NCBI GenBank assembly: GCA_903922605.1 | Contig: CAIXUG010000022.1 | Location: 1 to 64,000, forward strand | Source of the DNA: an uncultured Verrucomicrobiota bacterium | GTDB taxonomy: Bacteria; Verrucomicrobiota; Verrucomicrobiia; Limisphaerales; UBA9464 | Length of the DNA stretch: 64,000 bases | Reading direction: 5' to 3' | Part shown: positions 1-64,000 of the stretch, piece after piece | Position numbering within the stretch: position 1 is the first letter of the stretch | How the letters are laid out: each line of letters opens with the position of its first letter | Position numbers and translations under genes: made by a program | The notes under the pieces: model-generated | What the model was told of the DNA's origin: nothing | Databases searched by the model: none | What the model saw: the letters and a program-made list of their open reading frames with translations, nothing else

Positions 1-60
1 CGCTCACTCCCACCTCAACCCCCTAAAACCAACCCCAACCTGTAACCCCAAAGACCAAAA

Positions 61-103
61 GTGTTACCTATGTTCTGAACCAAGTGTGTTACCTATGTTT
101 TGA
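61..103. repeat. Two direct 18-bp repeats resembling an IS terminus
   Basis: Two copies of GTGTTACCTATGTTYTGA lie at 61-78 and 86-103, 25 bp apart, and the preceding bases (ACCAA) also repeat. Spaced TGTTACCTATGT-type repeats remind me of terminal repeats of IS481/IS21-type elements, so this may be one end of an element lying left of the window or a relic. No transposase is visible, so the assignment is inference from the motif alone. Confidence 0.4.
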
Positions 104-124
104 CTGCACCTCAGCTCATACCAT

Positions 125-154
125 CTCCTGACTCCTGACTCTTGTCTCCTCACT
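125..154. repeat. CTGACTCCTGACTCTTGTCTCC low-complexity repeat
   Basis: An imperfect 7-bp tandem (CTGACTC) ending in TGTCTCCTCAC lies just beyond the 3' end of the minus-strand helicase gene. Its reverse complement reads GGAGACAAGAGTCAGGAGTC, which places it in the GGAGACAGG word family also seen near 18.87, 25.02 and 44.05 kb. Confidence 0.55.
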
Positions 155-3100
155 TCAGCTGAGCAGCTCCTGGATCTCATCCCAGCTCAGTGATTCGGTG
201 AAGGCCTCCTCACCGGTCAGCGTCGCCGCGATGATCTCCCGCTTCTTTCGCTGCAGGTTCAGGATCTTCTCCTCGACCGTGCCGCGCGTAATGAGCTTGT
301 AGTTCGTCACCACACGCGTCTGGCCGATACGGTGGGCACGATCCGTCGCCTGGTCCTCCACCGCCGGATTCCACCACGGGTCGAAGTGGATGACCGTGTC
401 CGCCCCGGTGAGATTGAGGCCGACACCGCCGGCTTTCAGCGAGATGAGGAACACCGGCACCTTATCGTCGCCCTGGAATCGTTCGACCACCGCTCCACGG
501 TCCTTGGTGGAACCGTCGAGGTAGCAATGATCCAGTTCCCGCGCCGCCAGCTCCTCACGGAGCAGCGCCAGCATCGAGGTGAACTGGCTGAACACGAGCA
601 CGCGATGGCCGCCATCGACGATCTCGTCAAGCAGTTCGCCGAAGAACTGGAGCTTCCCTGAAGTAGGACGGGCGTCTCGCCCGTCTTCCATATTTGCCTT
701 CTCAGGCCCCACGCTTCCTGGCGCCGAAGCGAGATCAGAAGACGGGCGGGCCGCCCGTCCTACTTCGGGCTTGAGCAATCGCAGATCACAGCAAACCTGC
801 CGCAGCCGCAGCAGCGCCGTGAGCACGAGCATCCGGCTCTTGGCGAGACCTTGTTCGCCGACCGACTCCAGCACCTCCTTGCGCGTGTGGCTGAGCAGCT
901 GTTTGTAAACCGCCGCCTGCTCGTCGGTGAGCTCGCACCAGGCGATCTGTTCGAGTTTTGCGGGCAGATCCTTGGCCACGTCACGTTTGAGGCGGCGCAG
1001 CAGGAAGGGTTTCACGCGTTTCGCCAGCCGGGCGATGCTCGCGGCGTCCTTCTCCTTGGTGATCGGCAGCTCGTAGCGCTCGCGGAAATCCTGCGCGGTG
1101 CCCAGATACCCGGGCATGAGGAAGTCGTAGAGACTCCACAGATCGAGCACGGAGTTTTCCAGCGGCGTGCCCGTGAGCACGAGCCGGTGCGCCGAACGGA
1201 TCGACTTCACGGCGACCGCGTTCTGCGTCTGACGGTTCTTGATATGCTGCGCCTCGTCCAAAACGACCGTGTCAAATTCCAGCCCGCGATACCGCTCCGC
1301 ATCGCGCCGGATCAGCGCATAGCTGGTGATGACCAGGTCGCTCTGTGGGATGCGCCCGAAGTCCGCATGCCGGTCCGGACCGCTCAGCGCGAGCACCCGC
1401 AGCTCCGGCGTGAACTTCGCTGCTTCCGCCGCCCAATTGAACACCAGCGACGTGGGGCAGATGACCAGTGAGGGTGACGTGGCGTTGCGCTTTTGGGGAC
1501 CGCCTGCGCTTCCCAGGACAAACTTGAAATGCGTCAGCACCTGCAGCGTCTTGCCGAGGCCCATCTCATCCGCGAGCACGCCGCCGAAGCGGTTGTCGCG
1601 GAGAAAGCGCAGCCACGCGACGCCGTGCTTCTGGTAGGGCCGCAGCACCGCGTCAAGACTGCCGAGCGGCGGGCACACCAGCTTCGCCTCGCCCGTCTGC
1701 TGCCGGACTTGTTCACGCCACTGTGGCGGCGCGCCGACCGTGAAACCCTGCTCCTGCAGCGTCGCATCGAGAAAGCCCGCCTGTTCCGTGCCCATGCGGT
1801 AGCGCGTGACGCCGAGGTCGGCCGCGCCCGTGCGCTGCTGCGGCGCGCAGTCGAGCAGCACCTCCTGCAGCTCCTCGACGGCACCGGAGTCGATCAGCGC
1901 AAACTTGCCGTTGCGCAACTTGCGACCGCCGCCGCGCAGCAATTGCTGGATGTCCGCCGCGCTGAACCGCTCCCCCTCGCCCGACTTGAAGCCCACCTCC
2001 AGATCAAACCACTGCTCCCCGCTCGGCAGCACCCGGAACTCCGGCGTGATCCGCTCAAAATTCTTCTCCGTGCTGCGCTCCAGCCGTTCCTCGAGTGCCA
2101 CCTGCCACTCGCGCTCCAGTCGGGGAAACTCGCGCGCAAAAAACGCGATAACCTGGTCCTGCCCCGTGAGCTGCCACTGGCCCTGGGAATTTGGTCCCGT
2201 GAATCCGGCCGCCCGCAGCCGCATATACGCCTTGTGCTCCGAACCCAGGTCGCGCGTGGAATAGCGGCGCGGATTCGCCGGGTCGGGCAGCCACGCCGAC
2301 TCCTCCTTCGCGGTCACGCCGACCGTCATGATGCGCGGCCCGTACGCGCACTGGAGCGTGCCGGAGAGCTGGGCCAGCCCGCCGGCGAGATTGAGGATGA
2401 ACTTCGGCGCCTGCGGCGAGAGCTGGAAATCCTCGAGCCGGAAGTTGCACTCCACCGGACTCACCGCCGCGAGTCGCGGCCAGTCCTGGGACAGAAACTG
2501 TGGCACCTGCGTGCGCGGCAGCCGGATCTCCCGTTGCAGCACCTCGCGAAACTGCGGGGCCAGCGCCAGCGGCGCCAGCGTAGGACGGGCGTCCCGTCCG
2601 TCTTCCATACTTGTCTTTTCAGGCCGCGTGCCCACTGACGCAGAAGAGAGATTAGATGACGGGCGGGACGCCCGTCCTACTTCGGTGAGCGCCCAAGCGT
2701 TTGTCCCGTCGCTGAAGACTTGCGGCACCTTGATCCCGGGCTTGAGCCACAGTGTGATTTCGCCGGTGTCCTCCAATGCCGCGCGGAGGGGCAGGGGAGC
2801 AGGATCGCGCGAGACATTGAGCGGCTGGTCGCGCCCGATGGTCAGGCGTGGATGCCCGGCCAGGTGCGGCAGCAGCGCGATGAAATCCTTCGCCGGGAGC
2901 TGCATCATCCCCGGCGTGTCGCCGCCGGCGGCGAGTTCCGCCGCGTCGAGCAGCCGCTCGTCCTCGGGCGCGAGCGCAAATGGGCCGGCCTTCACCAAGG
3001 CATTCAGCGGCCCGCGTCCGCGCCGTGTCGTGCCTTCAAAAACCAGCATCGCCCGTCCCCGCGCCATCGACTCCGCGAGATTCGGTGGAAAGATCACGCT

Positions 3101-3598
3101 GATCGACAGGGGTTCACCGCGATCCGAGCGGCCGAGCTTCACTGGATCACGAGACGCAGCCGGTGTCGGTGCTACCGGTCGCCCGGTAGCGAGCCCGGTC
3201 GGTCGGCCCGTCTTTGCCTCCGCCTCCACCTTGCCTCGGTTCAGATGATGGAGCCCCACGGCGACCGAGTGGGCGCAGATCGTGCCATCCTCGCGCGCCG
3301 CGCGGCAGGTGCAGATGTTCTCGACGTCAAAGCTGCTGTTGATGACCAGTCCCGCGCGATAGCTCGTCTCTCCGGCCTGTACGACGCCCTTCAGCAGGGG
3401 CGGAGTCCAGTTCGACGACAGCACCTTGCCCGCGCTGAGCAGGGCACGGGCGTGCTGCACGGCTTCCCAGCCGGCCGTCTTCTGGAAAAACGCATCATTG
3501 AGCAGAACTTCAGGCACGGGACGGCCAGCGTAGGAAACACCGCGCCCCAACATCAAAGCCCAAAGCGCTGGAATGATGGAACCGGGTTGAGGCGGCAC
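155..3598 (-). CDS. SNF2-family DEAD/DEAH helicase with SWIM zinc finger
   Basis: This 1147-residue protein is a superfamily 2 DNA translocase of the bacterial SNF2/RapA-like group with an N-terminal SWIM zinc finger, probably acting in DNA repair or chromatin-like remodelling in the cytoplasm. The SWIM motif is C96-x-C98-x9-C108-x-H110. A large middle region precedes the motor, which has LADEMGLGKT (Walker A, about residue 680), LDEAQH (about 780), LTGTPLENS and, near the C-terminus, DRAHRIGQ. Three linker stretches are encoded by repeat sequences rather than family sequence: about residues 136-142, 305-340 and 944-979. The first ATG-proximal residues align well enough with the SWIM region to accept the annotated start. 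It is transcribed divergently from the gene at 3808. Confidence 0.93.
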   Translation of the reverse strand: MPPQPGSIIPALWALMLGRGVSYAGRPVPEVLLNDAFFQKTAGWEAVQHARALLSAGKVLSSNWTPPLLKGVVQAGETSYRAGLVINSSFDVENICTCRAAREDGTICAHSVAVGLHHLNRGKVEAEAKTGRPTGLATGRPVAPTPAASRDPVKLGRSDRGEPLSISVIFPPNLAESMARGRAMLVFEGTTRRGRGPLNALVKAGPFALAPEDERLLDAAELAAGGDTPGMMQLPAKDFIALLPHLAGHPRLTIGRDQPLNVSRDPAPLPLRAALEDTGEITLWLKPGIKVPQVFSDGTNAWALTEVGRASRPSSNLSSASVGTRPEKTSMEDGRDARPTLAPLALAPQFREVLQREIRLPRTQVPQFLSQDWPRLAAVSPVECNFRLEDFQLSPQAPKFILNLAGGLAQLSGTLQCAYGPRIMTVGVTAKEESAWLPDPANPRRYSTRDLGSEHKAYMRLRAAGFTGPNSQGQWQLTGQDQVIAFFAREFPRLEREWQVALEERLERSTEKNFERITPEFRVLPSGEQWFDLEVGFKSGEGERFSAADIQQLLRGGGRKLRNGKFALIDSGAVEELQEVLLDCAPQQRTGAADLGVTRYRMGTEQAGFLDATLQEQGFTVGAPPQWREQVRQQTGEAKLVCPPLGSLDAVLRPYQKHGVAWLRFLRDNRFGGVLADEMGLGKTLQVLTHFKFVLGSAGGPQKRNATSPSLVICPTSLVFNWAAEAAKFTPELRVLALSGPDRHADFGRIPQSDLVITSYALIRRDAERYRGLEFDTVVLDEAQHIKNRQTQNAVAVKSIRSAHRLVLTGTPLENSVLDLWSLYDFLMPGYLGTAQDFRERYELPITKEKDAASIARLAKRVKPFLLRRLKRDVAKDLPAKLEQIAWCELTDEQAAVYKQLLSHTRKEVLESVGEQGLAKSRMLVLTALLRLRQVCCDLRLLKPEVGRAARPSSDLASAPGSVGPEKANMEDGRDARPTSGKLQFFGELLDEIVDGGHRVLVFSQFTSMLALLREELAARELDHCYLDGSTKDRGAVVERFQGDDKVPVFLISLKAGGVGLNLTGADTVIHFDPWWNPAVEDQATDRAHRIGQTRVVTNYKLITRGTVEEKILNLQRKKREIIAATLTGEEAFTESLSWDEIQELLS
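660..766. repeat. Palindromic element inserted in frame in the SNF2 gene, copy 1
   Basis: The element has terminal inverted repeats of 23 bp: GTAGGACGGGCGTC... at the left and ...GACGCC-like CCCGTCCTAC at the right, matching at about 21 of 23 positions. On the minus strand it encodes VGRAARPSS...EDGRDARPT, 34 residues with no stop codon. It separates two blocks conserved in SNF2 helicases (RQVCCDLRLL and KLQFFGELLDEI). Confidence 0.88.
2580..2683. repeat. Palindromic element inserted in frame in the SNF2 gene, copy 2
   Basis: This is the same element as 660-766, with the same orientation and same reading frame. It encodes VGRASRPSS...EDGRDARPT, also 34 residues. The terminal 23 bp match as inverted repeats at about 22 of 23 positions. 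The internal part is more divergent than the ends and the frame is kept. Confidence 0.88.
3172..3189. repeat. Short perfect palindrome in the SNF2 linker
   Basis: CTACCGG-TCGC-CCGGTAG forms a 7-bp perfect stem. With the following CGGTCGGTCGGCCCGTC it encodes the low-complexity GRPTGLATGRPVAP stretch just after the SWIM finger. It is probably a second kind of inserted repeat. Confidence 0.55.
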
Positions 3599-3807
3599 GG
3601 GTCCGCATTCATTCGGACTGGCAATCTCGCGTCCACCTGACGATCTGCCTGCCTGATTCCGCCTAACCGGAATGCGCCAAAACCATGCTCAGGCGCGAAA
3701 CTGGACCGTCCCAATCGTCATTTCCTGTCAAAAGTCCGACCAAAGTGCTGAATTCAGACGTTCCCTTGTATAGGCTGTTTCGGCAGCCAATACCGTCTCC
3801 TCGTTTT

Positions 3808-4935
3808 ATGCGGATACCTATACCTTCCTTCCTCTGCCTGGCCGCCGTTTTCGCGGTGCTGGTCACGCCGGCGAACGGCGAGGCCAGCCTCGACGGGCCC
3901 CTCAAGGTCCTGAAATCGGTCGGCTCGGAAGGGCAGGGCAATGCGGCGGCGAGCCAGGCGTGGCCGGCGGTGGCGGCGGCGGGCGGCTCGGAACTTACGA
4001 CAATTCTAGGCGCGATGGATGGCGCCAATGACTACGCGCTGAACTGGCTGCAGGCGGCCGTGGAGACCGTGGTGCAGCGCGAAACTGCGGCGGGCCGAAA
4101 GTTGCCGGTGTCGGAACTTGAAGGATTTCTCCACGACACCGGGCATCATCCACGGGCGCGGCGGGCAGCCTACGACCTGATCCTGCAGGCGGAACCGGAG
4201 CGGGCCCGGAAACTGGTGCCCGGTTTCGTGAATGACCCCGCCAATGAGCTGCGCCGCGACGCCGTGCAGCTGCTGATGGACGCGGCCGCGAACCAGGTGG
4301 CCAGCGACAAGCCGGCGGCCGTGGCTGGCTACCGGCAGGCCCTGCTGGATGCGCGCGAGGCCGACCAGATCGAGGCCATCGCCAAGACCCTGGGCGAGCT
4401 GGGTGAAAAGGTGGACCTGGCGCAGACCTTTGGCTGGTTGACGAAGTGGAAGCTCATCGGCCCCTTCGACAACACCGGCAACGCCGGTTTTGCGAGGGCG
4501 TTTCCGCCCGAAGCGCAGATTGACCCGGCAGCGGAGTACGACGGCAAGAATGGCCGCGTGAAATGGATCGGGTTCGAGAGCAAGGACGACTATGGCATCG
4601 TGGATTTCAACAAGCCGTTCGAGCCGCTCAAGGAGGTTGCCGGCTACGCGATGGCCGAGTTCTGGTCCGCGACGGTCCGTCCGGCGGAGGTCCGTCTGGT
4701 TTGCGGGAACGGCTGGAAGGTCTGGGTCAATGGGGAATACCTCTTCGGGCGTGACGAGTATCACACCGGGACAGAGATCGATCAGTTTCGCCTGCCGGTG
4801 GAGCTTCAGGCGGGGCGCAATGTCATCCTGGTGAAATGCACCCAGAACGAACAGAAGGAGGACTGGACCAAGGAATGGGAATTCGCCCTCCGCGTCACCG
4901 ATCTCCAGGGAACACCCATCCGCTCCGCCCAATGA
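3808..4935 (+). CDS. Secreted HEAT-like / PA14-like protein
   Basis: The protein has 375 residues from the ATG at 3808. I prefer this to an upstream ATG at 3685 because MRIPIPSFLCLAAVFAVLVTP is a clear signal peptide, ending near ANGEA. The middle has alpha-helical, Ala/Leu-rich HEAT-like segments (DPANELRRDAVQLLMDAA). The C-terminal part, with VWVNGEYLFGRDEYH and LPVELQAGRNVILVKC, looks like the beta-sandwich often attached to planctomycete and verrucomicrobial exoproteins (PA14-like). The next gene begins inside its stop codon (ATGA), so the two are probably translated together. The biochemical role is unknown. Confidence 0.75.
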   Translation: MRIPIPSFLCLAAVFAVLVTPANGEASLDGPLKVLKSVGSEGQGNAAASQAWPAVAAAGGSELTTILGAMDGANDYALNWLQAAVETVVQRETAAGRKLPVSELEGFLHDTGHHPRARRAAYDLILQAEPERARKLVPGFVNDPANELRRDAVQLLMDAAANQVASDKPAAVAGYRQALLDAREADQIEAIAKTLGELGEKVDLAQTFGWLTKWKLIGPFDNTGNAGFARAFPPEAQIDPAAEYDGKNGRVKWIGFESKDDYGIVDFNKPFEPLKEVAGYAMAEFWSATVRPAEVRLVCGNGWKVWVNGEYLFGRDEYHTGTEIDQFRLPVELQAGRNVILVKCTQNEQKEDWTKEWEFALRVTDLQGTPIRSAQ

Positions 4936-6170
4936 ACCTTTTCAAACCGACGGCTTCCGCTGCCATGAAATCTCTGCTGCTCGCCTCCGCCCTGTTCGCC
5001 GCCGTCAGCCTTCACGCCGAGGACTGGCCGCAATTCCGTGGCCCGCACGGCGACGGCATCGCGTCTGGCGCCAAGCTCCCGGCGAAGCTGGACGCGCAAT
5101 CCGTCGCCTGGGCGGCCGACCTGCCCGGCCGCGGCGTGTCGTCCCCCATCGTTGTGGGCGACCGCGTGTTTGTGACGAGCGCGAGCGGGCCGAAGAACGA
5201 GCGGCTCCGGGTGCTCTGCTTCCGGCTCAGTGACGGCATGCTGCGCTGGGAACGGCGCTTCTGGGCCACGGGCCGGACGATGACGCACCCGAAAATCAGC
5301 ACCGCCACCCCGACCCCGGCCAGCGACGGGCGCAACGTCTATGCGCTGTTCTCCTCAAATGACTGTGTCGCGCTGGACCTCGACGGAAACCTGGTCTGGT
5401 ACCGCGGGCTGGGCCGGGATTATCCCAACGCCAACAACTCGCTGGGCATGTCCTCCTCGCCGGTGGTGACGGCGGGCGTGCTCATCGCCCAGGTGGAAAG
5501 CGAAAGCGAATCCTTCACGGTGGGACTCGATCCCGCCACCGGGGTCAACCACTGGAAAATCGAGCGCCCGAAACGGTCGAACTGGAGCTCGCCCGTCCTT
5601 ACCCACGGTCCGGACGGGACACCCGTCGTGCTGCTGCAGTCCAGCAAGGGGATGGTTGGGGTGGAACCGGCCACCGGAAAGATTCTCTGGAAGTACGACG
5701 AGCGGAGTTCCGAAGTTCCTTCGACGACCCCCAGCCACGGCCGCCTTTACGTTCCCTCCCAGGGACTCACCGTGCTGGAGCCCGTGACCGGCGGTCCGCC
5801 GAAACAGGTCTGGCACTCGGCGCAACTGCGTCCCGGTACGGCCAGCCCGCTGGTGCTTGGCGAGCGCGTTTACGCCCTGAATGACAGTGGCATTCTGAGC
5901 TGTGGTGACATCGCCGATGGCAAGCGGCTCTGGCAGCTCCGCCTCAAGGGACCTTTTAGCGCGACCCCGGTCGTGGCGGATGGATTGCTCTACTGCGTGA
6001 ACGAGAAGGGGCTCGTCCAGGTCGTCGATCCGGCCAAGCCCGAAGGCGAGGTGGTCAGCGAACTGGACCTGGGCCAGACCGTGATTGGTTCGCCTGCCAT
6101 CGCGGCGAACTCGCTGTTCATCCGCAGCGACGGCAAGCTCTGGCGCATCGGTCGGCCGAGCGCCCTGTGA
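4932..6170 (+). CDS. Exported PQQ-like beta-propeller protein
   Basis: This 412-residue protein has a signal peptide (core MKSLLLASALFAAVSLHA) followed by DWPQFRGPHGDGIAS, the usual opening of verrucomicrobial and planctomycete PQQ-like (quinoprotein alcohol dehydrogenase-like) propellers. Blades repeat with V..GDRVF, DG...LWE/WY and L...TG....W patterns across the protein. No dehydrogenase active site or calcium ligand is evident, so a binding or scaffold role is more likely than an enzyme. The chosen ATG overlaps the preceding stop codon by four bases; an ATG at 4965 is an alternative that still keeps the signal peptide. Confidence 0.87.
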   Translation: MNLFKPTASAAMKSLLLASALFAAVSLHAEDWPQFRGPHGDGIASGAKLPAKLDAQSVAWAADLPGRGVSSPIVVGDRVFVTSASGPKNERLRVLCFRLSDGMLRWERRFWATGRTMTHPKISTATPTPASDGRNVYALFSSNDCVALDLDGNLVWYRGLGRDYPNANNSLGMSSSPVVTAGVLIAQVESESESFTVGLDPATGVNHWKIERPKRSNWSSPVLTHGPDGTPVVLLQSSKGMVGVEPATGKILWKYDERSSEVPSTTPSHGRLYVPSQGLTVLEPVTGGPPKQVWHSAQLRPGTASPLVLGERVYALNDSGILSCGDIADGKRLWQLRLKGPFSATPVVADGLLYCVNEKGLVQVVDPAKPEGEVVSELDLGQTVIGSPAIAANSLFIRSDGKLWRIGRPSAL

Positions 6171-6212
6171 GGCGTTCCGGCCGTGGTCCTTTTAGGAAGT
6201 GGATCGCGCGGC

Positions 6213-6392
6213 TCAGGCGAGCGCGTTGAGCAGGGTGCCGGCCGTTTCGGACGCCTCGCTGACAGGAGGGGTGGCGCTGGCCGCCTTCACGCCGCTGTCA
6301 TCCGCATCGCCATCATGGTCCGGCTTGCGGACGGGCGCCTGTGGGGCGGTGGCATAGGAGGGGGCGGCGGAACCGACGCTGGAGATGTTCAT
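6213..6392 (-). CDS. Small 59-residue hypothetical protein ending in LLNALA
   Basis: The reading frame is M-NISSVGSAAPSYATAP..., acidic in the middle (DHDGDADDSG) and ending GTLLNALA. I place the start at 6392 because the N-terminal MNISSV form is typical of small proteins of this kind; an upstream in-frame ATG would add 20 less convincing residues. The C-terminal LLNxxA resembles the end of the divergent gene at 6623-7153. There is no signal peptide. Function is unknown. Confidence 0.5.
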   Translation of the reverse strand: MNISSVGSAAPSYATAPQAPVRKPDHDGDADDSGVKAASATPPVSEASETAGTLLNALA

Positions 6393-6622
6393 GTAATTTC
6401 TTAAGTTTTGCGGCTGAGATTGTTGCGAGTGATTTTGGCGACCGACGCCCACCGGGGTATCGACGGTCGTGGGAAAGACTTAAGGGGGACGGCGACTTGG
6501 AGCCCGCGAGGGGGCTTGTTCAAGTCTTGCTCGGCGCCGCCGATAGATGGTCATGGGTCTCTGCGGGTTGCCGATGGTCGGCAAACTGTTCCGGGACGAA
6601 GGTATCGAATCCGTCTGCTGCC

Positions 6623-7153
6623 ATGAATGCCGCCTACAATATCAGTGCCGCCAGTGCCCGGGTAGATCTGGGGCCCATGCACGCCATGAGCGGAGCCAGC
6701 CCATGGGCACCGACCGACAGTGCCGGTGCCGGTGCTGGTGCCGCCGCAGGAGGTACCAGCGACCTCTCATCGGTGCTGGCAGGGCTGCGCAACACGATAC
6801 GGCAGAACTCGCAGGATTTCCGGGCGTTGAAGGCGGCGCTGAATTCGAACGATCCGGCCGCCGCAAGCCAGGCCTTTGCCAAGGTGCAGACGGACATCCA
6901 AAGCGCCTCCCAAGCGGCGGGCGGTGTGAGCCCGTTCGACTCCACGAGCCCGATCGGGAAAGATTTTCAGGCCGTGGGCGAAGCCCTGAAGTCGGGTGAC
7001 CTCGCGGGGGCCAAGCAGGCCTTTGCGGCCTTCCGGCAGGATATGAGGGCCGCCGGCCGGGCCGCCCGGAGTGAGGCGAATGGAACCGTCTCTCCCACCC
7101 AGCCACCACCGCCACCAGGCACGCCGGGCGCCCTGCTCAACGTCACCGCCTGA
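6623..7153 (+). CDS. Hypothetical protein with two internal repeats, ending in LLNVTA
   Basis: This 176-residue protein is Ala/Gly/Ser-rich at the N-terminus. It contains two related helical units, FRALKAALNSNDPAAASQAF and FQAVGEALKSGDLAGAKQAF, each followed by a D-rich helix end, then a Pro-rich tail ending GALLNVTA. Such 'AL.SGDLAGA.QAF' units occur in small bacterial proteins of unknown function. The ATG at 6623 starts MNAAYNIS, similar in style to MNISSV of the divergent neighbour. The 230 bp between the two genes would hold both promoters. Confidence 0.6.
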   Translation: MNAAYNISAASARVDLGPMHAMSGASPWAPTDSAGAGAGAAAGGTSDLSSVLAGLRNTIRQNSQDFRALKAALNSNDPAAASQAFAKVQTDIQSASQAAGGVSPFDSTSPIGKDFQAVGEALKSGDLAGAKQAFAAFRQDMRAAGRAARSEANGTVSPTQPPPPPGTPGALLNVTA

Positions 7154-7162
7154 CAGCTTCGC

Positions 7163-7223
7163 GGTACGACCGGCTTTGCTCCTTGTTTTTACCGCAGAGC
7201 ACGAAGCCGGGCTGCTCCGTACC
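7163..7223. terminator. Possible bidirectional terminator hairpin
   Basis: GGTACG...CCGGCTT at 7163-7176 can pair with AAGCCGG...CCGTACC at 7204-7223 around a bulge. It lies between the convergent ends of the genes at 7153 and 7227, with TTGTTTTT inside the loop. The position fits a terminator; the structure is imperfect. Confidence 0.35.
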
Positions 7224-7226
7224 CGC

Positions 7227-7523
7227 TCAAAACCACTGTTTCCAGAGCGCGGAGAGCGAGCGGGCGAGGGCGATGCCCTTGGTAAGCTTCCCGATGAGGC
7301 CGTCGGACTCCTGCTTCCGGGCCTGCCACAGTGACAGCAAGGGGGCCAGCGCCTGCCAGCCGGTGCGCACTTTCTGCATGGCGGCAACGCCCAAGTCCAC
7401 CCAAGCGACGACCGGGCGGAGGTTCTGCGCCTCGGCCATGAGGGCGCTGCGGTGGGCGGCGCTCTGCCGCAGCAACGCCGCCTTGCGCTGCCGACAGCGG
7501 GTCAGTTCTCCGTTTTCAAGCAT
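7227..7523 (-). CDS. YqjK-like small protein
   Basis: The 98-residue protein MLENGELTRCRQRKAALLRQ... is basic and helical, with the C-terminus LARSLSALWKQWF. It is the third gene of a set resembling enterobacterial yqjD-yqjE-yqjK. Its start lies 22 bp inside the end of the upstream YqjE-like gene, which suggests translational coupling. The family assignment rests on context, size and the RQRKAALLRQSA pattern. Function is unknown, probably envelope-associated. Confidence 0.6.
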   Translation of the reverse strand: MLENGELTRCRQRKAALLRQSAAHRSALMAEAQNLRPVVAWVDLGVAAMQKVRTGWQALAPLLSLWQARKQESDGLIGKLTKGIALARSLSALWKQWF

Positions 7524-7888
7524 GCGCGGTCCTTGCTGAGTTCCCCGAGGGTGTCGGCAAAGGCGCTGCGGGCCTTCAGGCGCCTCTGCAGGGCACGCCA
7601 GGCCAGCACGGTGCCGACGAGATACAGGCCGCAGAGGCCACCCAGCACCGCCAGGCGGCCCTTTTCCCAGAAGAGGACGACGATGGTGAACGTCGCCAGC
7701 GAAAGGGTCATCATGCCGCAGGCGGCCACGGCGGCGGTGCAGAGGATGGCCTCGACCAGCCGGCATTTCTCCTCCTGCAGTTCCACGGCGAAGAGCTCGA
7801 CGCGGTTCTGCGCCGTGGCCAGCAGCGTGTCGAGGATGCGCCTGAGCGAGGCCCAGACGCCAAGTGTTGTCTCATCGGCTTCGGCCAT
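7502..7888 (-). CDS. Phage-holin-family / YqjE-like membrane protein
   Basis: This 128-residue protein has an N-terminal amphipathic helix (LRRILDTLLATAQNRVELFAVELQEEK), then two membrane segments (about residues 47-70 and 80-100). The pattern R-E-LF-VELQEEK followed by a two-helix hairpin is typical of YqjE / holin superfamily III proteins, which are inner-membrane proteins and mostly not phage genes. It sits 6 bp downstream of the DUF883-type gene and overlaps the YqjK-like gene. Confidence 0.82.
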   Translation of the reverse strand: MAEADETTLGVWASLRRILDTLLATAQNRVELFAVELQEEKCRLVEAILCTAAVAACGMMTLSLATFTIVVLFWEKGRLAVLGGLCGLYLVGTVLAWRALQRRLKARSAFADTLGELSKDRACLKTEN

Positions 7889-7894
7889 ATGCCC

Positions 7895-8191
7895 TCACTT
7901 TTTCGCCACGAGCACGCCGATGACGAGGCCCACGCCCAACGCGATGCCGATCGACTGGTAGGGATGGTCCCGGATGGTGCGGTCGGCGGTCTTGGCACCC
8001 TCGATGGCCTTGTCCTCAAGCCGGCGGCAGCTCCGTTTGGCCGATTCCAAGGCGTCGGCCAGGCGCTCGCGCACCTCGTGGGCCTTGTCGCCGGCGGCAT
8101 CCTTCGTCGCGTGCAGCAGCTCCTCGGAGTCACTCACGAGGCGTTTGAGGTCGGTGATCAGTTTGTCCGTGTTGAGTTCGGTGGCGCTCAT
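7895..8191 (-). CDS. DUF883 family (YqjD/ElaB-like) protein
   Basis: This 98-residue protein opens with a long amphipathic helix (DLKRLVSDSEELLHATKDAAG), continues with RDHPYQSIGIALGVGLVIGVLVAKK and so ends in a single C-terminal membrane helix. That architecture defines the YqjD/ElaB family of tail-anchored proteins; enterobacterial members bind ribosomes at the inner membrane in stationary phase. The ATG at 8191 is preceded by AAGGGAACTGAAC, an acceptable ribosome binding site. An upstream extension in the same frame is not family-like. Confidence 0.88.
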   Translation of the reverse strand: MSATELNTDKLITDLKRLVSDSEELLHATKDAAGDKAHEVRERLADALESAKRSCRRLEDKAIEGAKTADRTIRDHPYQSIGIALGVGLVIGVLVAKK

Positions 8192-8350
8192 GTTCAGTTC
8201 CCTTGTGTTGGTTGTGTGCTTTGCGGCACGAATCCATCGCGCCGTCGGATGTAAACTGCATCGCGCCTGGACGACCTGCTCCACCGCAATTGGCAATCAC
8301 CAGTCCAAATTTGGAAACTGCCGGCGGCTTTACCCCAAGAACTTCCTCGT

Positions 8351-8373
8351 GGCGGGCTGGGGCACAGCCCGCC
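8351..8373. repeat. Perfect 8-bp hairpin GGCGGGCT/AGCCCGCC
   Basis: An 8-bp stem encloses a 7-nt loop (GGGGCAC), with no T-run on either side. It is more likely a remnant of a REP-like palindrome than a terminator. Confidence 0.6.
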
Positions 8374-8460
8374 CGTGCGTCTGGCCGAAAGCAGGCCGGA
8401 TGGCGTCGCCTCCGGTGGAAGCAAGAAACGGCCAGCCTTGCCCAAGGCACGCGTAGGCAG

Positions 8461-8478
8461 TGGCGCAACGGTGCGCCA
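8461..8478. repeat. Perfect 7-bp hairpin TGGCGCA/TGCGCCA
   Basis: The stem is TGGCGCA with a 4-nt loop ACGG. A similar core, GGCGCAACGCC, occurs inside the repeat cluster at 25062. Confidence 0.55.
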
Positions 8479-8553
8479 AGTTGTGGCCATGAAAGGCAGC
8501 AGGAAAACTGGGCGGGCAGCAGGTGGCGGGCTAAACGTCGCGCTGGCACGCTT

Positions 8554-9453
8554 ATGAGTCCGCCTCCCGACAAGAAACTCAGGGTGGATGACACGGCCAG
8601 CCCCGGGCCGGAATCCGGCACGGCGGGCGGCTGTCCGCGCGAGTTCCACGGCAACCGGTTCGTCTACACCATGATCTCCTCACGCGCCTGCGGCCTGTCC
8701 GTCGGCGTGAACATGAATCCGGACCGCCAGTGCAACTTTGACTGCGTCTATTGTGAGGTGGACCGCACCGCACCGCCCGGCGAATTGCGGCTCGATGTGC
8801 CGGTGATGCAGGAGGAGCTCGCGCGCACGCTGTCCCTGATCCGGTCCGGTGAGATTGGCCGGCACCCGTGCTATGAGCGGCTGCCGCCGGAGATGCTGGA
8901 GCTGCGCCATGTCGCCCTGAGCGGCGATGGTGAGCCCACGCTCAGTCCAGATTTTGCCGGGGCGGTGGAGTCCGTGGTGCACCTGCGGGCGGGTGGACGC
9001 TTCCCGTTCTTCAAGCTCGTGCTCATCACCAATGCCAGCGGCCTGCCGCGGCCCGAAGTCGCCCAGGCCCTGGCCCAGTTCAACTCGCAGGATGAAATCT
9101 GGGCCAAGCTGGAGGCCGGCACGCAGGCTTACTTGAACCGGGTCAACCGGCCCGACCGTCCGCTGGAGACCATTCTTTCCGACATTCTTGCGGTGGCACG
9201 CCAGCGGCCGGTGGTCATCCAGAGCCTCTTCCCCTCCTTGGATGGCGCGGGGCCGCCCGCCTCGGAGATCGAGGCCTTCGCCCAGCGGCTCCGGGATCTG
9301 AGGGAGGCCGGGGCACAGATCTCGCTGGTCCAGATTTACTCCGCGACCCGACCCCCGACGCATGGCGAATGCGGCCACCTGCCGCTGCGGGTGCTCTCGG
9401 ACATCGCCCGGCGCGTGCGTGCGGTCAGCGGCCTGAAAGCGGAAGTCTTTTAA
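8554..9453 (+). CDS. Radical SAM protein (wyosine synthase-like)
   Basis: The 299-residue protein carries the radical SAM signature C60-NFD-C64-VY-C67, which binds a 4Fe-4S cluster that cleaves S-adenosylmethionine. Downstream are SGDGEPTLSP and the substrate-barrel motif LITNASGLPRPEV. The arrangement resembles the stand-alone bacterial radical SAM family related to TYW1/wyosine-type enzymes, but the substrate cannot be read from the sequence. The ATG at 8554 gives a start close to the family core; a longer upstream frame runs through non-coding hairpin DNA. The next gene begins 4 bp after the stop. Confidence 0.85.
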   Translation: MSPPPDKKLRVDDTASPGPESGTAGGCPREFHGNRFVYTMISSRACGLSVGVNMNPDRQCNFDCVYCEVDRTAPPGELRLDVPVMQEELARTLSLIRSGEIGRHPCYERLPPEMLELRHVALSGDGEPTLSPDFAGAVESVVHLRAGGRFPFFKLVLITNASGLPRPEVAQALAQFNSQDEIWAKLEAGTQAYLNRVNRPDRPLETILSDILAVARQRPVVIQSLFPSLDGAGPPASEIEAFAQRLRDLREAGAQISLVQIYSATRPPTHGECGHLPLRVLSDIARRVRAVSGLKAEVF

Positions 9454-9457
9454 CCTT

Positions 9458-9952
9458 ATGAATGCCGAAACTGTTCCACCGGCCGCCTTGGCGGCCACCA
9501 CTGCCACCCTTGAACACAGCGTCGCGAGCCATCCCTTTTTGCATGGCCTCAAGCCAGGGCATCAGCACCTGCTGGTGGAAAGCGCCATCCGGATGGAGTA
9601 TCCGGCCGGCAAGTTCATCTTTCATGAGGGTGAGCCGGCCAACCGCTTCTATCTGATCGAAAGCGGTCGCGTGGCTCTGGAATCCCACCTGCGTGACGGG
9701 CCGCCGGTCGAGGTGCAGGTGATCGGGCCGGGCGAGGCGCTGGGCTGGTCCTGGCTGTTTCCGCCATGCCATTGGAATTTCGACGCCCGCGTGCTGGAAC
9801 CGACGACGGTGATCTTCTTCTACGGCAGCCGTCTGCGCGTACAGTGTGAGCTGGACCACGAGCTCGGCTACGAACTGATGAAGCGGATGGCGCAGGTGGT
9901 GATCCAGCGCCTCCAGCACACCCGTCGCCAGCTGCTTGAGGTGTCCCGCTGA
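9458..9952 (+). CDS. Cyclic nucleotide-binding domain protein without HTH
   Basis: The 164-residue protein has a Crp/Fnr-type cNMP-binding beta-roll (LVESAIRMEYPAGKFIFHEGEPANRFYLIESGRVAL, and IGPGEALGWSWLF in the position of the phosphate cassette). It stops after the hinge helix (about residues 130-160) with no winged-helix DNA-binding domain. It is therefore unlikely to bind DNA itself and may be a small-molecule sensor or regulatory partner. It is in probable operon with the radical SAM gene (4-bp gap) and lies 91 bp before the desaturase. Confidence 0.84.
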   Translation: MNAETVPPAALAATTATLEHSVASHPFLHGLKPGHQHLLVESAIRMEYPAGKFIFHEGEPANRFYLIESGRVALESHLRDGPPVEVQVIGPGEALGWSWLFPPCHWNFDARVLEPTTVIFFYGSRLRVQCELDHELGYELMKRMAQVVIQRLQHTRRQLLEVSR

Positions 9953-10043
9953 GCCCGACTCTGGGTGCCCCATCTCCGAACTATCCAGAGCCGCTTCATC
10001 CCGATATCATCCTCCGGGTGCCGGCGAAAGCACTGGAGCCACT

Positions 10044-11096
10044 ATGACCGACGAAACACGACCGAATCCCGCCATGTCGCCAAAGGGCCGCGCGGAACTG
10101 AAACAGCTCGTCAACGAATTCCAGAAGCCCTCCACGGCGAGGGCTGTCTGGCAGCTGCTCAACACACTCGGGCCCTACGCGCTCCTCTGGTACCTGATGT
10201 ACCTCAGCCGGGCCGTATCGTGGTGGCTCACCCTCCCGCTGGCGGTGCTGGCCGGCGCGTTTCTCGTGCGGGTCTTCATCATCTTCCATGACTGCGGGCA
10301 CGGCTCGTTTTTCAAATCCCGCCGGGCCAACGATGCCGTGGGCTTCCTCACCGGCCTGCTGACCTTCACCCCGTACTCCCACTGGCGCTGGCAGCACGCG
10401 GTCCACCACGCGAGTTCGGGCGACCTCGACCGGCGTGGCACCGGGGACATCTGGACCATGACGGTGCAGGAGTATCTGGAGTCGTCCCGCTGGAAACGTT
10501 TCGCGTACCGGCTGGCGCGCAATCCGGTCGTACTGTTCGTCATTGGACCGCTCTTCCTGTTCCTCGTCTGGCAGCGTTTGCCCGCTCCCGGAGCGAATGC
10601 GCGCGAGCGCCGGTCGGTGCAGGCGATGAACTTCGCAATCGCGGCCATGGTGTTCCTGCTCGCCTGGATCTACGGACTTACGGCGTACCTGCTCATCCAG
10701 TTGGTCGTCACGGCGGTGGCCGGGGCCGCCGGTGTCTGGATGTTCTATGTCCAGCACCAGTTCGAGGACGTGTATTGGGAGCGCGGCGAGAAATGGGATT
10801 CCGCGGCGGCGGCGCTGGAGGGCAGCTCCTTCTACCGGTTGCCGAAAATCCTCCAGTGGTTCACCGGCAACATCGGGTTCCACCACATCCACCACCTGAG
10901 CGCGCGGATTCCGAACTACAACCTGGAGCGGTGCCACCGCTCGCATCCGCTGTTCCGCGACGTGAAACCCATCACGCTGGTCACCAGCCTGCGCTGCCTC
11001 CCGCTCCGGCTGTGGGATGAACGGCAGAAGCGGCTGGTCGGGTACCGCCACCTCCGTAAGCTGCGCCGGGAATACCGGCCAGGCGGACGGTCCTGA
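10044..11096 (+). CDS. Membrane fatty acid desaturase (DesA/omega-6 type)
   Basis: The 350-residue integral membrane di-iron enzyme carries the three histidine boxes of acyl-lipid desaturases: H82DCGH86, HWRWQHAVHH (about 113-122) and HHIHH (about 280-284). Hydrophobic pairs flank boxes 1-2 and precede box 3. It would introduce a double bond into membrane lipid acyl chains. The ATG at 10044 leaves a normal cytoplasmic N-terminus. It ends convergently 14 bp from the CotH gene. Confidence 0.92.
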   Translation: MTDETRPNPAMSPKGRAELKQLVNEFQKPSTARAVWQLLNTLGPYALLWYLMYLSRAVSWWLTLPLAVLAGAFLVRVFIIFHDCGHGSFFKSRRANDAVGFLTGLLTFTPYSHWRWQHAVHHASSGDLDRRGTGDIWTMTVQEYLESSRWKRFAYRLARNPVVLFVIGPLFLFLVWQRLPAPGANARERRSVQAMNFAIAAMVFLLAWIYGLTAYLLIQLVVTAVAGAAGVWMFYVQHQFEDVYWERGEKWDSAAAALEGSSFYRLPKILQWFTGNIGFHHIHHLSARIPNYNLERCHRSHPLFRDVKPITLVTSLRCLPLRLWDERQKRLVGYRHLRKLRREYRPGGRS

Positions 11097-11110
11097 GCCC
11101 GGGCGCCGGC

Positions 11111-13201
11111 TCACGGTTTAGAGCCGGACTTCGCTAGTTCTTGGAGGATGAATTCCCGCCGTCCTTTGAGCTGGTGGCGCAAGGAATCCATGTGGTTACG
11201 GAATTCGACCACCCGGGCCTGCGGGTCTTCGCCTTCGGCCAGGGCGCGAAGGCGCACCTCGGACTGCAGGCGGCGCTCCATGCCGTTGATGACGGGCAGG
11301 AACTTTTCCTCGGTGAAGATGGTCTCGGCGACCACCTTGAGGCGCGCCAGGAAGCGCTGGCGGAACTGCGGATTGGCCAGCAGCGGTCCGGAAAACCAGC
11401 CGGGCGGCCGCCACCACGCCACTGAACCCCAAGGGGTTGACTCCCGCGGCAGGTTGGGCCCCTTCGGTTCGTGATCCCCTTTCATCCCGAAGGTCAGCGG
11501 CATCGAGACCCAGGGATAATCGTCGGGCGGCTGGCTGGCCTCGCTGTAGTCGCCCCACGTCTTGTCCTCGTCCCAGGGGAAGATATACCACTTACCCTCC
11601 GCCTTCGGATCATGGTAGGCGAAGTAGTTGTTGAAGAAGCCGTCCCAGTTCTGGATGCACATGTTGACGGCGTAGTAATTGATGAACTCATCCACCGCGA
11701 AGTTCTGCTGGATGAGCTGCCACTGCGCCTCGGGATCTTTGGAGGTGGCCTTCAGGCCCGCCACGAGCTGCTCCAGATCGGCGTGACCGGTCCGCAGGTT
11801 CGTCTTCTTCTCGTGCTGGCCGGCCAGCCCCTGGCCGTACCAGAGCAGCTTGTAGAGGTTGCCGCCCGGGTCGAAGCCGTGCTCGCGGAGAAAGGTCTTG
11901 TTTGGCTGCTCCACCATCAGGTGATAGCCGACCAGCCGGCCATCCACCCAGACCCGCAGATGGCCCGACTTGGGCGCCGGTACGTCGCACGCGCGATACA
12001 CTTCGTAAGATAGCGCCTCCGACAGCGCCCACCGCCGGCCTGCCTCGAAGATCACGTTCACCGTGGTCATCCCGTCAAACGGCTGAAACTTGTTGAAATG
12101 CACCTTCCAGCCACCCTGGCGCGGGACCAGGTGGATGTAGTCGAACGTCACCGGCGCGCCGCCGCCGGCGGGCAGGTAGAGCAGGGCGGCATTGGGCGCG
12201 GTCGGCTCGGCCGGACTGGGACTTCCCCGGGAGTGGAAGAAGGAGGAGCCCGCGTGTTCGCGCTGACCCAGCTGTTTGAGTTGGAAGAAACCGATCTGAG
12301 CCGCGTTGGTGTTTACCGCGACAAAGGTGGACAGCGTCGGCCGCAGCTCGTGGTTTGCCGGGAAACGTCGCGTGCTGCCCGTCGCGTCGCGGGCCTCGAT
12401 CTGGAAGCGGATCAGCCGGCCGGCCGGCTGCGGTGGCAGCGCGGCGGCGTAGGTGCCCGACTTGCCGTCGCCGCCGGTGCGGGTCATCGCCACCGACTGT
12501 TCAGCCGCCTTGGCGCTGGTATCGATCACCCGGTAAACCAACGCCACCGATTCCACGCCGTCGTCATCCTCGATCGTCGCGGTCACGGGCGTCGGTTTCT
12601 CCGGCAGGGCATTGGTGAAAGCCACATCTCGCACTATCGGCGGCAGGTTTTTGGCGAAGCCGTCGTTGCGGCGTCCGGGTGTGCCCGCAGGGCTCACCGT
12701 GGCCGGCAGACGGGAGGAGGTCCAATTTTCGGGCACAGTGCCCGGTGCGCTTGGGCAGATGCGTTCAAGCGAGGCCGATTCGCCATCCGCCGCGAGCGGC
12801 CAGGGGGCGTGGTCGCTGAACTTCAGCGCGTCCACGAGCGTGCCGCTGGCGTCATCGAGTTCAAGCCGTTCTCCCCCGTGCTTCAGATGCCCCGAAAACT
12901 CGCCGAGTACGGGTACATCGGCCCCATACTGCTGCGTGAAGGCCGCCCGATCCCGGCACAGCACGCCGTAACCGCCGGCCGGTAGCGTCGCATCGGCGGG
13001 AAAGGTGAACTTCGCTCCTTTCCGCAAGGTCCAGCCAGCTAGGCTGACGGGGGCCGGACCGGCATTGTGCAGCTCGATGTACTGGAGCTCATCCCGCTCT
13101 TCCGGCGGATGATACATCACTTCGTTGAGGACGACCTGGGCAAGGGCCGGGCCGGCGGTCAGGGCGAGCAGGGCCGCTCGGAGGCAGAGGCGCAGATTCA
13201 T
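11111..13201 (-). CDS. Secreted CotH-kinase protein with lamin-tail domain
   Basis: The 696-residue protein has a signal peptide (MNLRLCLRAALLALTAGPALA) and then a lamin-tail-type beta-sandwich (VVLNEVMYHPPEERDELQYIELHNAG, about 22-130). An Ig-like middle domain follows (PVTATIEDDDGVESVALVYR). The CotH kinase-like domain contains DGRLVGYHLMVEQPNKTFLREHG and WDGFFNNYFAYHD...WYIFPWDEDKTWG. The last motif carries the D-E-D-type metal-binding residues of secreted CotH kinases. Lamin-tail/CotH fusions are common in verrucomicrobia; substrates are not known. The pseudopilin gene lies 28 bp upstream on the same strand. Confidence 0.9.
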   Translation of the reverse strand: MNLRLCLRAALLALTAGPALAQVVLNEVMYHPPEERDELQYIELHNAGPAPVSLAGWTLRKGAKFTFPADATLPAGGYGVLCRDRAAFTQQYGADVPVLGEFSGHLKHGGERLELDDASGTLVDALKFSDHAPWPLAADGESASLERICPSAPGTVPENWTSSRLPATVSPAGTPGRRNDGFAKNLPPIVRDVAFTNALPEKPTPVTATIEDDDGVESVALVYRVIDTSAKAAEQSVAMTRTGGDGKSGTYAAALPPQPAGRLIRFQIEARDATGSTRRFPANHELRPTLSTFVAVNTNAAQIGFFQLKQLGQREHAGSSFFHSRGSPSPAEPTAPNAALLYLPAGGGAPVTFDYIHLVPRQGGWKVHFNKFQPFDGMTTVNVIFEAGRRWALSEALSYEVYRACDVPAPKSGHLRVWVDGRLVGYHLMVEQPNKTFLREHGFDPGGNLYKLLWYGQGLAGQHEKKTNLRTGHADLEQLVAGLKATSKDPEAQWQLIQQNFAVDEFINYYAVNMCIQNWDGFFNNYFAYHDPKAEGKWYIFPWDEDKTWGDYSEASQPPDDYPWVSMPLTFGMKGDHEPKGPNLPRESTPWGSVAWWRPPGWFSGPLLANPQFRQRFLARLKVVAETIFTEEKFLPVINGMERRLQSEVRLRALAEGEDPQARVVEFRNHMDSLRHQLKGRREFILQELAKSGSKP

Positions 13202-13229
13202 GGACCGCAGAAGGACGGGCGGGGGCAGT

Positions 13230-13979
13230 TCAGGGCAGCTTCGTCGGGGCGTTACGCCACGCGTCCACCACGGCCCAGAGATTTACCGGGTTCAGGGACT
13301 GACCGTATTTCAGAAACCGCGAGCTGCCATCGGCGAAGGCGAAGTTGGATCCGCCAGATCGTTCCCCGCCGCTGTAGCGGTGCTTATTCTGGTCCACCTC
13401 CTCGACATCATTACCGGCACCCTGGCTGAAGTCCATATGGACATGCGGTGACCCCTTTTTCTTCTCGCCGAAGACGATGGTGTCCGACGGCTGCGGGATG
13501 TCGCTCTCCTTCATGCCGACGGGCCAGACCCACTGCTGGAACTTGTTGTAATCGTTGGTGGACAGGTGCGCCTGAAACCAGTCGTTGAAGCCGTTGATGA
13601 TGTAGCTCCGCTGGACCAGCAGCTTGTTGGTCAGGTCCAGGCCGGGAATCCACGGATAGGTGTCGGCCGGGCACTTCAGGATGTCCGGAATTTTGTAGTA
13701 GGGCAGCAGCATCGTCATCCATGCCTCGGGCGATTCGCGGCGGGCGGGAAACGAATCGTTGTGGTCGCTGGCATACATCGTCAGCGACAGGCCCAGTTGC
13801 TTGTTGTTGTTCAGGCACTTGATGCTGTTGGCCTTGGCCTTGGCGTTGGCCAGGGAGGGCAGCAGCAGCGCGGCGAGGATGGCGATGATCGCGATGACCA
13901 CCAGCATCTCGATAAGAGTGAAGGCGCGACGGGCGGCGGGGCGGCTGATACCTTCGGTGCGGGACTCGGGCGAATTCAT
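13230..13979 (-). CDS. Prepilin-like (type II secretion pseudopilin) protein
   Basis: The 249-residue protein carries the type IV prepilin N-terminus [34 protein letters not shown], with cleavage expected before Phe and the conserved Glu at +5. It continues with the [17 protein letters not shown] segment and the C-terminal H-x9-DG-like [13 protein letters not shown], typical of the large planctomycete/verrucomicrobial pseudopilin expansion. These proteins are anchored or assembled in the envelope; individual roles are unknown. The residue before the cleavage site is Ala instead of the usual Gly. Confidence 0.9.
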
Positions 13980-14358
13980 AAATCAAAGGGCTCCGTTCGG
14001 TGCTTCACGGCCTATCAGCCGTCCGGCGGCGCCACACGTCAAGGACACAGTCACCGGCCAGGTGTTTCACAATTTTTTCGTTTTGGACGGGCTTTCGACG
14101 CCGACCGGCGGCAGATGTTCAAGGCTGGTCATCTTTCTCGGGCCAGTCAGCCCACATAAAACCGAACCGTTTTCCTGCTCCGAGGTAACAACCACTTCCA
14201 CCGCGCTCGCAGGCGAGGAGGTGACTGGGCTCTAACTGATCTGCCCCGCCACCCGCCTTTCATCATCCAATCCCCATCATCCGGCACATCGTAACAAAAT
14301 ATCTCACTTCCCTCATTCTACGCTGAACGGAACCGAAAGGTTCGCTGTCCACCACGCC
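13980..14358. other. 379-bp divergent intergenic region
   Basis: The region lies between the starts of the pseudopilin gene (minus) and the acyltransferase gene (plus) and should hold both promoters. A small GAACC-GAAA-GGTTC hairpin with a GNRA loop lies at 14330-14343, about 15 nt before the ATG at 14359. No RNA gene or protein gene is recognisable. The 14000-14160 portion is less GC-rich than its neighbours. Confidence 0.5.
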
Positions 14359-15621
14359 ATGAAATTTCCCGTACCGAGGCTGGTGACCCGGGTTGCCGCC
14401 GCGCGGGACCGCCATTTCGAGCGGCACCGTTCCACCGGGCTGGGCTTCGCCTTTGCCGAGCGCATCGGCTACCTCGACGCCGCCGCCTGGGCGGCGGCGA
14501 CCACCGCCAGCAGCCTCTTCCTTTCGCGCGAATACCTGCAGCTTGCCGAGCACCACGCGCCGTCCAATCTGACCCATCGCTACGCCCTGATCTTCCGCGA
14601 AGATTTCCCGGTGGCGGCCGTGGCTGCCCAGATCGTCTCGGTGGATGGCGGCCGGATGATTCGTCCGCCGGCCCGGCCCGAGGTGCTCGCCAAACGCCAC
14701 CTTCTGGAACGCGCCGTGAAGGCCTCCGCCCGGCGGTTGGGCGAGAATGTGCGCGAACGGGTGCTCGTCTGCGGCAACCTGCTCACCTGGGGACGGCACG
14801 GGGTGGCCTTTGCCCCGGGTGAGGACCCGGCCGTCCTGTGGCCGGCGGTGGCCGAGGCGCTTTACCGCATCCGACGGGCTGAAAAGCTGCTCGGCGACGC
14901 CAGCCTGGTGGTGGTGAAGGATCTGAGCCCAACCGACCAGCCGGCGTCGGATTCGCTGCGGGGTTTCAGCTACCGTCCGGCGGAGACTGATCCTGACATG
15001 GTGCTGGAACTGGCTCCCGCCTGGCGTTCCCTCGATGATTACCTCGCGCGGCTGGATGCGAAGTACCGCAACGCCTTCAAGCAGGTCTTCAAAAAGCTGG
15101 CGGAAGCCGGTGTCACCCTAGAGCCGCTGACCGATCTTGCGCCCCACGCCGGGCGGCTGCATGAGCTGTATCTGGCGGTGCAGGCCAATGCCTCGCTGCG
15201 TCCGGTGACGGCCCCGGCGTCCTACTTGCCTGCCCTGGCGCAGTGTGCTGGGGCGGGCTTCCGCTGCACCGTGGCGCGGCGCGATGGGGAAATCCTCGGT
15301 TTCATCACGACCGTGCGCGACGGTGACCTGGCGGTGGGCTACCACATCGGCTTCGACCGCACCGTCGCCGAAACCGGCATCCCGCTCTACCTCGGCCTGC
15401 TGCAGACCACTGTGCCGCACGCCCTTGAACTGGGCTGCCGACGCCTCTCGCTGGGCCGGACTGCCCTGGAACCCAAAGCCCGCATCGGGGCCAAGCCGGT
15501 GCCGATGCACTTCTGGGCGCGCCATAAGAACCCGGCCATGAACCTGGTCATGCGACGGTTCCTCGGCCTGGTGCCCCATGACGAACCACCCGAACGAAAT
15601 CCGTTCAAGGCCGAGAAGTAG
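14359..15621 (+). CDS. GNAT-fold / FemAB-like acyltransferase
   Basis: The 420-residue protein contains AKYRNAFKQVFKKL, then CTVARRDGEILGFITTVRDGDLAVGYHIGFD, and a final block RRLSLGRTALEPKARIGAKPVPMHFWARHKNP. This pattern matches the BioF2-like/peptidogalycan acetyltransferase-type GNAT group (DUF482-related), where R-YR-x-x-K and the G-R-T-x-E-K segment are conserved. It would transfer an acyl or aminoacyl group; the substrate is unknown. The start at 14359 is the first ATG of the frame and follows a short hairpin. Confidence 0.72.
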   Translation: MKFPVPRLVTRVAAARDRHFERHRSTGLGFAFAERIGYLDAAAWAAATTASSLFLSREYLQLAEHHAPSNLTHRYALIFREDFPVAAVAAQIVSVDGGRMIRPPARPEVLAKRHLLERAVKASARRLGENVRERVLVCGNLLTWGRHGVAFAPGEDPAVLWPAVAEALYRIRRAEKLLGDASLVVVKDLSPTDQPASDSLRGFSYRPAETDPDMVLELAPAWRSLDDYLARLDAKYRNAFKQVFKKLAEAGVTLEPLTDLAPHAGRLHELYLAVQANASLRPVTAPASYLPALAQCAGAGFRCTVARRDGEILGFITTVRDGDLAVGYHIGFDRTVAETGIPLYLGLLQTTVPHALELGCRRLSLGRTALEPKARIGAKPVPMHFWARHKNPAMNLVMRRFLGLVPHDEPPERNPFKAEK

Positions 15622-15683
15622 GCCGGGGCGTTCGAACCACGAGCCGAAAACCGAAAACTGAAAACCGAAAACTGCGATCGCCC
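15622..15683. repeat. GAAAACYG tandem repeat between convergent genes
   Basis: The segment holds four imperfect 8-10 bp units (CCGAAAAC, CGAAAACTG, AAAACCG, AAAACTG), between the stop at 15621 and the cstA stop at 15684. It is one of several word-like tandem repeats in this window located exactly at gene ends. Confidence 0.6.
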
Positions 15684-18230
15684 TCAACAACACCGGTTGA
15701 TGCCCTCGAAGCGCTGCTCGGCGGCCGCCACATAGGCCTGCTGCCGCTCGGCATGTTCCACGGCGGTGCGGACCTCCGGGACGTCGATCAGGAGCCGGGG
15801 CGCGGCGGGTGTCACGCAGGGGCAGGCGGCGGCCGCGGCCTGGGCCCGGTCCACGGCGGATTCGCCGGACCATTCCTTGAGCAGGGCAAAGGCAATGGCG
15901 GCAACGCCCAGCGCCGCTCCGGAACGGCCTTCCCGCAACGCTTGCTCAGGCAGCCACACCGTTTCGGACTCCCTCAGTTCGGCGAGCTTGGAGCCGAACA
16001 GCAGGCGCAGCCATTCCCAGACCGACACCACGACCATTGCGCTGGCGAAGGCGAGGAAGAGACCAGTGATCGCGAAGTCGAAACGGTTGTTGAACCGAGC
16101 GAGCTCGTTGGCCTTTAGGGCCATCTGAGCTTTCTTGAGCACGGTGGGGTCGCCCTTCATCTGAGCCTCGGCGAACGCCGCTTCCACGGCCGGCCGCTTG
16201 TCTTCAGCCGCCTTCAATCCCGCCCGGAAACCGATGCGCGGCGACTCGTGAAACATCTTCTGCCAGCCCGCCGTGAAGGTAACTGTAAGCAACCACAGCA
16301 GCGGGATCAGCGTCACCAGTGCAAGCTTCGCCGACCGCCGCCCCCCGCTCGCTGTTCGAAGTTCGCTGTTCGAAGTTCCCCCCAAGCCTTTCTTCAGCAG
16401 GATGGTCGTCGCGAGGCACAAAGCGATGGCGGCAAGGAGTTGGTTGGCGATGCCGAAGATCGGCCAGAGCGCCTTGGTGCCACCGTCGGGATTCCGCACG
16501 GCACTGATGAGCACGAAGCCCCAGCCGGCCACGATCAGCACGCTGGCCAGGACGCCGGAGGCAAGGGACCGCATGTTGCCGAGCGGCTTCCAGAGGTGGC
16601 CGAGGAAATCCTGGAGCAGATAGCGTCCGACGCGCGTGCCGGCATCCAGCGTGGTCAGGATGAACAGGGCCTCGAACATGATTGCGAAGTGATACCAGAG
16701 GTCGAGCCAGCGTCCGTGCGTCAGCTTCGAGAAGATGTTCGCCATGCCGACCGCCAGTGTCGCCGCACCGCCGGTGCGGCCGTAGAGCGATTTCTCGCCG
16801 ACGGCCGCGGCGAGCGAGGTCATCTGTTCGGCGGAAACAGTTGCTGGGATCTCACGGTAGTTGATAGCGAACGGCCCGTTGCCGGATGCTTTGATTCGAC
16901 TCACGGCTTCGTCGATACCGCTGCTGGCGACTACTGTGACCTGCTCGGAAGAACCTTTTGGATCAGACCAATGGATCTCGGCTTCGCCGGCCCACTTCAT
17001 GCCGCTGCTTTGGACCACTTTGGCCACATCCTCGGGACTACCCTTGATGTTCATCGCCAGATAGACGCCTGGTTCCAGCGTGCAGGCGGCCACCAAAGCC
17101 ATGATGGCGACGAGTGATTCGAGGCACATCGCCCCATAGCCGATCGGCCGCGCGTAGCGTTCGCGGGTGATGATCTTGGGCGTGATGCCGCTGCCGATGA
17201 GCGCGTGGAAGCCGCTGATCGCACCGCAGGCGATGGTGATGAAGCAGAACGGAAACAGCTTGCCCGGTACCACCGGCCCGGAGCCGTCGGCAAACTTCGT
17301 CACGGCGGGCATGTGAAGCAACGGCAGGACCAGCAGCACCCCGAGCGCGAGCGCGATGATCGTCCCGAGCTTCATGAACGTGCTCAGGTAATCGCGCGGC
17401 GCCAGCAGCAGCCACACCGGCAGCACACTGGCCGCAATGCCATATACGATGATCCCCCACGCCAGCGGTTCGGCGGCGAAGGTGAAGAGTTTCGCCGTCG
17501 TGTCATGGCTATGGACGTACTGTCCGCCCCACACCGCGCCGAGCAGCAGCAGCACACCGAGCACCGAGGCCTCCAGCGTCTTGCCCGCACGGAACCAGCG
17601 CAGGTAGCCGCCCATCAGCATCGCGATGGGGATGGTCGCACCCACCGTGAAGACGCCCCAGGGGCTTTCCGCGAGGGCGTTCACCACGATCACGGCGAGC
17701 ACCGCCAGCAGGATGATCATGATGGCCAGGATTGCCACCAGTGCGAGGCCGCCGGCGAAGGAGTTCAGCTCCTCGCGCACCATCTGGCCGAGGGATTTGC
17801 CGTTCCGCCGCATCGAGGCGACGAGGATCACGAAGTCCTGCACCGCGCCGCCGAGCACGACGCCGATGAGCAGCCATAGTGCGCTGGGCAGGTAGCCGAA
17901 CTGGGCCGCCAACACCGGCCCCACGAGCGGCCCCGGCCCCGAGATCGCCGCGAAATGATGGCCGAAGACGATCCAGGGGTTTGTCTTCACGAAGTCCTTG
18001 CCGTCCTCGGCAACCTCGCATGGAGTGGCGCGCCGGTCATTCAGTGTCAGCACCTTCGCCGCGAGCCATGCTGAATAGAAGCGGTAGCCGATGGCGTAGG
18101 TACAGACGGCCGCGACGACCAGATAAGCGGACGAGATCGGTTCCCCCCGGCGCGTGGCCAGAACGAAGTAGGCGAAGGCACCAAGGCCGGCGACCGCCAG
18201 CCAGACGAGTGCGCGCAAAAGCGGCTTCAT
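15684..18230 (-). CDS. cstA: Carbon starvation protein A (CstA-family transporter)
   Basis: The 848-residue polytopic membrane protein starts MKPLLRALVWLAVAGLGAFAYF and contains the CstA blocks FGHHFAAISGPGPLVGPVLAAQFGYLPSALWLLIGVVLGGAVQDF, GFHALIGSGITPKII and FEALFILTTLDAGTRVGRYLLQDF. Family members import peptides or pyruvate during carbon limitation. Two features are unusual. A soluble segment of about 100 residues sits between membrane segments (about 390-490). A low-complexity stretch SNSELRTASGG (about residues 617-627) is encoded by a GTTCGAA repeat. The C-terminal extension ends in INRCC. Confidence 0.93.
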   Translation of the reverse strand: MKPLLRALVWLAVAGLGAFAYFVLATRRGEPISSAYLVVAAVCTYAIGYRFYSAWLAAKVLTLNDRRATPCEVAEDGKDFVKTNPWIVFGHHFAAISGPGPLVGPVLAAQFGYLPSALWLLIGVVLGGAVQDFVILVASMRRNGKSLGQMVREELNSFAGGLALVAILAIMIILLAVLAVIVVNALAESPWGVFTVGATIPIAMLMGGYLRWFRAGKTLEASVLGVLLLLGAVWGGQYVHSHDTTAKLFTFAAEPLAWGIIVYGIAASVLPVWLLLAPRDYLSTFMKLGTIIALALGVLLVLPLLHMPAVTKFADGSGPVVPGKLFPFCFITIACGAISGFHALIGSGITPKIITRERYARPIGYGAMCLESLVAIMALVAACTLEPGVYLAMNIKGSPEDVAKVVQSSGMKWAGEAEIHWSDPKGSSEQVTVVASSGIDEAVSRIKASGNGPFAINYREIPATVSAEQMTSLAAAVGEKSLYGRTGGAATLAVGMANIFSKLTHGRWLDLWYHFAIMFEALFILTTLDAGTRVGRYLLQDFLGHLWKPLGNMRSLASGVLASVLIVAGWGFVLISAVRNPDGGTKALWPIFGIANQLLAAIALCLATTILLKKGLGGTSNSELRTASGGRRSAKLALVTLIPLLWLLTVTFTAGWQKMFHESPRIGFRAGLKAAEDKRPAVEAAFAEAQMKGDPTVLKKAQMALKANELARFNNRFDFAITGLFLAFASAMVVVSVWEWLRLLFGSKLAELRESETVWLPEQALREGRSGAALGVAAIAFALLKEWSGESAVDRAQAAAAACPCVTPAAPRLLIDVPEVRTAVEHAERQQAYVAAAEQRFEGINRCC
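16349..16382. repeat. CGCTGTTCGAAGTT direct repeat inside cstA
   Basis: CGCTGTTCGAAGTT occurs twice in tandem. On the coding strand it gives the stretch NSELRTAS in a loop between two membrane segments of CstA. The unit is partly self-complementary (TTCGAA). Confidence 0.7.
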
Positions 18231-18291
18231 GGGCGGCGAGCTTAAACAGTGGGTGCGCCGCAGGGAAGCGCAGGCATTCGGACTATTGTCC

Positions 18292-18365
18292 GGTGAGTAA
18301 GCCAGTAGGTCAGTGAGTTAATAGAGGCTCACATTCTGACTTGCTGACCTACTGGCTTACTCACC
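18292..18365. terminator. Large perfect inverted repeat between the RbsD-like gene and cstA
   Basis: The 22-nt arms at 18292-18313 (GGTGAGTAAGCCAGTAGGTC...) and 18344-18365 are perfectly complementary, with a 30-nt loop that itself contains related words (TGAGTTA, TTCTGACTTG). It lies just after the minus-strand RbsD-like gene and before cstA, so transcripts of the former would end in a strong hairpin. There is no T-run, so a Rho-independent role is uncertain. It may be repeat-derived. Confidence 0.7.
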
Positions 18366-18375
18366 TGCTCTGCGC

Positions 18376-18822
18376 TTACGCCGTCCGGCAGCCGAGCGTG
18401 AGCAGCACATTCGCCCACAGCGCCTGATCGCCGGTCTGCACCGTCAGCACGTGGTCGGCGGACTCCACGGCCTTGTAAAAGTCCCACTTCAGGATCGGTT
18501 CCAGCTTCAGCGCCGGATTGCTTGCGGCCACGATTTCGCGGAATTCGCTCCAGACGGGCGGCTCGCCGAACTTCGCGTAGGCGTCATCCGCCGGGATGCC
18601 CATCGTGTTCACAAAGTCGATGGGCACGGCGCTCAGGACGGCCCGCAACACCTGCGCGACGGTCACGCAGCCGGGCGCGAGGTTGAGATGGACGATCTGC
18701 GCGTTCGGCCCCTTCTTGGTCGAAACCGGGTAATTGCCATCCGCGATGAGGATCTTCGCATGATGGCCGGCCCGTCCGAGAATGGCGTTGATCTCCGGAT
18801 GGATGAGCGCGTGGTTCAGCAT
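18376..18822 (-). CDS. RbsD/FucU-family sugar mutarotase
   Basis: The 148-residue protein begins MLNHALIHPEINAILGRAGHHAKILIADGNYPV, the N-terminus of the RbsD/FucU family, which interconverts pyranose and furanose or anomeric forms of ribose or fucose. The family histidine (GHHAKI) and D-G-N-YP are present. VLTVQTGDQALWANVLLTLG matches the C-terminal region. The ATG at 18822 is set by this conserved start. Whether the substrate is fucose or another sugar cannot be decided. No sugar transporter or kinase lies beside it. Confidence 0.88.
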   Translation of the reverse strand: MLNHALIHPEINAILGRAGHHAKILIADGNYPVSTKKGPNAQIVHLNLAPGCVTVAQVLRAVLSAVPIDFVNTMGIPADDAYAKFGEPPVWSEFREIVAASNPALKLEPILKWDFYKAVESADHVLTVQTGDQALWANVLLTLGCRTA

Positions 18823-18844
18823 GGGTGGGAGTGAAAGCCAAAGC
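18801..18844. repeat. Duplicated start-region block, copy A
   Basis: This 44-bp block covers the first codons and upstream leader of the RbsD-like gene. It matches 19958-20001 with four G/A transitions and one 1-bp gap over the first 35 bp, then ends in a shared CCAAAGC. Confidence 0.75.
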
Positions 18845-18859
18845 GGTGCAGGTGGCCAG

Positions 18860-18906
18860 CGAGGAGACAGGAGACAGGAGGTGCTTGCGCACGGAGACAG
18901 GAGCCA
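18860..18906. repeat. GGAGACAGG word repeats upstream of the RbsD-like gene
   Basis: Three GGAGACAGGAG-like units surround GTGCTTGCGCACG. The 27-nt stretch 18877-18903 matches 44055-44081 with only three differences. A hairpin GTGC-TTGC-GCAC is part of it. Confidence 0.7.
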
Positions 18907-18965
18907 AGGCAAGGGAGAAAGGGAGCGGGGCATTGGACTCCGGACCCGGGACCCGGGACTTTGCA

Positions 18966-19001
18966 GCCCGTAAATCGTAAATCAAAAATCGTAAATCATA
19001 A
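18966..19001. repeat. GTAAATC/CATAAAT tandem words
   Basis: Five AT-rich units (GTAAATC, GTAAATC, AAAAATC, GTAAATC, ATAAATG) occur in otherwise GC-rich DNA, directly at the 3' end of the minus-strand ElyC-like gene. Related AATTCG/AAATCG words are at 20079-20100, 26279-26305 and 32648-32680. Confidence 0.65.
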
Positions 19002-19979
19002 ATGCACCAGCCCTCTTCCGTAGTAGACCCAGAAGGCCGGAATCTCGCGCAGGATACTGTTGAGCGGCAACGCGCGCAGCCAGTTTGCCGGGCGCGCTGG
19101 AACCGTGAAGACCTCGCACCCGGCGCGCTGGTAGGCCAACTTGATACGGGGCAGGTGATAGAATTCGCTCACCGCCAGGACGCGTCTTTGTGTCGCCAGC
19201 ATTGTCGTGTTCCGGACAGTGGCTTCCGTATTCAGACCCTCCCGGTCGAGCTTGATCGCTGTCGTCGGCACCCCTAAGTCGAGGGCCATTGTCCGCATCG
19301 CTTCGGTCTCATGGATGGGGCCGTCGCCGGGGCCGCCGGAGAAGACGAGGTGCTTCACGAACCCCTGGCGATAAAGTTGGGCAGCGGTGCGGACGCGATC
19401 CGCGACCGCGTCGGACAACTCGCCATCGGCATACACCCGCGCCCCAAAAACAACGGCTACATCGGCCGTCCGACGGTAGTCCGTCTTGCCGAAGCAGAAC
19501 ACCTGAAGGACCGGGAACGCGGCCGCGCAACCCAGCGCCACGGCGAGGGGTGGCAGCCAGCGCTGCGGAGCGGTCGAAGCATCCCGGCGCAGGTCCCACG
19601 CGATAACCCCGAGCATCGCCGCGAACAGGAGCGACCCCGGCAGCGGCATATGCGTGCTCACCGAGCCCTGCGCCAGCAACCGCCAAAAGATCCCGGCATT
19701 CAGCAGCGTGAAGGCGAAGAACAGCAGCACCAGCGCGCGCGTGCCACGCCGTCCCCACTTGGTGTGCGTCGCCCGGACCGCGTGAGCGAGCAAGGCCACG
19801 CTCAGCGCCGCCAGAAGTCCTTGGCCGAGCCAATCGGGCAACTGACGGAGGTCCACCCACCAGAGGTTCGGATCGAAACCATGCGAGCGCAGCCGGAGGA
19901 ACTGGTTCAGCAGGATGAAGCCGGCGAGGAACAAGGCGAAGCCGCGAGCCAGCGGGCGGATGAACGCATGGTTCAACAT
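18996..19979 (-). CDS. ElyC/SanA/YdcF (DUF218) family membrane protein
   Basis: The 327-residue protein has five or so N-terminal membrane segments (FALFLAGFILLNQFL, GLLAALSVALLAHAV, ALVLLFFAFTLLNAGIFW and others). A DUF218 domain follows: DVAVVFGARVYADGELSDAVADRV, HLVFSGGPGDG, EGLNTEATVRNT and VLAVSEFYHLPRIKLAYQRAG. Relatives act in envelope or peptidoglycan-precursor homeostasis. The start is set at 19979. Its first residues MLNHAFIRP copy the start of the RbsD-like gene and lie in duplicated DNA, so the ancestral start may have been internal, near ARGFALFLAG. Confidence 0.82.
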   Translation of the reverse strand: MLNHAFIRPLARGFALFLAGFILLNQFLRLRSHGFDPNLWWVDLRQLPDWLGQGLLAALSVALLAHAVRATHTKWGRRGTRALVLLFFAFTLLNAGIFWRLLAQGSVSTHMPLPGSLLFAAMLGVIAWDLRRDASTAPQRWLPPLAVALGCAAAFPVLQVFCFGKTDYRRTADVAVVFGARVYADGELSDAVADRVRTAAQLYRQGFVKHLVFSGGPGDGPIHETEAMRTMALDLGVPTTAIKLDREGLNTEATVRNTTMLATQRRVLAVSEFYHLPRIKLAYQRAGCEVFTVPARPANWLRALPLNSILREIPAFWVYYGRGLVHL

Positions 19980-20001
19980 GAGTGGAGTGAACACCCAAAG
20001 C
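19958..20001. repeat. Duplicated start-region block, copy B
   Basis: This copy partners 18801-18844 and covers the ElyC-like start codon. On the coding strand both give MLNHA(L/F)I(H/R)P. Confidence 0.75.
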
Positions 20002-20095
20002 CCAGAAGTGACCAGTGGCGAGTGGCGAGCGAGGCCCTGGAACCCCGGGATGGGGCGGTGCCATGCGCGCCCCTTCATAATTCATACTTCCTAAT

Positions 20096-20917
20096 TCATC
20101 CTTCCCTAAACCAGCGGCGGAAGCTCGCGATCGTCTGGCGGGCGGCGGCCTCGCTGTCGGGGAGGGGGAAGCATTCGGCGCTCACGTAGCCGTCGTAGCC
20201 CATGTCCTTGAGCGTCGCGGCGATGGGGGCGATATCGGTGTGGCCCCAGCCGATGGCGCGCCGGTTGGAATCGGCGAAATGGACGTGGCCGAGCTTCGGT
20301 CCGGCGAGGCGCAGGGCGGCGGCGATGTCGGCCTCCTCGATGGCCATGTGGAAGAGGTCGCAGAGCAGCTTCACATTCTGGGTGCGGAGCGGCTGGAGAA
20401 ACTCCAGCGCGTCGGCGACGGTGTTGAAGAGGTTCGTCTCGTAGCGGTTCAGCGGCTCGTAGAGCAGGCAAGTGTCCAGGGCGTGGGCGCGCGGGGCGAG
20501 CTGGCCGAGTTCCTCCGCGAGCCACGCGAGGGCCTGTTCGCGGGAAACCCCGTCGCCATGGCGGCCCTGCATAGACCCAAGGATGGCCGGCACGCCGAAG
20601 CCACCGGCAAAATCAATCACCGCCGCCACGAAGTCGCGGGCGCACATGCGGACGTGCGGGTCCGGATCGGTCAGGCGCAGCTTGCGGCGCACCCAGCCGG
20701 CCCCGGTGCCCACGGCGGCGAGGCGCAGGTTGTGCTTCCGCAGCAGCTCGCGCAGGGCGAGTCCATCGAGATCATCCGCGTGGGTGGGGAAAATTTCGAC
20801 GGCGTCAAACCCCAGCGCGGCGGCCTGGGCGCAGCCGGCTTCCAGATCATCCCAGAAGACAAACGGGCCGCCCCGGGACTCCGGGACGAGCGAGATGGTG
20901 ACGGCGGATCGGATCAT
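20096..20917 (-). CDS. Sugar phosphate isomerase/epimerase-family (TIM barrel) protein
   Basis: The 273-residue protein is an AP-endonuclease-2-type TIM barrel. Metal-site motifs are LLYEPLNRYETNLFN (Glu), LLCDLFHMAIEE (Asp, His), GHVHFADSNRRAIGWGHTD (His, Asp) and YVSAECF (Glu), which match hydroxypyruvate isomerase-like and sugar epimerase families. The ATG at 20917 is chosen because the open frame upstream is only translated GAGCAA repeat (EQEQEQEQ). It is probably cytoplasmic; the substrate is unknown. Confidence 0.86.
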   Translation of the reverse strand: MIRSAVTISLVPESRGGPFVFWDDLEAGCAQAAALGFDAVEIFPTHADDLDGLALRELLRKHNLRLAAVGTGAGWVRRKLRLTDPDPHVRMCARDFVAAVIDFAGGFGVPAILGSMQGRHGDGVSREQALAWLAEELGQLAPRAHALDTCLLYEPLNRYETNLFNTVADALEFLQPLRTQNVKLLCDLFHMAIEEADIAAALRLAGPKLGHVHFADSNRRAIGWGHTDIAPIAATLKDMGYDGYVSAECFPLPDSEAAARQTIASFRRWFREG

Positions 20918-20932
20918 GGGCGGATTCTGTTC

Positions 20933-21006
20933 CTGCTCTTGCTCTTGCTCCTGCTCAAGCAGGCCGGGACAGGAAAGAGCAAGAGCAAGAGCAAGAGCAA
21001 GAGCAG
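20933..21006. repeat. Inverted hexanucleotide array (TTGCTC)n / (GAGCAA)n
   Basis: CTGCTC-TTGCTC-type units occupy 20933-20956 and GAGCAA units occupy 20977-21006. They can form a long stem in the leader just upstream of the isomerase start at 20917. Pairing is nearly perfect apart from one TTGCTC/CTGCTC variant. Confidence 0.75.
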
Positions 21007-21115
21007 ACAAACAGCCGAGACGCTGCGAACCGGCGAGAGGTGACGAGCCTCATTTTGTCGGCAGAAGCCATGTGGGGGCACCTGTCTTCTGCCGTGAAGT
21101 GCCCGGTCCGCCGGC

Positions 21116-21313
21116 TCAACGTCCCCGTGAATACCCGGTGACTCGGCCCTTCTGGTCGATGTAGACGATTCTGTCACCGCCGATCTCCAGAGGCAGCCTC
21201 GTCACCATGACAATCCAGGTTGCGCCAGCCAGGAAAAGCCCGGTCAGCAATTGTCGCCGAGTCGGGGATGCCTCCGGCTGGAAGCATCCCGAGACAAGCC
21301 ATTGCAACCGCAT
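21116..21313 (-). CDS. Possible small single-pass membrane protein
   Basis: A 65-residue frame, MRLQWLVSGC...RRQLLTGLFLAGATWIVMVTRLPLEIGGDRIVYIDQKGRVTGYSRGR, has one clear hydrophobic helix followed by a short polar tail. GAGGAAA lies directly before the ATG, slightly close for a ribosome binding site. No family is recognised. The surrounding 21011-21397 region has no better gene; I rate this as plausible only. Confidence 0.35.
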   Translation of the reverse strand: MRLQWLVSGCFQPEASPTRRQLLTGLFLAGATWIVMVTRLPLEIGGDRIVYIDQKGRVTGYSRGR

Positions 21314-21397
21314 TTTCCTCGGCAAAGCCAAAATCGGCCTGCAATATGACATTGCAGTTGTGAAGGCCGAGCCGTGGAACCATTTCGAACACAGCCC

Positions 21398-22864
21398 ATG
21401 AAACCTACCAAATCCCTACTGCTGTCATTCTGCGTCTTGTGGATAACTGTACTGCCCCCGTTGGCGAATGCGGGGGTCCTGTTTACCAACCTGGTTTTCT
21501 TTTCCTACACCAACGCGCCCAACTACGGCTGGAACATTGAATTTGGCGCAGGGCATGGCGGTGCATTGGTGCAAGGGGCTGACGGCGACTTTTATGGTGT
21601 AACCTGCAAGGGCGGGACGGTTTACGAGTCGGACACTTCGCCACCCATCTACGGATTTGGGACCCTGTTCAAACTGACGCCCGACGGCGCATTTACCAGC
21701 CTTCATTCATTTGGCGACGTCAGCGGGGATGGGAGAGAACCCCTGGGCAATCTGGTCAGGGCTGCCGACGGCAATATTTATGGCATCACGCCAAACGGAG
21801 GCAGTTTGCCCACTTCAGACGAAGGCACGATCTACAGGATATCAACCAATGGCGTTTACACCTCCCTGTATTCATTCGGTCATGAGCTGGCAGGGAGTGA
21901 CGAGCTGCACAAGGTTTACACCAATACTGACGGCGGCGTGCCTTACGCGGGCATCGTGCAGGGCAGCGATGGCAATTTCTACGGCACCACGAGCACCTTG
22001 GGGGCCCGCGACGGAGGAACGGTGTTTCAATTCAAACCCGATGGCACGCTGAACACGCTTTTTACGTTTCCCTACCTCAGTGACGCTTCCTATGCGACCA
22101 ACGGAAACGGCCCGTTCTCGGAGTTGGTGGAAGGCGACGACGGTACCTTTTACGGGACCACTTACTGGGGGGGAGCCAATGGCGCAGGCACGGTCTTTCG
22201 GATCACCAGCACCGGCGCATTGACAACCCTGGTCAGCTTTGATGTGCGTAACGGCTACCCTACTTCCGGACTGACGAAAGGCGCGGGCGGCTTAATTTAC
22301 GGTTCGACTGGAAGCAGCATCTATCAGGTGACCACCAATGGGCAGCTGACCACATTGAATTCCTTCATTCTTGGCCCGTCGGGATTGATATTGGGCAGCG
22401 ATGGCAACCTCTATGGAACAACCGCGGGTGATTCCTACAATCACGGGACCGTGTTTCAAATGAAACCGGACGGCACCATGACGACCTTGTACTCGTTTGG
22501 CGGGCCGGACGGGTCCACCCCTTCCGGTCCCTTGGTGCAAGGCAAAGACGGATATTTTTATGGGACCACCACTTATGGCGGTCCGCAATGGACCGGGTCC
22601 GCTGGCTTTAGCGGGTATGGGACAATTTTTCGTGTCGCGATTCTCCCATCGTTCCAAAGCATCAAGCAGATCGGTGGCGACATAAACCTCACGCTGATCG
22701 TCATGCCCGGTCAAAAATATCTGCTGCAGTACTGCACCGACTTGGCTGCAACGGACTGGCACAATCTGGGCGACCCGGTAACGGCGGGCAATCCTGTCCC
22801 GTCCGTCTTGGATCACCTTGGCACGGATTCCCTGCGGTATTACCGCATAGAATTGCTGCAATAA
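21398..22864 (+). CDS. Secreted GloVer-type tandem-repeat protein
   Basis: The 488-residue protein starts MKPTKSLLLSFCVLWITVLPPLANA, a signal peptide. It is then built of about eight repeats of the form 'P...L..G.DGNFYGTT..GG....GTVF..T..G.LTTL.SF'. This repeat (choice-of-anchor tandem repeat, 'GloVer') occurs in Gloeobacter, verrucomicrobia and relatives and probably makes a beta-propeller. The C-terminal part (LTLIVMPGQKYLLQYCTDLAATDW) resembles a small beta domain used for anchoring or attachment. The function is unknown; an exported adhesive or structural role is likely. Confidence 0.85.
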   Translation: MKPTKSLLLSFCVLWITVLPPLANAGVLFTNLVFFSYTNAPNYGWNIEFGAGHGGALVQGADGDFYGVTCKGGTVYESDTSPPIYGFGTLFKLTPDGAFTSLHSFGDVSGDGREPLGNLVRAADGNIYGITPNGGSLPTSDEGTIYRISTNGVYTSLYSFGHELAGSDELHKVYTNTDGGVPYAGIVQGSDGNFYGTTSTLGARDGGTVFQFKPDGTLNTLFTFPYLSDASYATNGNGPFSELVEGDDGTFYGTTYWGGANGAGTVFRITSTGALTTLVSFDVRNGYPTSGLTKGAGGLIYGSTGSSIYQVTTNGQLTTLNSFILGPSGLILGSDGNLYGTTAGDSYNHGTVFQMKPDGTMTTLYSFGGPDGSTPSGPLVQGKDGYFYGTTTYGGPQWTGSAGFSGYGTIFRVAILPSFQSIKQIGGDINLTLIVMPGQKYLLQYCTDLAATDWHNLGDPVTAGNPVPSVLDHLGTDSLRYYRIELLQ

Positions 22865-23469
22865 ATATTTCCAGCCGCCTCCAACGCCTCTGCTCTCAGT
22901 AGGGCGGGACCGCCTTTTGGGGGCCGGTGCGCTTTGATTCAAGCCGGAGTGGATTATCGCCCTTCGACTGCGTGCGCTCCATCGGTGAATCGGAGACAGC
23001 CTGCAGCGCGGTACCCGACGGTCCGTTGTCCGAACGTCGAAGCCGAGCGGTCCCTGCGACGCGATTGGGCCGCGCCCATGCTCAAGATGGTTGCCGACGA
23101 GTGTCGGCAACGCGGCTCTTCCTCACGAAAGGCTGCACAGGTCAAACAGGCCGAACCTCGACGCCAACTGGAGCAGTTGCTTGACCGGGGCAGTTCGCTG
23201 CCCAATAGCCAAATATCCCAGTTCGCAAAAAGACGCTCAGTGAGGAAATTGACCTTTGCCAGTAGGACCAAAGCCCGTGGCTCGAACCGCTCAGAACTGG
23301 TTAAAAACCATGAAAAGTCTTCGGAAAGCGGTTGAAAAGGGGATTTTACGGAAAAAAGTAACTTGCCGTCAAAGTGTTTGGCTCGAGCCTATTCCTCGAG
23401 GGTAAATACGCTCGTAGATTGGCCATCAGACCGTGGTTGTTCAGTCGTGAACCACCATTGGTGGCGGGA
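22865..23469. other. 605-bp region without a convincing gene
   Basis: Between the GloVer gene and the tRNA I see no supported protein gene. A 133-codon frame at 22934-23335 is Arg/Ser-rich and matches no family. A weak hairpin GGCG-GGAC-CGCC followed by TTTT (22903-22918) could end the upstream transcript. The composition drops towards 23280-23400 (TTAAAAACC, GGAAAAAAG), which may mark a tRNA-adjacent junction or a degraded insertion. Confidence 0.5.
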
Positions 23470-23544
23470 TGGTGCGAGATGCAGGGTTTGAACCTGCGAC
23501 CCCTCGCGTGTGAAGCGAATGCTCTACCACTGAGCTAATCTCGC
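23470..23544 (-). tRNA. tRNA-Val (anticodon CAC)
   Basis: On the minus strand the acceptor stem is GCGAGAT/ATCTCGC, the D arm GCTCAGTGGTAGAGC, the anticodon stem-loop TTCGC-TTCACAC-GCGAG with anticodon CAC, and the T arm GCAGG-TTCAAAC-CCTGC. The discriminator is A and CCA is encoded. It reads the valine codon GUG. A short CCACC-ATT-GGTGG hairpin at 23452-23464 lies just downstream on the minus strand. Confidence 0.93.
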
Positions 23545-23651
23545 GCACCGGGACGGCGTAAATAGTCGAGCGATCCGCCCCTGCAAAGAAAAACTTCGCG
23601 GGAAAATCACTGTCGGCCGCCTCCTTGCTGCCGAATTGCCAACCGGCGCCT

Positions 23652-23692
23652 TGGCTCCGCGCTCCGCGTTCTCCGCTCCGCGCTGTGCCTAC
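23652..23692. repeat. CTCCGCG tandem words upstream of nagB
   Basis: Imperfect CTCCGCGCTCCGCGTTCTCCGC units occur between the tRNA and nagB, about 65 bp before its ATG. They belong to the same class of short word repeats as the GGGGAGC arrays. Confidence 0.5.
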
Positions 23693-23755
23693 CCCGAATG
23701 CGAGGCCGATTTTCGTTTCACCGCGGCGCGGGGTGACGCTAGCGTTTTCCGACAC

Positions 23756-24535
23756 ATGTCGTCTGCTCCTGTGCCGATCCGTTCGTTCCGCGCCGAGGCG
23801 CTGAAGGTTGAGGTTTTTGCCACCTACGCCGATCTGTCCACGGCCGTGGCCCGGCGCGTGCAGGAACTCCTGGCCGATACCATCGCCCGGCAGGGTTCCG
23901 CCGCCGCGATCTTGGCCACGGGCAATTCCCAGATCCGTTTTCTCAAGGAGCTGGTCGCGCTGGGCGGCGTGGACTGGTCGCGGGTGACGCTCTTCCACAT
24001 GGACGAATACCTCGGGGTGCCGGCGGATCATCCCGCCTGCTTTCGCCGGTACATGAAGGAGCGGGTTGCCAGTCTCGTGAACCCGCGCGCCTTCCACTAT
24101 CTCGGCGGCGATGCCGAACTGCCGCTCGACGAATGTGCCCGCTACACCGCGCTGCTCAAGGCCCAGCCGATCGACCTGTGCTGCCTCGGCATCGGCGAGA
24201 ACGGGCACCTGGCCTTTAACGATCCGCCGGTTGCCCGCTTCGACGACGCCCACTGGGTGAAGCTGGTGAAGCTCGATGACGCCTGCAAGATGCAGCAGGT
24301 CAAGGAAGGCCACTTCCCCTCACTCGAGGCGGTGCCGCCCTACGCCTTCACGCTCACGATCCCCGCGCTCTGTTCCGCGAAGAAGATGCTGTGCCTTGCG
24401 CCCGAGCTGCGGAAGGCCGTGCCGGTGAAGAATGCCCTGCAAGGGCCCATTTCGACCGCCTGTCCGGCGTCGTTCCTGCGCACGCAGGCGCAGTGCGACA
24501 TGCTGCTGGACCAGGATTCGGCGTCGCTGCTCTGA
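23756..24535 (+). CDS. nagB: Glucosamine-6-phosphate deaminase family protein
   Basis: The 259-residue protein has the NagB/6-phosphogluconolactonase-fold signatures ILATGNSQIRFLKEL (phosphate-binding loop), FHMDEYLGV (catalytic Asp83-Glu84) and LCCLGIGENGHLAFNDP (about 144-157). It would convert glucosamine-6-phosphate to fructose-6-phosphate and ammonia. The start at 23756 fits family length. An upstream in-frame extension runs through a CTCCGCGCTCCGCG repeat and is not family sequence. The regulatory region near the C-terminus (KNALQGPISTACPASFLR) is conserved. Some relatives act on other amino sugars. Confidence 0.87.
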   Translation: MSSAPVPIRSFRAEALKVEVFATYADLSTAVARRVQELLADTIARQGSAAAILATGNSQIRFLKELVALGGVDWSRVTLFHMDEYLGVPADHPACFRRYMKERVASLVNPRAFHYLGGDAELPLDECARYTALLKAQPIDLCCLGIGENGHLAFNDPPVARFDDAHWVKLVKLDDACKMQQVKEGHFPSLEAVPPYAFTLTIPALCSAKKMLCLAPELRKAVPVKNALQGPISTACPASFLRTQAQCDMLLDQDSASLL

Positions 24536-24592
24536 CAATTTCACCCCCGCTTTCCACTCGCCCTCCGCCTTTCGACGCCCGAATTCTCGCCC

Positions 24593-25006
24593 ATGCGTAT
24601 CCTTGCCCTCGACCATGGCACCAAGCGGATCGGTGTCGCCCTCAGTGACCAGCTGAAGATGATCGCCCAGCCGCTGGAGTTCATCCCGGCGGAGCCGTTT
24701 GGGGATTTTCTGGCCCGGCTCAAGGAACTGATCCGGACCAAGGAGGTCGAGCTGATCCTCGTCGGCATGCCGCGCAACATGGATGGCAGTTACGGCGAGG
24801 CGGCGGGCAAGGTGCGTGAGTTTGTGACCGTGCTGAAGGAAACCGTCGCCGTGCCACTGCAGCTCTGGGACGAACGGCTGACTTCGGCCCAGGCCAACCG
24901 CGTGCTGATCGATGGCAACGTCCGCCGCATGGACCGCAAGGAGAAGGTGGACAAGATGGCGGCGGCGATCCTGTTGCAGAGCTACCTGGACTCGCTGTCG
25001 ATGTGA
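24593..25006 (+). CDS. ruvX: Putative Holliday junction resolvase RuvX (YqgF family)
   Basis: The 137-residue protein has the YqgF/RuvX RNase H-like fold with LALDHGTKRIGVALSD (first catalytic Asp), VGMPRNMDGSYGEAA, WDERLTSAQAN (Glu) and the final DKMAAAILLQSYLDS (Asp). Family members act in pre-16S rRNA 5'-end maturation and/or branched-DNA processing. It follows nagB by 57 bp on the same strand and is followed by repeat-rich DNA. Confidence 0.93.
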   Translation: MRILALDHGTKRIGVALSDQLKMIAQPLEFIPAEPFGDFLARLKELIRTKEVELILVGMPRNMDGSYGEAAGKVREFVTVLKETVAVPLQLWDERLTSAQANRVLIDGNVRRMDRKEKVDKMAAAILLQSYLDSLSM

Positions 25007-25012
25007 CGAACG

Positions 25013-25120
25013 GAGGAGACAGAAGACAGGAGACGCGAGGTGGGAGACAGGAGGGAACGAGCAGCGGCGCAACGCCGGGTTAATCACTCGCAACTCGCAA
25101 CTCGTAACTCATAACTTCCC
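25013..25120. repeat. GGAGACAGG words followed by AACTCGC tandem words
   Basis: The first part (25013-25055) repeats GGAGACAG/GAGACGCG/GGGAGACAGG. The second (25086-25116) repeats CTCGCAACTCGCAACTCGTAACTCATAACTT. It fills the gap between ruvX and the following membrane protein gene, ending just before its GTG start. Confidence 0.65.
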
Positions 25121-25122
25121 CT

Positions 25123-25626
25123 GTGTCGCACGACCTTTGGTCCACGTTTGCCGAGCTGATCCGCCTGCCGTTTCACCACGAGCAGCTCGTGTGGGGCATC
25201 GTGCCGCTCTATTTCGGCTGGGCGATGAACGAGCTGACCTCGGCCAAGGTGACGTTCAATACCGCCATCCAGACCGGGTTCGCGCTGCTCTGGTCGGGCG
25301 CGCACTGGGCGTGGCAGGCGTTCCGGAATGATCCGGCCAAGGTGGTCGGCCTGAACACGCATGGGCTGTTCGCCGTGAACTCGGCGGTCACCCTGCTGGT
25401 GATCCTGCTCGGGGCTCTCGCGCTCTGGAGCGGTTTGCGCCGGCGCTATCCGCGCGGGATGAAGTTTCTCGGACACACGCGCTTCAGCGCGTACTTCATG
25501 ATCGCGATCTTCCCGATCCAGTCCGGCTATGTCGAATGGTCGTGGCCCCGCGTGTGCGCGATCGCCGCGTTCGCGGTGCCGATCTGGCTGGTGCTCCACT
25601 TCGCGCTCATGCCGCTGCGGAAATAG
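25123..25626 (+). CDS. Hypothetical membrane protein, GTG start
   Basis: The 167-residue protein has four to five predicted membrane segments (QLVWGIVPLYFGWAM, IQTGFALLWSGAHWAW, AVTLLVILLGALALWS, FSAYFMIAIFPIQ, VCAIAAFAVPIWLVLHF). The open frame begins at GTG 25123. I recognise no family. It is co-directional with ruvX and the following small genes. Confidence 0.7.
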   Translation: MSHDLWSTFAELIRLPFHHEQLVWGIVPLYFGWAMNELTSAKVTFNTAIQTGFALLWSGAHWAWQAFRNDPAKVVGLNTHGLFAVNSAVTLLVILLGALALWSGLRRRYPRGMKFLGHTRFSAYFMIAIFPIQSGYVEWSWPRVCAIAAFAVPIWLVLHFALMPLRK

Positions 25627-25724
25627 AACCGGGCGGTGCAGGTTCCGTCTGTCTCTTCGCGCCGGTCGCTTGGCTGCTCCTCTTTTCCTGTTTTCCAAAT
25701 CGAAGACCGGCCCCAGCCTTGGCC

Positions 25725-25934
25725 ATGCGCGAATTCTTCACCGGGCCGGTCATCAAGACCGAACTGCTGGTCGTCTGGCTGGAGAAGCATGGCATCGCGG
25801 CGATCCAGGAGTTCACCGATCCGGCGGCGCCGGATAACGATGATCTGGACCGTGAAGCCCGCGTGCTGGTGCCCGAGGCCGATTACGACCGCGCGTGGCA
25901 GCTCTTTTTCGCCGACCGGCAGGATGAGCTGTGA
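25725..25934 (+). CDS. DUF2007-like small protein
   Basis: The 69-residue protein MREFFTGPVIKTELLVVWLEKHGIAAIQEF...VLVPEADYDRAWQLF resembles the DUF2007 (putative signal-transducing) family: a beta strand, a helix that selects 'LL...GI.A', and a C-terminal V-x-V...D...A..L motif. The start at 25725 is the only ATG that leaves a family-like protein. It is followed by a SlyX-like gene at 25959. Confidence 0.6.
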   Translation: MREFFTGPVIKTELLVVWLEKHGIAAIQEFTDPAAPDNDDLDREARVLVPEADYDRAWQLFFADRQDEL

Positions 25935-25958
25935 AAGTGAAAGGATGAGGTATGAATT

Positions 25959-26189
25959 ATGAATCCGAGCGATCGTGAACGTCAGCTCAGCGTCCGGCTG
26001 GAAAAGCTGGAAGCCAATCACGCCCATCTTGAACGCCAGTACGATGAGCTGAACGGGGCCGTCATTGCGCAGGGCAAGCTGCTGGGCCGCCTGCAAAAGC
26101 GACTGGAACAGCTCGACACGACCATGCAGACGCAGGAGCTGGAGCGGATGGCCGGCAACCAGCAGAAGCCACCGCATTACGCGCCGTAG
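25959..26189 (+). CDS. slyX: SlyX-family coiled-coil protein
   Basis: The 76-residue protein is mostly one coiled coil (RLEKLEANHAHLERQYDELNGAVIAQGKLLGRLQKRLEQL) ending in PPHYAP. The SlyX family has exactly this size, heptad pattern and PPHY end. Its role is unknown in most species. Confidence 0.86.
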   Translation: MNPSDRERQLSVRLEKLEANHAHLERQYDELNGAVIAQGKLLGRLQKRLEQLDTTMQTQELERMAGNQQKPPHYAP

Positions 26190-26199
26190 GAAAGTGAGC

Positions 26200-26308
26200 T
26201 GAGAGTGGCGAGTTACGAGTTTCGAGAAAGCCAGAAAGCCAGAAAGCCAGAGAGTGAGAGACGGGCCGGAGTCTCTCGAATTCGTAATTCGAAAATCGTA
26301 ATTCCCCC
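26200..26308. repeat. AGAAAGCCAG and AATTCG word repeats between slyX and recN
   Basis: Tandem words AGAAAGCC (three times), then GAATTCGTAATTCGAAAATCGTAATTC, fill the space between the convergent ends of slyX and recN. The AATTCG part also occurs at 32648-32680 and 20079-20100. Confidence 0.6.
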
Positions 26309-26311
26309 CGG

Positions 26312-28018
26312 TCAGTGCGCTTTCAGCAGTTCCTCAGCGTGCTTCCGGGAGGCGGTCGTGAGTCCACCGAGCATCCGGGCGAGCTCCTCGATGCGGTGGG
26401 CGCGGTCCAGCAGCGCGATATGCGACTCGGTGCGACCGGCAACGAGCTCCTTGCTCACGACGTAGTGGGCGTCGCCGTGGGCGGCGACCGGGGCCAGGTG
26501 GGTGATGCAGAGCACCTGATGCTGCCGGGCGATCTGGCGCATCTTTTCGCCGACCGACGTGGCCGTTTCGCCGCCGACGTTGGCATCCACCTCGTCGAAC
26601 ACGAGCACGGGAACCTCGTCCTCGGCGGCGAGCACGGTCTTGAGCGCGAGCATCACGCGGGCGAGCTCACCGCTGGAGGCGATGGCGCGCAGGGGCCGTG
26701 CCGGTTCGCCGGGGTTGGGGGCGAACTGGAACTCCAGGTCGTCAAAGCCCGTCGGCGAATAAACAGCGGGGAGCGCGGAGCTTTCGAGCGGGGAGCGGGG
26801 AGCGGGGAGCGCGGAAGAAGACAGCGCGGTGTCGAAGCTGCTTTGCTTAAAGCCGAGCGCGGACAGCTCCTTGGCGACCGCCTTGGCCAGCTTCGGGATC
26901 AGCTTTTTGCGTTCGGCGGTCAGCGCCTTGCCGGCGGTCGCCAGTTCGGTATCGAGACGGGCGAGTTCGGCGTTGAGGCGGGCAAGCTCGGCGTCGCGGC
27001 CTTCCAGGATCGCCAACTTGGTCTGGGATTCTTCGCCGTAGGCGATCACCTCGGCGAGTGAGCCGCCGTACTTGCGCTTCAGCGAATGGAGGAGGTTCAG
27101 CCGGGCTTCGACCTCGCCGAGCCGAGCTGGGTCCAGTTCGATGCGGTCGGCGTAGCGGGAGAGGTCGCCCTGCAGGTCACGCAGCAAGGAGACAGCCTGT
27201 TCGTGGGCTTCGACCAACGGCGCGGCCGTGGCATCCACGCGCTGGAGATCGTGCAGCCCGCGCCCCAAGGCACCGAGTTGGGTCAGGATCGCGTCGTCAT
27301 TTTCGCCCAGTGCGCCCTGGGCGGACTGCGAGAGTTCCAGCAGTCGGGCGGCATTGCTCGCGCGGTTGAACTCCGCCTCGACCTCCTCCGCCTCCTCGGG
27401 CCGGAGCTTGGCCTCCGTGATCTCGCGCACCTGGAAGCGCAGCAGGTCCAGTTGCTGCGCATAGGTGCGCTCGTCGACGATCAGGGCCGCCTTTTCGGCC
27501 TCGACGGCACCACGGCGGCGGACCAGCTCGGCGAAGGCGTCTCGCTTCGGGGCAAGTCCGCCGAAGGCGTCGAGGATGGCGAGCTGCTTCGCCGGCTGGA
27601 GCAGCGACTGGTGCTCATGCGGGCCATGGAGGTCCACAAGCCATTCGCCCAGCGTTGCCAGCGTTGCCAGCGTGGTGGGCGAGCCGTTCACGAACTGGCG
27701 GTTGGTGCCGGCGGCGGTGAAGGTGCGCTTGAGCACGAGCTGCCCGCCGTCGCACGGCTCCAGGCCGTTTTCCTCGAGGAAGGCCGGCAGCGGGGCGCGC
27801 AGGCCGCTGACATCCAGCAAGGCCTCGACCGTGCAGCCATCGGCCCCGCTGCGGATGGCCCCGCGATCGGCCCGCTGGCCGAGCACGAGGTTGAGCGCGC
27901 CGAGGATGACGGACTTGCCGGCGCCGGTCTCGCCGGTGATGACGTTGAGTCCGGGGCGCAGCTCCAGCGTGAGGTCGGCCACCAGGGCGAGGTTCTTGAT
28001 GCGGAGGGTCGTCAGCAC
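26312..28018 (-). CDS. recN: DNA repair protein RecN
   Basis: The 568-residue SMC-like ATPase functions in double-strand break repair. Start GTG at 28018 gives V-LTTLRIKNLALVADLTLELRPGLNVITGETGAGKS, the RecN N-terminus with Walker A, and a TCAGGCCCGCC leader gives a weak ribosome binding site. The long middle coiled coil and the C-terminal block with ASSGELARVMLALK (signature) and VLVFDEVDANVGG (Walker B) are present. A segment rich in SALPAPRSPLESSALP (about residues 400-420) is encoded by GGGGAGC repeats and is not family sequence. Family length is about 550. Confidence 0.93.
   Translation of the reverse strand: MLTTLRIKNLALVADLTLELRPGLNVITGETGAGKSVILGALNLVLGQRADRGAIRSGADGCTVEALLDVSGLRAPLPAFLEENGLEPCDGGQLVLKRTFTAAGTNRQFVNGSPTTLATLATLGEWLVDLHGPHEHQSLLQPAKQLAILDAFGGLAPKRDAFAELVRRRGAVEAEKAALIVDERTYAQQLDLLRFQVREITEAKLRPEEAEEVEAEFNRASNAARLLELSQSAQGALGENDDAILTQLGALGRGLHDLQRVDATAAPLVEAHEQAVSLLRDLQGDLSRYADRIELDPARLGEVEARLNLLHSLKRKYGGSLAEVIAYGEESQTKLAILEGRDAELARLNAELARLDTELATAGKALTAERKKLIPKLAKAVAKELSALGFKQSSFDTALSSSALPAPRSPLESSALPAVYSPTGFDDLEFQFAPNPGEPARPLRAIASSGELARVMLALKTVLAAEDEVPVLVFDEVDANVGGETATSVGEKMRQIARQHQVLCITHLAPVAAHGDAHYVVSKELVAGRTESHIALLDRAHRIEELARMLGGLTTASRKHAEELLKAH
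26766..26816. repeat. GGGGAGC tandem array inside recN
   Basis: Units of GGGGAGC/GGGAGCGC occur with a central inverted CTTTCGAG. They encode the SSALPAPRSPLESSALPA stretch in recN while keeping frame. Confidence 0.75.
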
Positions 28019-28132
28019 GGCGGGCCTGATTTCCAAGATTCGATTGCCGGTTGCCAATCGCAAACTGCGGCCGGACCAGAGCAAAACAAATCCGGTTTGC
28101 GAAAAAGAGAGGGTGAAGGCTAACTTGGCGGC

Positions 28133-28312
28133 ATGGCAAACGCGGTCACCGAACTTCAGAAAGTCGCCGGTTCCCTGCCGGAGGGTGACCCGGCGTGGGA
28201 ACGTATTCTGGCCGATAAACAGCTGCGTCCCAAACTGGAAGCCAGACTTCGCCAGGTGAAAAAGAAGGTCGCGGCCGGCAAGTCGGAACCGTTCGATTTC
28301 AGCCGGTTGTGA
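28133..28312 (+). CDS. Small 59-residue hypothetical protein
   Basis: The frame starts ATG at 28133 and ends TGA at 28312. It encodes MANAVTELQKVAGSLPEGDPAWERILADKQ... followed by a basic coiled region (KLEARLRQVKKKVAAGKSEPFDFSRL). The phrase DPAWERIL and the C-terminal F-D-x-S occur in small antitoxin-like proteins, but no toxin partner is adjacent. It is divergent from recN with 114 bp between. A GGTGAAGG element lies about 20 nt before the start. Confidence 0.5.
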   Translation: MANAVTELQKVAGSLPEGDPAWERILADKQLRPKLEARLRQVKKKVAAGKSEPFDFSRL

Positions 28313-28412
28313 TCGACTTAGCGCTGCCCGCATTTTAATCCGATTGGTTCTGGATTGGTTCGCACGCGGATTTTGACAAGGAGTTCGCCTGAGCCGCAGC
28401 CTGTCCGCCACG

Positions 28413-29195
28413 ATGTCGTTTTCGTTTTCGTTCCTCGGCTCAGGCACCTCGCAAGGGGTCCCGATCATTGGCCGGGAGTATCCGCCGGAGTACCTGGCGA
28501 ACCCGCGAAACCACCGCCTGCGGTCCTCGATCTATGTCGAAACCCCGGCGGTGAGGCTGGTCGTGGACACGACGCCCGATTTCCGCACGCAGATGCTGCG
28601 GGCGGGGCTGGGGTATCTCGACGCGGTGCTGGTCACCCACGCGCACGCCGATCACATCATGGGCATGGATGACTGCCGGCGGGTCTGCGACCTGCGGGAC
28701 AGCCCGCTGCCGATCTACGCCAGCGAGGAGACGATGGCATCCCTGGCACGGGTTTTTTCCTATGCGTTTGATGGCCGGCCGATTCCTCGCAGCTACTTCA
28801 ATCCCAACCCGCAGGTGCTGCGGGGACCGTTTGAGCTGGGCGACCTCACGATCACACCCTTTGCGCTGCCGCACGGGCGTATGACGACCACGGGATTCCT
28901 CTTTGCGCAGCGCCACGGGCCACGGATGGCTTACCTCACCGATTGCAAGGAGGTGCCGGACGAGGTGATCGCGGCGGTTCGGGGTGTGGACGTGGTGGTG
29001 CTGGATGCCCTGCGTCCGAATCCGCATCCGACGCACATGTGCCTGGACGAGGCGCTGACCACCGCACGGCGAATCGGGGCCGGCCGCACCTATTTCACGC
29101 ACCTGACCCATGACTACGACCACGACCGTGACCAGGCAGAACTGCCTGAAGGGGTATGGTTCGCCCACGACGGCTTGAAGGTGGAGGTGGGATGA
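28413..29195 (+). CDS. MBL-fold metallohydrolase (PhnP-like)
   Basis: The 260-residue enzyme contains [12 protein letters not shown] at the N-terminus and the zinc-binding motif H76AHADH81. Downstream are [17 protein letters not shown] (Asp) and [10 protein letters not shown]. This resembles the PhnP/phosphodiesterase-like branch of the metallo-beta-lactamase superfamily; many relatives hydrolyse cyclic phosphodiesters. The stop codon overlaps the start of the acyltransferase gene by four bases, suggesting coupling. Confidence 0.85.
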
Positions 29196-29914
29196 AACCG
29201 ATGCTCAAGGGCATGACTACCGAAGCACAGCCCAGCGGGACGCCGCGCATGACGGCGATTTACCGCGCTTCCTGGAATGTTACGCGGCTGCTCTTCTCCG
29301 TGTGGTTCCGCTGGCGGGTGTTCAATCCCGAACGGGTGCCAGCCGTCGGGCCCGTGATCCTGGCGGCCAACCACGCGTCGTTCGCGGATCCACCGTTGAT
29401 CGGCAGCGCGGTGGAGCGGCCCGTGAATTTCCTGGCCCGTGACACCCTGTTTCACACGCCGATGTTCGGCTGGCTCATCCGGCATTTCAACGCCGTGCCG
29501 GTGGATCGCGCCGGTGGTGGCGCGGGGCTCAAGGCCATCCTCGATCGGCTCCATGCGGGAGGCTGCATCCTGTTGTTTCCGGAAGGCACCCGTACGCGGG
29601 ATGGGCGGCTGCAATCTGCGAAATCGGGCATCGGCCTGACGGTGATCAAGTCCGACGCGCTCGTGGTGCCGGTGCGGGTTTGTGGCAGTTTTGAGGCCTA
29701 CGGCCGGCATCATTGGCTGCCGCGTCCCTACCGGGTGGCCATCCGGTTCGGCGAGCCGATGCCATTTACCGAATTGCGGGCCGAGGCGGCGACCTGTCCC
29801 AAACCCCGGCTCAAGATCATTTACCAGGAGGCCGCCGACCAGATCATGGCGGCGATTGCTCGGCTGGAGCCGGCTGGTGAGCAGGAGGGCAGGGGAGCAG
29901 GGGAGCAGGGGTGA
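29192..29914 (+). CDS. plsC: 1-acyl-sn-glycerol-3-phosphate acyltransferase (PlsC family)
   Basis: The 240-residue protein has acyltransferase block I N60-H61-ASFA-D66 (HX4D) and block [15 protein letters not shown] (about 127-137). It transfers an acyl group to lysophosphatidate in phospholipid synthesis. The start ATG at 29192 overlaps the MBL stop (ATGA). The last eleven residues, [11 protein letters not shown], come from GGGGAGCAG repeats, so the ancestral stop was probably earlier. A 28-bp block of that tail is repeated exactly at 32561-32588. Confidence 0.87.
29885..29912. repeat. 28-bp GGGGAGC block, copy 1 (inside the plsC tail)
   Basis: GAGGGCAGGGGAGCAGGGGA plus eight more bases is identical to 32561-32588. 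It encodes the C-terminal tail of the acyltransferase, and its last base is the first base of the stop codon. Confidence 0.9.
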
Positions 29915-30055
29915 AAGGGAGCGGGGGAGCGGCAGTGGCCGGTTCTCCCCCGCATCCCTGCCCCCTTTCTCCTCCTGCTCACTTCAAACCGTCGCTATTG
30001 CCCGGCGCGATTGCGCCCACTACTTTGCGCCCTCTTTTGGGAAGTTGACTGCATC

Positions 30056-30613
30056 ATGAGCGAAGAAAAATCCAGCAAAGCGGATACCGATCAGCCCGGT
30101 GAGGAATCGTCCTCCGAGCCATTGACCGCCGACCATATTGCCGATCTGAAGGCCAAGGCCGCGCAGGCGACGGAGTATTACGAGCGCCTGCTGCGTACGA
30201 CGGCGGACTTTGACAATTTCAAGAAACGTGCCGCCCGGGAACGGGACGAGGCGCGGCGGACGGGCACCGAGGTGACGCTCACCAAGCTGCTGCCGGTGCT
30301 CGACAACTTCGACATGGCGATGGCCGCCACCAACCAGCCCAACGCCTCGGTGGAGACGCTCAAGGTGGGCGTGAACATGATCCACAGCCAGTTGCGCAGC
30401 GCGTTCACCGACGCCGGGCTGGAGGAGGTCAGCGCCGTCGGCCAGCCGTTTGACCCGTCGCTGCACGAGGCGGTCTCGCAGCTCGAGACTACGGAAGCTC
30501 CCGAGGGTCAGGTCGTGCAGCAGCTCCGCAAGGGCTACAAGCTGCGGGACCGGCTCTTGCGCCCGGCCAGCGTGGTTGTGGCGAAGAAGCCTTCGGCCGC
30601 GACCGGAAACTGA
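30056..30613 (+). CDS. grpE: GrpE nucleotide exchange factor
   Basis: The 185-residue protein has a long N-terminal coil, then [26 protein letters not shown] and [12 protein letters not shown]. The beta-domain has [25 protein letters not shown] and [20 protein letters not shown]. It is the co-chaperone that drives ADP release from DnaK. The ATG at 30056 matches the family. It is 17 bp upstream of dnaJ; dnaK is not in the window. No CIRCE-type element is visible. Confidence 0.96.
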
Positions 30614-30630
30614 TTTTCAGACCATCCCAC

Positions 30631-31797
30631 ATGGCCACTTCCACCAAACGCGACTATTACGAAGTCCTCGGAGTCGAGCGCAGTGTGTCTGCCGACGAGC
30701 TCAAGAAGGCCTACCGCAAGCTCGCGGTGAAGTATCACCCCGACAAAAACCCCGGCGACAAGGCGGCCGAGGAGAAGTTCAAGGAGCTGGGCGAGGCCTA
30801 CGAGGCCCTCAGTGACCCGCAGAAGCGCGCCGCCTATGACCAGTACGGTCACGCCGCGTTTGACCCGCGCGCCCGGGCCGGTGGCGGACGTGGTGGTGGC
30901 GGCTTCCATGACCCCAACGACATCTTCCGCTCGGCCTTTGGCGGGCAGGGGGATCTGGGCTCGATCTTCGAGCAGTTTTTCGGCGGTGCCGGCGGGGGTG
31001 AAGACTCCGAGTCCGGCGGCCACACGCGGGGTGCGGACCTCCGTTACGACATGGAGATCACTCTCGAGGAGGCCGTGGCCGGCACCGAGAAGCAGATCAC
31101 CGTGAACAAGCCGGCCACCTGCGACCATTGCAGCGGCAGCGGCGCGGAAAAGGGTTCCAAGCGCATCCGCTGCCTCCAGTGCGCCGGTCGGGGCCGGGTG
31201 GTGATGTCGCGGGGCATCTTCAGCATCCAGCAGACGTGCCCACGCTGCGAGGGGGCCGGGGAAATCGTCGAGAAGCCCTGCAAGGTCTGCGGTGGGGACG
31301 GACGCGTGACCAAGCCGTCCACGATCACGCTGCGGATTCCCGGCGGCGTCGACAACGGCACGCGCCTGCGTTCCACCGGCAACGGTGAGGCCGGCCAGCG
31401 CGGCGGCGCGGCCGGTGACCTCTATGTCGTGCTGCACGTCAAGGAGCACGACCTCTTCAAACGCGACGGCGACGACCTGCTGTGCGAGGTGCCCATCGCC
31501 TTCACCCAGGCGGCGCTTGGCGCGGAAGCGGATGTCCCAACGCTCAACGGCAAGGCCCACATCCGCATTCCGGCCGGCACGCAGAGCGGCACGACCTTTC
31601 GCCTGAAGGGGCGCGGGGTGAAAAACATCCAGGGCTACGGCATCGGCGACCTGCTGGCGAAAGTCGTGGTCGAGGTGCCGCACAAGCTGGATTCCGCGCA
31701 GCGCGCCAAGCTCGAGGAATTTGCCCGGCTATGCGATCCCAGCGTGAATCCGCGCAGCAAGGGTTTCCTGGACCGCGCGAAGGATTTCTTCAGCTGA
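30631..31797 (+). CDS. dnaJ: Chaperone DnaJ
   Basis: The 388-residue type I DnaJ has a J domain with H36-P37-D38, a Gly/Phe-rich region, four CxxCxGxG zinc motifs ([32 protein letters not shown]), and the C-terminal substrate domain ([22 protein letters not shown]). It is encoded between grpE and rsmE, a common order in bacteria. Confidence 0.97.
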
Positions 31798-31812
31798 GCA
31801 CGCGACGGCCAA

Positions 31813-32562
31813 ATGCACCGTTTCTTCCTGCCCCCGGAGCGGACGAGGACCGACGTGGTCACCCTGTCGGACTCCGACGCGCATCACGCCGCGCGGGTGC
31901 TGCGGGTGCAACCGGGTGAGCCGGTCGTCGTGCTGGACGGTGCCGGGGGCGAGCTGCGCGGCCAGATCGAGTCGGTGAGCCGCACCATGGTGACGGTGCA
32001 CGTGAGGGAGCGCATCCAGCATCCGCCGCGCGCCGGCGAAATCACCCTGATCCAGGCCATCGCCAAGACGAGGGCGATGGATGGCCTCCTGCAAAAGTCT
32101 GTCGAGCTCGGCGCGGCCCGAGTGGTCCCGTTGATAGCCGAGCGCAGCATCAGCCAGCCGGACGATGCCGACGACAAGCGCGACAAATGGCAGACCATCG
32201 TGACTGAAGCCGCGAAGCAGTGTGGCGCGGTCTGGCTCACGAAGGTTGAGGCACCGCAGACTCCGGCGGCCTGGCTGAAGCGCCAGGAACGCTTCGACCT
32301 GCTGCTCATCGGTTCGCTGCTGGATGCACCGCAGCATCCGCGCGTCCACTTTGACCGGTTCCTGGCGGAGCAGGGGAGGCTTCCCCGATCCGTGGCCGTT
32401 ATCATCGGCCCCGAAGGCGATTTCTCCCCGGCGGAATACGCCGCCTTCAAGGCCGCCGGCGCGAAATCCATGACCCTAGGTCCCCTGGTCTTGCGCGTGG
32501 AGACGGCGGCGACCTATTGCCTGTCGCTGGTGAACTACGAACTGACGGCACCGCGCACGTGA
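31813..32562 (+). CDS. rsmE: 16S rRNA m3U1498 methyltransferase RsmE
   Basis: The 249-residue SPOUT-class enzyme has the RsmE N-terminus MHRFFLPPER and the knot motifs IIGPEGDFSPAEYAAF and TLGPLVLRVETAATYCLSLVNYEL. It methylates N3 of U1498 of 16S rRNA. It follows dnaJ by 15 bp, probably in one operon with grpE-dnaJ. Confidence 0.95.
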   Translation: MHRFFLPPERTRTDVVTLSDSDAHHAARVLRVQPGEPVVVLDGAGGELRGQIESVSRTMVTVHVRERIQHPPRAGEITLIQAIAKTRAMDGLLQKSVELGAARVVPLIAERSISQPDDADDKRDKWQTIVTEAAKQCGAVWLTKVEAPQTPAAWLKRQERFDLLLIGSLLDAPQHPRVHFDRFLAEQGRLPRSVAVIIGPEGDFSPAEYAAFKAAGAKSMTLGPLVLRVETAATYCLSLVNYELTAPRT

Positions 32563-32588
32563 GGGCAGGGGAGCAGGGGAGCAGGGGT
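32561..32588. repeat. 28-bp GGGGAGC block, copy 2 (at the rsmE stop)
   Basis: This copy is identical to 29885-29912. Its first two bases are part of the rsmE stop codon TGA, so the array begins exactly at the gene end. AATTCG/AAATCG words follow at 32648-32680. Confidence 0.9.
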
Positions 32589-32647
32589 TCGGAGGAGAAA
32601 TCGAGAAATCGAGCAGGTGGACAGCGGCGTGCTGATCGTCCGTCACC

Positions 32648-32680
32648 CGTAATTCGTAAATCGAAATTCGTAATTTCCCC
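32648..32680. repeat. AATTCGTAAATCG tandem words
   Basis: Several AATTCG/AAATCG units occur just upstream of the glycosidase-like gene; they are also seen at 26279-26305. They are AT-rich against a GC-rich background. Confidence 0.6.
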
Positions 32681-32701
32681 CTTTTTCGACATAGTCATCC
32701 C

Positions 32702-35700
32702 ATGTTCCGCCGTTCCGTTGCACTGGCTGCTTCCGTCATACTCGTGGCGTCCCAATACGCCGCCCATGCGCTGGCGGCACCGTCGGGCACCTATGCCGAT
32801 TGGAAGACCCAGGTCTGGGGTGCGGATCGCGCCACTTCGGCCGTGGCCGATCCGGTGGCGGATCCTGATGGCGACGGGTTGCCGAACTTCCTGGAATACG
32901 CGCTGGGCCTTGACCCGACCCGACCTGATGCGGGCGGTTTGACGGGGCTGCGTCACCAATCGGACGTCACGGGCGACCACCTCGCCTTCGGTTTCGATTC
33001 TGCCAACGCCGCCCGCGAGGCGGAACTGCTGCTGATCTGGAGCCGTGATCCAGGCGCGGGTGGCTGGCACGTGGCGGACGGCCAGCATCTCACGGAAACG
33101 GTCGCCGCGCCGGCGGCTGGCTCGACCCGGCACGAAGCCAGCCTGTCCGTGAGCCCCGGTGAGCCCCGGCTCTTTGCGCAACTGAGCGCCGGACTGGCTC
33201 CGGCCAGGCCTGTGTCCAAGGGTTACGTCTGGTTCGAGGCCGAGCCGCCCAATGGCGAGGCGGGCCCGCTGCTTTCCGGCGGCCAGATGTCGTGGGTCGC
33301 CCCCGCCGGCTCGATCCAGAAGACCATCACCATTCCGGCCGACGGCACTTACACGCTCTGGGTGCGGAAGTTCTGGAACGGCCAGACCTTTCACTGGCGC
33401 GTCGGCACCACCGACACCTGGAAGGACACCGCCAATCCGCCGTTGCAGGATCTGGTGGACCTTGGCCCCGGCCGTAAGGTGGGTTGGATCAACGCCGGCA
33501 CCGTCACGCTCACGGCAGGCTCGAAAGTCTTTCGCCTCGAAGTCACCGATGCCAGCAGCACCACTGCCTACGACTGCTTTTTGCTCACGCGCGAGTCGTT
33601 CACCCCGCGCGGCAAGCTGAAGCCCGACGACAAACTCGTCGCCGACGAGACGGGCTGGACCTCCTTCCAACCGGAGGCCGATCCCTTTGACTTCAGTCCG
33701 ATCGACCTGCGCCGCTTGAACGAAAAGCAGGCCGGTGACGGCGGGTCCATCGCGGCGCGCGGCGAGGAGTTCATCCATTCCAAGACGGGTGAGCCGGTGA
33801 AGTTCTGGGCCGTCAACACGGGCGGTGCGAGCGCCGACCTGTCGAAGGCCGAGGTGGACCTCTTTGCGCGTTCGCTGGCCAAGCGCGGCGTGAACCTCGT
33901 GCGCATCCACGGCCCGGTGTACATGGCTGACGGTGCTGATTTCGGCAAGATCGACACCAACCACGTTGCGAAGCTGCACTACCTCATCGCGGCCCTGAAG
34001 CGCGAGGGCATCTACACCTGCCTGAGCATCTACTTCCCGCTCTGGGTGAAGCTCGACGCGGTGAACACCGACTTCCCCGGCTACACCGGCAAGAACCCCT
34101 TCGCCCTGCTCTACTTCAACGAGAAGTTTCAGGCGCTTTACCGCACGTGGTGGGACTACGTGATGAACACCGTGAACCCGTACACCGGGCTCGCGCTGAA
34201 GGACGATCCGGCCGTGGCGATGGCCGAGCTGGTGAACGAGGATTCGTTCCTCTTCTGGACCTTCAATCCGGATGCGGGAAATACCGGTGCAATTCCCGAT
34301 CCGCAGCGGGCCATTTTGGAGAAGATGTTCGGCGACTGGCTACTGCAGAAATATCCCGGCAAGACCCTCGACCAGATCCGCACGGCCTGGGGCGGCACAA
34401 CGTCGGCGCAGGATAATTTCGCCGCCGGCCGGGTCGGCTTTCGCGGACTTTACCAGGTTTTCACCGAACGCCAGAAGCGCGACCAGGACACCGCACAGTT
34501 CCTCACCGAGACCCAGCAGAAGTTCTACCGCGACCACTACGCGTACCTGAAGAAGACCCTTGGCTTCCATGGTCTCGTCTATGCCTCCAACTGGCAGACC
34601 GCGAGCGCGCAATACCTCGGGCCGCTCGACAAGCTCTCCAATGCCGACGCGGACTTCATGGACCGCCATGGCTACTTCGGCGGCGTGCACACCGGCGACG
34701 CCTCGGGCTACGCCATCCAAGCCGGGCAGAAGTACGACGATCGCACCGCGCTGAAGTTCCTGAAGGACACGGGGACTGGGGAAGATTTCAACAACCCGCT
34801 CTTCGACATCATCTATGACGGGCAGCCCTCGACGATCACCGAGGTGAACTGGCCGCCGCCGAACCGCTTCCGGGCCGATTACCCCGTGCTGGCCGCCGCC
34901 TACGGGGCGTTACAGGGCAGCGATGCGATCTTTCACTTTGCCGCCGGTTCACCCGCGTGGGAAAGCGTGCCGAGCAAGTTCTCGGTGCAGACGCCGGTCG
35001 TGGAGGGGCAGTTCCCCGCCGCCGCGCTCATCTACCGGCAGGGGCTGATCAAGACCGCCCCGCGCATCGTGAATGTGCAGCTCGCCGTCGCCGACCTCTA
35101 CGCGCTGAAGGGTACACCGCTGCCCGCGCCGCAGAACTTCGACCAGTTGCGCGGCAATGACATCCCGCCGGGCGCGACGCTCACCAATGTCAGCGCCATC
35201 GACTCGCTCGCCTTCCTCGTCGGCCGGGTGGGCGTGGATATCCTCACCAATGGGGCACCGCAGTCGGCGGTCACGGACCTGTCGCCCTACATCAATCGCA
35301 CGACCAAGATCGCCAAGAGCCAGACGGGCGAGCTGGAATGGAACTGGAGCAACGGCGTGGTGAAGCTCATGGCTCCCGCCGCGCAGGGACTCACCGGCTT
35401 CCTCACCGCCGCCGACCGTACCCAACTGCCCGACGTGACCATCGAATCGCCGGTCGAGTATGGGAGCATCCTGATCGTGTCGCTGGACGGACAGCCCATC
35501 GCGACCTCGGCCAAGCTGCTGGTGCAGGCCATGAGTGAGGAAAAACCCTTTGGTTGGACGACCGATGCGGCGACCGGCGTCCGCACCATCACGAGCGCCG
35601 GTAATGCGCCGATCATGGTCCGGAACCTCGCGGGCAAGGTGTCGCTTAGTCGGTCCGACGCAGCCTCCTTGCGCGTGACCGCGCTGGATGCCAACGGCTA

Positions 35701-35779
35701 CCGGGATGCCTCACCGACTCAAACGGCCGACAGTATTACGCTCGTGGCTGGCACGTTTTATTACCTCATTGAGAAGTAG
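32702..35779 (+). CDS. Secreted glycoside hydrolase (GH5-like)
   Basis: The 1025-residue exported protein has a signal peptide (MFRRSVALAASVILVASQYAAHALA). It has a calcium-binding-style DPDGDGLPNFLEYALGLDP motif near residue 60, a beta-sandwich region (about 160-300), and a large TIM-barrel domain (about 350-760). Candidate acid/base Glu is in AMAELVNEDS (about 510) and candidate nucleophile Glu in TEVNWPPP (about 713), with KRGVNLVRIHGP near the start of the barrel. This matches cellulase-family (clan GH-A) enzymes. A C-terminal beta domain follows. The exact substrate is undetermined. Confidence 0.78.
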   Translation: MFRRSVALAASVILVASQYAAHALAAPSGTYADWKTQVWGADRATSAVADPVADPDGDGLPNFLEYALGLDPTRPDAGGLTGLRHQSDVTGDHLAFGFDSANAAREAELLLIWSRDPGAGGWHVADGQHLTETVAAPAAGSTRHEASLSVSPGEPRLFAQLSAGLAPARPVSKGYVWFEAEPPNGEAGPLLSGGQMSWVAPAGSIQKTITIPADGTYTLWVRKFWNGQTFHWRVGTTDTWKDTANPPLQDLVDLGPGRKVGWINAGTVTLTAGSKVFRLEVTDASSTTAYDCFLLTRESFTPRGKLKPDDKLVADETGWTSFQPEADPFDFSPIDLRRLNEKQAGDGGSIAARGEEFIHSKTGEPVKFWAVNTGGASADLSKAEVDLFARSLAKRGVNLVRIHGPVYMADGADFGKIDTNHVAKLHYLIAALKREGIYTCLSIYFPLWVKLDAVNTDFPGYTGKNPFALLYFNEKFQALYRTWWDYVMNTVNPYTGLALKDDPAVAMAELVNEDSFLFWTFNPDAGNTGAIPDPQRAILEKMFGDWLLQKYPGKTLDQIRTAWGGTTSAQDNFAAGRVGFRGLYQVFTERQKRDQDTAQFLTETQQKFYRDHYAYLKKTLGFHGLVYASNWQTASAQYLGPLDKLSNADADFMDRHGYFGGVHTGDASGYAIQAGQKYDDRTALKFLKDTGTGEDFNNPLFDIIYDGQPSTITEVNWPPPNRFRADYPVLAAAYGALQGSDAIFHFAAGSPAWESVPSKFSVQTPVVEGQFPAAALIYRQGLIKTAPRIVNVQLAVADLYALKGTPLPAPQNFDQLRGNDIPPGATLTNVSAIDSLAFLVGRVGVDILTNGAPQSAVTDLSPYINRTTKIAKSQTGELEWNWSNGVVKLMAPAAQGLTGFLTAADRTQLPDVTIESPVEYGSILIVSLDGQPIATSAKLLVQAMSEEKPFGWTTDAATGVRTITSAGNAPIMVRNLAGKVSLSRSDAASLRVTALDANGYRDASPTQTADSITLVAGTFYYLIEK

Positions 35780-35814
35780 AAAAATGGCGGGGAGGCAGGG
35801 GAGGCTATGGCCCT

Positions 35815-36441
35815 TCAGGCGGCAATCCTTGCCTTTGGATCATCAGACAGAATGCGCAGGATGTAGTCGGGGTTGATGCGTGACAGCGTCTCGGTGATGA
35901 AGAGGGATGGATGCGTCAGCCGGGCCTGCCGGATCGCCTCAGGCGGGAGCGTATCCTGATGATACTGGCAGATGCCGGAGAGTTCCGGACGTTTCACCAT
36001 CAGCCCATCCAGCCGGTATTCGTATTGCATGAGCTTGAGAAAGTTCTTTTCGTTGCCGAACTCCCAGGTCATGTCCCCGGTGGCCCATAGGCCCCTATAT
36101 CCATCTTTCAGCGCCTGATCGACTGCCTGGCTGAGCTGGTTCAGCATCTTTTCCACATCAAAATCACCATTGGTGGAAGTGACCGGTTCCGAAGACAAAA
36201 CCAGGCGGCCGCAGGCCAGCTCGCTCTCCACATCGCAGCCCAGCGCGGCAAGATAGGAGCGCATTCCCGCCACCATGGGCCGGCTGTTGAGGTAGAGACA
36301 GCGGTGCCCCTCCGCCAGCTTCTGCCGGATCATGGCCGCCAATGCCGGGAGCTGCTTTGAGGGGGAATCCTCGTAGATGAGGCATTGATGACGGGAGTCG
36401 TATCCCGCAGGCGGTGGTTTTCCGATTGATTTGCTGTCCAT
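35815..36441 (-). CDS. MEDS-domain (DcmR-type) sensory protein
   Basis: The 208-residue protein has the MEDS signature HQCLIYEDSPSKQLPALAAMIRQKLAEGHRCLYLNSR (about 19-55), followed by RLVLSSEPVTSTNGDFDVEKMLNQL and GYRGLWATGDMTWEFGN. The fold is RecA-like without a Walker P-loop. In DcmR-type regulators it is the ligand-sensing part; here no DNA-binding or kinase domain is attached. The start is set at 36441. It converges on the glycosidase-like gene and is divergent from the repeat/PDZ gene. Confidence 0.8.
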   Translation of the reverse strand: MDSKSIGKPPPAGYDSRHQCLIYEDSPSKQLPALAAMIRQKLAEGHRCLYLNSRPMVAGMRSYLAALGCDVESELACGRLVLSSEPVTSTNGDFDVEKMLNQLSQAVDQALKDGYRGLWATGDMTWEFGNEKNFLKLMQYEYRLDGLMVKRPELSGICQYHQDTLPPEAIRQARLTHPSLFITETLSRINPDYILRILSDDPKARIAA

Positions 36442-36763
36442 GTTGCAACCGAGCCGGTAAGCAGCCGTTCCAAATTTTCGCGGTTTTATCGATAATCTCA
36501 ACCCATTTCCCCGACCACGCCTCCTTCTGGCATCACAGCGGTAGGCGGGCGCGGGCGGTCACATCCACCATGACCGGTGCCGTGCCCTGTTTGCCCGGTG
36601 GCATATGCCATGCCCAAAGACATGGCTGCCGCCTCCGGACACTCGGTCGTCTTAGCGAAAGCCGGCAGGGAAATTCCAGCCGCCCTTGAAATCCAAGCAC
36701 CGTTCGGCATTCCATTCGGCGGGTGGCGGACTGCTTCTCCTGCTTCGGCAACGCTTCCCCTTG
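36442..36763. other. 322-bp divergent intergenic region
   Basis: This region separates the MEDS gene from the repeat/PDZ gene. It contains a GCATATGC-type palindrome near 36600 and low-codon-quality frames on both strands, with no supported gene. A TTG-initiated frame at 36686 continues into the downstream gene, so the true start of that gene could lie in this region. Confidence 0.45.
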
Positions 36764-39361
36764 ATGAACCCTGAGCACTCCGAGGAATTTTCAATCCCTT
36801 TCGCTGGCATGACCGCCACTGCCTTAAAGCCCCCCGGGCGGTGGAGGCTCCGACGTTTGACACCCGGGATGCTTCTGCTGCCTCTGTTGCTGTTCGTGAC
36901 CGGCCTGGAAAACAAGCAGTCTGACCCTGCTGGGGCCGTGGCCTATTTCGCCGAGCTGACCGACCGCTTCAGCGTGCCTGAGGGGATCATCCCCCTCACG
37001 GCCGAAGAGGCGCGTCATCGTGAGCTGAGCTATCAGGTGGAGCGCCGCCAGAACCGGGTGATTCGCATTCGCACGGTCAATGCCTCCGGTGATCTCGCGG
37101 ACTCCCCCTATGGCTATCATGGTGCGCTCCGGGAGCTCACCTATCGGGCGGATGGGTTGCTGGCTACCATCGACCTCCAGGATCATGCTGGCCACCGGGT
37201 GCTCCGCCAGGAGTACGGCGTGCCACAGGATCTGCCTGAAGGTAGGGTGGTGATGGTCGAGTTTCAGCCAGGCTCCCAAAGAACACCGCCGGTCCAGAGC
37301 AGTTTGGCCGGGCTTTTTGACACGCTTCCGCCGGCCCACGAACCGCATCTGCTCGGCGAGGTGAGGAGCCCGATCACGGCGCACCGGGTGGTTTACCAGC
37401 CGGACGGCCTGTGCCGGGAGCTGACCTACTTCAATGCGTACCATGTGCCGTGTGCCGGGGTGGATGGCGGATACGGCCAGGCCTTTCGCTATGATGAGCA
37501 GGGGCGGCCTCTGGAAATCACCAATCTCGGTTTCGACGGGAAACCGGCGCCCAACCGGTGCGGCGTCGTTTCGGTCCGTCTGGAGCGGGACACCCGGGGT
37601 TTCGTCATCCGGAGCCGGCTCATCGACGCCCAAGGCGCCCCGGTCCTGGCGCCGGGAGGCTACGCCGAAACTCGCACGGTGCGCGACCGGTATGGCAACA
37701 CCGTCAGTCAGGACAGCCTTGGCCTGGACGGCCGGCCGGTCTGGCACCGGGATGGCCATGCCCGCAGCGAGATGGTGCGGGATGGTCACGGAAATCTGGT
37801 CGAGTGGGCTTTTTTCGGGCCTGACCATCAGCCGGTGGTGCTCCCGAACGGCGTGGCGCGAATTGTCTCCCGATACGATGCCCACGGGCATCAGTTGGAG
37901 GAGGCGTTCTTCGGGCTCACCCGTCGCCCGGTGCTCAATACCAATGGGTTTGCCCGTTGGACGGCACGCTATGACGCACAGGGCAACCAGACGGAGCTGG
38001 CCTACTTCGGTCTGGATGGCGGGCCGGTGCTCACCCGGGATGGCATTGCCCGCAGCACCGCCCGCTACGATGTGCATGGCAACCAGGTGGAGCTGGCCAA
38101 CTTCGGGCTGACCAACCGTCCGGTGTCGAACCGGCAAGGATACGCCCGCGTCACGCGCCGCGTCGATACGCAGGGGAACCTGCTGGAGGAGGCCTTCTTC
38201 GGCCCGGACGGAAAACCAGTGCTGGTGCTGGACCGGATCGCCCGGTGCCAGTTCCGTCTGGACGGCCGGCATAACGAGGTTGGGTTGGCCTTCTTCGGCG
38301 TGAACGACCAGCCGGTGTTGGGCCAAGGAGGCTACGCGAGCCTCCGCAGCCGGCGCAATGAAGAGGGCAGCCTGGTCGAGTGGGCCTGTTTCGGGGTGGA
38401 CGGCCTGCCCACTCGGAACCGGGAGGGCATCGCCCGCATCGTCACCGGTTACGACGCGCGCGGGAACGCGAACGAGCAGTCCTATTACGGGGTGGACGGG
38501 CTGCCGACGCTGAACCGGCAGGGCTATGCGCGGGTGACCCAGCGCTTCGACGCCCAGGACAACCCGGTCGAGATTTCGTACTTTGGCGCGCGCGGCGAAC
38601 CCGTGCGCGCCAACAGCGGCATGGCGCGGACGACGTATCGCTGGGACGAGCGCGGGAACCAGATTGAGACGGCCTGCTTCGGACCGGAGCAGCAACCCGT
38701 CCTGCTCAAGGCCGGGTATTCGATCCTGAAAGTCCGCTACGACGACCGGAACCGCCCGATTGAGACGGCCTACTTCGGAGTGAAGGGCGAGCCCGTGCGC
38801 ACCGCTGATGGCCGGGTGCGTGGAACCATCCGCTACGACGACCGCGGGAACATCGTGGAGCTCGCCACTTTCGGCAAAGATGGCCAGTCCGTGGCCGATC
38901 CGAAAGGGTGGGCTCGCACGGCCATCCGCTATGACGCCCGGGGCAACGTGACGGAGACGGCCTATTTCGACGCGGCTGACCGGCCGGTGGCAGTGGGTCG
39001 CTGGGCCCGGGCCAGCATCGAATATGATCCCGCCACCGGTCAGCCGGTCCGCGCCGAATACTTCGACGCCCAGGGCGTAAACCTCGCGACGAAAGCCGGC
39101 GCCCTGGCCGGCTCGGCGGTCGTCATCATCTCCGAAATCATCCCGGGCGGCCAGGCCGCGAAGCGGGGACTGAAAGCCGGCGACCGTATCCGCCGCTACG
39201 ACGGCCAGGAAGTTACGGGAAGGGATGCGCTGCTACAGCGGATGGCCGCAGGCAAGGAGGGGGCCGTCGACCTGGAAATACAGCGCGACGAACAGACCCT
39301 GCACTTCGAGGTCCGGTCCGGGCCTCTGGGCGTGGTTTTGCAGGAGCGCTCCGGAAAATGA
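36764..39361 (+). CDS. Membrane-anchored 32-residue-repeat protein with C-terminal PDZ domain
   Basis: The 865-residue protein has a single hydrophobic helix near the N-terminus (LLLPLLLFVTGLE). A long array follows of about fourteen 32-residue repeats of the type 'GN..E.AYFG.DG.PV....G.AR.T.RYD..' (about 310-765). A PDZ domain closes it: VVIISEIIPGGQAAKRGLKAGDRIRRYDGQEVTGRDALLQRM (about 782-855). The repeat resembles the YD/Rhs type in shape but is a regular 96-bp unit without Rhs end-features. The start is uncertain: ATG 36764, ATG 36809 and TTG 36686 are in frame. Confidence 0.75.
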   Translation: MNPEHSEEFSIPFAGMTATALKPPGRWRLRRLTPGMLLLPLLLFVTGLENKQSDPAGAVAYFAELTDRFSVPEGIIPLTAEEARHRELSYQVERRQNRVIRIRTVNASGDLADSPYGYHGALRELTYRADGLLATIDLQDHAGHRVLRQEYGVPQDLPEGRVVMVEFQPGSQRTPPVQSSLAGLFDTLPPAHEPHLLGEVRSPITAHRVVYQPDGLCRELTYFNAYHVPCAGVDGGYGQAFRYDEQGRPLEITNLGFDGKPAPNRCGVVSVRLERDTRGFVIRSRLIDAQGAPVLAPGGYAETRTVRDRYGNTVSQDSLGLDGRPVWHRDGHARSEMVRDGHGNLVEWAFFGPDHQPVVLPNGVARIVSRYDAHGHQLEEAFFGLTRRPVLNTNGFARWTARYDAQGNQTELAYFGLDGGPVLTRDGIARSTARYDVHGNQVELANFGLTNRPVSNRQGYARVTRRVDTQGNLLEEAFFGPDGKPVLVLDRIARCQFRLDGRHNEVGLAFFGVNDQPVLGQGGYASLRSRRNEEGSLVEWACFGVDGLPTRNREGIARIVTGYDARGNANEQSYYGVDGLPTLNRQGYARVTQRFDAQDNPVEISYFGARGEPVRANSGMARTTYRWDERGNQIETACFGPEQQPVLLKAGYSILKVRYDDRNRPIETAYFGVKGEPVRTADGRVRGTIRYDDRGNIVELATFGKDGQSVADPKGWARTAIRYDARGNVTETAYFDAADRPVAVGRWARASIEYDPATGQPVRAEYFDAQGVNLATKAGALAGSAVVIISEIIPGGQAAKRGLKAGDRIRRYDGQEVTGRDALLQRMAAGKEGAVDLEIQRDEQTLHFEVRSGPLGVVLQERSGK
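37690..39060 (+). repeat. 96-bp coding repeat array (32-residue units)
   Basis: About fourteen consecutive units carry the FFG/YFG...PV...G.AR...RYD core and keep exact 32-residue spacing. Codons differ between units, so the array is old or selected at protein level. Confidence 0.85.
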
Positions 39362-39547
39362 GAGTGGTCGGGTGAACATTTGCATGGGTGGCTGCCACGG
39401 TATTCGACCACCGGACACGCGTCGGAGATTCCGGCGATCTGCAAGAGATGAATCGCCGAGCGAAGCCAAGGCCCGGGCCCGGTTGGGCTTTGGCCTGGCA
39501 TTTTGGGTTGTTTGAGACCGGGGAAATCCACACGTTGCCATCGATTC

Positions 39548-40726
39548 ATGAGGCGTACCGTTTATCTGATCCTGTTCACGCTCGGCCTTTCCCTGAGAGC
39601 GGCTGCCCAGCCCATACCGAACGGCGCGGCCATCGACGCCGAGGTGCGCCAGATCATGACCCGTACCCATGCCAACGGAATGGCGGTGGCGGTCATCGAC
39701 CAGGGGAAAGTTGGCTACGTCCAGGCCTATGGCATCCGGAATGCCAAGGGCGACCCGCTCATCACCAACACCGTGATGTACGGCGCGTCGCTGACCAAGA
39801 CGGTCTTTGCCTACACGGTGCTGCAGCTCGTCGATCAGGGAAAACTCAGCCTCGACACGCCCCTCAAAGAGGACCTCGACCAGCCGTTGCCGACCTATGG
39901 TCCCGATCCCGTCTTTCCAGACAAATATGGGCCTTACAAGGATCTGGCCGACGATCCGCGCTGGGAGAAGATCACACCGCGCATGTGCCTGACCCATTCG
40001 ACCGGCATGCACAATTTCTGGTTCATCGAACCCGAACAGAAGCTGCGCCTCCACTTCGATCCGGGCACCCGCTTCAGCTATTCGGGCGAAGGTTTCATCC
40101 TGCTGCAGTTCGTGATCGAGCACGGACGCAAGGCCCAGGGGCTGGGTCTCGACGTCGGTGAGCTGACCAGGGCCAACTTCGACCGGCTGGGCATGACGCG
40201 GACCAGCCTGACCTGGCTCAATGGCACCAATGCCAATGTCGCCAATGGCTGGAACGACAAGGGCGAGCCCGAGGAACATGACCAGCGCAAAAAGGTGCGG
40301 GCGGCGGGGTCGATGAACACCACGATTGCCGACTTCGCGAAATTTGCCGCCGGGCTGGTGCGCGGGGACGGCCTGAGCACGGCCGCGCGCGCCGAACTGG
40401 CGAAGCCGCAGTTGCACCTCGGCATTGCCCATCTGTTCCCCAACTTCCAGGAGGACGTGCCGGTGGCGGAGCAGCGCAAGGATCTGTTTGCCAGTCTGGG
40501 CGCGGTCGCCTTTGACGGCCCGCAGGGCCACGGCATCTACAAGGGCGGGCACGATGGCAAGACCGCCAACACCATGGTCTGCCTGCTGGCCGGGCAGCGC
40601 TGCGTCGTCATCCTGTCAAACGACGTCCGCGCCGAGGCGGGCTTCGCCGAACTGGTGCGATTCATCCTCGGTGACACCGGGGTGCCCTACGATTGGGAAT
40701 ACGGCGACCACGCGGGCAAGTCCTGA
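39548..40726 (+). CDS. Serine hydrolase / beta-lactamase-related protein (class C type)
   Basis: The 392-residue exported protein has a signal peptide (MRRTVYLILFTLGLSLRAAA). The catalytic SLTK tetrad (YGASLTKTVF, Ser-x-x-Lys), the tyrosine motif YSGEGF in place of Y-x-N, and the third motif KGGHDG near the C-terminus are visible. It fits the beta-lactamase/penicillin-binding-protein-like esterase family (beta-lactamase class C-related). It is probably a periplasmic hydrolase of peptides or esters. Real beta-lactamase activity cannot be inferred from this. Confidence 0.86.
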   Translation: MRRTVYLILFTLGLSLRAAAQPIPNGAAIDAEVRQIMTRTHANGMAVAVIDQGKVGYVQAYGIRNAKGDPLITNTVMYGASLTKTVFAYTVLQLVDQGKLSLDTPLKEDLDQPLPTYGPDPVFPDKYGPYKDLADDPRWEKITPRMCLTHSTGMHNFWFIEPEQKLRLHFDPGTRFSYSGEGFILLQFVIEHGRKAQGLGLDVGELTRANFDRLGMTRTSLTWLNGTNANVANGWNDKGEPEEHDQRKKVRAAGSMNTTIADFAKFAAGLVRGDGLSTAARAELAKPQLHLGIAHLFPNFQEDVPVAEQRKDLFASLGAVAFDGPQGHGIYKGGHDGKTANTMVCLLAGQRCVVILSNDVRAEAGFAELVRFILGDTGVPYDWEYGDHAGKS

Positions 40727-40761
40727 CTGTCCCGGGCAGTTGCGACGGGTCCGCCGCAGGC

Positions 40762-41835
40762 TCAGAGCAGGCCGGAAGTCTCCGCCCAGCCGCACAGGAT
40801 GTTCAGGCTCTGCACGGCCTGGCCGCTGGCGCCCTTGACTATGTTGTCCTCGGCGCTGAGCACGAGCAGGCGGCCGGTGCGCACGTCGAGGCGCCACGCG
40901 AGTTCGAGCGTGTTGGTGCCCGTGATATTTTTGGTGTCCGGCAGCGCCTTGCCCTCGAGCACCCGCACGAAGGGTTCGTCGGCGTAGGCGGCTCTATAGC
41001 AGGCGGCAGTCAGCGCGTTTAGCTCGGCGGCTTCGTCGGCGGTGGAGAAATGCTTGGCCGGGGCGAGATACAGCGTGGTGTGGATACCCCGGTTCACCGG
41101 GATGAGGTGGGGTGTGAACTGGATCGTGACGGCTTCGCCGGCCGCAAGGCTGAGTTCCTGCTCAATCTCGGACAGGTGCCTGTGCTTCGGAATGCCGTAG
41201 GCGCGGACGCTCTCGTTGCATTCGCAGAAGAGGTAGTCCAGCTCCGCCTTCCGGCCCGCGCCGCTGACGCCGCTCATCGAATCGGCGATGATGCCGGTGG
41301 GCTTGATCAGGCCGGCGCGCAGGAGCGGCAGCACGGGCAGCAGGATGCTCGTGGGATAGCAGCCGGGCGAGGCGATGAGCTGCGACTCGCGGATCTGCGC
41401 GCGGTACACTTCGGGCAGGCCGTACACGGCCTTGGCCAGCAGGTCCGGTGCGGGATGTTCGTGCGCGTAAAAATCCTGGTACACGGCGGCGCTGCGCAGG
41501 CGGAAATCTGCGCTCAGGTCGATGACGGTGCAGCCCGCCTGTAGCAAGGGCACCGCAAACTCCGCCGCCACACCGTGGGGCAAGGCCAGAAAGACAACAT
41601 CCGCCTGGGTGGCGAGGACGCCCACATTAGGGTCGCTGAAACGCAGGGCGCGCGCCTTGGGATGGCTGGCGAACTTTGGAAAGATCTGGGCGACCGTCTG
41701 CCCGGCGTACTGGCGTGAGGTGACGGCCACGAGTTCGGCGTGCGGATGGCCGAGCAGCAGGCGCACGAGCTCCTCGCCGGAATAGCCGGAGGCTCCGATG
41801 ATGGCGACGCGGACGGGGGACGGAAAAGTTCGCAT
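40762..41835 (-). CDS. argC: N-acetyl-gamma-glutamyl-phosphate reductase
   Basis: The 357-residue enzyme has the N-terminal NADP-binding GASGYSGEELVRLL and the catalytic-cysteine segment SPGCYPTSILLPVLPL. Downstream are SGVSGAGRKAELDYLFCECNESVRAYGIPKHRHLSEIEQEL and PHLIPVNRGIHTTLY. It performs the third step of arginine biosynthesis. The neighbouring genes are not arginine genes, so it stands alone here. Confidence 0.97.
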   Translation of the reverse strand: MRTFPSPVRVAIIGASGYSGEELVRLLLGHPHAELVAVTSRQYAGQTVAQIFPKFASHPKARALRFSDPNVGVLATQADVVFLALPHGVAAEFAVPLLQAGCTVIDLSADFRLRSAAVYQDFYAHEHPAPDLLAKAVYGLPEVYRAQIRESQLIASPGCYPTSILLPVLPLLRAGLIKPTGIIADSMSGVSGAGRKAELDYLFCECNESVRAYGIPKHRHLSEIEQELSLAAGEAVTIQFTPHLIPVNRGIHTTLYLAPAKHFSTADEAAELNALTAACYRAAYADEPFVRVLEGKALPDTKNITGTNTLELAWRLDVRTGRLLVLSAEDNIVKGASGQAVQSLNILCGWAETSGLL

Positions 41836-41877
41836 GTCAGGGTGACAAAGTATGACGCAGTATGTCGGCCCGCAATT

Positions 41878-42348
41878 TCAGGGAGCGGCGGCCCGCTTGT
41901 AAACATCGCGGTCGAGTTTCTCCATGTAGCCTTCGGGCCGGTCCGGCGTCACAAAGCCGAACTGCCGGTAGAGCGGATGGGCGTCCCGGGTGACGAGGTT
42001 GAAGCGTCGGAGCCCCTGCAGGTCGGGATGCGCGTGGACGCAGGCCATCAGCCACTTCGCCAGGCCGCGTCCCCGCCAGGCTTCCAGAATGTAAACGTCG
42101 CAGAGGTAGGCGTACGTGGCCCGGTCGGTGATGAGCCGGGCAAGACCGATTTGCTCGCGCCCGTGATACACGCCGAAGCAGAGCGATTGTTGCAGCGAGC
42201 GCGCCACCACCCCATACGGGATTTCAGCGGCCCAGTAGGACGCCGCGAGGAAGCGATGGATCGCCGCGGCGTCGAGCCGTGCCGGATCGGTCGAGACCGT
42301 GAATGCATTCTGCTGCCACTCGGAGTGCATGGGAGTGTCTGCGTTCAT
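41878..42348 (-). CDS. GNAT-family N-acetyltransferase
   Basis: The 156-residue protein has the GNAT acetyl-CoA loop LCDVYILEAWRGRGLAKWLMACV (motif A, R-G-R-G-L-A) and then RRFNLVTRDAHPLYRQFGF. The start at 42348 overlaps the paiB stop region by four bases, so it is translated from the same message. PaiA of Bacillus is also a GNAT enzyme paired with PaiB, but this protein is closer to the general 'YjdJ-like' GNAT group. Confidence 0.87.
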   Translation of the reverse strand: MNADTPMHSEWQQNAFTVSTDPARLDAAAIHRFLAASYWAAEIPYGVVARSLQQSLCFGVYHGREQIGLARLITDRATYAYLCDVYILEAWRGRGLAKWLMACVHAHPDLQGLRRFNLVTRDAHPLYRQFGFVTPDRPEGYMEKLDRDVYKRAAAP

Positions 42349-42968
42349 TCTTTCAAGGCCGCCTGCATGAGAGTGGCCACGTCGCGATCCATCGGCTGGG
42401 CCGAGGCGGACAGCGCCCGAATCACGCCCCGGACATCGTTGGCGGACCGGTTCTGGTTGAGCTTGAATTTGCCCTCCAGCCGGGTGAGCGAAATCTCGAA
42501 GGCCACCAGCGCCTGCGTCATGCGCTGCCAATAATCCTCGGGCAGATCGGGAGTCCAGGGCTGGGTAAGGCCGGCTTCGAAGTAAGCGGTGAGTTCGCGC
42601 AGCCGGGACCGGACCTCGGCGGCATCTGTGATCAGCCGAGCCCGGCCGTAAGCGTGGACGGCCACGTAATTCCAGGTCGGCACGGCGGGTTTCGTCTCGT
42701 ACCAACTGGGCGACACGTAGGCGTGTGGGCCGTGAAAGATGGCCAGCACATCACGACCGGTCTGGAGATGCTGCCACTGCGGATTGGCGCGGGCGACGTG
42801 ACCGACGAGGATGCCGGGAGAATCCTGACCGGGAAAATGGAGCAGGGGCAGGTGCGAGGCGAAGGGCTCCTGCCCGTCCACGGTGACCAGCGTGGCAAAA
42901 GGATTCTGCGCGATGACCTCGTGAATCGCTGCGGGATCGTCGCCGGCAAATGCCTTGGGAATGTACAT
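42345..42968 (-). CDS. paiB: PaiB/FMN-binding negative regulator family protein
   Basis: The 207-residue protein starts MYIPKAFAGDDPAAIHEVI and carries the PaiB FMN-binding features: VDGQEPFASHLPLLHF, VGHVARANPQW, LAIFHGPHAYVSPSWYETKPAVPTWNYVAVHAYG and KFKLNQNRS. PaiB proteins are regulators or flavin-binding partners; in Bacillus they act with the GNAT protein PaiA. The ATG at 42968 is supported by the family start. Confidence 0.9.
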   Translation of the reverse strand: MYIPKAFAGDDPAAIHEVIAQNPFATLVTVDGQEPFASHLPLLHFPGQDSPGILVGHVARANPQWQHLQTGRDVLAIFHGPHAYVSPSWYETKPAVPTWNYVAVHAYGRARLITDAAEVRSRLRELTAYFEAGLTQPWTPDLPEDYWQRMTQALVAFEISLTRLEGKFKLNQNRSANDVRGVIRALSASAQPMDRDVATLMQAALKE

Positions 42969-43003
42969 CGGAGGGAGAAAGTTCGATTGGCGGGCCCGGT
43001 GAA

Positions 43004-43039
43004 AGCAAAAAACCCCGCCGGTAGGACCGGGCGGGGTTT
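43004..43039 (-). terminator. Rho-independent terminator of the rplM-rpsI operon
   Basis: On the minus strand AAACCCCGCC-loop-GGCGGGGTTT (10-bp arms at 43010-43019 and 43030-43039, read on the plus strand) is followed by a run of T residues. It lies just after the rpsI stop. Confidence 0.88.
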
Positions 43040-43056
43040 CGAAATCTTGCCTTGGC

Positions 43057-43452
43057 TCAGCGCTTCGAGAACTGGAAGCGTTTGCGGGCACCCGGCTGGC
43101 CGTACTTCTTGCGTTCCTTCATGCGGGAATCGCGGGTGAGGAGGCCGTCGGCGCGCAGGAGCGGCTTGAGGGCCTCGTCGCTGGCGAGCAGCGCACGGGC
43201 GATGCCGTGCCGGGCCGCACCGGCCTGGCCGGCGGGGCCGCCGCCGTTGACGTTGATCTTGACGTCGAACTTGCCGAGCGTGGCCGTGGTCACGAAGGGC
43301 TGCTGGACGGCCATGCGCTGCGCCTCGACCGAGAAGTAATTCTCGAAGGGACGCTTGTTCACCGTGATCTTGCCGGTGCCGGGGGAAAGGCGGATGCGGG
43401 CGGTGCTCGTCTTGCGGCGACCGGTCCCGAGGAATTCAACAGCTTGAGCCAT
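43057..43452 (-). CDS. rpsI: 30S ribosomal protein S9
   Basis: The 131-residue protein has [14 protein letters not shown] at the start, [19 protein letters not shown] in the middle and the basic C-terminus [24 protein letters not shown]. It lies 28 bp after rplM in the normal rplM-rpsI order. Confidence 0.98.
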
Positions 43453-43480
43453 GATTTAGCAGTGGGTGTAAAATTGAGTT

Positions 43481-43915
43481 TCAGCCGGCGTAAGCCATGG
43501 TCGCGGGGGTCTGGGCCGAGTGCGTGTGCACCGGGCCGACCACGACTTTGAGCTTGGTGAGGAGCTGGTCACCGAGGCGGTTTTTCGGGAGCATACCCTT
43601 GACCGCGTGCATCACGAGACGGTCGGGATGGTTCGCGCGGACCTGCGCGACCGAGCGGTACTTCTCGCCGCCCTTCCAACCGGAGTAGCTCATGAACAGC
43701 TTGTCGGTTTCCTTTTTGCCGGTGAGGACGATCTTCTCGGCATTGATGACGACGACGAAGTCGCCGGCATCAAGGTGGGGCGTAAACACGGGCTTGTCCT
43801 TGCCGCGCAACGCGTCGGCAACCTGTACCGCGAGACGGCCGAGCACGGCACCGTTCGCGTCAATCACGCGCCACTTGCGCCGCTGGACATCCACTTTGGG
43901 CAAAAAAGTTTTCAT
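43481..43915 (-). CDS. rplM: 50S ribosomal protein L13
   Basis: The 144-residue protein has RKWRVIDANGAVLGRLAVQVADALRGKDK, DFVVVINAEKIVLTGKKETDK and VMHAVKGMLPKNRLG, all L13 signatures. It is the first gene of the rplM-rpsI operon. Confidence 0.98.
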   Translation of the reverse strand: MKTFLPKVDVQRRKWRVIDANGAVLGRLAVQVADALRGKDKPVFTPHLDAGDFVVVINAEKIVLTGKKETDKLFMSYSGWKGGEKYRSVAQVRANHPDRLVMHAVKGMLPKNRLGDQLLTKLKVVVGPVHTHSAQTPATMAYAG

Positions 43916-44025
43916 CTATCGCTGTCTATTTCCGAAACAAAGGAGCGGGATGTGTAGCAAACGGCGGCTTGGGGTCAATACCTGAGTTTCCAAAAAGTGC
44001 GGGTGTCTCCCTTTGGCCAGCCGGA

Positions 44026-44117
44026 CGGGAGGAGACAGGAGGCAACTGCGTTGCGGAGGTGCTTGTGCATGGAGTCAGGAGAAGCGGGGAAACGAGGGTG
44101 GGGAGTGAAGAGTGATG
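44026..44117. repeat. GGAGACAGGAG words in the rplM upstream region
   Basis: GGAGACAGGAG, then GCAACTGCGTTGC and GGAGGTGCTTGTGCATGGAGTCAGGAG. The 44055-44081 part matches 18877-18903 with three differences. It lies between rplM and the hypothetical secreted protein gene. Confidence 0.7.
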
Positions 44118-44149
44118 GTGCCGGCAGGGGCCGTGGCTGCGTGCAGGCA

Positions 44150-45082
44150 TCACGGCAGCTCCCCATACTGCCGCATCTGTTTGTAATAGAGCCGGTTCAG
44201 CTCGTTGCCCTGGGGCCAAAACCCGTTCGTATGCGAGTAATGCAGGGAATTGCTCCTTCCGCCGGTCACGATTTTGTAGCGGCCATCAACCGTAAAGGCC
44301 CGCCCGGAGAACACCGGCAGGAACGTCTGGATCGCCAACGGGCCGACCTGCTTCACCCGGACCGTGTAGATCGAGCGCACAGGGAGAGTGTCGTCCCTGA
44401 TCGTGTAATAGCGTGTCATTGTCGCCTCGCCCGGAAAGGTCAGGCCTTGGTACGTCCGGGTTGCGCCCACCTCGTAGAGGACGTTGGTATAGCCGTCCGC
44501 GAACCGGCCCGTCCGACGCTCGACATGGCGGACCCCTTCCACATCCACGTATCGGTTCGTCCCATCGTTCAGGAAGGCGATCTGCCGGGGAAGTCCGCCC
44601 GGCAGGAAGCTGGCCCGGACCGGCATTTGAAAGCCTTCCTTGACCAAGTGATCATCGTCCAGCGGCCAAAGCGGTGGGAAGATGCGTTTGGTCGAGGCCG
44701 CGAGGGCCGTCATGGACTTGAAGCTGCCCAGCGCCAGCCAGAGCACGTCTGCGCCGGTCCCATCATCGTCCGGCCATTCCCGGGTTTCGATGTTTCCGGC
44801 AAAGTCATTGGCGGCGCCCGTGCTCCGGTTGAAGACCTGCTGGATCCGGTAAAGCGACCCGTCCACAAACCCGAACCGGATTGCGGGATGGCTGGGTACC
44901 GTAGGCGTCAGGCCGATGAAATAGCGGCCCTGGTCGAAACTGAACTCGAAGGCGTACTCCGACCGGCCTTCGCCTGGCCCAAACACCTCATAGGTGACGG
45001 TCCCGCTCGCGGTGAACTGCTGGGCTGCCAGCGGCCGGGCAATCAGCCCGGCAAGGAGCAGGAATAGAAAGCGGAGCGACAT
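44150..45082 (-). CDS. Hypothetical secreted protein
   Basis: The 310-residue protein has a signal peptide (MSLRFLFLLLAGLIARPLAAQQ). It continues with beta-strand-rich segments such as YEVFGPGEGRSEYAFEFSFDQGRYFIGL and RYYTIRDDTLPVRSIYTVRVKQV. I do not recognise a family. It is probably periplasmic. It is followed on the same strand by the region before rplM. Confidence 0.7.
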   Translation of the reverse strand: MSLRFLFLLLAGLIARPLAAQQFTASGTVTYEVFGPGEGRSEYAFEFSFDQGRYFIGLTPTVPSHPAIRFGFVDGSLYRIQQVFNRSTGAANDFAGNIETREWPDDDGTGADVLWLALGSFKSMTALAASTKRIFPPLWPLDDDHLVKEGFQMPVRASFLPGGLPRQIAFLNDGTNRYVDVEGVRHVERRTGRFADGYTNVLYEVGATRTYQGLTFPGEATMTRYYTIRDDTLPVRSIYTVRVKQVGPLAIQTFLPVFSGRAFTVDGRYKIVTGGRSNSLHYSHTNGFWPQGNELNRLYYKQMRQYGELP

Positions 45083-45123
45083 GACCGGTTTACGAGGGTG
45101 GGGCCGATAAAATCACCTGGCGT

Positions 45124-47220
45124 TCATTTGGTGGTCAAAAACTCCACGACCTTCTGCCGCTCACGGGTGGGGGGCTGGCAGGCAGTGCCGGTGCAGCAGT
45201 AGGCCCGGGTGAACTCCTCATTGACCGGCAGTTTGCGGGTGAATTCCTCCACCGGGCCATGGTTGCCGAGCACGACCTTGTTGGGTTGGAACACGCTGTG
45301 GGCGGCTTTCAGGAGGGTGGCCGTGCTCCCGCAGCTCCAGTCGCCGACGAGCGCCACGCGTTTCGGCTCCTGCATGGAGAAATCGAGCGCCAGCATGAGG
45401 TGGGGCACGGCCTGCGGCATCTGGTGGATGCGCTGGGCGAAGAGGCGGATGCTCTTCTCGGCGGCCTCGCGCCAGTCCTTGCGGTCGCAGATTGCAGCCA
45501 GCTTGAGCAGCACCAGTGCGGCGACGGAATTGCCGCTGGGCTCCGCGCCGTCGTAATCCTCCTTGGTGCGGAGCAGCAGGTGTTCGGCATCGGCCTCGGT
45601 CTGCCAGAAGGCGCCGTTCTGCGGGTCGTAGAACTTCGCCACCATGCTTTCGGCCAGGGCGACAGCGAATTCAAGATGGCGCGGGTCCACCGTCGCCTCG
45701 TACAGGTCCACCACGCCGGCGAGGAGGTTGGCGTAGCCGTCGAGCAACTGCACCGAATCACGTTCGCCCTCGCGCCAACGGTGATAGAGCGTACCGGTCT
45801 TGGCACCGGCGGTGGGCGGCACCCAAAGCTTCGCCTGGAGGAAGGCGAGGTTCTTTTCGGCGGCGGCCTTGAACTCCTCGTCCCCCAGCACGACTGACGC
45901 GCGGGCCACGGCACCGAGCATCATGCCGTTCCACGAGGCGAGCACCTTGTCATCCAGATGCGGCCGGACGCGCTTGGCCCGCGCGGTCAGCATCTTCTGC
46001 CGGGCCGAGGCCAGCAGGGGCTCGTCCGCCGCGCTGAGCTTCGGGTGGACGATGCTCAGGACGTTCTGGTTGGGCAGGGGATGCGGATCGCTGTGATCCA
46101 CGAAGTTGCCCTCCTTGGTCACGCCGAAGTAACGGCAGGCCACATTGAACTCCTCGACCGTCAGCAGGTGAGAAAGCTCGTCGTGGGTCCAGCAGTAGAA
46201 CTTGCCCTCCTTGCCCTCGCTGTCCGCGTCCTCGGCGGAATAGAAGCCGCCCTCCGGATGTGTCATGTCGCGCAGCACGTAATGGATCACTCCCTGCGCG
46301 ACGTCCGCGTGCCGGGCCTCGCCGCTGATGAGGTAGGCGTCGAGGTAGAGCTGCACGAGCTGCGCCTGGTCGTAGAGCATCTTCTCGAAGTGCGGCACCA
46401 GCCACTTCGCATCCACGCTGTAGCGGGCGAAGCCGCCGCCAAGCTGGTCGTAGATGCCGCCGGCCGCCATCGCGTCGCAGGTGTGCAGGACGGCCTTGAT
46501 CGCCTCGGTGTCACCGAAGCGCTTCGCACTGCGCAGCAGCAGCAGCGGCTGGCTGGGTCGGGGGAACTTCGGTGCGTCACCGAAGCCTCCGTTGTGCGAA
46601 TCGTACTCGTGCAGGAGCGACTGCCCGGCTCCGTGCAGCTCGCGTTCGCCGGCCGGGAAGGCGTTGTGCGCGTCGTGCTCCGCCATGGACTGGAGCTTGG
46701 CGGTCAGTTCGTCGGCCGAGGCCGTTAGATCGGAGCGCTTGGTCTTCCAGAGCTCGACGATGCGCTCCAGCAGCTGCATGAAGCTGGGCCGGCCGTATTT
46801 CGACTCGGGCGGAAAATAGGTGCCGCCGTAGAACGGCTTCAGGTCCGGCGTGAGGAAGACATTCATCGGCCAGCCGCCCCCGCCGGTCGTGGCCTGCACG
46901 AAGGTCATGTAGATCTTGTCCACGTCGGGCCGCTCCTCGCGGTCGAGCTTGATGCTGACGAAATGGTCGCGCAGATAGGCTCCCACCGCCTCGTTCTCAA
47001 AAGACTCGCGCTCCATCACGTGGCACCAGTGGCAGGTGGAGTAGCCGATGCTGAGGAAGATCGGCTTGTCCTCCGCCTTGGCCTTGGCGAACGCCTCGGT
47101 GCCCCAGGGGAACCAATCCACCGGATTGTGGGCGTGCTGCAGCAGGTAGGGCGACTTCTGCTGCCCGAGGCGGTTGGTGTGTTTTGGCGCGACGGCGGGC
47201 GCGTTGGTGGCGGTGCTCAC
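45124..47220 (-). CDS. DUF255 (YyaL/SPATA20-like) thioredoxin-domain protein
   Basis: The 698-residue protein starts with [53 protein letters not shown], the DUF255 thioredoxin-like domain with CxxC-like CHWCHVM. It continues with an alpha/alpha barrel of six-hairpin-glycosidase type ([46 protein letters not shown]). Members are cytoplasmic proteins of poorly known function. A terminator (47255-47287) isolates it from the upstream gene. Confidence 0.93.
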
Positions 47221-47254
47221 GGTGTGGGGAGGCTAGGGGAAATCCCGCCGGCCC

Positions 47255-47287
47255 AAAAACAAAAAGGCCGGGCCGTTGAAGGCCCGG
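47255..47287 (-). terminator. Rho-independent terminator after the 47311-49593 gene
   Basis: On the minus strand CCGGGCC-TTCAAC-GGCCCGG (plus-strand 68-74 and 81-87 of the 47200 block) is followed by CCTTTTTGTTTTT. The stem has 7 perfect pairs and a strong T-run. Confidence 0.9.
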
Positions 47288-47310
47288 GCACATGGGGACC
47301 GTTTGACTGG

Positions 47311-49593
47311 CTACTTGCTCGGCACCGTGTTCGTGACGCTGCCGGAGATGCTGCCCGTGATGTTACCGGAGATGGGCACCGAGACCGGCGCATTGGTGGG
47401 ATGCAGGGCGGGGATCACGAAGCTGCCCTCCTGCGGGCTCCACCTCGGAGCAAAATGATAGTGGTTCGCGAGGCTGTACACGAAGCAGACGGCGATGCCG
47501 AAATAGAGAAACTTCGGCCACTTGGGCGCATGCTCCGCGAACCGGTCGTCCACCTTCGCGGCCAGCGCACCGGGGGGCAGTTTGGCCACGCCGGTCAGCG
47601 AGGTGCCAAACGGCACATTGACCTTCGCCTTGGCGTTCAACGCCCAGCCGTTGGCGTCCAGGATCGGGCCGAGGTTGCGCTTCCGAAGCTTCAGCCAGGC
47701 GATGAGCATGGAAGGACCGGAGACGATGAACAGCAGGCCGAGGACCGCCAGGCAGATCTGCCAGAAGTCCTTGTCCAAGAGGCCGGAGACGTAACCGGCG
47801 ATGGTGGCGAACGCCGCGCTCAACGCGCCGAAGGCGACGCCCATCGCCGCCACGGCGCCGACGTCGATCTTCTTGGCCTCCTCTTTCTTCGCGTCCGCTT
47901 CCTTGGCCGCCTTGTCGGCGTTGGCGGCCGTTTCCGCCACCTTGGCGAGCTTGGCGTTGGCATCCGCGTCGGCGGCGGCGGCGCGTTTGGCAACCTGGTC
48001 CTCGACCAGCCGTACGAGCTTCTTGAAGGGCGACCAGAAGGCCTGCCGGACGCTGATCGGGTTGTCGATGATCTTGGTGATGGTGGCGTCGTAGTCCTTG
48101 CCCTTGCGGTCGTAGAAGAGGCCGTTGCGGCCGACCATCAGGTTGTCGCTGTCGCCATCGGTGAAGGCGGCCATGATGCTGCGCTTTTCCCCGGTGCCCT
48201 TGCGGACGCAGTCCACGTAGGCGAGATAGGTGCCCGCCAAGCCTGCCATGATCGCATGCCGGGCGGCGTCCTCCACTGGCAGGCATAGGGTGCAACTCCG
48301 CTGGTCGAGATAGAGCGTGCCGGCCTGGAAGATCGCCGGTTCGCCACCATCATAGAAGTCCTTGAAGTTGACGAAATTCTCGCAGAGCAGATGCAGGTCG
48401 CGCACGTAGTGCAGGAGGCGGTCCACGTTGGCGATGGCGGCAACCTCGGTTTCCAGTGCCTTGTCCTGGGCGATCAGCGCGGCCAGGGCGGTCTTGGCCG
48501 GACCGGCGAGCAGTTCGCGGACACGCGGGAGGCCGAGTTTTTCCACGCTGACTCCGGCTTTCGCGGCGAGCCAGGCGTCATAGGGTGCGAGCTTGGCGAC
48601 GAGCGCCACCCAGTCGGCCTCGGTCAGTTCCGTCAGGTCGCCCAGGACGGGTTTGACGGCGGCCGTCTGCAACGCGGCCACGGCGGCTGCCCAGGCGGGG
48701 TTGATGCCGGTCAGAAGCGGCAGTGGCTTGCCGGCGGAGACATGAGCCAGCGGAAAGCCGGCGGCCTCGGTGGCGGTCAGGCTGAGGTTGGTGGTGGCGA
48801 AGACCAGGTAATCCTTCTCGTCGCGGTTCACGGCGCCGAGTGCCCGTGGGTCGTAGGCGGCCAGTTGGCAGCGGCCGAAATAGTCATCGACCTTCGCCTT
48901 CACGGTCTTCAAGGCGGCGGCGGCGGCGGCGGTCGCTTCACCGAGCGGGAGGATCGTCGGGGCATCCTGCTCGGCTCGGGCCGCCCAGGCGTCAAACGCC
49001 ATGGCCTCGGCAAAAAACGCGTCCGTTTTGGCCTGGTCGATGCCCGGTTTGCCGGAGCGGTCGGCGAGGCCGCCCTGCGTCGCGATGATGTCGGCGATCA
49101 CAGCCTTGATCGCAACGTCCTCCGCAGCCTCGGCGACAATGATGCCATCGCCGTTGAAGGCGGTCTGGGCGAAGATCTTCACGGTGTCCGCCGTCTCTTC
49201 GAGCGTGATCTCGGTGGTGCCAGTCTTGCCGAGGCTGGCGAGAATCGTGCGGGCGGAAGCGAGGATTGACTTGCCTTCCGGTGTGGTGTCGTCGATGGCG
49301 TCGAGGGGCAACGCTGAAACGCGGCGGACGATCAGGTCCGGGTTTTTCAGGAGCGATCCGGTCCACTGCACCGCCGCGATCAGTTCGGGCGCACGCACGC
49401 GGCCATCCTTGTCGGTGTCAATGAGGGCGAGGGTGGCCTTGTCGAATTCCAGCCCGGTGGTCGGGCAGGCGAGTGCGACCCAGAGCTTCAGGTCGAGCTG
49501 GTCCAGCGCCAGCAGGTCGGCCCCGGTGCTGAGTTGGACTTGGTCAAATCCGCCCGCGCGGAAGAACTGCCAGATGTGTTTTGATTCGGCCAT
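47311..49593 (-). CDS. Large membrane protein of unknown function with EF-hand-like motif
   Basis: The 760-residue protein has an EF-hand-like loop IDTDKDGRVRAPEL near residue 60. It contains several Ala-rich helical blocks, a charged coiled coil (ANAKLAKVAETAANADKAAKEADAKKEEAKK, about 560-600) and three C-terminal hydrophobic segments (MGVAFGALSAAFATIAGYV, ICLAVLGLLFIVSGPSML, FLYFGIAVCFVYSLANHY). Conserved-looking blocks such as YLDQRSCTLCLPVEDAARHAIM suggest a defined fold, but I recognise no family. It is probably a membrane-anchored complex component. Confidence 0.7.
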   Translation of the reverse strand: MAESKHIWQFFRAGGFDQVQLSTGADLLALDQLDLKLWVALACPTTGLEFDKATLALIDTDKDGRVRAPELIAAVQWTGSLLKNPDLIVRRVSALPLDAIDDTTPEGKSILASARTILASLGKTGTTEITLEETADTVKIFAQTAFNGDGIIVAEAAEDVAIKAVIADIIATQGGLADRSGKPGIDQAKTDAFFAEAMAFDAWAARAEQDAPTILPLGEATAAAAAALKTVKAKVDDYFGRCQLAAYDPRALGAVNRDEKDYLVFATTNLSLTATEAAGFPLAHVSAGKPLPLLTGINPAWAAAVAALQTAAVKPVLGDLTELTEADWVALVAKLAPYDAWLAAKAGVSVEKLGLPRVRELLAGPAKTALAALIAQDKALETEVAAIANVDRLLHYVRDLHLLCENFVNFKDFYDGGEPAIFQAGTLYLDQRSCTLCLPVEDAARHAIMAGLAGTYLAYVDCVRKGTGEKRSIMAAFTDGDSDNLMVGRNGLFYDRKGKDYDATITKIIDNPISVRQAFWSPFKKLVRLVEDQVAKRAAAADADANAKLAKVAETAANADKAAKEADAKKEEAKKIDVGAVAAMGVAFGALSAAFATIAGYVSGLLDKDFWQICLAVLGLLFIVSGPSMLIAWLKLRKRNLGPILDANGWALNAKAKVNVPFGTSLTGVAKLPPGALAAKVDDRFAEHAPKWPKFLYFGIAVCFVYSLANHYHFAPRWSPQEGSFVIPALHPTNAPVSVPISGNITGSISGSVTNTVPSK

Positions 49594-49707
49594 GGAGAGT
49601 TGCAGCTCTGATTATCGATGAGCGGCGCGGACGTTACCCCCGGGTCGGAAAGCGACAATCCCGAAGTTTTTGCAGCCCTGCGCGGTCGCGCCCGCTAATG
49701 TCACCGC

Positions 49708-50430
49708 GTGTTGTCGCGGAAAAACTGGCGGGTCGAACTGGTCATCCTGTTCGCCTTGCCCCTGTGCGGCCTGGTCCTGCTCGGGCTGGTCTCGCAATTT
49801 GCCGGCAAAGCTTCGGCCCCGGCGGCCGCTCCCATGAAGTTCAGTGAGGTCATCCTGAACACGCTGATGTTTCAAGGGGTCATCCTGACCGGGCTCTGGT
49901 TCTTCCTGCGGGCTCACCAGACGGGAGTGCGCCAGGCTTTTGGCTTCGGCCAAGGCTCCCCCGGCCGGGCCATGTTGTGGGGTGCCGGGGTCGCGGTTGT
50001 TGTGTTGCCCGTGGGTTATGGCTTGCAGGTATTGGGCGTGCGTTTGTTGGAACACCTCGGCTGGCCCGCCCAGCCCCAGACGTCCGTGGAGTGGCTGATC
50101 AATGGGGCGTGGTGGCAGCGGGCCTATCTGGCATTCTTCGCGGTCGTGCTCGCACCGCTGGCGGAGGAAGGGGTGTTCCGGGGCATCTTCTTTGTGTTCT
50201 TGCGCGACCTGGGCTTTCCCCGGCTGGCGTTCTGGGGCACGGGCATTTTCTTCGGCCTGATCCACCTGAACGCCGCCGCCTTCGTGCCGCTCACACTCTT
50301 CGGGCTGGCGCTGGCATGGCTTTACCAGCGCACGGGCAATCTGCTCTCCTGCATTACCGCCCACGCGCTGTTCAATCTCGCGCCGTTCGTAATGCTGGCG
50401 TTCGGAATCAACTTTGAAGGCGGCCGCTGA
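49708..50430 (+). CDS. CPBP (CAAX-like) intramembrane metalloprotease
   Basis: The 240-residue polytopic protein has the CPBP glutamate pair EEGVFRGIFF (about 152-161), the FGLIHLNAA histidine and SCITAHALFN, the three motifs of CAAX/CPBP (Abi) membrane proteases. The start is GTG at 49708. Transcription diverges from the large unknown gene across 114 bp. thiL follows 24 bp downstream. Confidence 0.88.
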   Translation: MLSRKNWRVELVILFALPLCGLVLLGLVSQFAGKASAPAAAPMKFSEVILNTLMFQGVILTGLWFFLRAHQTGVRQAFGFGQGSPGRAMLWGAGVAVVVLPVGYGLQVLGVRLLEHLGWPAQPQTSVEWLINGAWWQRAYLAFFAVVLAPLAEEGVFRGIFFVFLRDLGFPRLAFWGTGIFFGLIHLNAAAFVPLTLFGLALAWLYQRTGNLLSCITAHALFNLAPFVMLAFGINFEGGR

Positions 50431-50454
50431 TCCGCGTTCCCTACCGCCCGCCAC

Positions 50455-51402
50455 ATGACGGAATTTGAACTCATCGCGAAGCTGAAGCCGCTCCTGTCGA
50501 CCAACGACTTTGTCGTTACCGGGGCCGGCGACGACTGCGCCGTGCTGGAACTCAGCGCGGCCGACCGGCAGACGCTCTTCAAGACGGATGCCATTGTCGA
50601 AGGAGTCCATTTCACCGCCGAAACGGAGCCCGAACGCATCGGCCATAAGGCGCTCGCGCGTTGTCTCAGCGACATTGCCGCCATGGGCGGAACACCGGTC
50701 GCCGCCGTGGTCACTTTGGCATTGCCGAAGGGTTATGATCCCGAACGAGTCTTGGCCATTTATCGTGGCCTGAACGCGCTGGCGGCCCGGCATCAGGTCG
50801 CCGTCGTGGGTGGCGAGACCACCACCAACCCCGGCGGACTGTTGCTCAACGTCGCGCTGCTCGGCACCGTGCCCCGGGGAGGCGCGCTGCTGCGGTCGGG
50901 TGCGCAGGCGGGCGATGCGATTTTTGTGAGCGGCGAACTGGGTGGCTCAATCGCGGGCCGGCATCTGGACTTCGAGCCGCGTCTGGCCGAGGGACGATGG
51001 TTGGCGGCGTCCGGGTTGGTCCATGCGCTGATGGACGTGAGCGACGGGTTGGCCGGAGATCTGCCGCACCTGCTGGCAGCCAGTTCCCGGGAGGGGACGG
51101 CGCTTGGGGCCGACTTGCATAAGGCTGCCATCCCCATCAGCCGGATCGCGAAGCTCCGGGCGCGCGAGAGTGACACCGCCAAACCGGCCATTGTTGCTGC
51201 GCTCACGGATGGCGAGGATTTTGAGCTGCTGTTCACGGTCGCCTCACGGGACGCAGTGAAGCTGCTGGATGGGTGGAAGGCAGAGTTCCCGAACGTGCCG
51301 CTGAGCTGCATCGGCAAGGTTACGCCGCGTCCGGGGGTCTTCCTGCGGGACGAGCGGGGACTCAGGCCACTGACCGCCAAAGGCTACGAACACTTCGCGT
51401 GA
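50455..51402 (+). CDS. thiL: Thiamine-monophosphate kinase
   Basis: The 315-residue enzyme has VTGAGDDCAVLE (start of the ThiL ATP-binding part), FKTDAIVEGVHFTAE, CLSDIAAMGG, VVGGETTTNPGG and ALMDVSDGLAGDLPHLLAAS. It makes thiamine diphosphate from thiamine monophosphate. It is followed by tsaE and tsaB on the same strand. Confidence 0.95.
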   Translation: MTEFELIAKLKPLLSTNDFVVTGAGDDCAVLELSAADRQTLFKTDAIVEGVHFTAETEPERIGHKALARCLSDIAAMGGTPVAAVVTLALPKGYDPERVLAIYRGLNALAARHQVAVVGGETTTNPGGLLLNVALLGTVPRGGALLRSGAQAGDAIFVSGELGGSIAGRHLDFEPRLAEGRWLAASGLVHALMDVSDGLAGDLPHLLAASSREGTALGADLHKAAIPISRIAKLRARESDTAKPAIVAALTDGEDFELLFTVASRDAVKLLDGWKAEFPNVPLSCIGKVTPRPGVFLRDERGLRPLTAKGYEHFA

Positions 51403-51423
51403 ACTGATTCAGCCGGTGGTACG

Positions 51424-51873
51424 ATGCTGACATACATATCCAATTCCGTGGCCGAGACCGAGGCGTTTGGCGAATCGCTTGCCCGCACCGCGCAGGCCGG
51501 CTGGGTCTATGGGCTTAGCGGTGATCTCGGTGCGGGCAAGACGGCGCTGGTGCGCGGTTTTGCCCGGGGCTTGGGCTGCCTCGGACGCGTGCATTCGCCC
51601 ACCTTCGCGCTGCTGAACGAGTACGAGGGCGGTCGGCTGCGGCTCTTCCACCTCGATCTCTACCGGCTGAATTCGCCCGAGGAAATCCGGGCCGCCGGCC
51701 TGGAGGAGTATGTCACCCAGCCCGCGGGCGTCGTCGTCGTCGAATGGATCGAGCGCTGGTGCGGCGACGCAGTGGCCACCGGCGGCGATGGTCCGGGCAC
51801 GCTGCGTCGTATCCACCTTTCCACAATCAGTGAAACTTCCCGACAGATTGCCTATGACGGTGCTGGCGCTTGA
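51424..51873 (+). CDS. tsaE: tRNA t6A biosynthesis ATPase TsaE
   Basis: The 149-residue protein has the P-loop SGDLGAGKTALVRGFARGLG, VHSPTFALLNEYEGGRL and FHLDLYRLNSPEEIRAAGLEEY. It is the ATPase of the threonylcarbamoyl-adenosine tRNA modification complex. It overlaps tsaB by 20 bp, in keeping with co-translation. Confidence 0.96.
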   Translation: MLTYISNSVAETEAFGESLARTAQAGWVYGLSGDLGAGKTALVRGFARGLGCLGRVHSPTFALLNEYEGGRLRLFHLDLYRLNSPEEIRAAGLEEYVTQPAGVVVVEWIERWCGDAVATGGDGPGTLRRIHLSTISETSRQIAYDGAGA

Positions 51874-52483
51874 ATTCTCTTCCGACCGCCGGAACGTGGC
51901 CCTAGTGCGGGACGGTGAGCTCCTCGCAGAGGCGGTGCATGAAGTCACCCGCTCGACACCCGTGTTTGCGCTCATCGCCGACGTGCTGGAGCGGGCCCGG
52001 GTGGCGCGTGAGGCCATTGAGTGCGTCGCCGTCGGCATCGGTCCGGGCAGCTACACCGGGGTGCGGCTCGCCATCTCCGTTGCGCAGGGCTGGCAGCTGG
52101 CCACCGGTGCACGCGTTGCCGGGGTGAGCAGCTTCGATTCGCTGGCCCACGTAGCGGCTGCCGCCGGACTGGAGCGGGTGCTGCTGGGCGTGGACGCGCA
52201 GCGTCAGGAATTCGCGGTGGCCTTCGCGGAAGGTGGACACGCAGTCCCGCCCCTTCGGTTGGCCTCGCTGGCGGAGCTGAAGTCCCATCTCGCTGACGGC
52301 GGTGTGGTGGCCGGGCCCGAGATTCCCCGCCTGCTCGGCGGAGGCGTGGAACTGTTTCCGTCGGCGGTAGTCACTGCCCAATTGGCGGAGAGTCGTGCCG
52401 AATTTGTCCCGGCGGAAACGCTTGCCCCGGTCTACCTCCGCGAAGCCGCCTTTGTGAAAGCCCCGCCACCGCGGGTGATCTGA
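51854..52483 (+). CDS. tsaB: tRNA t6A biosynthesis protein TsaB
   Basis: The 209-residue ASKHA-fold protein has MTVLALEFSSDRRNVALV, VGIGPGSYTGVRLAISVAQGWQLATG and LLGVDAQRQEFAVA. TsaB scaffolds the TsaD-TsaB-TsaE complex. The chosen ATG at 51854 matches the family N-terminus. tsaD is not in this window. Confidence 0.93.
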   Translation: MTVLALEFSSDRRNVALVRDGELLAEAVHEVTRSTPVFALIADVLERARVAREAIECVAVGIGPGSYTGVRLAISVAQGWQLATGARVAGVSSFDSLAHVAAAAGLERVLLGVDAQRQEFAVAFAEGGHAVPPLRLASLAELKSHLADGGVVAGPEIPRLLGGGVELFPSAVVTAQLAESRAEFVPAETLAPVYLREAAFVKAPPPRVI

Positions 52484-52549
52484 GGCTGGGTGGCCGCCGG
52501 TGAATGTTCCACTTGGTTCCTTCGTTCCTTTGTTGTTCACCATCCTGCC

Positions 52550-52939
52550 GTGCCGATCTTCTACGAGTGCGACCGCTGCACAGCCTGCTGCCGCTGGCCG
52601 GGGCAGGTGATGCTTGCCGCCGGGGAGACGGCCCGGCTCGCGGCTTTTCTGGGAATGGCGGAGGACGACTTCATCCAGCGGTTTACGCGGATCAATGCCG
52701 CTCGGAATGGGCTCGCGCTAGTGGATCAGCCCAACGGTGCCTGCATTTTCCTCGAGGGTGACGACTGCCGGGTGAACCCGGTAAAGCCGCAACAGTGCCT
52801 CGACTTTCCGAACCTGTGGAATTTCCCCGGCTTCGAGCGGGTCTGCCGGGCCAGGCCGCAGGAGGTCTCGGTCGACGAATGGAAACTCCGCGTGAAACAG
52901 GCGACCGGACGGGATCCCTTAACCACTGATCAACACTGA
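52550..52939 (+). CDS. YkgJ-family cysteine cluster protein
   Basis: The 129-residue protein begins with GTG 52550 (VPIFYECDRCTACCRWPGQV; an upstream GTG at 52490 is possible). Its cysteine set C-xx-C-xx-CC, CIFLEGDDCRVNPVKPQQCLDFP and a late Cys match the YkgJ/UPF0153 zinc- or iron-binding family. The last residues PLTTDQH are encoded by the CACTGATC repeat that follows, so the original C-terminus probably ended earlier. Confidence 0.8.
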   Translation: MPIFYECDRCTACCRWPGQVMLAAGETARLAAFLGMAEDDFIQRFTRINAARNGLALVDQPNGACIFLEGDDCRVNPVKPQQCLDFPNLWNFPGFERVCRARPQEVSVDEWKLRVKQATGRDPLTTDQH

Positions 52940-53004
52940 TCTGCGCTAATAAATGGGGTTTCTTCCCCGATATTATCCGTGCCCATCAGTGTAAATCAGT
53001 GGTT
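52921..53004. repeat. CACTGATC inverted repeat, copy 1
   Basis: The left arm AACCACTGATCAACACTGAT (52921-52940) pairs with the right arm 52985-53004 at 18 of 20 positions. It lies between the convergent ykgJ-like and ABC-F genes, so it could act as a bidirectional terminator. The left arm encodes the last residues of ykgJ. Confidence 0.8.
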
Positions 53005-53031
53005 CAACTTTTCTGTCTCCCTATGCGCGGC

Positions 53032-54939
53032 TCAGGCTGCGGCCGTTTCCAGTTCGGTGAGCTTCGTGGCAGCGGCCTCCCATTCAGCGGTCTTTTGCGC
53101 CAACTCCTCGGCCACGGCCTTCACCTCGGCGTTCACCGTCACGGCGCGGCCGGAAGTGGTGTAGGTCTCGGGCTTTTCCAATTCGGTAGCGAGGTCGGAC
53201 TGGCGGCTCTCCAGCGCGGCCACGGCCAGTTCCAGGGCGGCGACCTGCCGCCGTTGGTTGCCCAGTTCACGCCGCGCGTCGGCGGCGTTCAGCCGCTGCT
53301 CCTTATGCGACCGCACCGGAGCGGGCGGTGCTGCGGAAGCGACAGGCGCGACTGGTGCGGCGGGGCGGGGCGGGGCGATATCCGCCGGGCGTCCGTTGTT
53401 CAGCTTGGCGGTCAGCGCCGCGCGGGCGGAATCGGACTTCGTCTTTTCGAGGAAATAGTCGTAACCGCCGGCATACGGAGTGAGGCGGCCGGCATTGACG
53501 TGCAGCACCTTGGTCGCCAGCGCGCGGATGAAGTAAACGTCGTGGCTGATGAAAATCAGGGTGCCGCTGTATTTCTTCAGCGCCCCCACCAGCGCGTCGA
53601 TGCTCGACATGTCGAGGTGGGTCGTCGGCTCGTCCATGAGCAGGAAATTCGGCGGGTCGAGCAGCAGCTTCACCAGCGCGAGCCGGCTTTTCTCACCGCC
53701 GCTCAGCACCTTCACCTTTTTAAAGACGTCGTCGCCGCGGAACAGGAAGCAGCCGAGCAGGGCGCGCACGTCCGTCTCCTTCATCAGGCGCGGGGTGTCG
53801 AAGGCCTCCTCCATCACCGTGTGCCGGTCCTGTAGCATCTCGCCGCGATACTGCGAGAAGTAGCCGATCTTCGCCCGCAGCCCGAGGTCGAGCATGCCGG
53901 CCTGCGGCTTCAGCACCCCGGCGAGCAGCTTGAGCAGCGTGGACTTGCCCGCGCCGTTGGGGCCGACGAGCACGGTACGGTCGCCCTTCTCGGCCTGGTA
54001 CTCCAGGTCGCGGTAGATGACATGGTCGCCGTACGCGAAATCCACATTGCGCAGGGTCGCCACGCGCTGGCCGCTGGATTCCGGCTGGGGAAAGGCGAAA
54101 TCAACGGTCGCCGCTGCCGCCTCGGGCGCGTCAATCTTCTCCATGCGCTCGATCTGCTTGAGCTTGGACTGGGCCTGCGACGCCTTGCTGGCCTTGGCGC
54201 GGAAGCGGTCCGCGAACTCCTGCAGGCGGGCGATTTCCTTCTGCTGGTTCTTGTAGGCCGCGAGCTGCTGGTCCTGCTGCGCCTGGCGCTGCGTGAGAAA
54301 GTCTTCGTAATCGCCGGTGTAGTCCCAGAGACGCCCGGCGCGCAGCTCAATGATTCCGGTGATGAGCTGGTTCAGAAACTCGCGGTCGTGCGAGATCAGC
54401 AGGATGCCGCCGGGATAGTCCTTCAGGTACTGCTGGAACCACAGCAGGGTCTCCAGGTCCAGGTGGTTCGTCGGCTCGTCGAGCATCAGCAGGTCGGGCT
54501 CCTGCACGAGCAGGCGCGCGAGATGGGCGCGCATGACCCAGCCGCCGGACAGCTCACGGGCGGGCCGGTCGAAGTCGGAATCGCGGAAGGCGAGACCCTT
54601 GAGGATGCGCTTGGCCTTGGGCACGTCGGCGCCGTCGGCCACATAGTCGTGCTCGTCCCTGCCTTCGATGTGCTGCTGGCCGGTGGCCAGCTCGATCACC
54701 GTTTCGTTGCCGACCGGCGCACTCTCCTGGGGCAGGAAGCCGACGGTGAAGCCGCGCTGCACCTGGATCTGGCCGTCGTCGCAATCCTCCTGCCGGAGGA
54801 TGATCTTGAAGAGCGTGGTCTTGCCTGCGCCATTCGGCCCGACAAGGCCGAGGCGGTCGCCATAGTTCACCGTGAGGTTCAGCTCCTCGAACAGGGTCCG
54901 GCCCGCGTAGGATTTCGAAATGTTGGAAAGCGTCAGCAT
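53032..54939 (-). CDS. ABC-F ATPase (Uup/YheS-like)
   Basis: The 635-residue soluble protein has two ATP-binding cassettes without membrane domains: GPNGAGKTTLFKIIL with LSGGWVMRAHLARLLVQEPDLLMLDEPTNHLD, and GPNGAGKSTLLKLLAGVL with LSGGEKSRLALVKLLLDPPNFLLMDEPTTHLD. A charged coiled region links them and a C-terminal coiled coil follows. This ABC-F arrangement acts on ribosomes or in antibiotic resistance and translation rescue. Size and C-terminal coil fit the Uup/YheS branch. Related inverted repeats flank the gene. Confidence 0.93.
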   Translation of the reverse strand: MLTLSNISKSYAGRTLFEELNLTVNYGDRLGLVGPNGAGKTTLFKIILRQEDCDDGQIQVQRGFTVGFLPQESAPVGNETVIELATGQQHIEGRDEHDYVADGADVPKAKRILKGLAFRDSDFDRPARELSGGWVMRAHLARLLVQEPDLLMLDEPTNHLDLETLLWFQQYLKDYPGGILLISHDREFLNQLITGIIELRAGRLWDYTGDYEDFLTQRQAQQDQQLAAYKNQQKEIARLQEFADRFRAKASKASQAQSKLKQIERMEKIDAPEAAAATVDFAFPQPESSGQRVATLRNVDFAYGDHVIYRDLEYQAEKGDRTVLVGPNGAGKSTLLKLLAGVLKPQAGMLDLGLRAKIGYFSQYRGEMLQDRHTVMEEAFDTPRLMKETDVRALLGCFLFRGDDVFKKVKVLSGGEKSRLALVKLLLDPPNFLLMDEPTTHLDMSSIDALVGALKKYSGTLIFISHDVYFIRALATKVLHVNAGRLTPYAGGYDYFLEKTKSDSARAALTAKLNNGRPADIAPPRPAAPVAPVASAAPPAPVRSHKEQRLNAADARRELGNQRRQVAALELAVAALESRQSDLATELEKPETYTTSGRAVTVNAEVKAVAEELAQKTAEWEAAATKLTELETAAA

Positions 54940-55055
54940 CGAAGCCCGCGAATATGGCCGGTTCCCGGCCCGGCGACAAGCACGAGCCAGTTACGAGTTA
55001 TGAGGGGTGGGGGGGACGTGGGGACGCGCTGGTCAGTCGTTGATCGGAATTTTTA

Positions 55056-55140
55056 AACCGCTGATCCGCACTGATCCGCACTAATTTAAAAAGTCATCGA
55101 AAGCCGATTTATCAGTGCAGATCAGTGTGGATTAGTGGTT
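55056..55140. repeat. CACTGATC inverted repeat, copy 2
   Basis: The left arm AACCGCTGATCCGCACTGAT continues to CCGCACTAAT (55056-55085). The right arm is 55111-55140, matching at about 25 of 30 positions. It lies on the upstream side of the ABC-F gene, opposite copy 1, with a 25-nt AT-rich loop. Confidence 0.8.
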
Positions 55141-55206
55141 CCTTCTCTTCCCCTTGGCGTCTTCGCGCCTTCGTTGTTTATCCCAACTTCCCCCCGCTCG
55201 CTGTGC

Positions 55207-55452
55207 TCATTTCGGTGGGCTTAGGCGGATATCCCGAACAAGTCCACTCTCGCCCAAAGCCAATTGGGCATGAACTAGAGCGGCCTGACTCTGCACCTGT
55301 CGGTTGCGGACGGCGTTCAACTTGTAGATGTGTTTCTGAAGGTCATCCCGCTCCAACTGCGTCATGCCATCAGTGGGTGCCACGCCATCATTCGCTGCGA
55401 ACTGACGCTCACGGGCCAGGTCTTTTCGGGTGGTATGGATGCTCCGGGACAT
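55207..55452 (-). CDS. Small basic protein starting MSRSIHTTRKDL
   Basis: The 81-residue protein MSRSIHTTRKDLARERQFAANDGVAPTD... followed by QLERDDLQKHIYKLNAVRNRQVQSQAAL... is basic at the N-terminus and helical. I recall similar MSRSIH-starting short proteins in other bacterial groups, without a known role; this is memory, not a search. The ATG is at 55452 with no good ribosome binding site. It ends near the end of the repeat region and is downstream of the DUF1592 gene. Confidence 0.5.
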   Translation of the reverse strand: MSRSIHTTRKDLARERQFAANDGVAPTDGMTQLERDDLQKHIYKLNAVRNRQVQSQAALVHAQLALGESGLVRDIRLSPPK

Positions 55453-55656
55453 GAAGTGGGCTTAAAGTCAGATCACATCTTCGGGATCACTCAAGCTGAG
55501 CGGTGGCTTAACCGACCAGTTCGATGCCGGCAACGGCGACCTGAAAGGAAAAATTGGAGCTTCGTCACCTCGGCTGCTACGTCCGTCGTCGGAGACCCGG
55601 ATGGCATCGCAATTTCGCACTCCAACCAGAGTTTCCTACGTACTGCTGCACTTCGA

Positions 55657-58065
55657 TCACCTCGCCGAACTTAGCTCCGCCGGGTTGCCCTCACCCCGGC
55701 GCTGCTGGAAGGGAGCGCTGTGGATCACGCCGGAGAGCAGGGCGCTGAACTTGAGCTGGTTGCCTTCCATGGACTTCAAGATCCGCTCGACTGCGGGCTT
55801 GTCGTAATACTCAAGGCCACGTCCCAGGGCGTAAGTCAGCATCTTCTCCGCGAGGCAGCGGAGGAAATCGGGCCGCTTGGCCGTGGCCAGAATCTGGTTG
55901 AGCTGCCGGTGGTCAGTGAACTTCTCACCACTCGCCAGTTCCCCGGCGGGTTCGACCGGGTCCTTGCCATCCTTGTCCCGGTAGATGCCCACGCCGTCAA
56001 AATGCTCAAAGGCGAAGCCGATGGGGTCCATACGGGAATGGCAGCTCGCGCACATGGCGTTCTCCCGGTGCTGCTCCATCCGTTGGCGGAGGGTGCCCTT
56101 GAGGGCCTCACCGGCCTCGAGCGGCGGCACATTCGGCGGCGGCGGCGGCGGCGGGGTGGCGAGCAAGTTTTCCAGTACCCACTTGCCCCGCTTCACGGGC
56201 GAGGTGCGGTTGGGGTTGGAGGTGATGGTGAGGATGCTGCCCTGCGTGAGCAGGCCCTGCCGCTGGGTTCCCGCGAGCGAGACCTTGCGGAATTCCTCGC
56301 CGGCAACCCCGGGCAGGCCGTAGTGCGTGGCCAGCCGCTCATTGACGAAGGTGTAGTCGGCGGTGAGGAAGTCGGTGACCGGCCGGTCCTGCGCGATGAT
56401 GTACTCGAAGAATTTCTCCGTCTCCGTTCTCATGTCGCGGCGCAGCTCCTCGCTGAAGTCGGGGTACTTGTCGTGGTCGGGATCGACGATGGAGAGCATC
56501 CGCAGCTGCAGCCACTGGCCGGCGAAATTTTCCGTCAACCCCCGCGCCTTGGGATCGCGCAACATGCGCTGGACCTGGGCGTCCTGATTCCGGCGGAGCT
56601 TGCCGGCATCGGCGAGCGCGAAGAGCTGCGCATCGGGCATCGAGCTCCAGAGGAAGTAGGAGAGGCGCGAGGCGAGGGCGTATTCGTCGATGTCGCTGAC
56701 AGCGGTGGCGTTGTTCGGGTCCGGCTGCAGCTCGTTGCGGAACAGGAAATGCGGCGACACCAGCGTGGCGGTGAGCGCGTGCTTGATTGCGGCGGGGAAA
56801 TTGTCGCCATTGGCCTTGGCCTCGTAGAAGAGCTTCACCAGACGGTCCGTCTCGGCCTTCGTGACCGGCCGGCGCCAGGCCTTTTTGGTGAAGTTGGCGA
56901 TCAGTTCGCGGGCGACCACCCCGTCGTTCAGGCCGTCTGCCTGTTTGGTGAAAATTCGCCGGTGCGACTCAGGAAGGGGCACCTCGGTACCGAGCGGGCC
57001 GGAGATTTCGACGTAATTGCAGTAGAAATTACGGTCCTCAATGACCTTTTCCTTGCGCGGCGCCTTGCCCTCACGCGGGGTTTCGACGGTTTTGACGTTG
57101 TAGAAGTCGTTGAGGAAGGCGACGGCCACCTGCTTCTGGCCGGCGGCGTCGATCTTCACCTCGGTCTCGTAGGTTTTGGGCTCACTGGCCTTGGCCTTCA
57201 CATCAAACTGCTGGATGTCCTTGCCCTCGAGCCGCACGGCCATCTTCACCGGGTCGGGGCCGGCCTGCTGGCCGTAGGCCTTGACCCGCAGGACGTATTT
57301 GCCGGGGGCCGGAAACTTGTAGGCGACCGTGAGCTCGCCGTTGGAGGCCAGGCCGCGGATCTCGCCCAGATCGGCGCCGCCCTCGAGCTGCTTGGCTTCA
57401 AAGTGCCGCAGCGGCGGTGGGCGCGGGCCGCTGACGATGGCCTCGTCCATGATGCGCTCGGCGGCGCGCAGGTACTTCTCGAAAAGCATGGGCGGCAGCG
57501 AGAGCACGTCCCCGATGTTGTCAAAGCCGTAGCCGACGTCGTCCTGCGGGAAGTCATCCGCCGGCTTGAAGTCCACGCCCACAAGATCCCGTACCGTGTT
57601 GTTGTATTCGACCCGGTTGAGCCGGTGCAGGGTCACGCGGCCCGGGTCCGGGTGATCGGGATCGACGGGAAAGAGGGTCTTCCCGATCCAGGCGGTGATC
57701 GTCTCACGCTCGTTCGGGGACGGCTGGGCCTTCTTCTTCTTGGGCGGCATGTCGCCGGTCTCGACGTTGTGCAGCACGTGCTCCCACGTTTTCCGGTCCT
57801 TGAGCACCACGGTCACGTTGGTGAAGGAATCCAAGGCAAGGTCGCCCTTGGTCGCGCCATCCCCGTGGCAATCCCAGCAGTACTTGTTCAGCAGGGGCAG
57901 GACTTCCTTCTGAAAATGCGCATCCGCCTTGCCCAAGTCCACCTGCGCCGGCCGCAGCGTCGAAGTCCTTGCGCCGGAACGGGCACGGCCAAAGGCCAGC
58001 CACGCCGAAGCGATGACTCCGGCGATCAGGACCGAAAGAATGACGATTTGCCGACGCATGGACAC
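55657..58065 (-). CDS. Secreted DUF1592/DUF1587/DUF1585 cytochrome-type protein
   Basis: The 802-residue protein has an N-terminal anchor (MSMRRQIVILSVLIAGVIASAWLAF). A heme-type cytochrome segment with CWDCH in LLNKYCWDCHGDGATKGDL follows. The planctomycete/verrucomicrobial domains come next in order: DUF1587 (LHRLNRVEYNNTVRDLVG), DUF1595, DUF1592 (LASRLSYFLWSSMPD), DUF1588 with MCASCHSRMDPIGFAFEHFD, and DUF1585 (LRCLAEKMLTYALGRGLEYYD). These proteins belong to a large exported redox family whose substrates are unknown. The usual DUF1552 partner is not adjacent. Confidence 0.93.
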   Translation of the reverse strand: MSMRRQIVILSVLIAGVIASAWLAFGRARSGARTSTLRPAQVDLGKADAHFQKEVLPLLNKYCWDCHGDGATKGDLALDSFTNVTVVLKDRKTWEHVLHNVETGDMPPKKKKAQPSPNERETITAWIGKTLFPVDPDHPDPGRVTLHRLNRVEYNNTVRDLVGVDFKPADDFPQDDVGYGFDNIGDVLSLPPMLFEKYLRAAERIMDEAIVSGPRPPPLRHFEAKQLEGGADLGEIRGLASNGELTVAYKFPAPGKYVLRVKAYGQQAGPDPVKMAVRLEGKDIQQFDVKAKASEPKTYETEVKIDAAGQKQVAVAFLNDFYNVKTVETPREGKAPRKEKVIEDRNFYCNYVEISGPLGTEVPLPESHRRIFTKQADGLNDGVVARELIANFTKKAWRRPVTKAETDRLVKLFYEAKANGDNFPAAIKHALTATLVSPHFLFRNELQPDPNNATAVSDIDEYALASRLSYFLWSSMPDAQLFALADAGKLRRNQDAQVQRMLRDPKARGLTENFAGQWLQLRMLSIVDPDHDKYPDFSEELRRDMRTETEKFFEYIIAQDRPVTDFLTADYTFVNERLATHYGLPGVAGEEFRKVSLAGTQRQGLLTQGSILTITSNPNRTSPVKRGKWVLENLLATPPPPPPPNVPPLEAGEALKGTLRQRMEQHRENAMCASCHSRMDPIGFAFEHFDGVGIYRDKDGKDPVEPAGELASGEKFTDHRQLNQILATAKRPDFLRCLAEKMLTYALGRGLEYYDKPAVERILKSMEGNQLKFSALLSGVIHSAPFQQRRGEGNPAELSSAR

Positions 58066-58195
58066 CTAATGACGCACGAGCAGCGCGAATTATTGCGGAT
58101 AATTTCGATCCAAACGGAATCGCGTCAACTTACTCGTGTCCAGCTTCGACCGGGGAGAGGTGCGGGGAATTCAGGAAGGGTCGTCCTGCCCGCAA

Positions 58196-60844
58196 TCAGG
58201 GCTCTTGCCGCACCCGGAAATAGCGCGCCGCGTCGTTCGCCGGCAGCCACAGGCCGGATTCCGGGAAGTGCCCCGGCACAGTCTTCAGCACAGCGGAGAC
58301 GGCTTCGGGCAGGTTTCCTTGCAAGACGTCGAAGGTCGTGGCGTTCAGGCCCGGCCAGCTCAGGCGGACCTGGCCGTTGGGCGAATGGCTGATCTCCATG
58401 GCCAAGGGCGTTTCGTTCCGGGCGGGGTCGCTCCCGCGCATCTGCTCGGTGGCGTTGTTCCAGCCGTCGTGGTCGGGATCGTCCAGCGGGCCGTAATTTA
58501 GTGTGCCGAAGTGGGCGAGTTCCCAGGCGTCATCCAGTCCGTCGGCGTCGGTATCGGTGATGGGGGTGCCGTGGAGGATGAGTTCGACGGAGTCCACCGA
58601 GCCGGTCATGCCGGTGTCCTCATCGGTGATAGCGACCGTCCAGGTGCCGGCGCTGGATTCCCCGAGATGATGCACGGTGGAGTAGGTCCACTCACTCTGC
58701 ACGGCGCTGGTGCTTGCCCCCGGGCGCTGCAGGATGCTGACCGTGCCGGCCGGTGACCGGAGCGTGACCCGCAGATCGGCCATGCGGGGATGCGACCAGG
58801 TGACATGCACCTGCATATGCTCGACGACCAGGGTGTCGGTCACGGCAAACGGGTAGGTCGCCGAGTCCAGCCCGAGGCTGACGCGGGCCGCAGAATTCGT
58901 GGCGAACAGCGCGCGCAGGGCCTCGCCGTCATCGTGGCCGACCAGCACGGCGGGGATTTTCGCGAAGTAGGTGTCGCGCATGATCATCCGCTCGGTGGTG
59001 CCCTGGCTGTTCTCGACGATCGCGAAGGCCGCCCCGGCAGCGGCGGCATTGTTGATCGGCGCTTCGAAGGTGCTGCTCTGGGTGATCAGGGCGGCCTGGC
59101 CATTCAGGTCGGCACTGATAGACGTGGTGGCAAAGCCGACGTCGGTCAGGGGAAGTGATGCGGTGGGGTTATCGGGATGCAGCCCGACCGAGCCGCTGGC
59201 CGGAATGGTGGCAAGCTCATCGGGAACGCCTGGCCCGCTCACACGGACGCTTAGGGCGTCATCGGGAATGTCCTGCGGAGTGGCATTGGTGTAGTGCAGT
59301 TCCACGGCGGGCGGGCGGTTGCTCCAGTCCCGGGCCAGCCGTACTGCCGCGCCGGCGTCGGGAATGCCAAAGCCGACGTTGTGGCTCACGAGCAAGCCGG
59401 CGCCATTGGTGGTGAGGTCCGGGTCCGCCAGGTCGATGTGACGGGAGGCCAGTACCAGCGCCTGCTGCACGTCGCGCCAGCCCAGGTTGGGATTCTCGGC
59501 CAGCATGAGCGCCACCACACCCGAAACCAATGGAGCCGAGGCCGACGTGCCGATGAACCCGGTGCTGTCGAAGGCGTAGTCCCAGGAATTGGGATCGTTC
59601 GGATTCTGGGTTCGGTTGGCACCCAGCGAGCCTACGCGGTCGGTGGTCAGGAGGCCGGGCGACGTTGCGTCCCCGATGTCGCCGCCCATCGCCGCCACGA
59701 GCACGCACGCGCCTGGGGTGCTGTAGCTGGACACCCGTCCCGAATTGCGGACCGCTGCAACCGTGATCTGGTGAGGGTCATTGGCGTAGGCATCCAGATT
59801 GGCGTCGCCGACGCCCCGGCCAAAATTGTAGTCCTGCGCGCGGACATTTCCGGCCGAGCGGACGTAGACCACTCCGTGCCCATTGCGGCCCTCCGTCACG
59901 GCTTGGGCGATGGCGAGCTGTTCGGGCAGGCTGATTTCGAGCACGTCGAAATCGGAGTTGCCCCAGGAATGGTTCTGCACCCCCACGGCGTCGGGGCCTT
60001 TCAGCTCGAAGCCGAACATGGCGGCCATCCCCGCGTCGTCCGGCGTGTCATCCACGGAATTGAAGATGAGCCAGCTGGCCAGCCGCGCGGCGGGGGCGAC
60101 GCCGCTCAGTCCCAGTTTGTTGCCACCCGTGGCCGCGATGAGGCCGGCGACGGCGGTGCCGTGATAGTTGAAGATGCCATCGTGGGTGCCGTCGTTGGCG
60201 CCGGTGAAGAAGTTGTGGTGCGGGCCGGTGGCGTTCGCGATAAGATCAGGATGGGTCACCTCCATGCCGTCATCGACCAGAGCCACGGTCACGCCGGCCC
60301 CGTGTGTGAAGGCCCACGCTCCCCGCACATTGAGATCGGGCGCGATCGAAAGGTAGGGGGCGTTGGTAAGCGGTGCTTCGAGGTAGGGCTGGCGGGGATA
60401 GTAGGGATCGTTTGGCGCGGCCCCATAGGCAAAATGCTTCCGCAGCTGGCGGTGCAGGATCGGCATCGCCACCTCGATCCCGGGTACTTTCGCCAGCGCC
60501 GCGGCGGCCAGCGCCGCCTGGCGGGGGCTGCCAGCCGAAAGCAGGAAGGTCCGGCTGTCGAAGCGGCGGATTGTGGTCAGGCCATGGGCAGTGGCGAGGG
60601 CGGCCAGCTGATTCGTGTCCGTGAGGCGCAGGACGAGGCGCGAGGTGATCCGCACCAGCTTGCCGCCACCCACCGGGCGGGCAAGCAGGTCCGCTGCGAC
60701 GGCCGAAGCGGACGAGGACTGGCTGATGGGCGGAGATCCCAAGTCGTAAGCCACAGCGTGCGGCGCACGAAATTCCACCGGCTCGGCCAGTGCCATCCCG
60801 AGCACCAGCAACCATGGCAGGCAACGGAGCAGGAAAGACATCAC
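58196..60844 (-). CDS. Secreted subtilisin-like (S8) serine protease with P-domain
   Basis: The 882-residue protein has a signal peptide (MMSFLLRCLPWLLVLGMALA), then an S8 domain with the catalytic triad: VTVALVDDGMEVTHPD (Asp, about 189), HGTAVAGLIAATGGNKLG (His, about 225) and GTSASAPLVSGVVALMLAENP (Ser, about 433). A proprotein-convertase P-domain follows (VEHMQVHVTWSHPRMADLRVTLRSPAGT), and a TSP3/calcium-type DTDADGLDDAWELAHFG motif near the C-terminus. It is an exported endopeptidase. The C-terminus resembles a sorting region (FDVLQGNLPEAVSAVLK). Confidence 0.92.
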   Translation of the reverse strand: MMSFLLRCLPWLLVLGMALAEPVEFRAPHAVAYDLGSPPISQSSSASAVAADLLARPVGGGKLVRITSRLVLRLTDTNQLAALATAHGLTTIRRFDSRTFLLSAGSPRQAALAAAALAKVPGIEVAMPILHRQLRKHFAYGAAPNDPYYPRQPYLEAPLTNAPYLSIAPDLNVRGAWAFTHGAGVTVALVDDGMEVTHPDLIANATGPHHNFFTGANDGTHDGIFNYHGTAVAGLIAATGGNKLGLSGVAPAARLASWLIFNSVDDTPDDAGMAAMFGFELKGPDAVGVQNHSWGNSDFDVLEISLPEQLAIAQAVTEGRNGHGVVYVRSAGNVRAQDYNFGRGVGDANLDAYANDPHQITVAAVRNSGRVSSYSTPGACVLVAAMGGDIGDATSPGLLTTDRVGSLGANRTQNPNDPNSWDYAFDSTGFIGTSASAPLVSGVVALMLAENPNLGWRDVQQALVLASRHIDLADPDLTTNGAGLLVSHNVGFGIPDAGAAVRLARDWSNRPPAVELHYTNATPQDIPDDALSVRVSGPGVPDELATIPASGSVGLHPDNPTASLPLTDVGFATTSISADLNGQAALITQSSTFEAPINNAAAAGAAFAIVENSQGTTERMIMRDTYFAKIPAVLVGHDDGEALRALFATNSAARVSLGLDSATYPFAVTDTLVVEHMQVHVTWSHPRMADLRVTLRSPAGTVSILQRPGASTSAVQSEWTYSTVHHLGESSAGTWTVAITDEDTGMTGSVDSVELILHGTPITDTDADGLDDAWELAHFGTLNYGPLDDPDHDGWNNATEQMRGSDPARNETPLAMEISHSPNGQVRLSWPGLNATTFDVLQGNLPEAVSAVLKTVPGHFPESGLWLPANDAARYFRVRQEP

Positions 60845-60891
60845 GGACCATTCTAACGAAGACCGGTCGCAGGCGCGAGTGACGTTTACGA

Positions 60892-60908
60892 CTGCCTTCC
60901 GAAGGCAG
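60892..60908. repeat. Palindrome CTGCCTTCCGAAGGCAG downstream of rtcR
   Basis: This perfect 17-bp palindrome lies between the subtilase start and the rtcR stop. It has no T-run on the minus strand, so a simple Rho-independent role for rtcR is not supported. Confidence 0.5.
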
Positions 60909-60930
60909 CCTATGGGTTATCCAGTCCGGT

Positions 60931-62532
60931 TCAAATCTTGAGGGCGTCCCAGTCGAGGTCGAAGCGGGCGAGATACTTGCGCAGGCGGTCGGCGTCGTTG
61001 GGGACTTTGCGTTGCGTGCGGGTCACGCCGTAAAGCTGGCGGCCTGCCTCGGATAGCGTGGCGGATTCCCGGCAGACCTGGACCACGAACGCGAGTTGCT
61101 GCCGGTCGAAGAGGTCCAACGCTGCCAACGCCTTCGGTCCCAGCAGGGCGGTGAGGGCGGCCTCCGGATCGGTCGGATTGATCGGCGTCGCCCACGCGGT
61201 CCGTAGCCGGGTCATTTCGCCGTCCAGAATCTCGCGGGTGATCCGGCCGCCGGAACAGAGCGTGGCCATGCGGGTGACGCACGCATTCAGGTCGCGGAAG
61301 TTGGCGCTCCAACGGCTTGCCGGTGAGCGCGCGAAGGCGAGGAACTCCTCCCGGACCTCCCGGCTCAGGGTCACGCGCCGTGAGGTCTGGCGCGCGTACT
61401 GCTCCAGCTCGAAGTCCAGGTTTGGCTCGATGTCCTCGGGGCGCTCGGCGAGGCCGGGCAGCTTGAAGGTCCAGAGGTTCATTCGGGCGAGCAGATCCTC
61501 GCGGAAGCGTCCTTCGCTCACCGCGGTGGCGAGGTTGCGGTTGGTGCCGGCGATGAGCAGGAAATCGCTGGCCACCTCCCGGTCGCTGCCCAGCGGGAGG
61601 AAGCGTTTTTCCTCCAAGGCCCGCAGCAGCATTGCCTGTTCATCAGTGCCGAGTTCGCCAACCTCATCGAGAAAGAGCAGCCCGCCGTTCGCGCTCCGCA
61701 GCAGGCCCGGGCGGTCCTTCATGGCGCCGGTGAAGGCGCCTTTCATGTGGCCGAACAGGGTGGACATTGCGGAGTCGCCGCGCAGGGTGGCGCAATTCAC
61801 CTCCACGAAACTGCCGGCGAGCTGGTGCCGCGTCTTTTTCAGCTCATAGATGCGCCGCGCGAGCTGCGACTTGCCGGCGCCGGTCGGCCCCATGAGCAGC
61901 ATGGGCTCCTTGGAGTTGATGGCCACGTACTCGATCTGCTCGATCATCTGGTTGAACCGCGCGTTGCGGGTCTCGATGCCGGACTTGAGGAACGACACGG
62001 CGTCCCGTGCCTCCCGCTGAAACCTGGCGGCGATGCGGTCGTACTTCGACAGGTCGAGGTCAATGATGCTGTATTTGCCTTCGGCCGACCGTCGCTTGGG
62101 GTCGGCCGGCGAGGTCTGCACGAGCCGGGCGGGGAAGTGCCGCGATTCCGTCAGGAGGAACAGGCAGATCTGCTGCACGTGTGTGCCGGTCGTGATGTGG
62201 ACCAGGTAATCCTCGGTCTCCGGCCGGAAGGGATATGTCCGGGCAAAATCATGCAGCGCGCCGTAAACCTGCTCGAAATCCCAGGGGTTGCTGAGATCGT
62301 GGGCGGTCAGTTTGACCTCGATGCCGGGAGATACTCGCCCGAGATCGGCCGCCACGCAGCGGGCGACATGTTCATGCGTAGTCTGATGGATCAGCTCAAA
62401 CCGGGCGATGGGGAGGTCCGCGTGCTGGCCTAGCGAGACGGTCGGCCGCCATTTCTTCCAGCGTTCCTCGTGAAAGCCCGAATCCAGCACGCTGCCGAGC
62501 AGGCCAATGACGACGGTTTTTCGGTGAGCCAT
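60931..62532 (-). CDS. rtcR: Sigma-54-dependent transcriptional regulator RtcR
   Basis: The 533-residue protein has an N-terminal CARF-type sensor (MAHRKTVVIGLLGSVLDSGFHEERWKKWRPTVSLG..., about 1-180). Its AAA+ sigma-54-activating domain has Walker A LMGPTGAGKSQLARRIYEL, GAFTGA in HMKGAFTGAMKDRPG, and GGLLFLDEVGELGTDEQAMLLRALEEKRFLPLG. RtcR activates the rtcBA RNA-repair genes from a sigma-54 promoter after sensing RNA-damage products. It is divergent from rtcB across 181 bp. Confidence 0.95.
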   Translation of the reverse strand: MAHRKTVVIGLLGSVLDSGFHEERWKKWRPTVSLGQHADLPIARFELIHQTTHEHVARCVAADLGRVSPGIEVKLTAHDLSNPWDFEQVYGALHDFARTYPFRPETEDYLVHITTGTHVQQICLFLLTESRHFPARLVQTSPADPKRRSAEGKYSIIDLDLSKYDRIAARFQREARDAVSFLKSGIETRNARFNQMIEQIEYVAINSKEPMLLMGPTGAGKSQLARRIYELKKTRHQLAGSFVEVNCATLRGDSAMSTLFGHMKGAFTGAMKDRPGLLRSANGGLLFLDEVGELGTDEQAMLLRALEEKRFLPLGSDREVASDFLLIAGTNRNLATAVSEGRFREDLLARMNLWTFKLPGLAERPEDIEPNLDFELEQYARQTSRRVTLSREVREEFLAFARSPASRWSANFRDLNACVTRMATLCSGGRITREILDGEMTRLRTAWATPINPTDPEAALTALLGPKALAALDLFDRQQLAFVVQVCRESATLSEAGRQLYGVTRTQRKVPNDADRLRKYLARFDLDWDALKI

Positions 62533-62685
62533 AAAAGATAGCGGATATGCGCTTAAGTTAGCTTATAGGCGCTTGTCTGCTTTCACAATGGCAATCGGGA
62601 TTTACGACTCTAAGCCTCGTTAATCGTGTGTAAGTGATTGATTGAAAATAAATTGAAAGAATTGTCTGAAACCCAGAGCGGCGGT

Positions 62686-62701
62686 TGGCACGACCGTTGC
62701 G
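62686..62701 (+). promoter_or_regulatory. Sigma-54 (-24/-12) promoter of rtcB
   Basis: TGGCACGACCGTTGCG contains -24 TGGCAC at 62686-62691 and -12 TTGC at 62697-62700, with four bases between the adjacent G and T, matching the sigma-54 consensus almost exactly. The predicted transcription start is at about 62712, only two nt before the GTG at 62714. The region 62540-62600 has GCGCTTAAG/GCGCTTG direct words that could be RtcR upstream activating sites. Confidence 0.88.
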
Positions 62702-62713
62702 TTAACAATCATT

Positions 62714-64000
62714 GTGAACACACAAGATCTTACCAAGTTAGGCGTGCCTGCGGGTGCGCCGATCCAGTGCGCTTTCGATTTCATCCGGGCCTATGTGGAA
62801 GGCGGATTTGATCCGACGAAGCTGCCCGACGAGGTCGCGGCGGTCGTCGGTGCGCCGGCGGCTTACCTCGATGATGCGCTGCGCGGTGAGCTGGCCAAGT
62901 CGCTGACTTATCGTGGACCTGCCATCCGGGATACGCCGGTCCCTTGGCGGCAGTGGGGTGAAGGCTTGGAATCCGAGGCTCTCAACCAGATGCGTCGGGC
63001 TTGCCACCTGCCTGTGGCGGTGGCGGGTGCGCTCATGCCCGACGCACACGTCGGCTATGGCCTGCCGATTGGCGGGGTGCTCGCGACGGACAACGCCGTG
63101 ATTCCCTATGCGGTCGGCGTCGATATCGCCTGCCGCATGAAACTGACCGTGCTGGACCTGCCCCTGGCTGATCTGGGAGCGCGTCGTGATGCCTTGGTCA
63201 AGGCCATCGAGACCGAGACGCGGTTCGGGATCGGCGCGAAGTTCAAGCAGCGTCGTGCGCATGCCGTCATGGATGCCGACTGGTCGGTGAGCCCGGTGAC
63301 GCGGCAGAACAAGGAGCGCGCCTGGTCGCAGCTCGGGACCAGCGGTAGCGGCAACCATTTCGTCGAGTTCGGCGTGTTCACCAACGAGCAGGCGGTCCAA
63401 GGACTGCCGGCCGGTGAATATGTGGCGCTGCTCAGCCATAGCGGAAGCCGCGGAACCGGGGCGGCCGTGTGTGACCATTACAGCAAGCTGGCGATGGCGA
63501 AGCATCCGGGACTGCCGCAGGAGTACCGCCGGCTCGCCTGGCTGTCGCTGGATTCGGCCGAAGGTCAGGAATACTGGGCGGCGATGGAGCTGATGGGCCG
63601 CTACGCGGCGGCCAATCACGCGATGATCCATCAGCATATCGCCCGGCATCTGGGCCTGCAGGTCCTGCTCGATGTGGAGAACCACCATAACTTTGCGTGG
63701 AAAGAGCGGCACGTGATCGACGGTGCCGAGCGCGAAGTGGTGGTGCATCGCAAGGGTGCGACGCCGGCCGGAGCCGGAGTCATGGGAATCATTCCCGGCT
63801 CCATGGCCACGCCCGGGTATCTCGTGCGCGGCAAGGGGCAGGCGGAGTCGTTGCAGTCGGCCTCGCATGGGGCTGGGCGGGCGATGAGCCGCACGAAGGC
63901 CATGGCGACCTTCGGTTGGGATCAGGTGAAGCCGGTCCTGCAGGAGCGCGGCGTGGAGCTGATCTCGGCCGGACTGGACGAGGTGCCGGGTGTGTACAAG
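62714..64000 (+). CDS. rtcB: RNA-splicing ligase RtcB (3' end outside the window)
   Basis: The frame opens at GTG 62714 and is open to the last base: 429 codons with about 30-40 more expected. Features are MPDAHVGYGLPIGGVLATDNAVIPYAVGVDIACRMKL (D and the metal-binding Cys), QLGTSGSGNHFVEFG, LLSHSGSRGTGA, NHAMIHQHIARHL and LLDVENHHNFAW (metal His). HRKGATPAGAGVMGIIPGSMATPGYLVRGKG contains the guanylated-histidine region. RtcB joins 2',3'-cyclic phosphate or 3'-phosphate RNA to 5'-OH RNA. The N-terminus NTQDLTKLGVPAGAPIQCAF fits the longer RtcB type. Confidence 0.93.
   Translation, partial: MNTQDLTKLGVPAGAPIQCAFDFIRAYVEGGFDPTKLPDEVAAVVGAPAAYLDDALRGELAKSLTYRGPAIRDTPVPWRQWGEGLESEALNQMRRACHLPVAVAGALMPDAHVGYGLPIGGVLATDNAVIPYAVGVDIACRMKLTVLDLPLADLGARRDALVKAIETETRFGIGAKFKQRRAHAVMDADWSVSPVTRQNKERAWSQLGTSGSGNHFVEFGVFTNEQAVQGLPAGEYVALLSHSGSRGTGAAVCDHYSKLAMAKHPGLPQEYRRLAWLSLDSAEGQEYWAAMELMGRYAAANHAMIHQHIARHLGLQVLLDVENHHNFAWKERHVIDGAEREVVVHRKGATPAGAGVMGIIPGSMATPGYLVRGKGQAESLQSASHGAGRAMSRTKAMATFGWDQVKPVLQERGVELISAGLDEVPGVYK

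Follow-up and report, generated by a model that had tools for sequence, protein, structure and literature searches.

The helicase gene and its two elements

The window, a 64,000-nucleotide stretch at the start of contig CAIXUG010000022.1 of an uncultured Verrucomicrobiota bacterium, begins with a gene for an SNF2-family helicase into whose reading frame two palindromic elements are built. The genome to which it belongs (G000) comprises 5.3 Mb in 90 contigs. The features of the locus are as follows.

155..3598, minus strand: SNF2-family helicase gene, host of both elements; stop-free frame of 1147 aa with Pfam domains SNF2-rel_dom, Helicase_C and SNF2_assoc
663..763, no strand assigned: REPIN copy 1, at site C; a spacer enclosed by inverted arms of 23 nt that carry the GTAG tag; relatives found by genome-wide DNA search
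662..766, minus strand: coding stretch for residues 945-979, the site C peptide; missing in the sister species G004 and the other aligned orthologs
2580..2680, no strand assigned: REPIN copy 2 (site A); GTAG-tagged arms, hairpin; G004 has a copy too
2579..2680, minus strand: coding stretch for residues 307-340, the site A peptide
1469..1528, minus strand: site B loop, lying between helicase motif I and LVICPTS, element-free here; from the alignment of 30 sequences

The initial annotation had described two palindromic elements inserted in frame in one helicase gene, in the same phase and orientation and with no stop in either copy, and direct alignment together with the open 1147-aa minus-strand frame bears this out. 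Its boundaries, 660-766 and 2580-2683, contract to cores of 663-763 and 2580-2680, 101 nt apiece; the shared 23-bp inverted ends are present but imperfect, with 21/23 and 22/23 positions in agreement; and the 34 residues assigned to each copy hold for 2580-2680 (residues 307-340), whereas 663-763 encodes 35 (945-979). Direct alignment of 661-766 with 2580-2683 (87 identities, 17 mismatches, 2 gaps) is better than the inverse alignment (79 identities, 18 mismatches, 16 gaps), so that a shared orientation is meaningful even for elements this close to palindromic.

The sequence GTAGGACGGGCGNC, allowing up to 2 mismatches, matches at nine positions in the window, the exact matches being the four arms only; shuffled controls average 3.4 matches and reach nine in none of 100. 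All four arms start with GTAGGACGGGCG, which places a GTAG tag at the foot of each palindrome, and each element folds as a single strand into one long hairpin (z -7.0 for 663-763 and -7.9 for 2580-2680, with none of 200 shuffles as good). Chance palindromes were considered and ruled out by the arm-match and hairpin-folding shuffles. Both elements are head-to-head, GTAG-tagged REP doublets (REPINs) read in frame. Elsewhere in the window, two 25-nt repeats lie head to tail at 54-103, the very start of the contig, and are 88% alike, and a pair of 42-nt inverted repeats, 86% complementary, lies 2.1 kb apart at 52921-52962 and 55099-55140.

Elements of this kind are already in print. Di Nocera et al. 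(2013; PMC3733652) describe in-frame REP doublets in genes, including double insertions in uvrA of Opitutus terrae; like those of the window, the dimers of that Verrucomicrobium are GTAG inverted doublets in frame, sometimes two per gene, each encoding 20-30 residues, and a position in linkers is argued for. The same paper discusses intragenic REPs, which it argues sit in linkers, together with the Rickettsia elements. The parallel with Rickettsia palindromic elements drawn in the initial annotation holds for behaviour, both being selfish palindromes in frame in many genes, and does not extend to membership: PMC3733652 places the Rickettsia REPs among CGTC-tagged families, apparently with no dedicated transposase, whereas the ends in the window carry GTAG, the tag of REPs linked to a REP-associated tyrosine transposase (RAYT).

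A dispersed family in the same genome

The element had been expected to recur elsewhere in the genome, and it is not unique to the window: BLAST with one element recovers a dispersed palindromic family at 28 places in G000 at E 0.05 or better. Exact GTAGGACGGGCG arms number 22 (9 + 13), and a reversed-pattern control gives 7 (6 + 1). Four of the 28 places (C49, C64, C83:8379 and C3) represent a second, related REP type; such a type is seen at L054 3421-3514 and at L076-L079, where GTAGGTCGGGCCGCTGGCCCGAC stands beside GTAGGACGGGCTGCCAGCCCGTC, often as a close pair. Among full-looking dispersed copies, 13/18 measure 99-117 nt, and the copy at 663-763 is 84% identical across the whole element to a copy on contig C58.

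Five of 30 inspected places, both window copies included, fall in domain-supported frames (the rest are not all proven intergenic); with so few intragenic copies, a filter for frame is no more than plausible. The other three intragenic copies lie in a DUF7133/GSDH protein (L057), a B12/radical-SAM DUF4080 protein (L059) and a cyclopropane-synthase-like methyltransferase (L064). Four of the five share one phase and L064 is in another; the third phase is closed because GTAG itself supplies a TAG stop. Left uncounted were L067, in which the element precedes the domain, and L081, a 21-nt match at E 0.49. A single REP between lipoyl and KAS III domains in a 1187-aa frame (L066) may be a sixth intragenic case, or alternatively two genes read together. 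In G000 itself no RAYT accompanied by REPs of the window family came to light; a search there with the guest profile described below gave one weak match (E 9e-23). The sister species G004 does have a RAYT of this REP family, and it lies inside the SNF2 gene.

The SNF2 loops among relatives

Thirty SNF2 sequences were aligned, that of G000 included and that of G003 a fragment, and three loops, sites A, B and C, vary in length among them. The suggestion that insertion sites are filtered for surface linkers agrees with this variation and with the disorder in which the 663-763 peptide is modelled. In a model of the SNF2 core (6 sequences, guest left out, mean pLDDT 77), pLDDT drops below 50 at residues 326-352 of the site C peptide and at residues 75-81 of the site B loop, which in G000 is short and lies between motif I and LVICPTS. 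Aligned to SNF2 structure 1z63, site C falls near residue 315, in the segment that joins the two helicase lobes.

Site A holds a REPIN both in G000 and in G004 (uncultured Verrucomicrobia bacterium Umea2_bin-2232), and site C holds one in G000 alone. At the latter G004 has an unrelated 15-residue loop opposite 661-766, so the loop was replaced or trimmed for a net gain of about 20 codons, and the clean addition of 34 codons first envisaged does not stand. No target duplication or exact empty site for the window elements was definable among the aligned SNF2 loops, which are too variable. Residues expected to be missing from orthologs are indeed absent from G004 in the case of the 663-763 peptide and present there in the case of the 2580-2680 peptide. 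Occurrence of the same peptides in SNF2 orthologs of distant lineages, which the initial annotation would have taken to speak against insertion, was not seen in that form, but the 2580-2680 peptide is shared with the sister species and other REP peptides fill the same loops in another genus.

Site B, element-free in the window, is occupied in relatives. G004 has about 800 extra in-frame bases there, consisting of a RAYT of about 190 aa with a REP on either side, of the same GTAGGACGGGCG family, so that SNF2 and RAYT together form a single 1438-aa frame with no stop; this RAYT is the only guest-profile match in G004 at E 1e-15. In G014, from another genus, a different REP family occupies sites A, B and C, and another RAYT (57% identical) lies at B in a 1466-aa frame. 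Its congener G020 has nothing at any of the three sites. The different RAYT and REP families of G004 and G014 indicate that two pairs reached the same loop.

RAYTs inside tRNA synthetases

A third RAYT lies in frame in alaS of G000 itself (C61:113905-117465), a frame of 1186 aa with the domains tRNA-synt_2c, Y1_Tnp, tRNA_SAD and DHHA1 and the single alaS match found in that genome. In most of 38 relatives the alaS match breaks from about residues 464-482 to 696-710 with no insert. Among the genomes seen, the G000 site is shared by G028 alone; a related RAYT occupies a second site, close to position 355 in G000 numbering, in G025, G032 and G036 (the G032 alaS being in pieces on contig ends). 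Placed on human AlaRS, the G000 insert falls between residues 420 and 424. Likewise, the guest-bearing LeuRS is the only full LeuRS match in each of four carrier genomes, which may be incomplete.

To judge from its sequence, L353 (G032 C64) is probably one more synthetase host: its 821-aa frame has a threonyl-tRNA synthetase-like start and matches the AlaRS guest RAYT at 58%. Two further observations touch on alaS. A longer REPIN of the window family (L063; G000 C61:113632-113809, 178 nt) lies about 95 nt before the RAYT-bearing open frame, and a 796-aa frame in G004 (L349; C20:34944-35057) has a 63% match to the linker after the G000 alaS guest (query residues 679-716), perhaps a repeat common to that frame and the guest.

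Spread and host range

A profile built from three guests, as RAYTs resident in host frames are called here, was run against 293 genomes belonging to the order and matched at E 1e-15 in 129. Rows of at least 200 bits numbered 41, of which 32, counted by eye, lie in stop-free frames of at least 400 aa; these include 3 query sequences and two C-terminal fusions. A scan of named genomes confirmed at least 504 relatives, of which the best 80 were kept, and among the matches listed long-frame cases occur in Verrucomicrobiota, Kiritimatiellota, Planctomycetota, Bacteroidota, Ignavibacteriota, Chlorobiota, Chloroflexota, Lentisphaerota, Pseudomonadota and Methylomirabilota.

The two sources together yield 138 RAYTs with intact frames, classed by frame as 74 guests, 50 free and 14 other. 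All rows of at least 200 bits were taken, followed by hand-picked rows, nine for their long frames and others as free examples, and the best 80 of at least 504 relatives supplied 78 of the total; the sample was thus chosen through guests, and 74/138, or 74 guests to 50 free, is no frequency. The guest count refers to RAYTs in the sense frame of the host. In free RAYTs the stop follows the domain by a median of 13 aa (0-57, n=50), and guests read on for a median of 389 aa (n=74); they are not stand-alone genes with a stop of their own, being open into host sequence, and 51/74 guest frames close within the contig at both ends.

In Pfam scans of 60 long frames, tallied by eye, the RAYT stands between host domains or splits a single one in 33; a further 22 have host domains to one side of it (counting L300, whose domain match overlaps the RAYT), and 5 have none. 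The hosts include SNF2, AlaRS, LeuRS, ValRS, DnaE, PriA, a DinG-type helicase, ClpB, CarB, the CCA-adding enzyme, exonuclease VII, a UDPGP-like enzyme, HsdR (in two places), Eco57I- and MmeI-type methylases, a NOV_C helicase, a radical-SAM protein, an oxidoreductase and others; in a cyclase and a proline racemase the RAYT is at the C-terminus instead. Two RAYT-bearing frames (L201 and L267) match the CRISPR-associated family Cas_NE0113, and a Cas_NE0113/adenosine deaminase frame stands in the host list.

The breadth of this list bears on the idea that the inserts have been co-opted, RAYT and REP peptides being useful to the host for DNA contact or control, for example. Many hosts do act on DNA, and a change of activity in repair genes that took up REPs has been raised as a speculation (PMC3733652). 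CarB, tRNA synthetases, the CCA enzyme and an oxidoreductase fit such a role poorly, however, as does patchy presence among close relatives, and co-option is accordingly given only a slim chance.

Insertion sites and flanking repeats

Junctions recur at the same points of the host proteins. By eye, and with flanks within contigs, they agree in 7/7 DinG frames (after TSATL[AG]T), 4/4 LeuRS, 4/4 CarB, 6/6 HsdR N-parts, 3/3 CCA enzymes, 5/5 UDPGP-like enzymes and 2/2 ClpB. Three hosts have two sites, PriA with 3 and, at the second, 2, DnaE with 4 and 1, and ValRS with 2 and 1 (again by eye), and in nine methylases the junction lies, also by eye, between YMVDESL-like and DPACGSG-like motifs. The recurrent junctions fall in short loops of solved host structures, with breaks at 364-376 in LeuRS, 480-501 in CarB, 882-885 in DnaE and 225-233 in PriA.

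Inverted REP-like repeats flank 60/65 guests, which score above all of 30 shuffles, and likewise 44/50 free RAYTs and 12/12 of the others, in a test that omits 9 of the 74 guests and 2 of the 14 others with less than 150 nt of flank. Free RAYTs being likewise flanked, such repeats are no mark of guests. The REP peptides at the junctions differ from host to host.

At one and the same point of a DUF4080 radical-SAM protein, G000 has a REPIN and the isolate Pontiellaceae bacterium B12227 a whole RAYT. This coincidence, together with REPINs and whole RAYTs in equivalent SNF2 loops, would fit another origin for the window REPINs, namely that they are remnants of in-frame RAYT guests whose transposase was deleted between the REPs and not transposed REPINs; a double-foot REP could come from the central deletion of a dimer (PMC6006769). 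The window copies nevertheless match the dispersed copies in size, and the whole-element identity between the 663-763 and C58 copies is what REPIN transposition predicts. An origin as remnants thus retains a minor though appreciable share of the probability.

The resident enzyme and its inheritance

The HUH and Tyr residues are invariant in the 25/25 guests aligned. By pattern, HUH is present in 73/74 guests and 50/50 free RAYTs and the Tyr motif in 67/74 and 46/50, respectively. The G004 guest, modelled at pLDDT 88.9, has the E. coli RAYT 4er8 as its best fold match (E 3.7e-6, TMq 0.49), and 4er8 is also the best match in a profile search (E 6.7e-6). On sequence grounds, the guests are active-looking transposases. 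Their NHVH, WQ and YIxxNP signatures resemble, by motif, TnpAREP subclass 2.4, which likewise has in-frame REPs inside the RAYT; the median length there is 194 aa, as against the long guest frames here (PMC6006769). Four guest RAYTs (L222, L227, L229 and L230) appear to have an in-frame interruption that separates the HUH part from the Tyr part, an arrangement described for subclass 2.4 (PMC6006769).

Ratios of dN to dS, which are rough in that several dS values exceed 1, range from 0.04 to 0.27 in guest RAYTs (14 pairs), from 0.03 to 0.25 in host flanks, apart from one badly aligned stretch (0.63), and from 0.06 to 0.33 in free or C-terminal RAYTs. Judged by these substitution ratios, RAYT and host both show purifying selection, even in tRNA synthetase hosts found as a single copy.

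On a RAYT tree from a quick search with SH-aLRT support only, omitting four broken-frame RAYTs, the AlaRS guest L063 and L246 (a duplicate of L137), the guest label requires 24 changes, as against 45.9 in shuffles. The host label, over 52 labelled rows, requires 12 changes for 11 hosts and at least 35 in 200 shuffles, and every host gene thus has its own guest lineage.

This result weighs on the most conservative reading, that there are only ordinary intragenic REPINs, random insertions weeded by selection, and that each RAYT case is a separate fusion or an accident of annotation. Precedent exists in REP dimers already described within genes, for which neutrality in linkers is argued (PMC3733652), and the survey in PMC6006769, which describes in-frame REPs within the transposase gene, discarded a few unexpectedly long RAYT proteins as gene fusions or annotation errors. 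Unrelated proteins whose host domains are split around a RAYT, at the same points across genera, are not what such accidents would leave, however; guest lineages track the host gene; and the frames used here were read from DNA, independently of annotation. This reading is largely refuted and is now most improbable.

Whether guests move between alleles was approached through 98 same-host pairs, in which guest and host identity were compared as a test of homing. The RAYT is more than 5 points more alike than both flanks in 20; in 62 it is the host that is more alike, as mostly outside the methylases, and 16 pairs are intermediate. All 20 are methylases, the only hosts with a signal; for L272 and L275, dS is 0.14 for the RAYT and 1.4-1.5 for the host. 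Methylase RAYTs that are more alike than their hosts indicate transfer of the guest, at an unchanged site, from one host gene to another that is diverged from it, and the 62 pairs with the opposite pattern fit long residence with losses as well as homing.

Resident RAYTs and known mobile elements

The favoured explanation, considered probable, is that the window REPINs are the small form of a wider life style in which whole RAYTs with their REPs reside in frame in host loops. It builds on frames, sites, residues, selection and the copy number of two hosts, all established in this analysis. GTAG palindrome doublets would be cut and joined as single strands by a RAYT, an HUH enzyme; that TnpAREP cleaves REP single strands at CT or CA in vitro is established (PMC8266576). 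The REPINs of the SNF2 loops stand in a stop-free phase and may, after entry, have been translated as tolerated linkers. Stopless RAYT genes with flanking REPs stand in host loops such that host, transposase and host share one open frame, and the chimera would be made as one protein in which an extra folded domain is tolerated. The resident RAYT may act in trans on REPINs elsewhere, and the needed host reading frame would shield it, because neither a frameshift nor a stop nor a ragged deletion would leave the host intact. Many hosts are dispensable (SNF2, DinG, restriction-modification enzymes), and this counts against the explanation.

Inteins are in-frame residents of conserved proteins, with one lineage per insertion site and patchy occurrence, and the guests resemble them in residence, in a site-bound lineage and in patchiness. 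They differ in that a splicing domain was not found and that an HUH transposase with REP hairpins takes the place of the homing endonuclease. Inteins also occupy similar proteins, which lends some credit to the possibility that the guest is removed before the host works, by an unrecognised form of protein splicing or cleavage or by precise DNA excision in some cells. Inteins of dnaE are known (PMC4853749), and the ends of RAYTs are REP hairpins that the enzyme cuts in vitro (PMC8266576). Pfam scans of the 60 long frames, though, contain no Hint or intein family, the junction REP peptides vary by host, unlike a conserved splice junction, and the loops of the window gene were replaced and not cleanly split, which speaks against routine precise excision there. 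Removal is therefore rather unlikely.

Returning to residence as an internal domain, REPINs and RAYTs as described (PMC3116915, PMC2817692, PMC8266576) share with the present elements the doublet hairpins, the HUH/Tyr transposase with inverted REPs and the 4er8 fold; they are chiefly extragenic, the RAYT being a gene of its own with a stop, whereas here they lie in host frames. The portions of PMC3733652 on REPs in genes and REP-flanked RAYT genes name no whole in-frame RAYT, and the open-licence PMC literature, as far as its text was accessible, yielded no account of a complete RAYT living in frame within a host gene. The resident RAYTs therefore appear to be new, and partly intein-like, the defining splicing domain not having been found.

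More broadly, the chances are about even that they form an intein-like class of element that does not splice, in which HUH transposases with hairpin ends occupy constant positions in loops of defence and essential proteins, become an internal domain of the host upon translation, with one lineage per host site, enter new alleles of that site, seed short in-frame REPINs like the window pair and escape decay by way of the needed frame.

How RAYTs and REPs are maintained in genomes over the long term is an open question, and an answer can now be tested, namely that the transposase is part of a needed protein. If this is true, proteins would have a route for acquiring internal domains and disordered linkers, and unrecognised transposases would reside in the synthetases, replication proteins and restriction enzymes of several phyla. 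Finally, resident RAYTs point to natural insertion-tolerant sites in essential enzymes.
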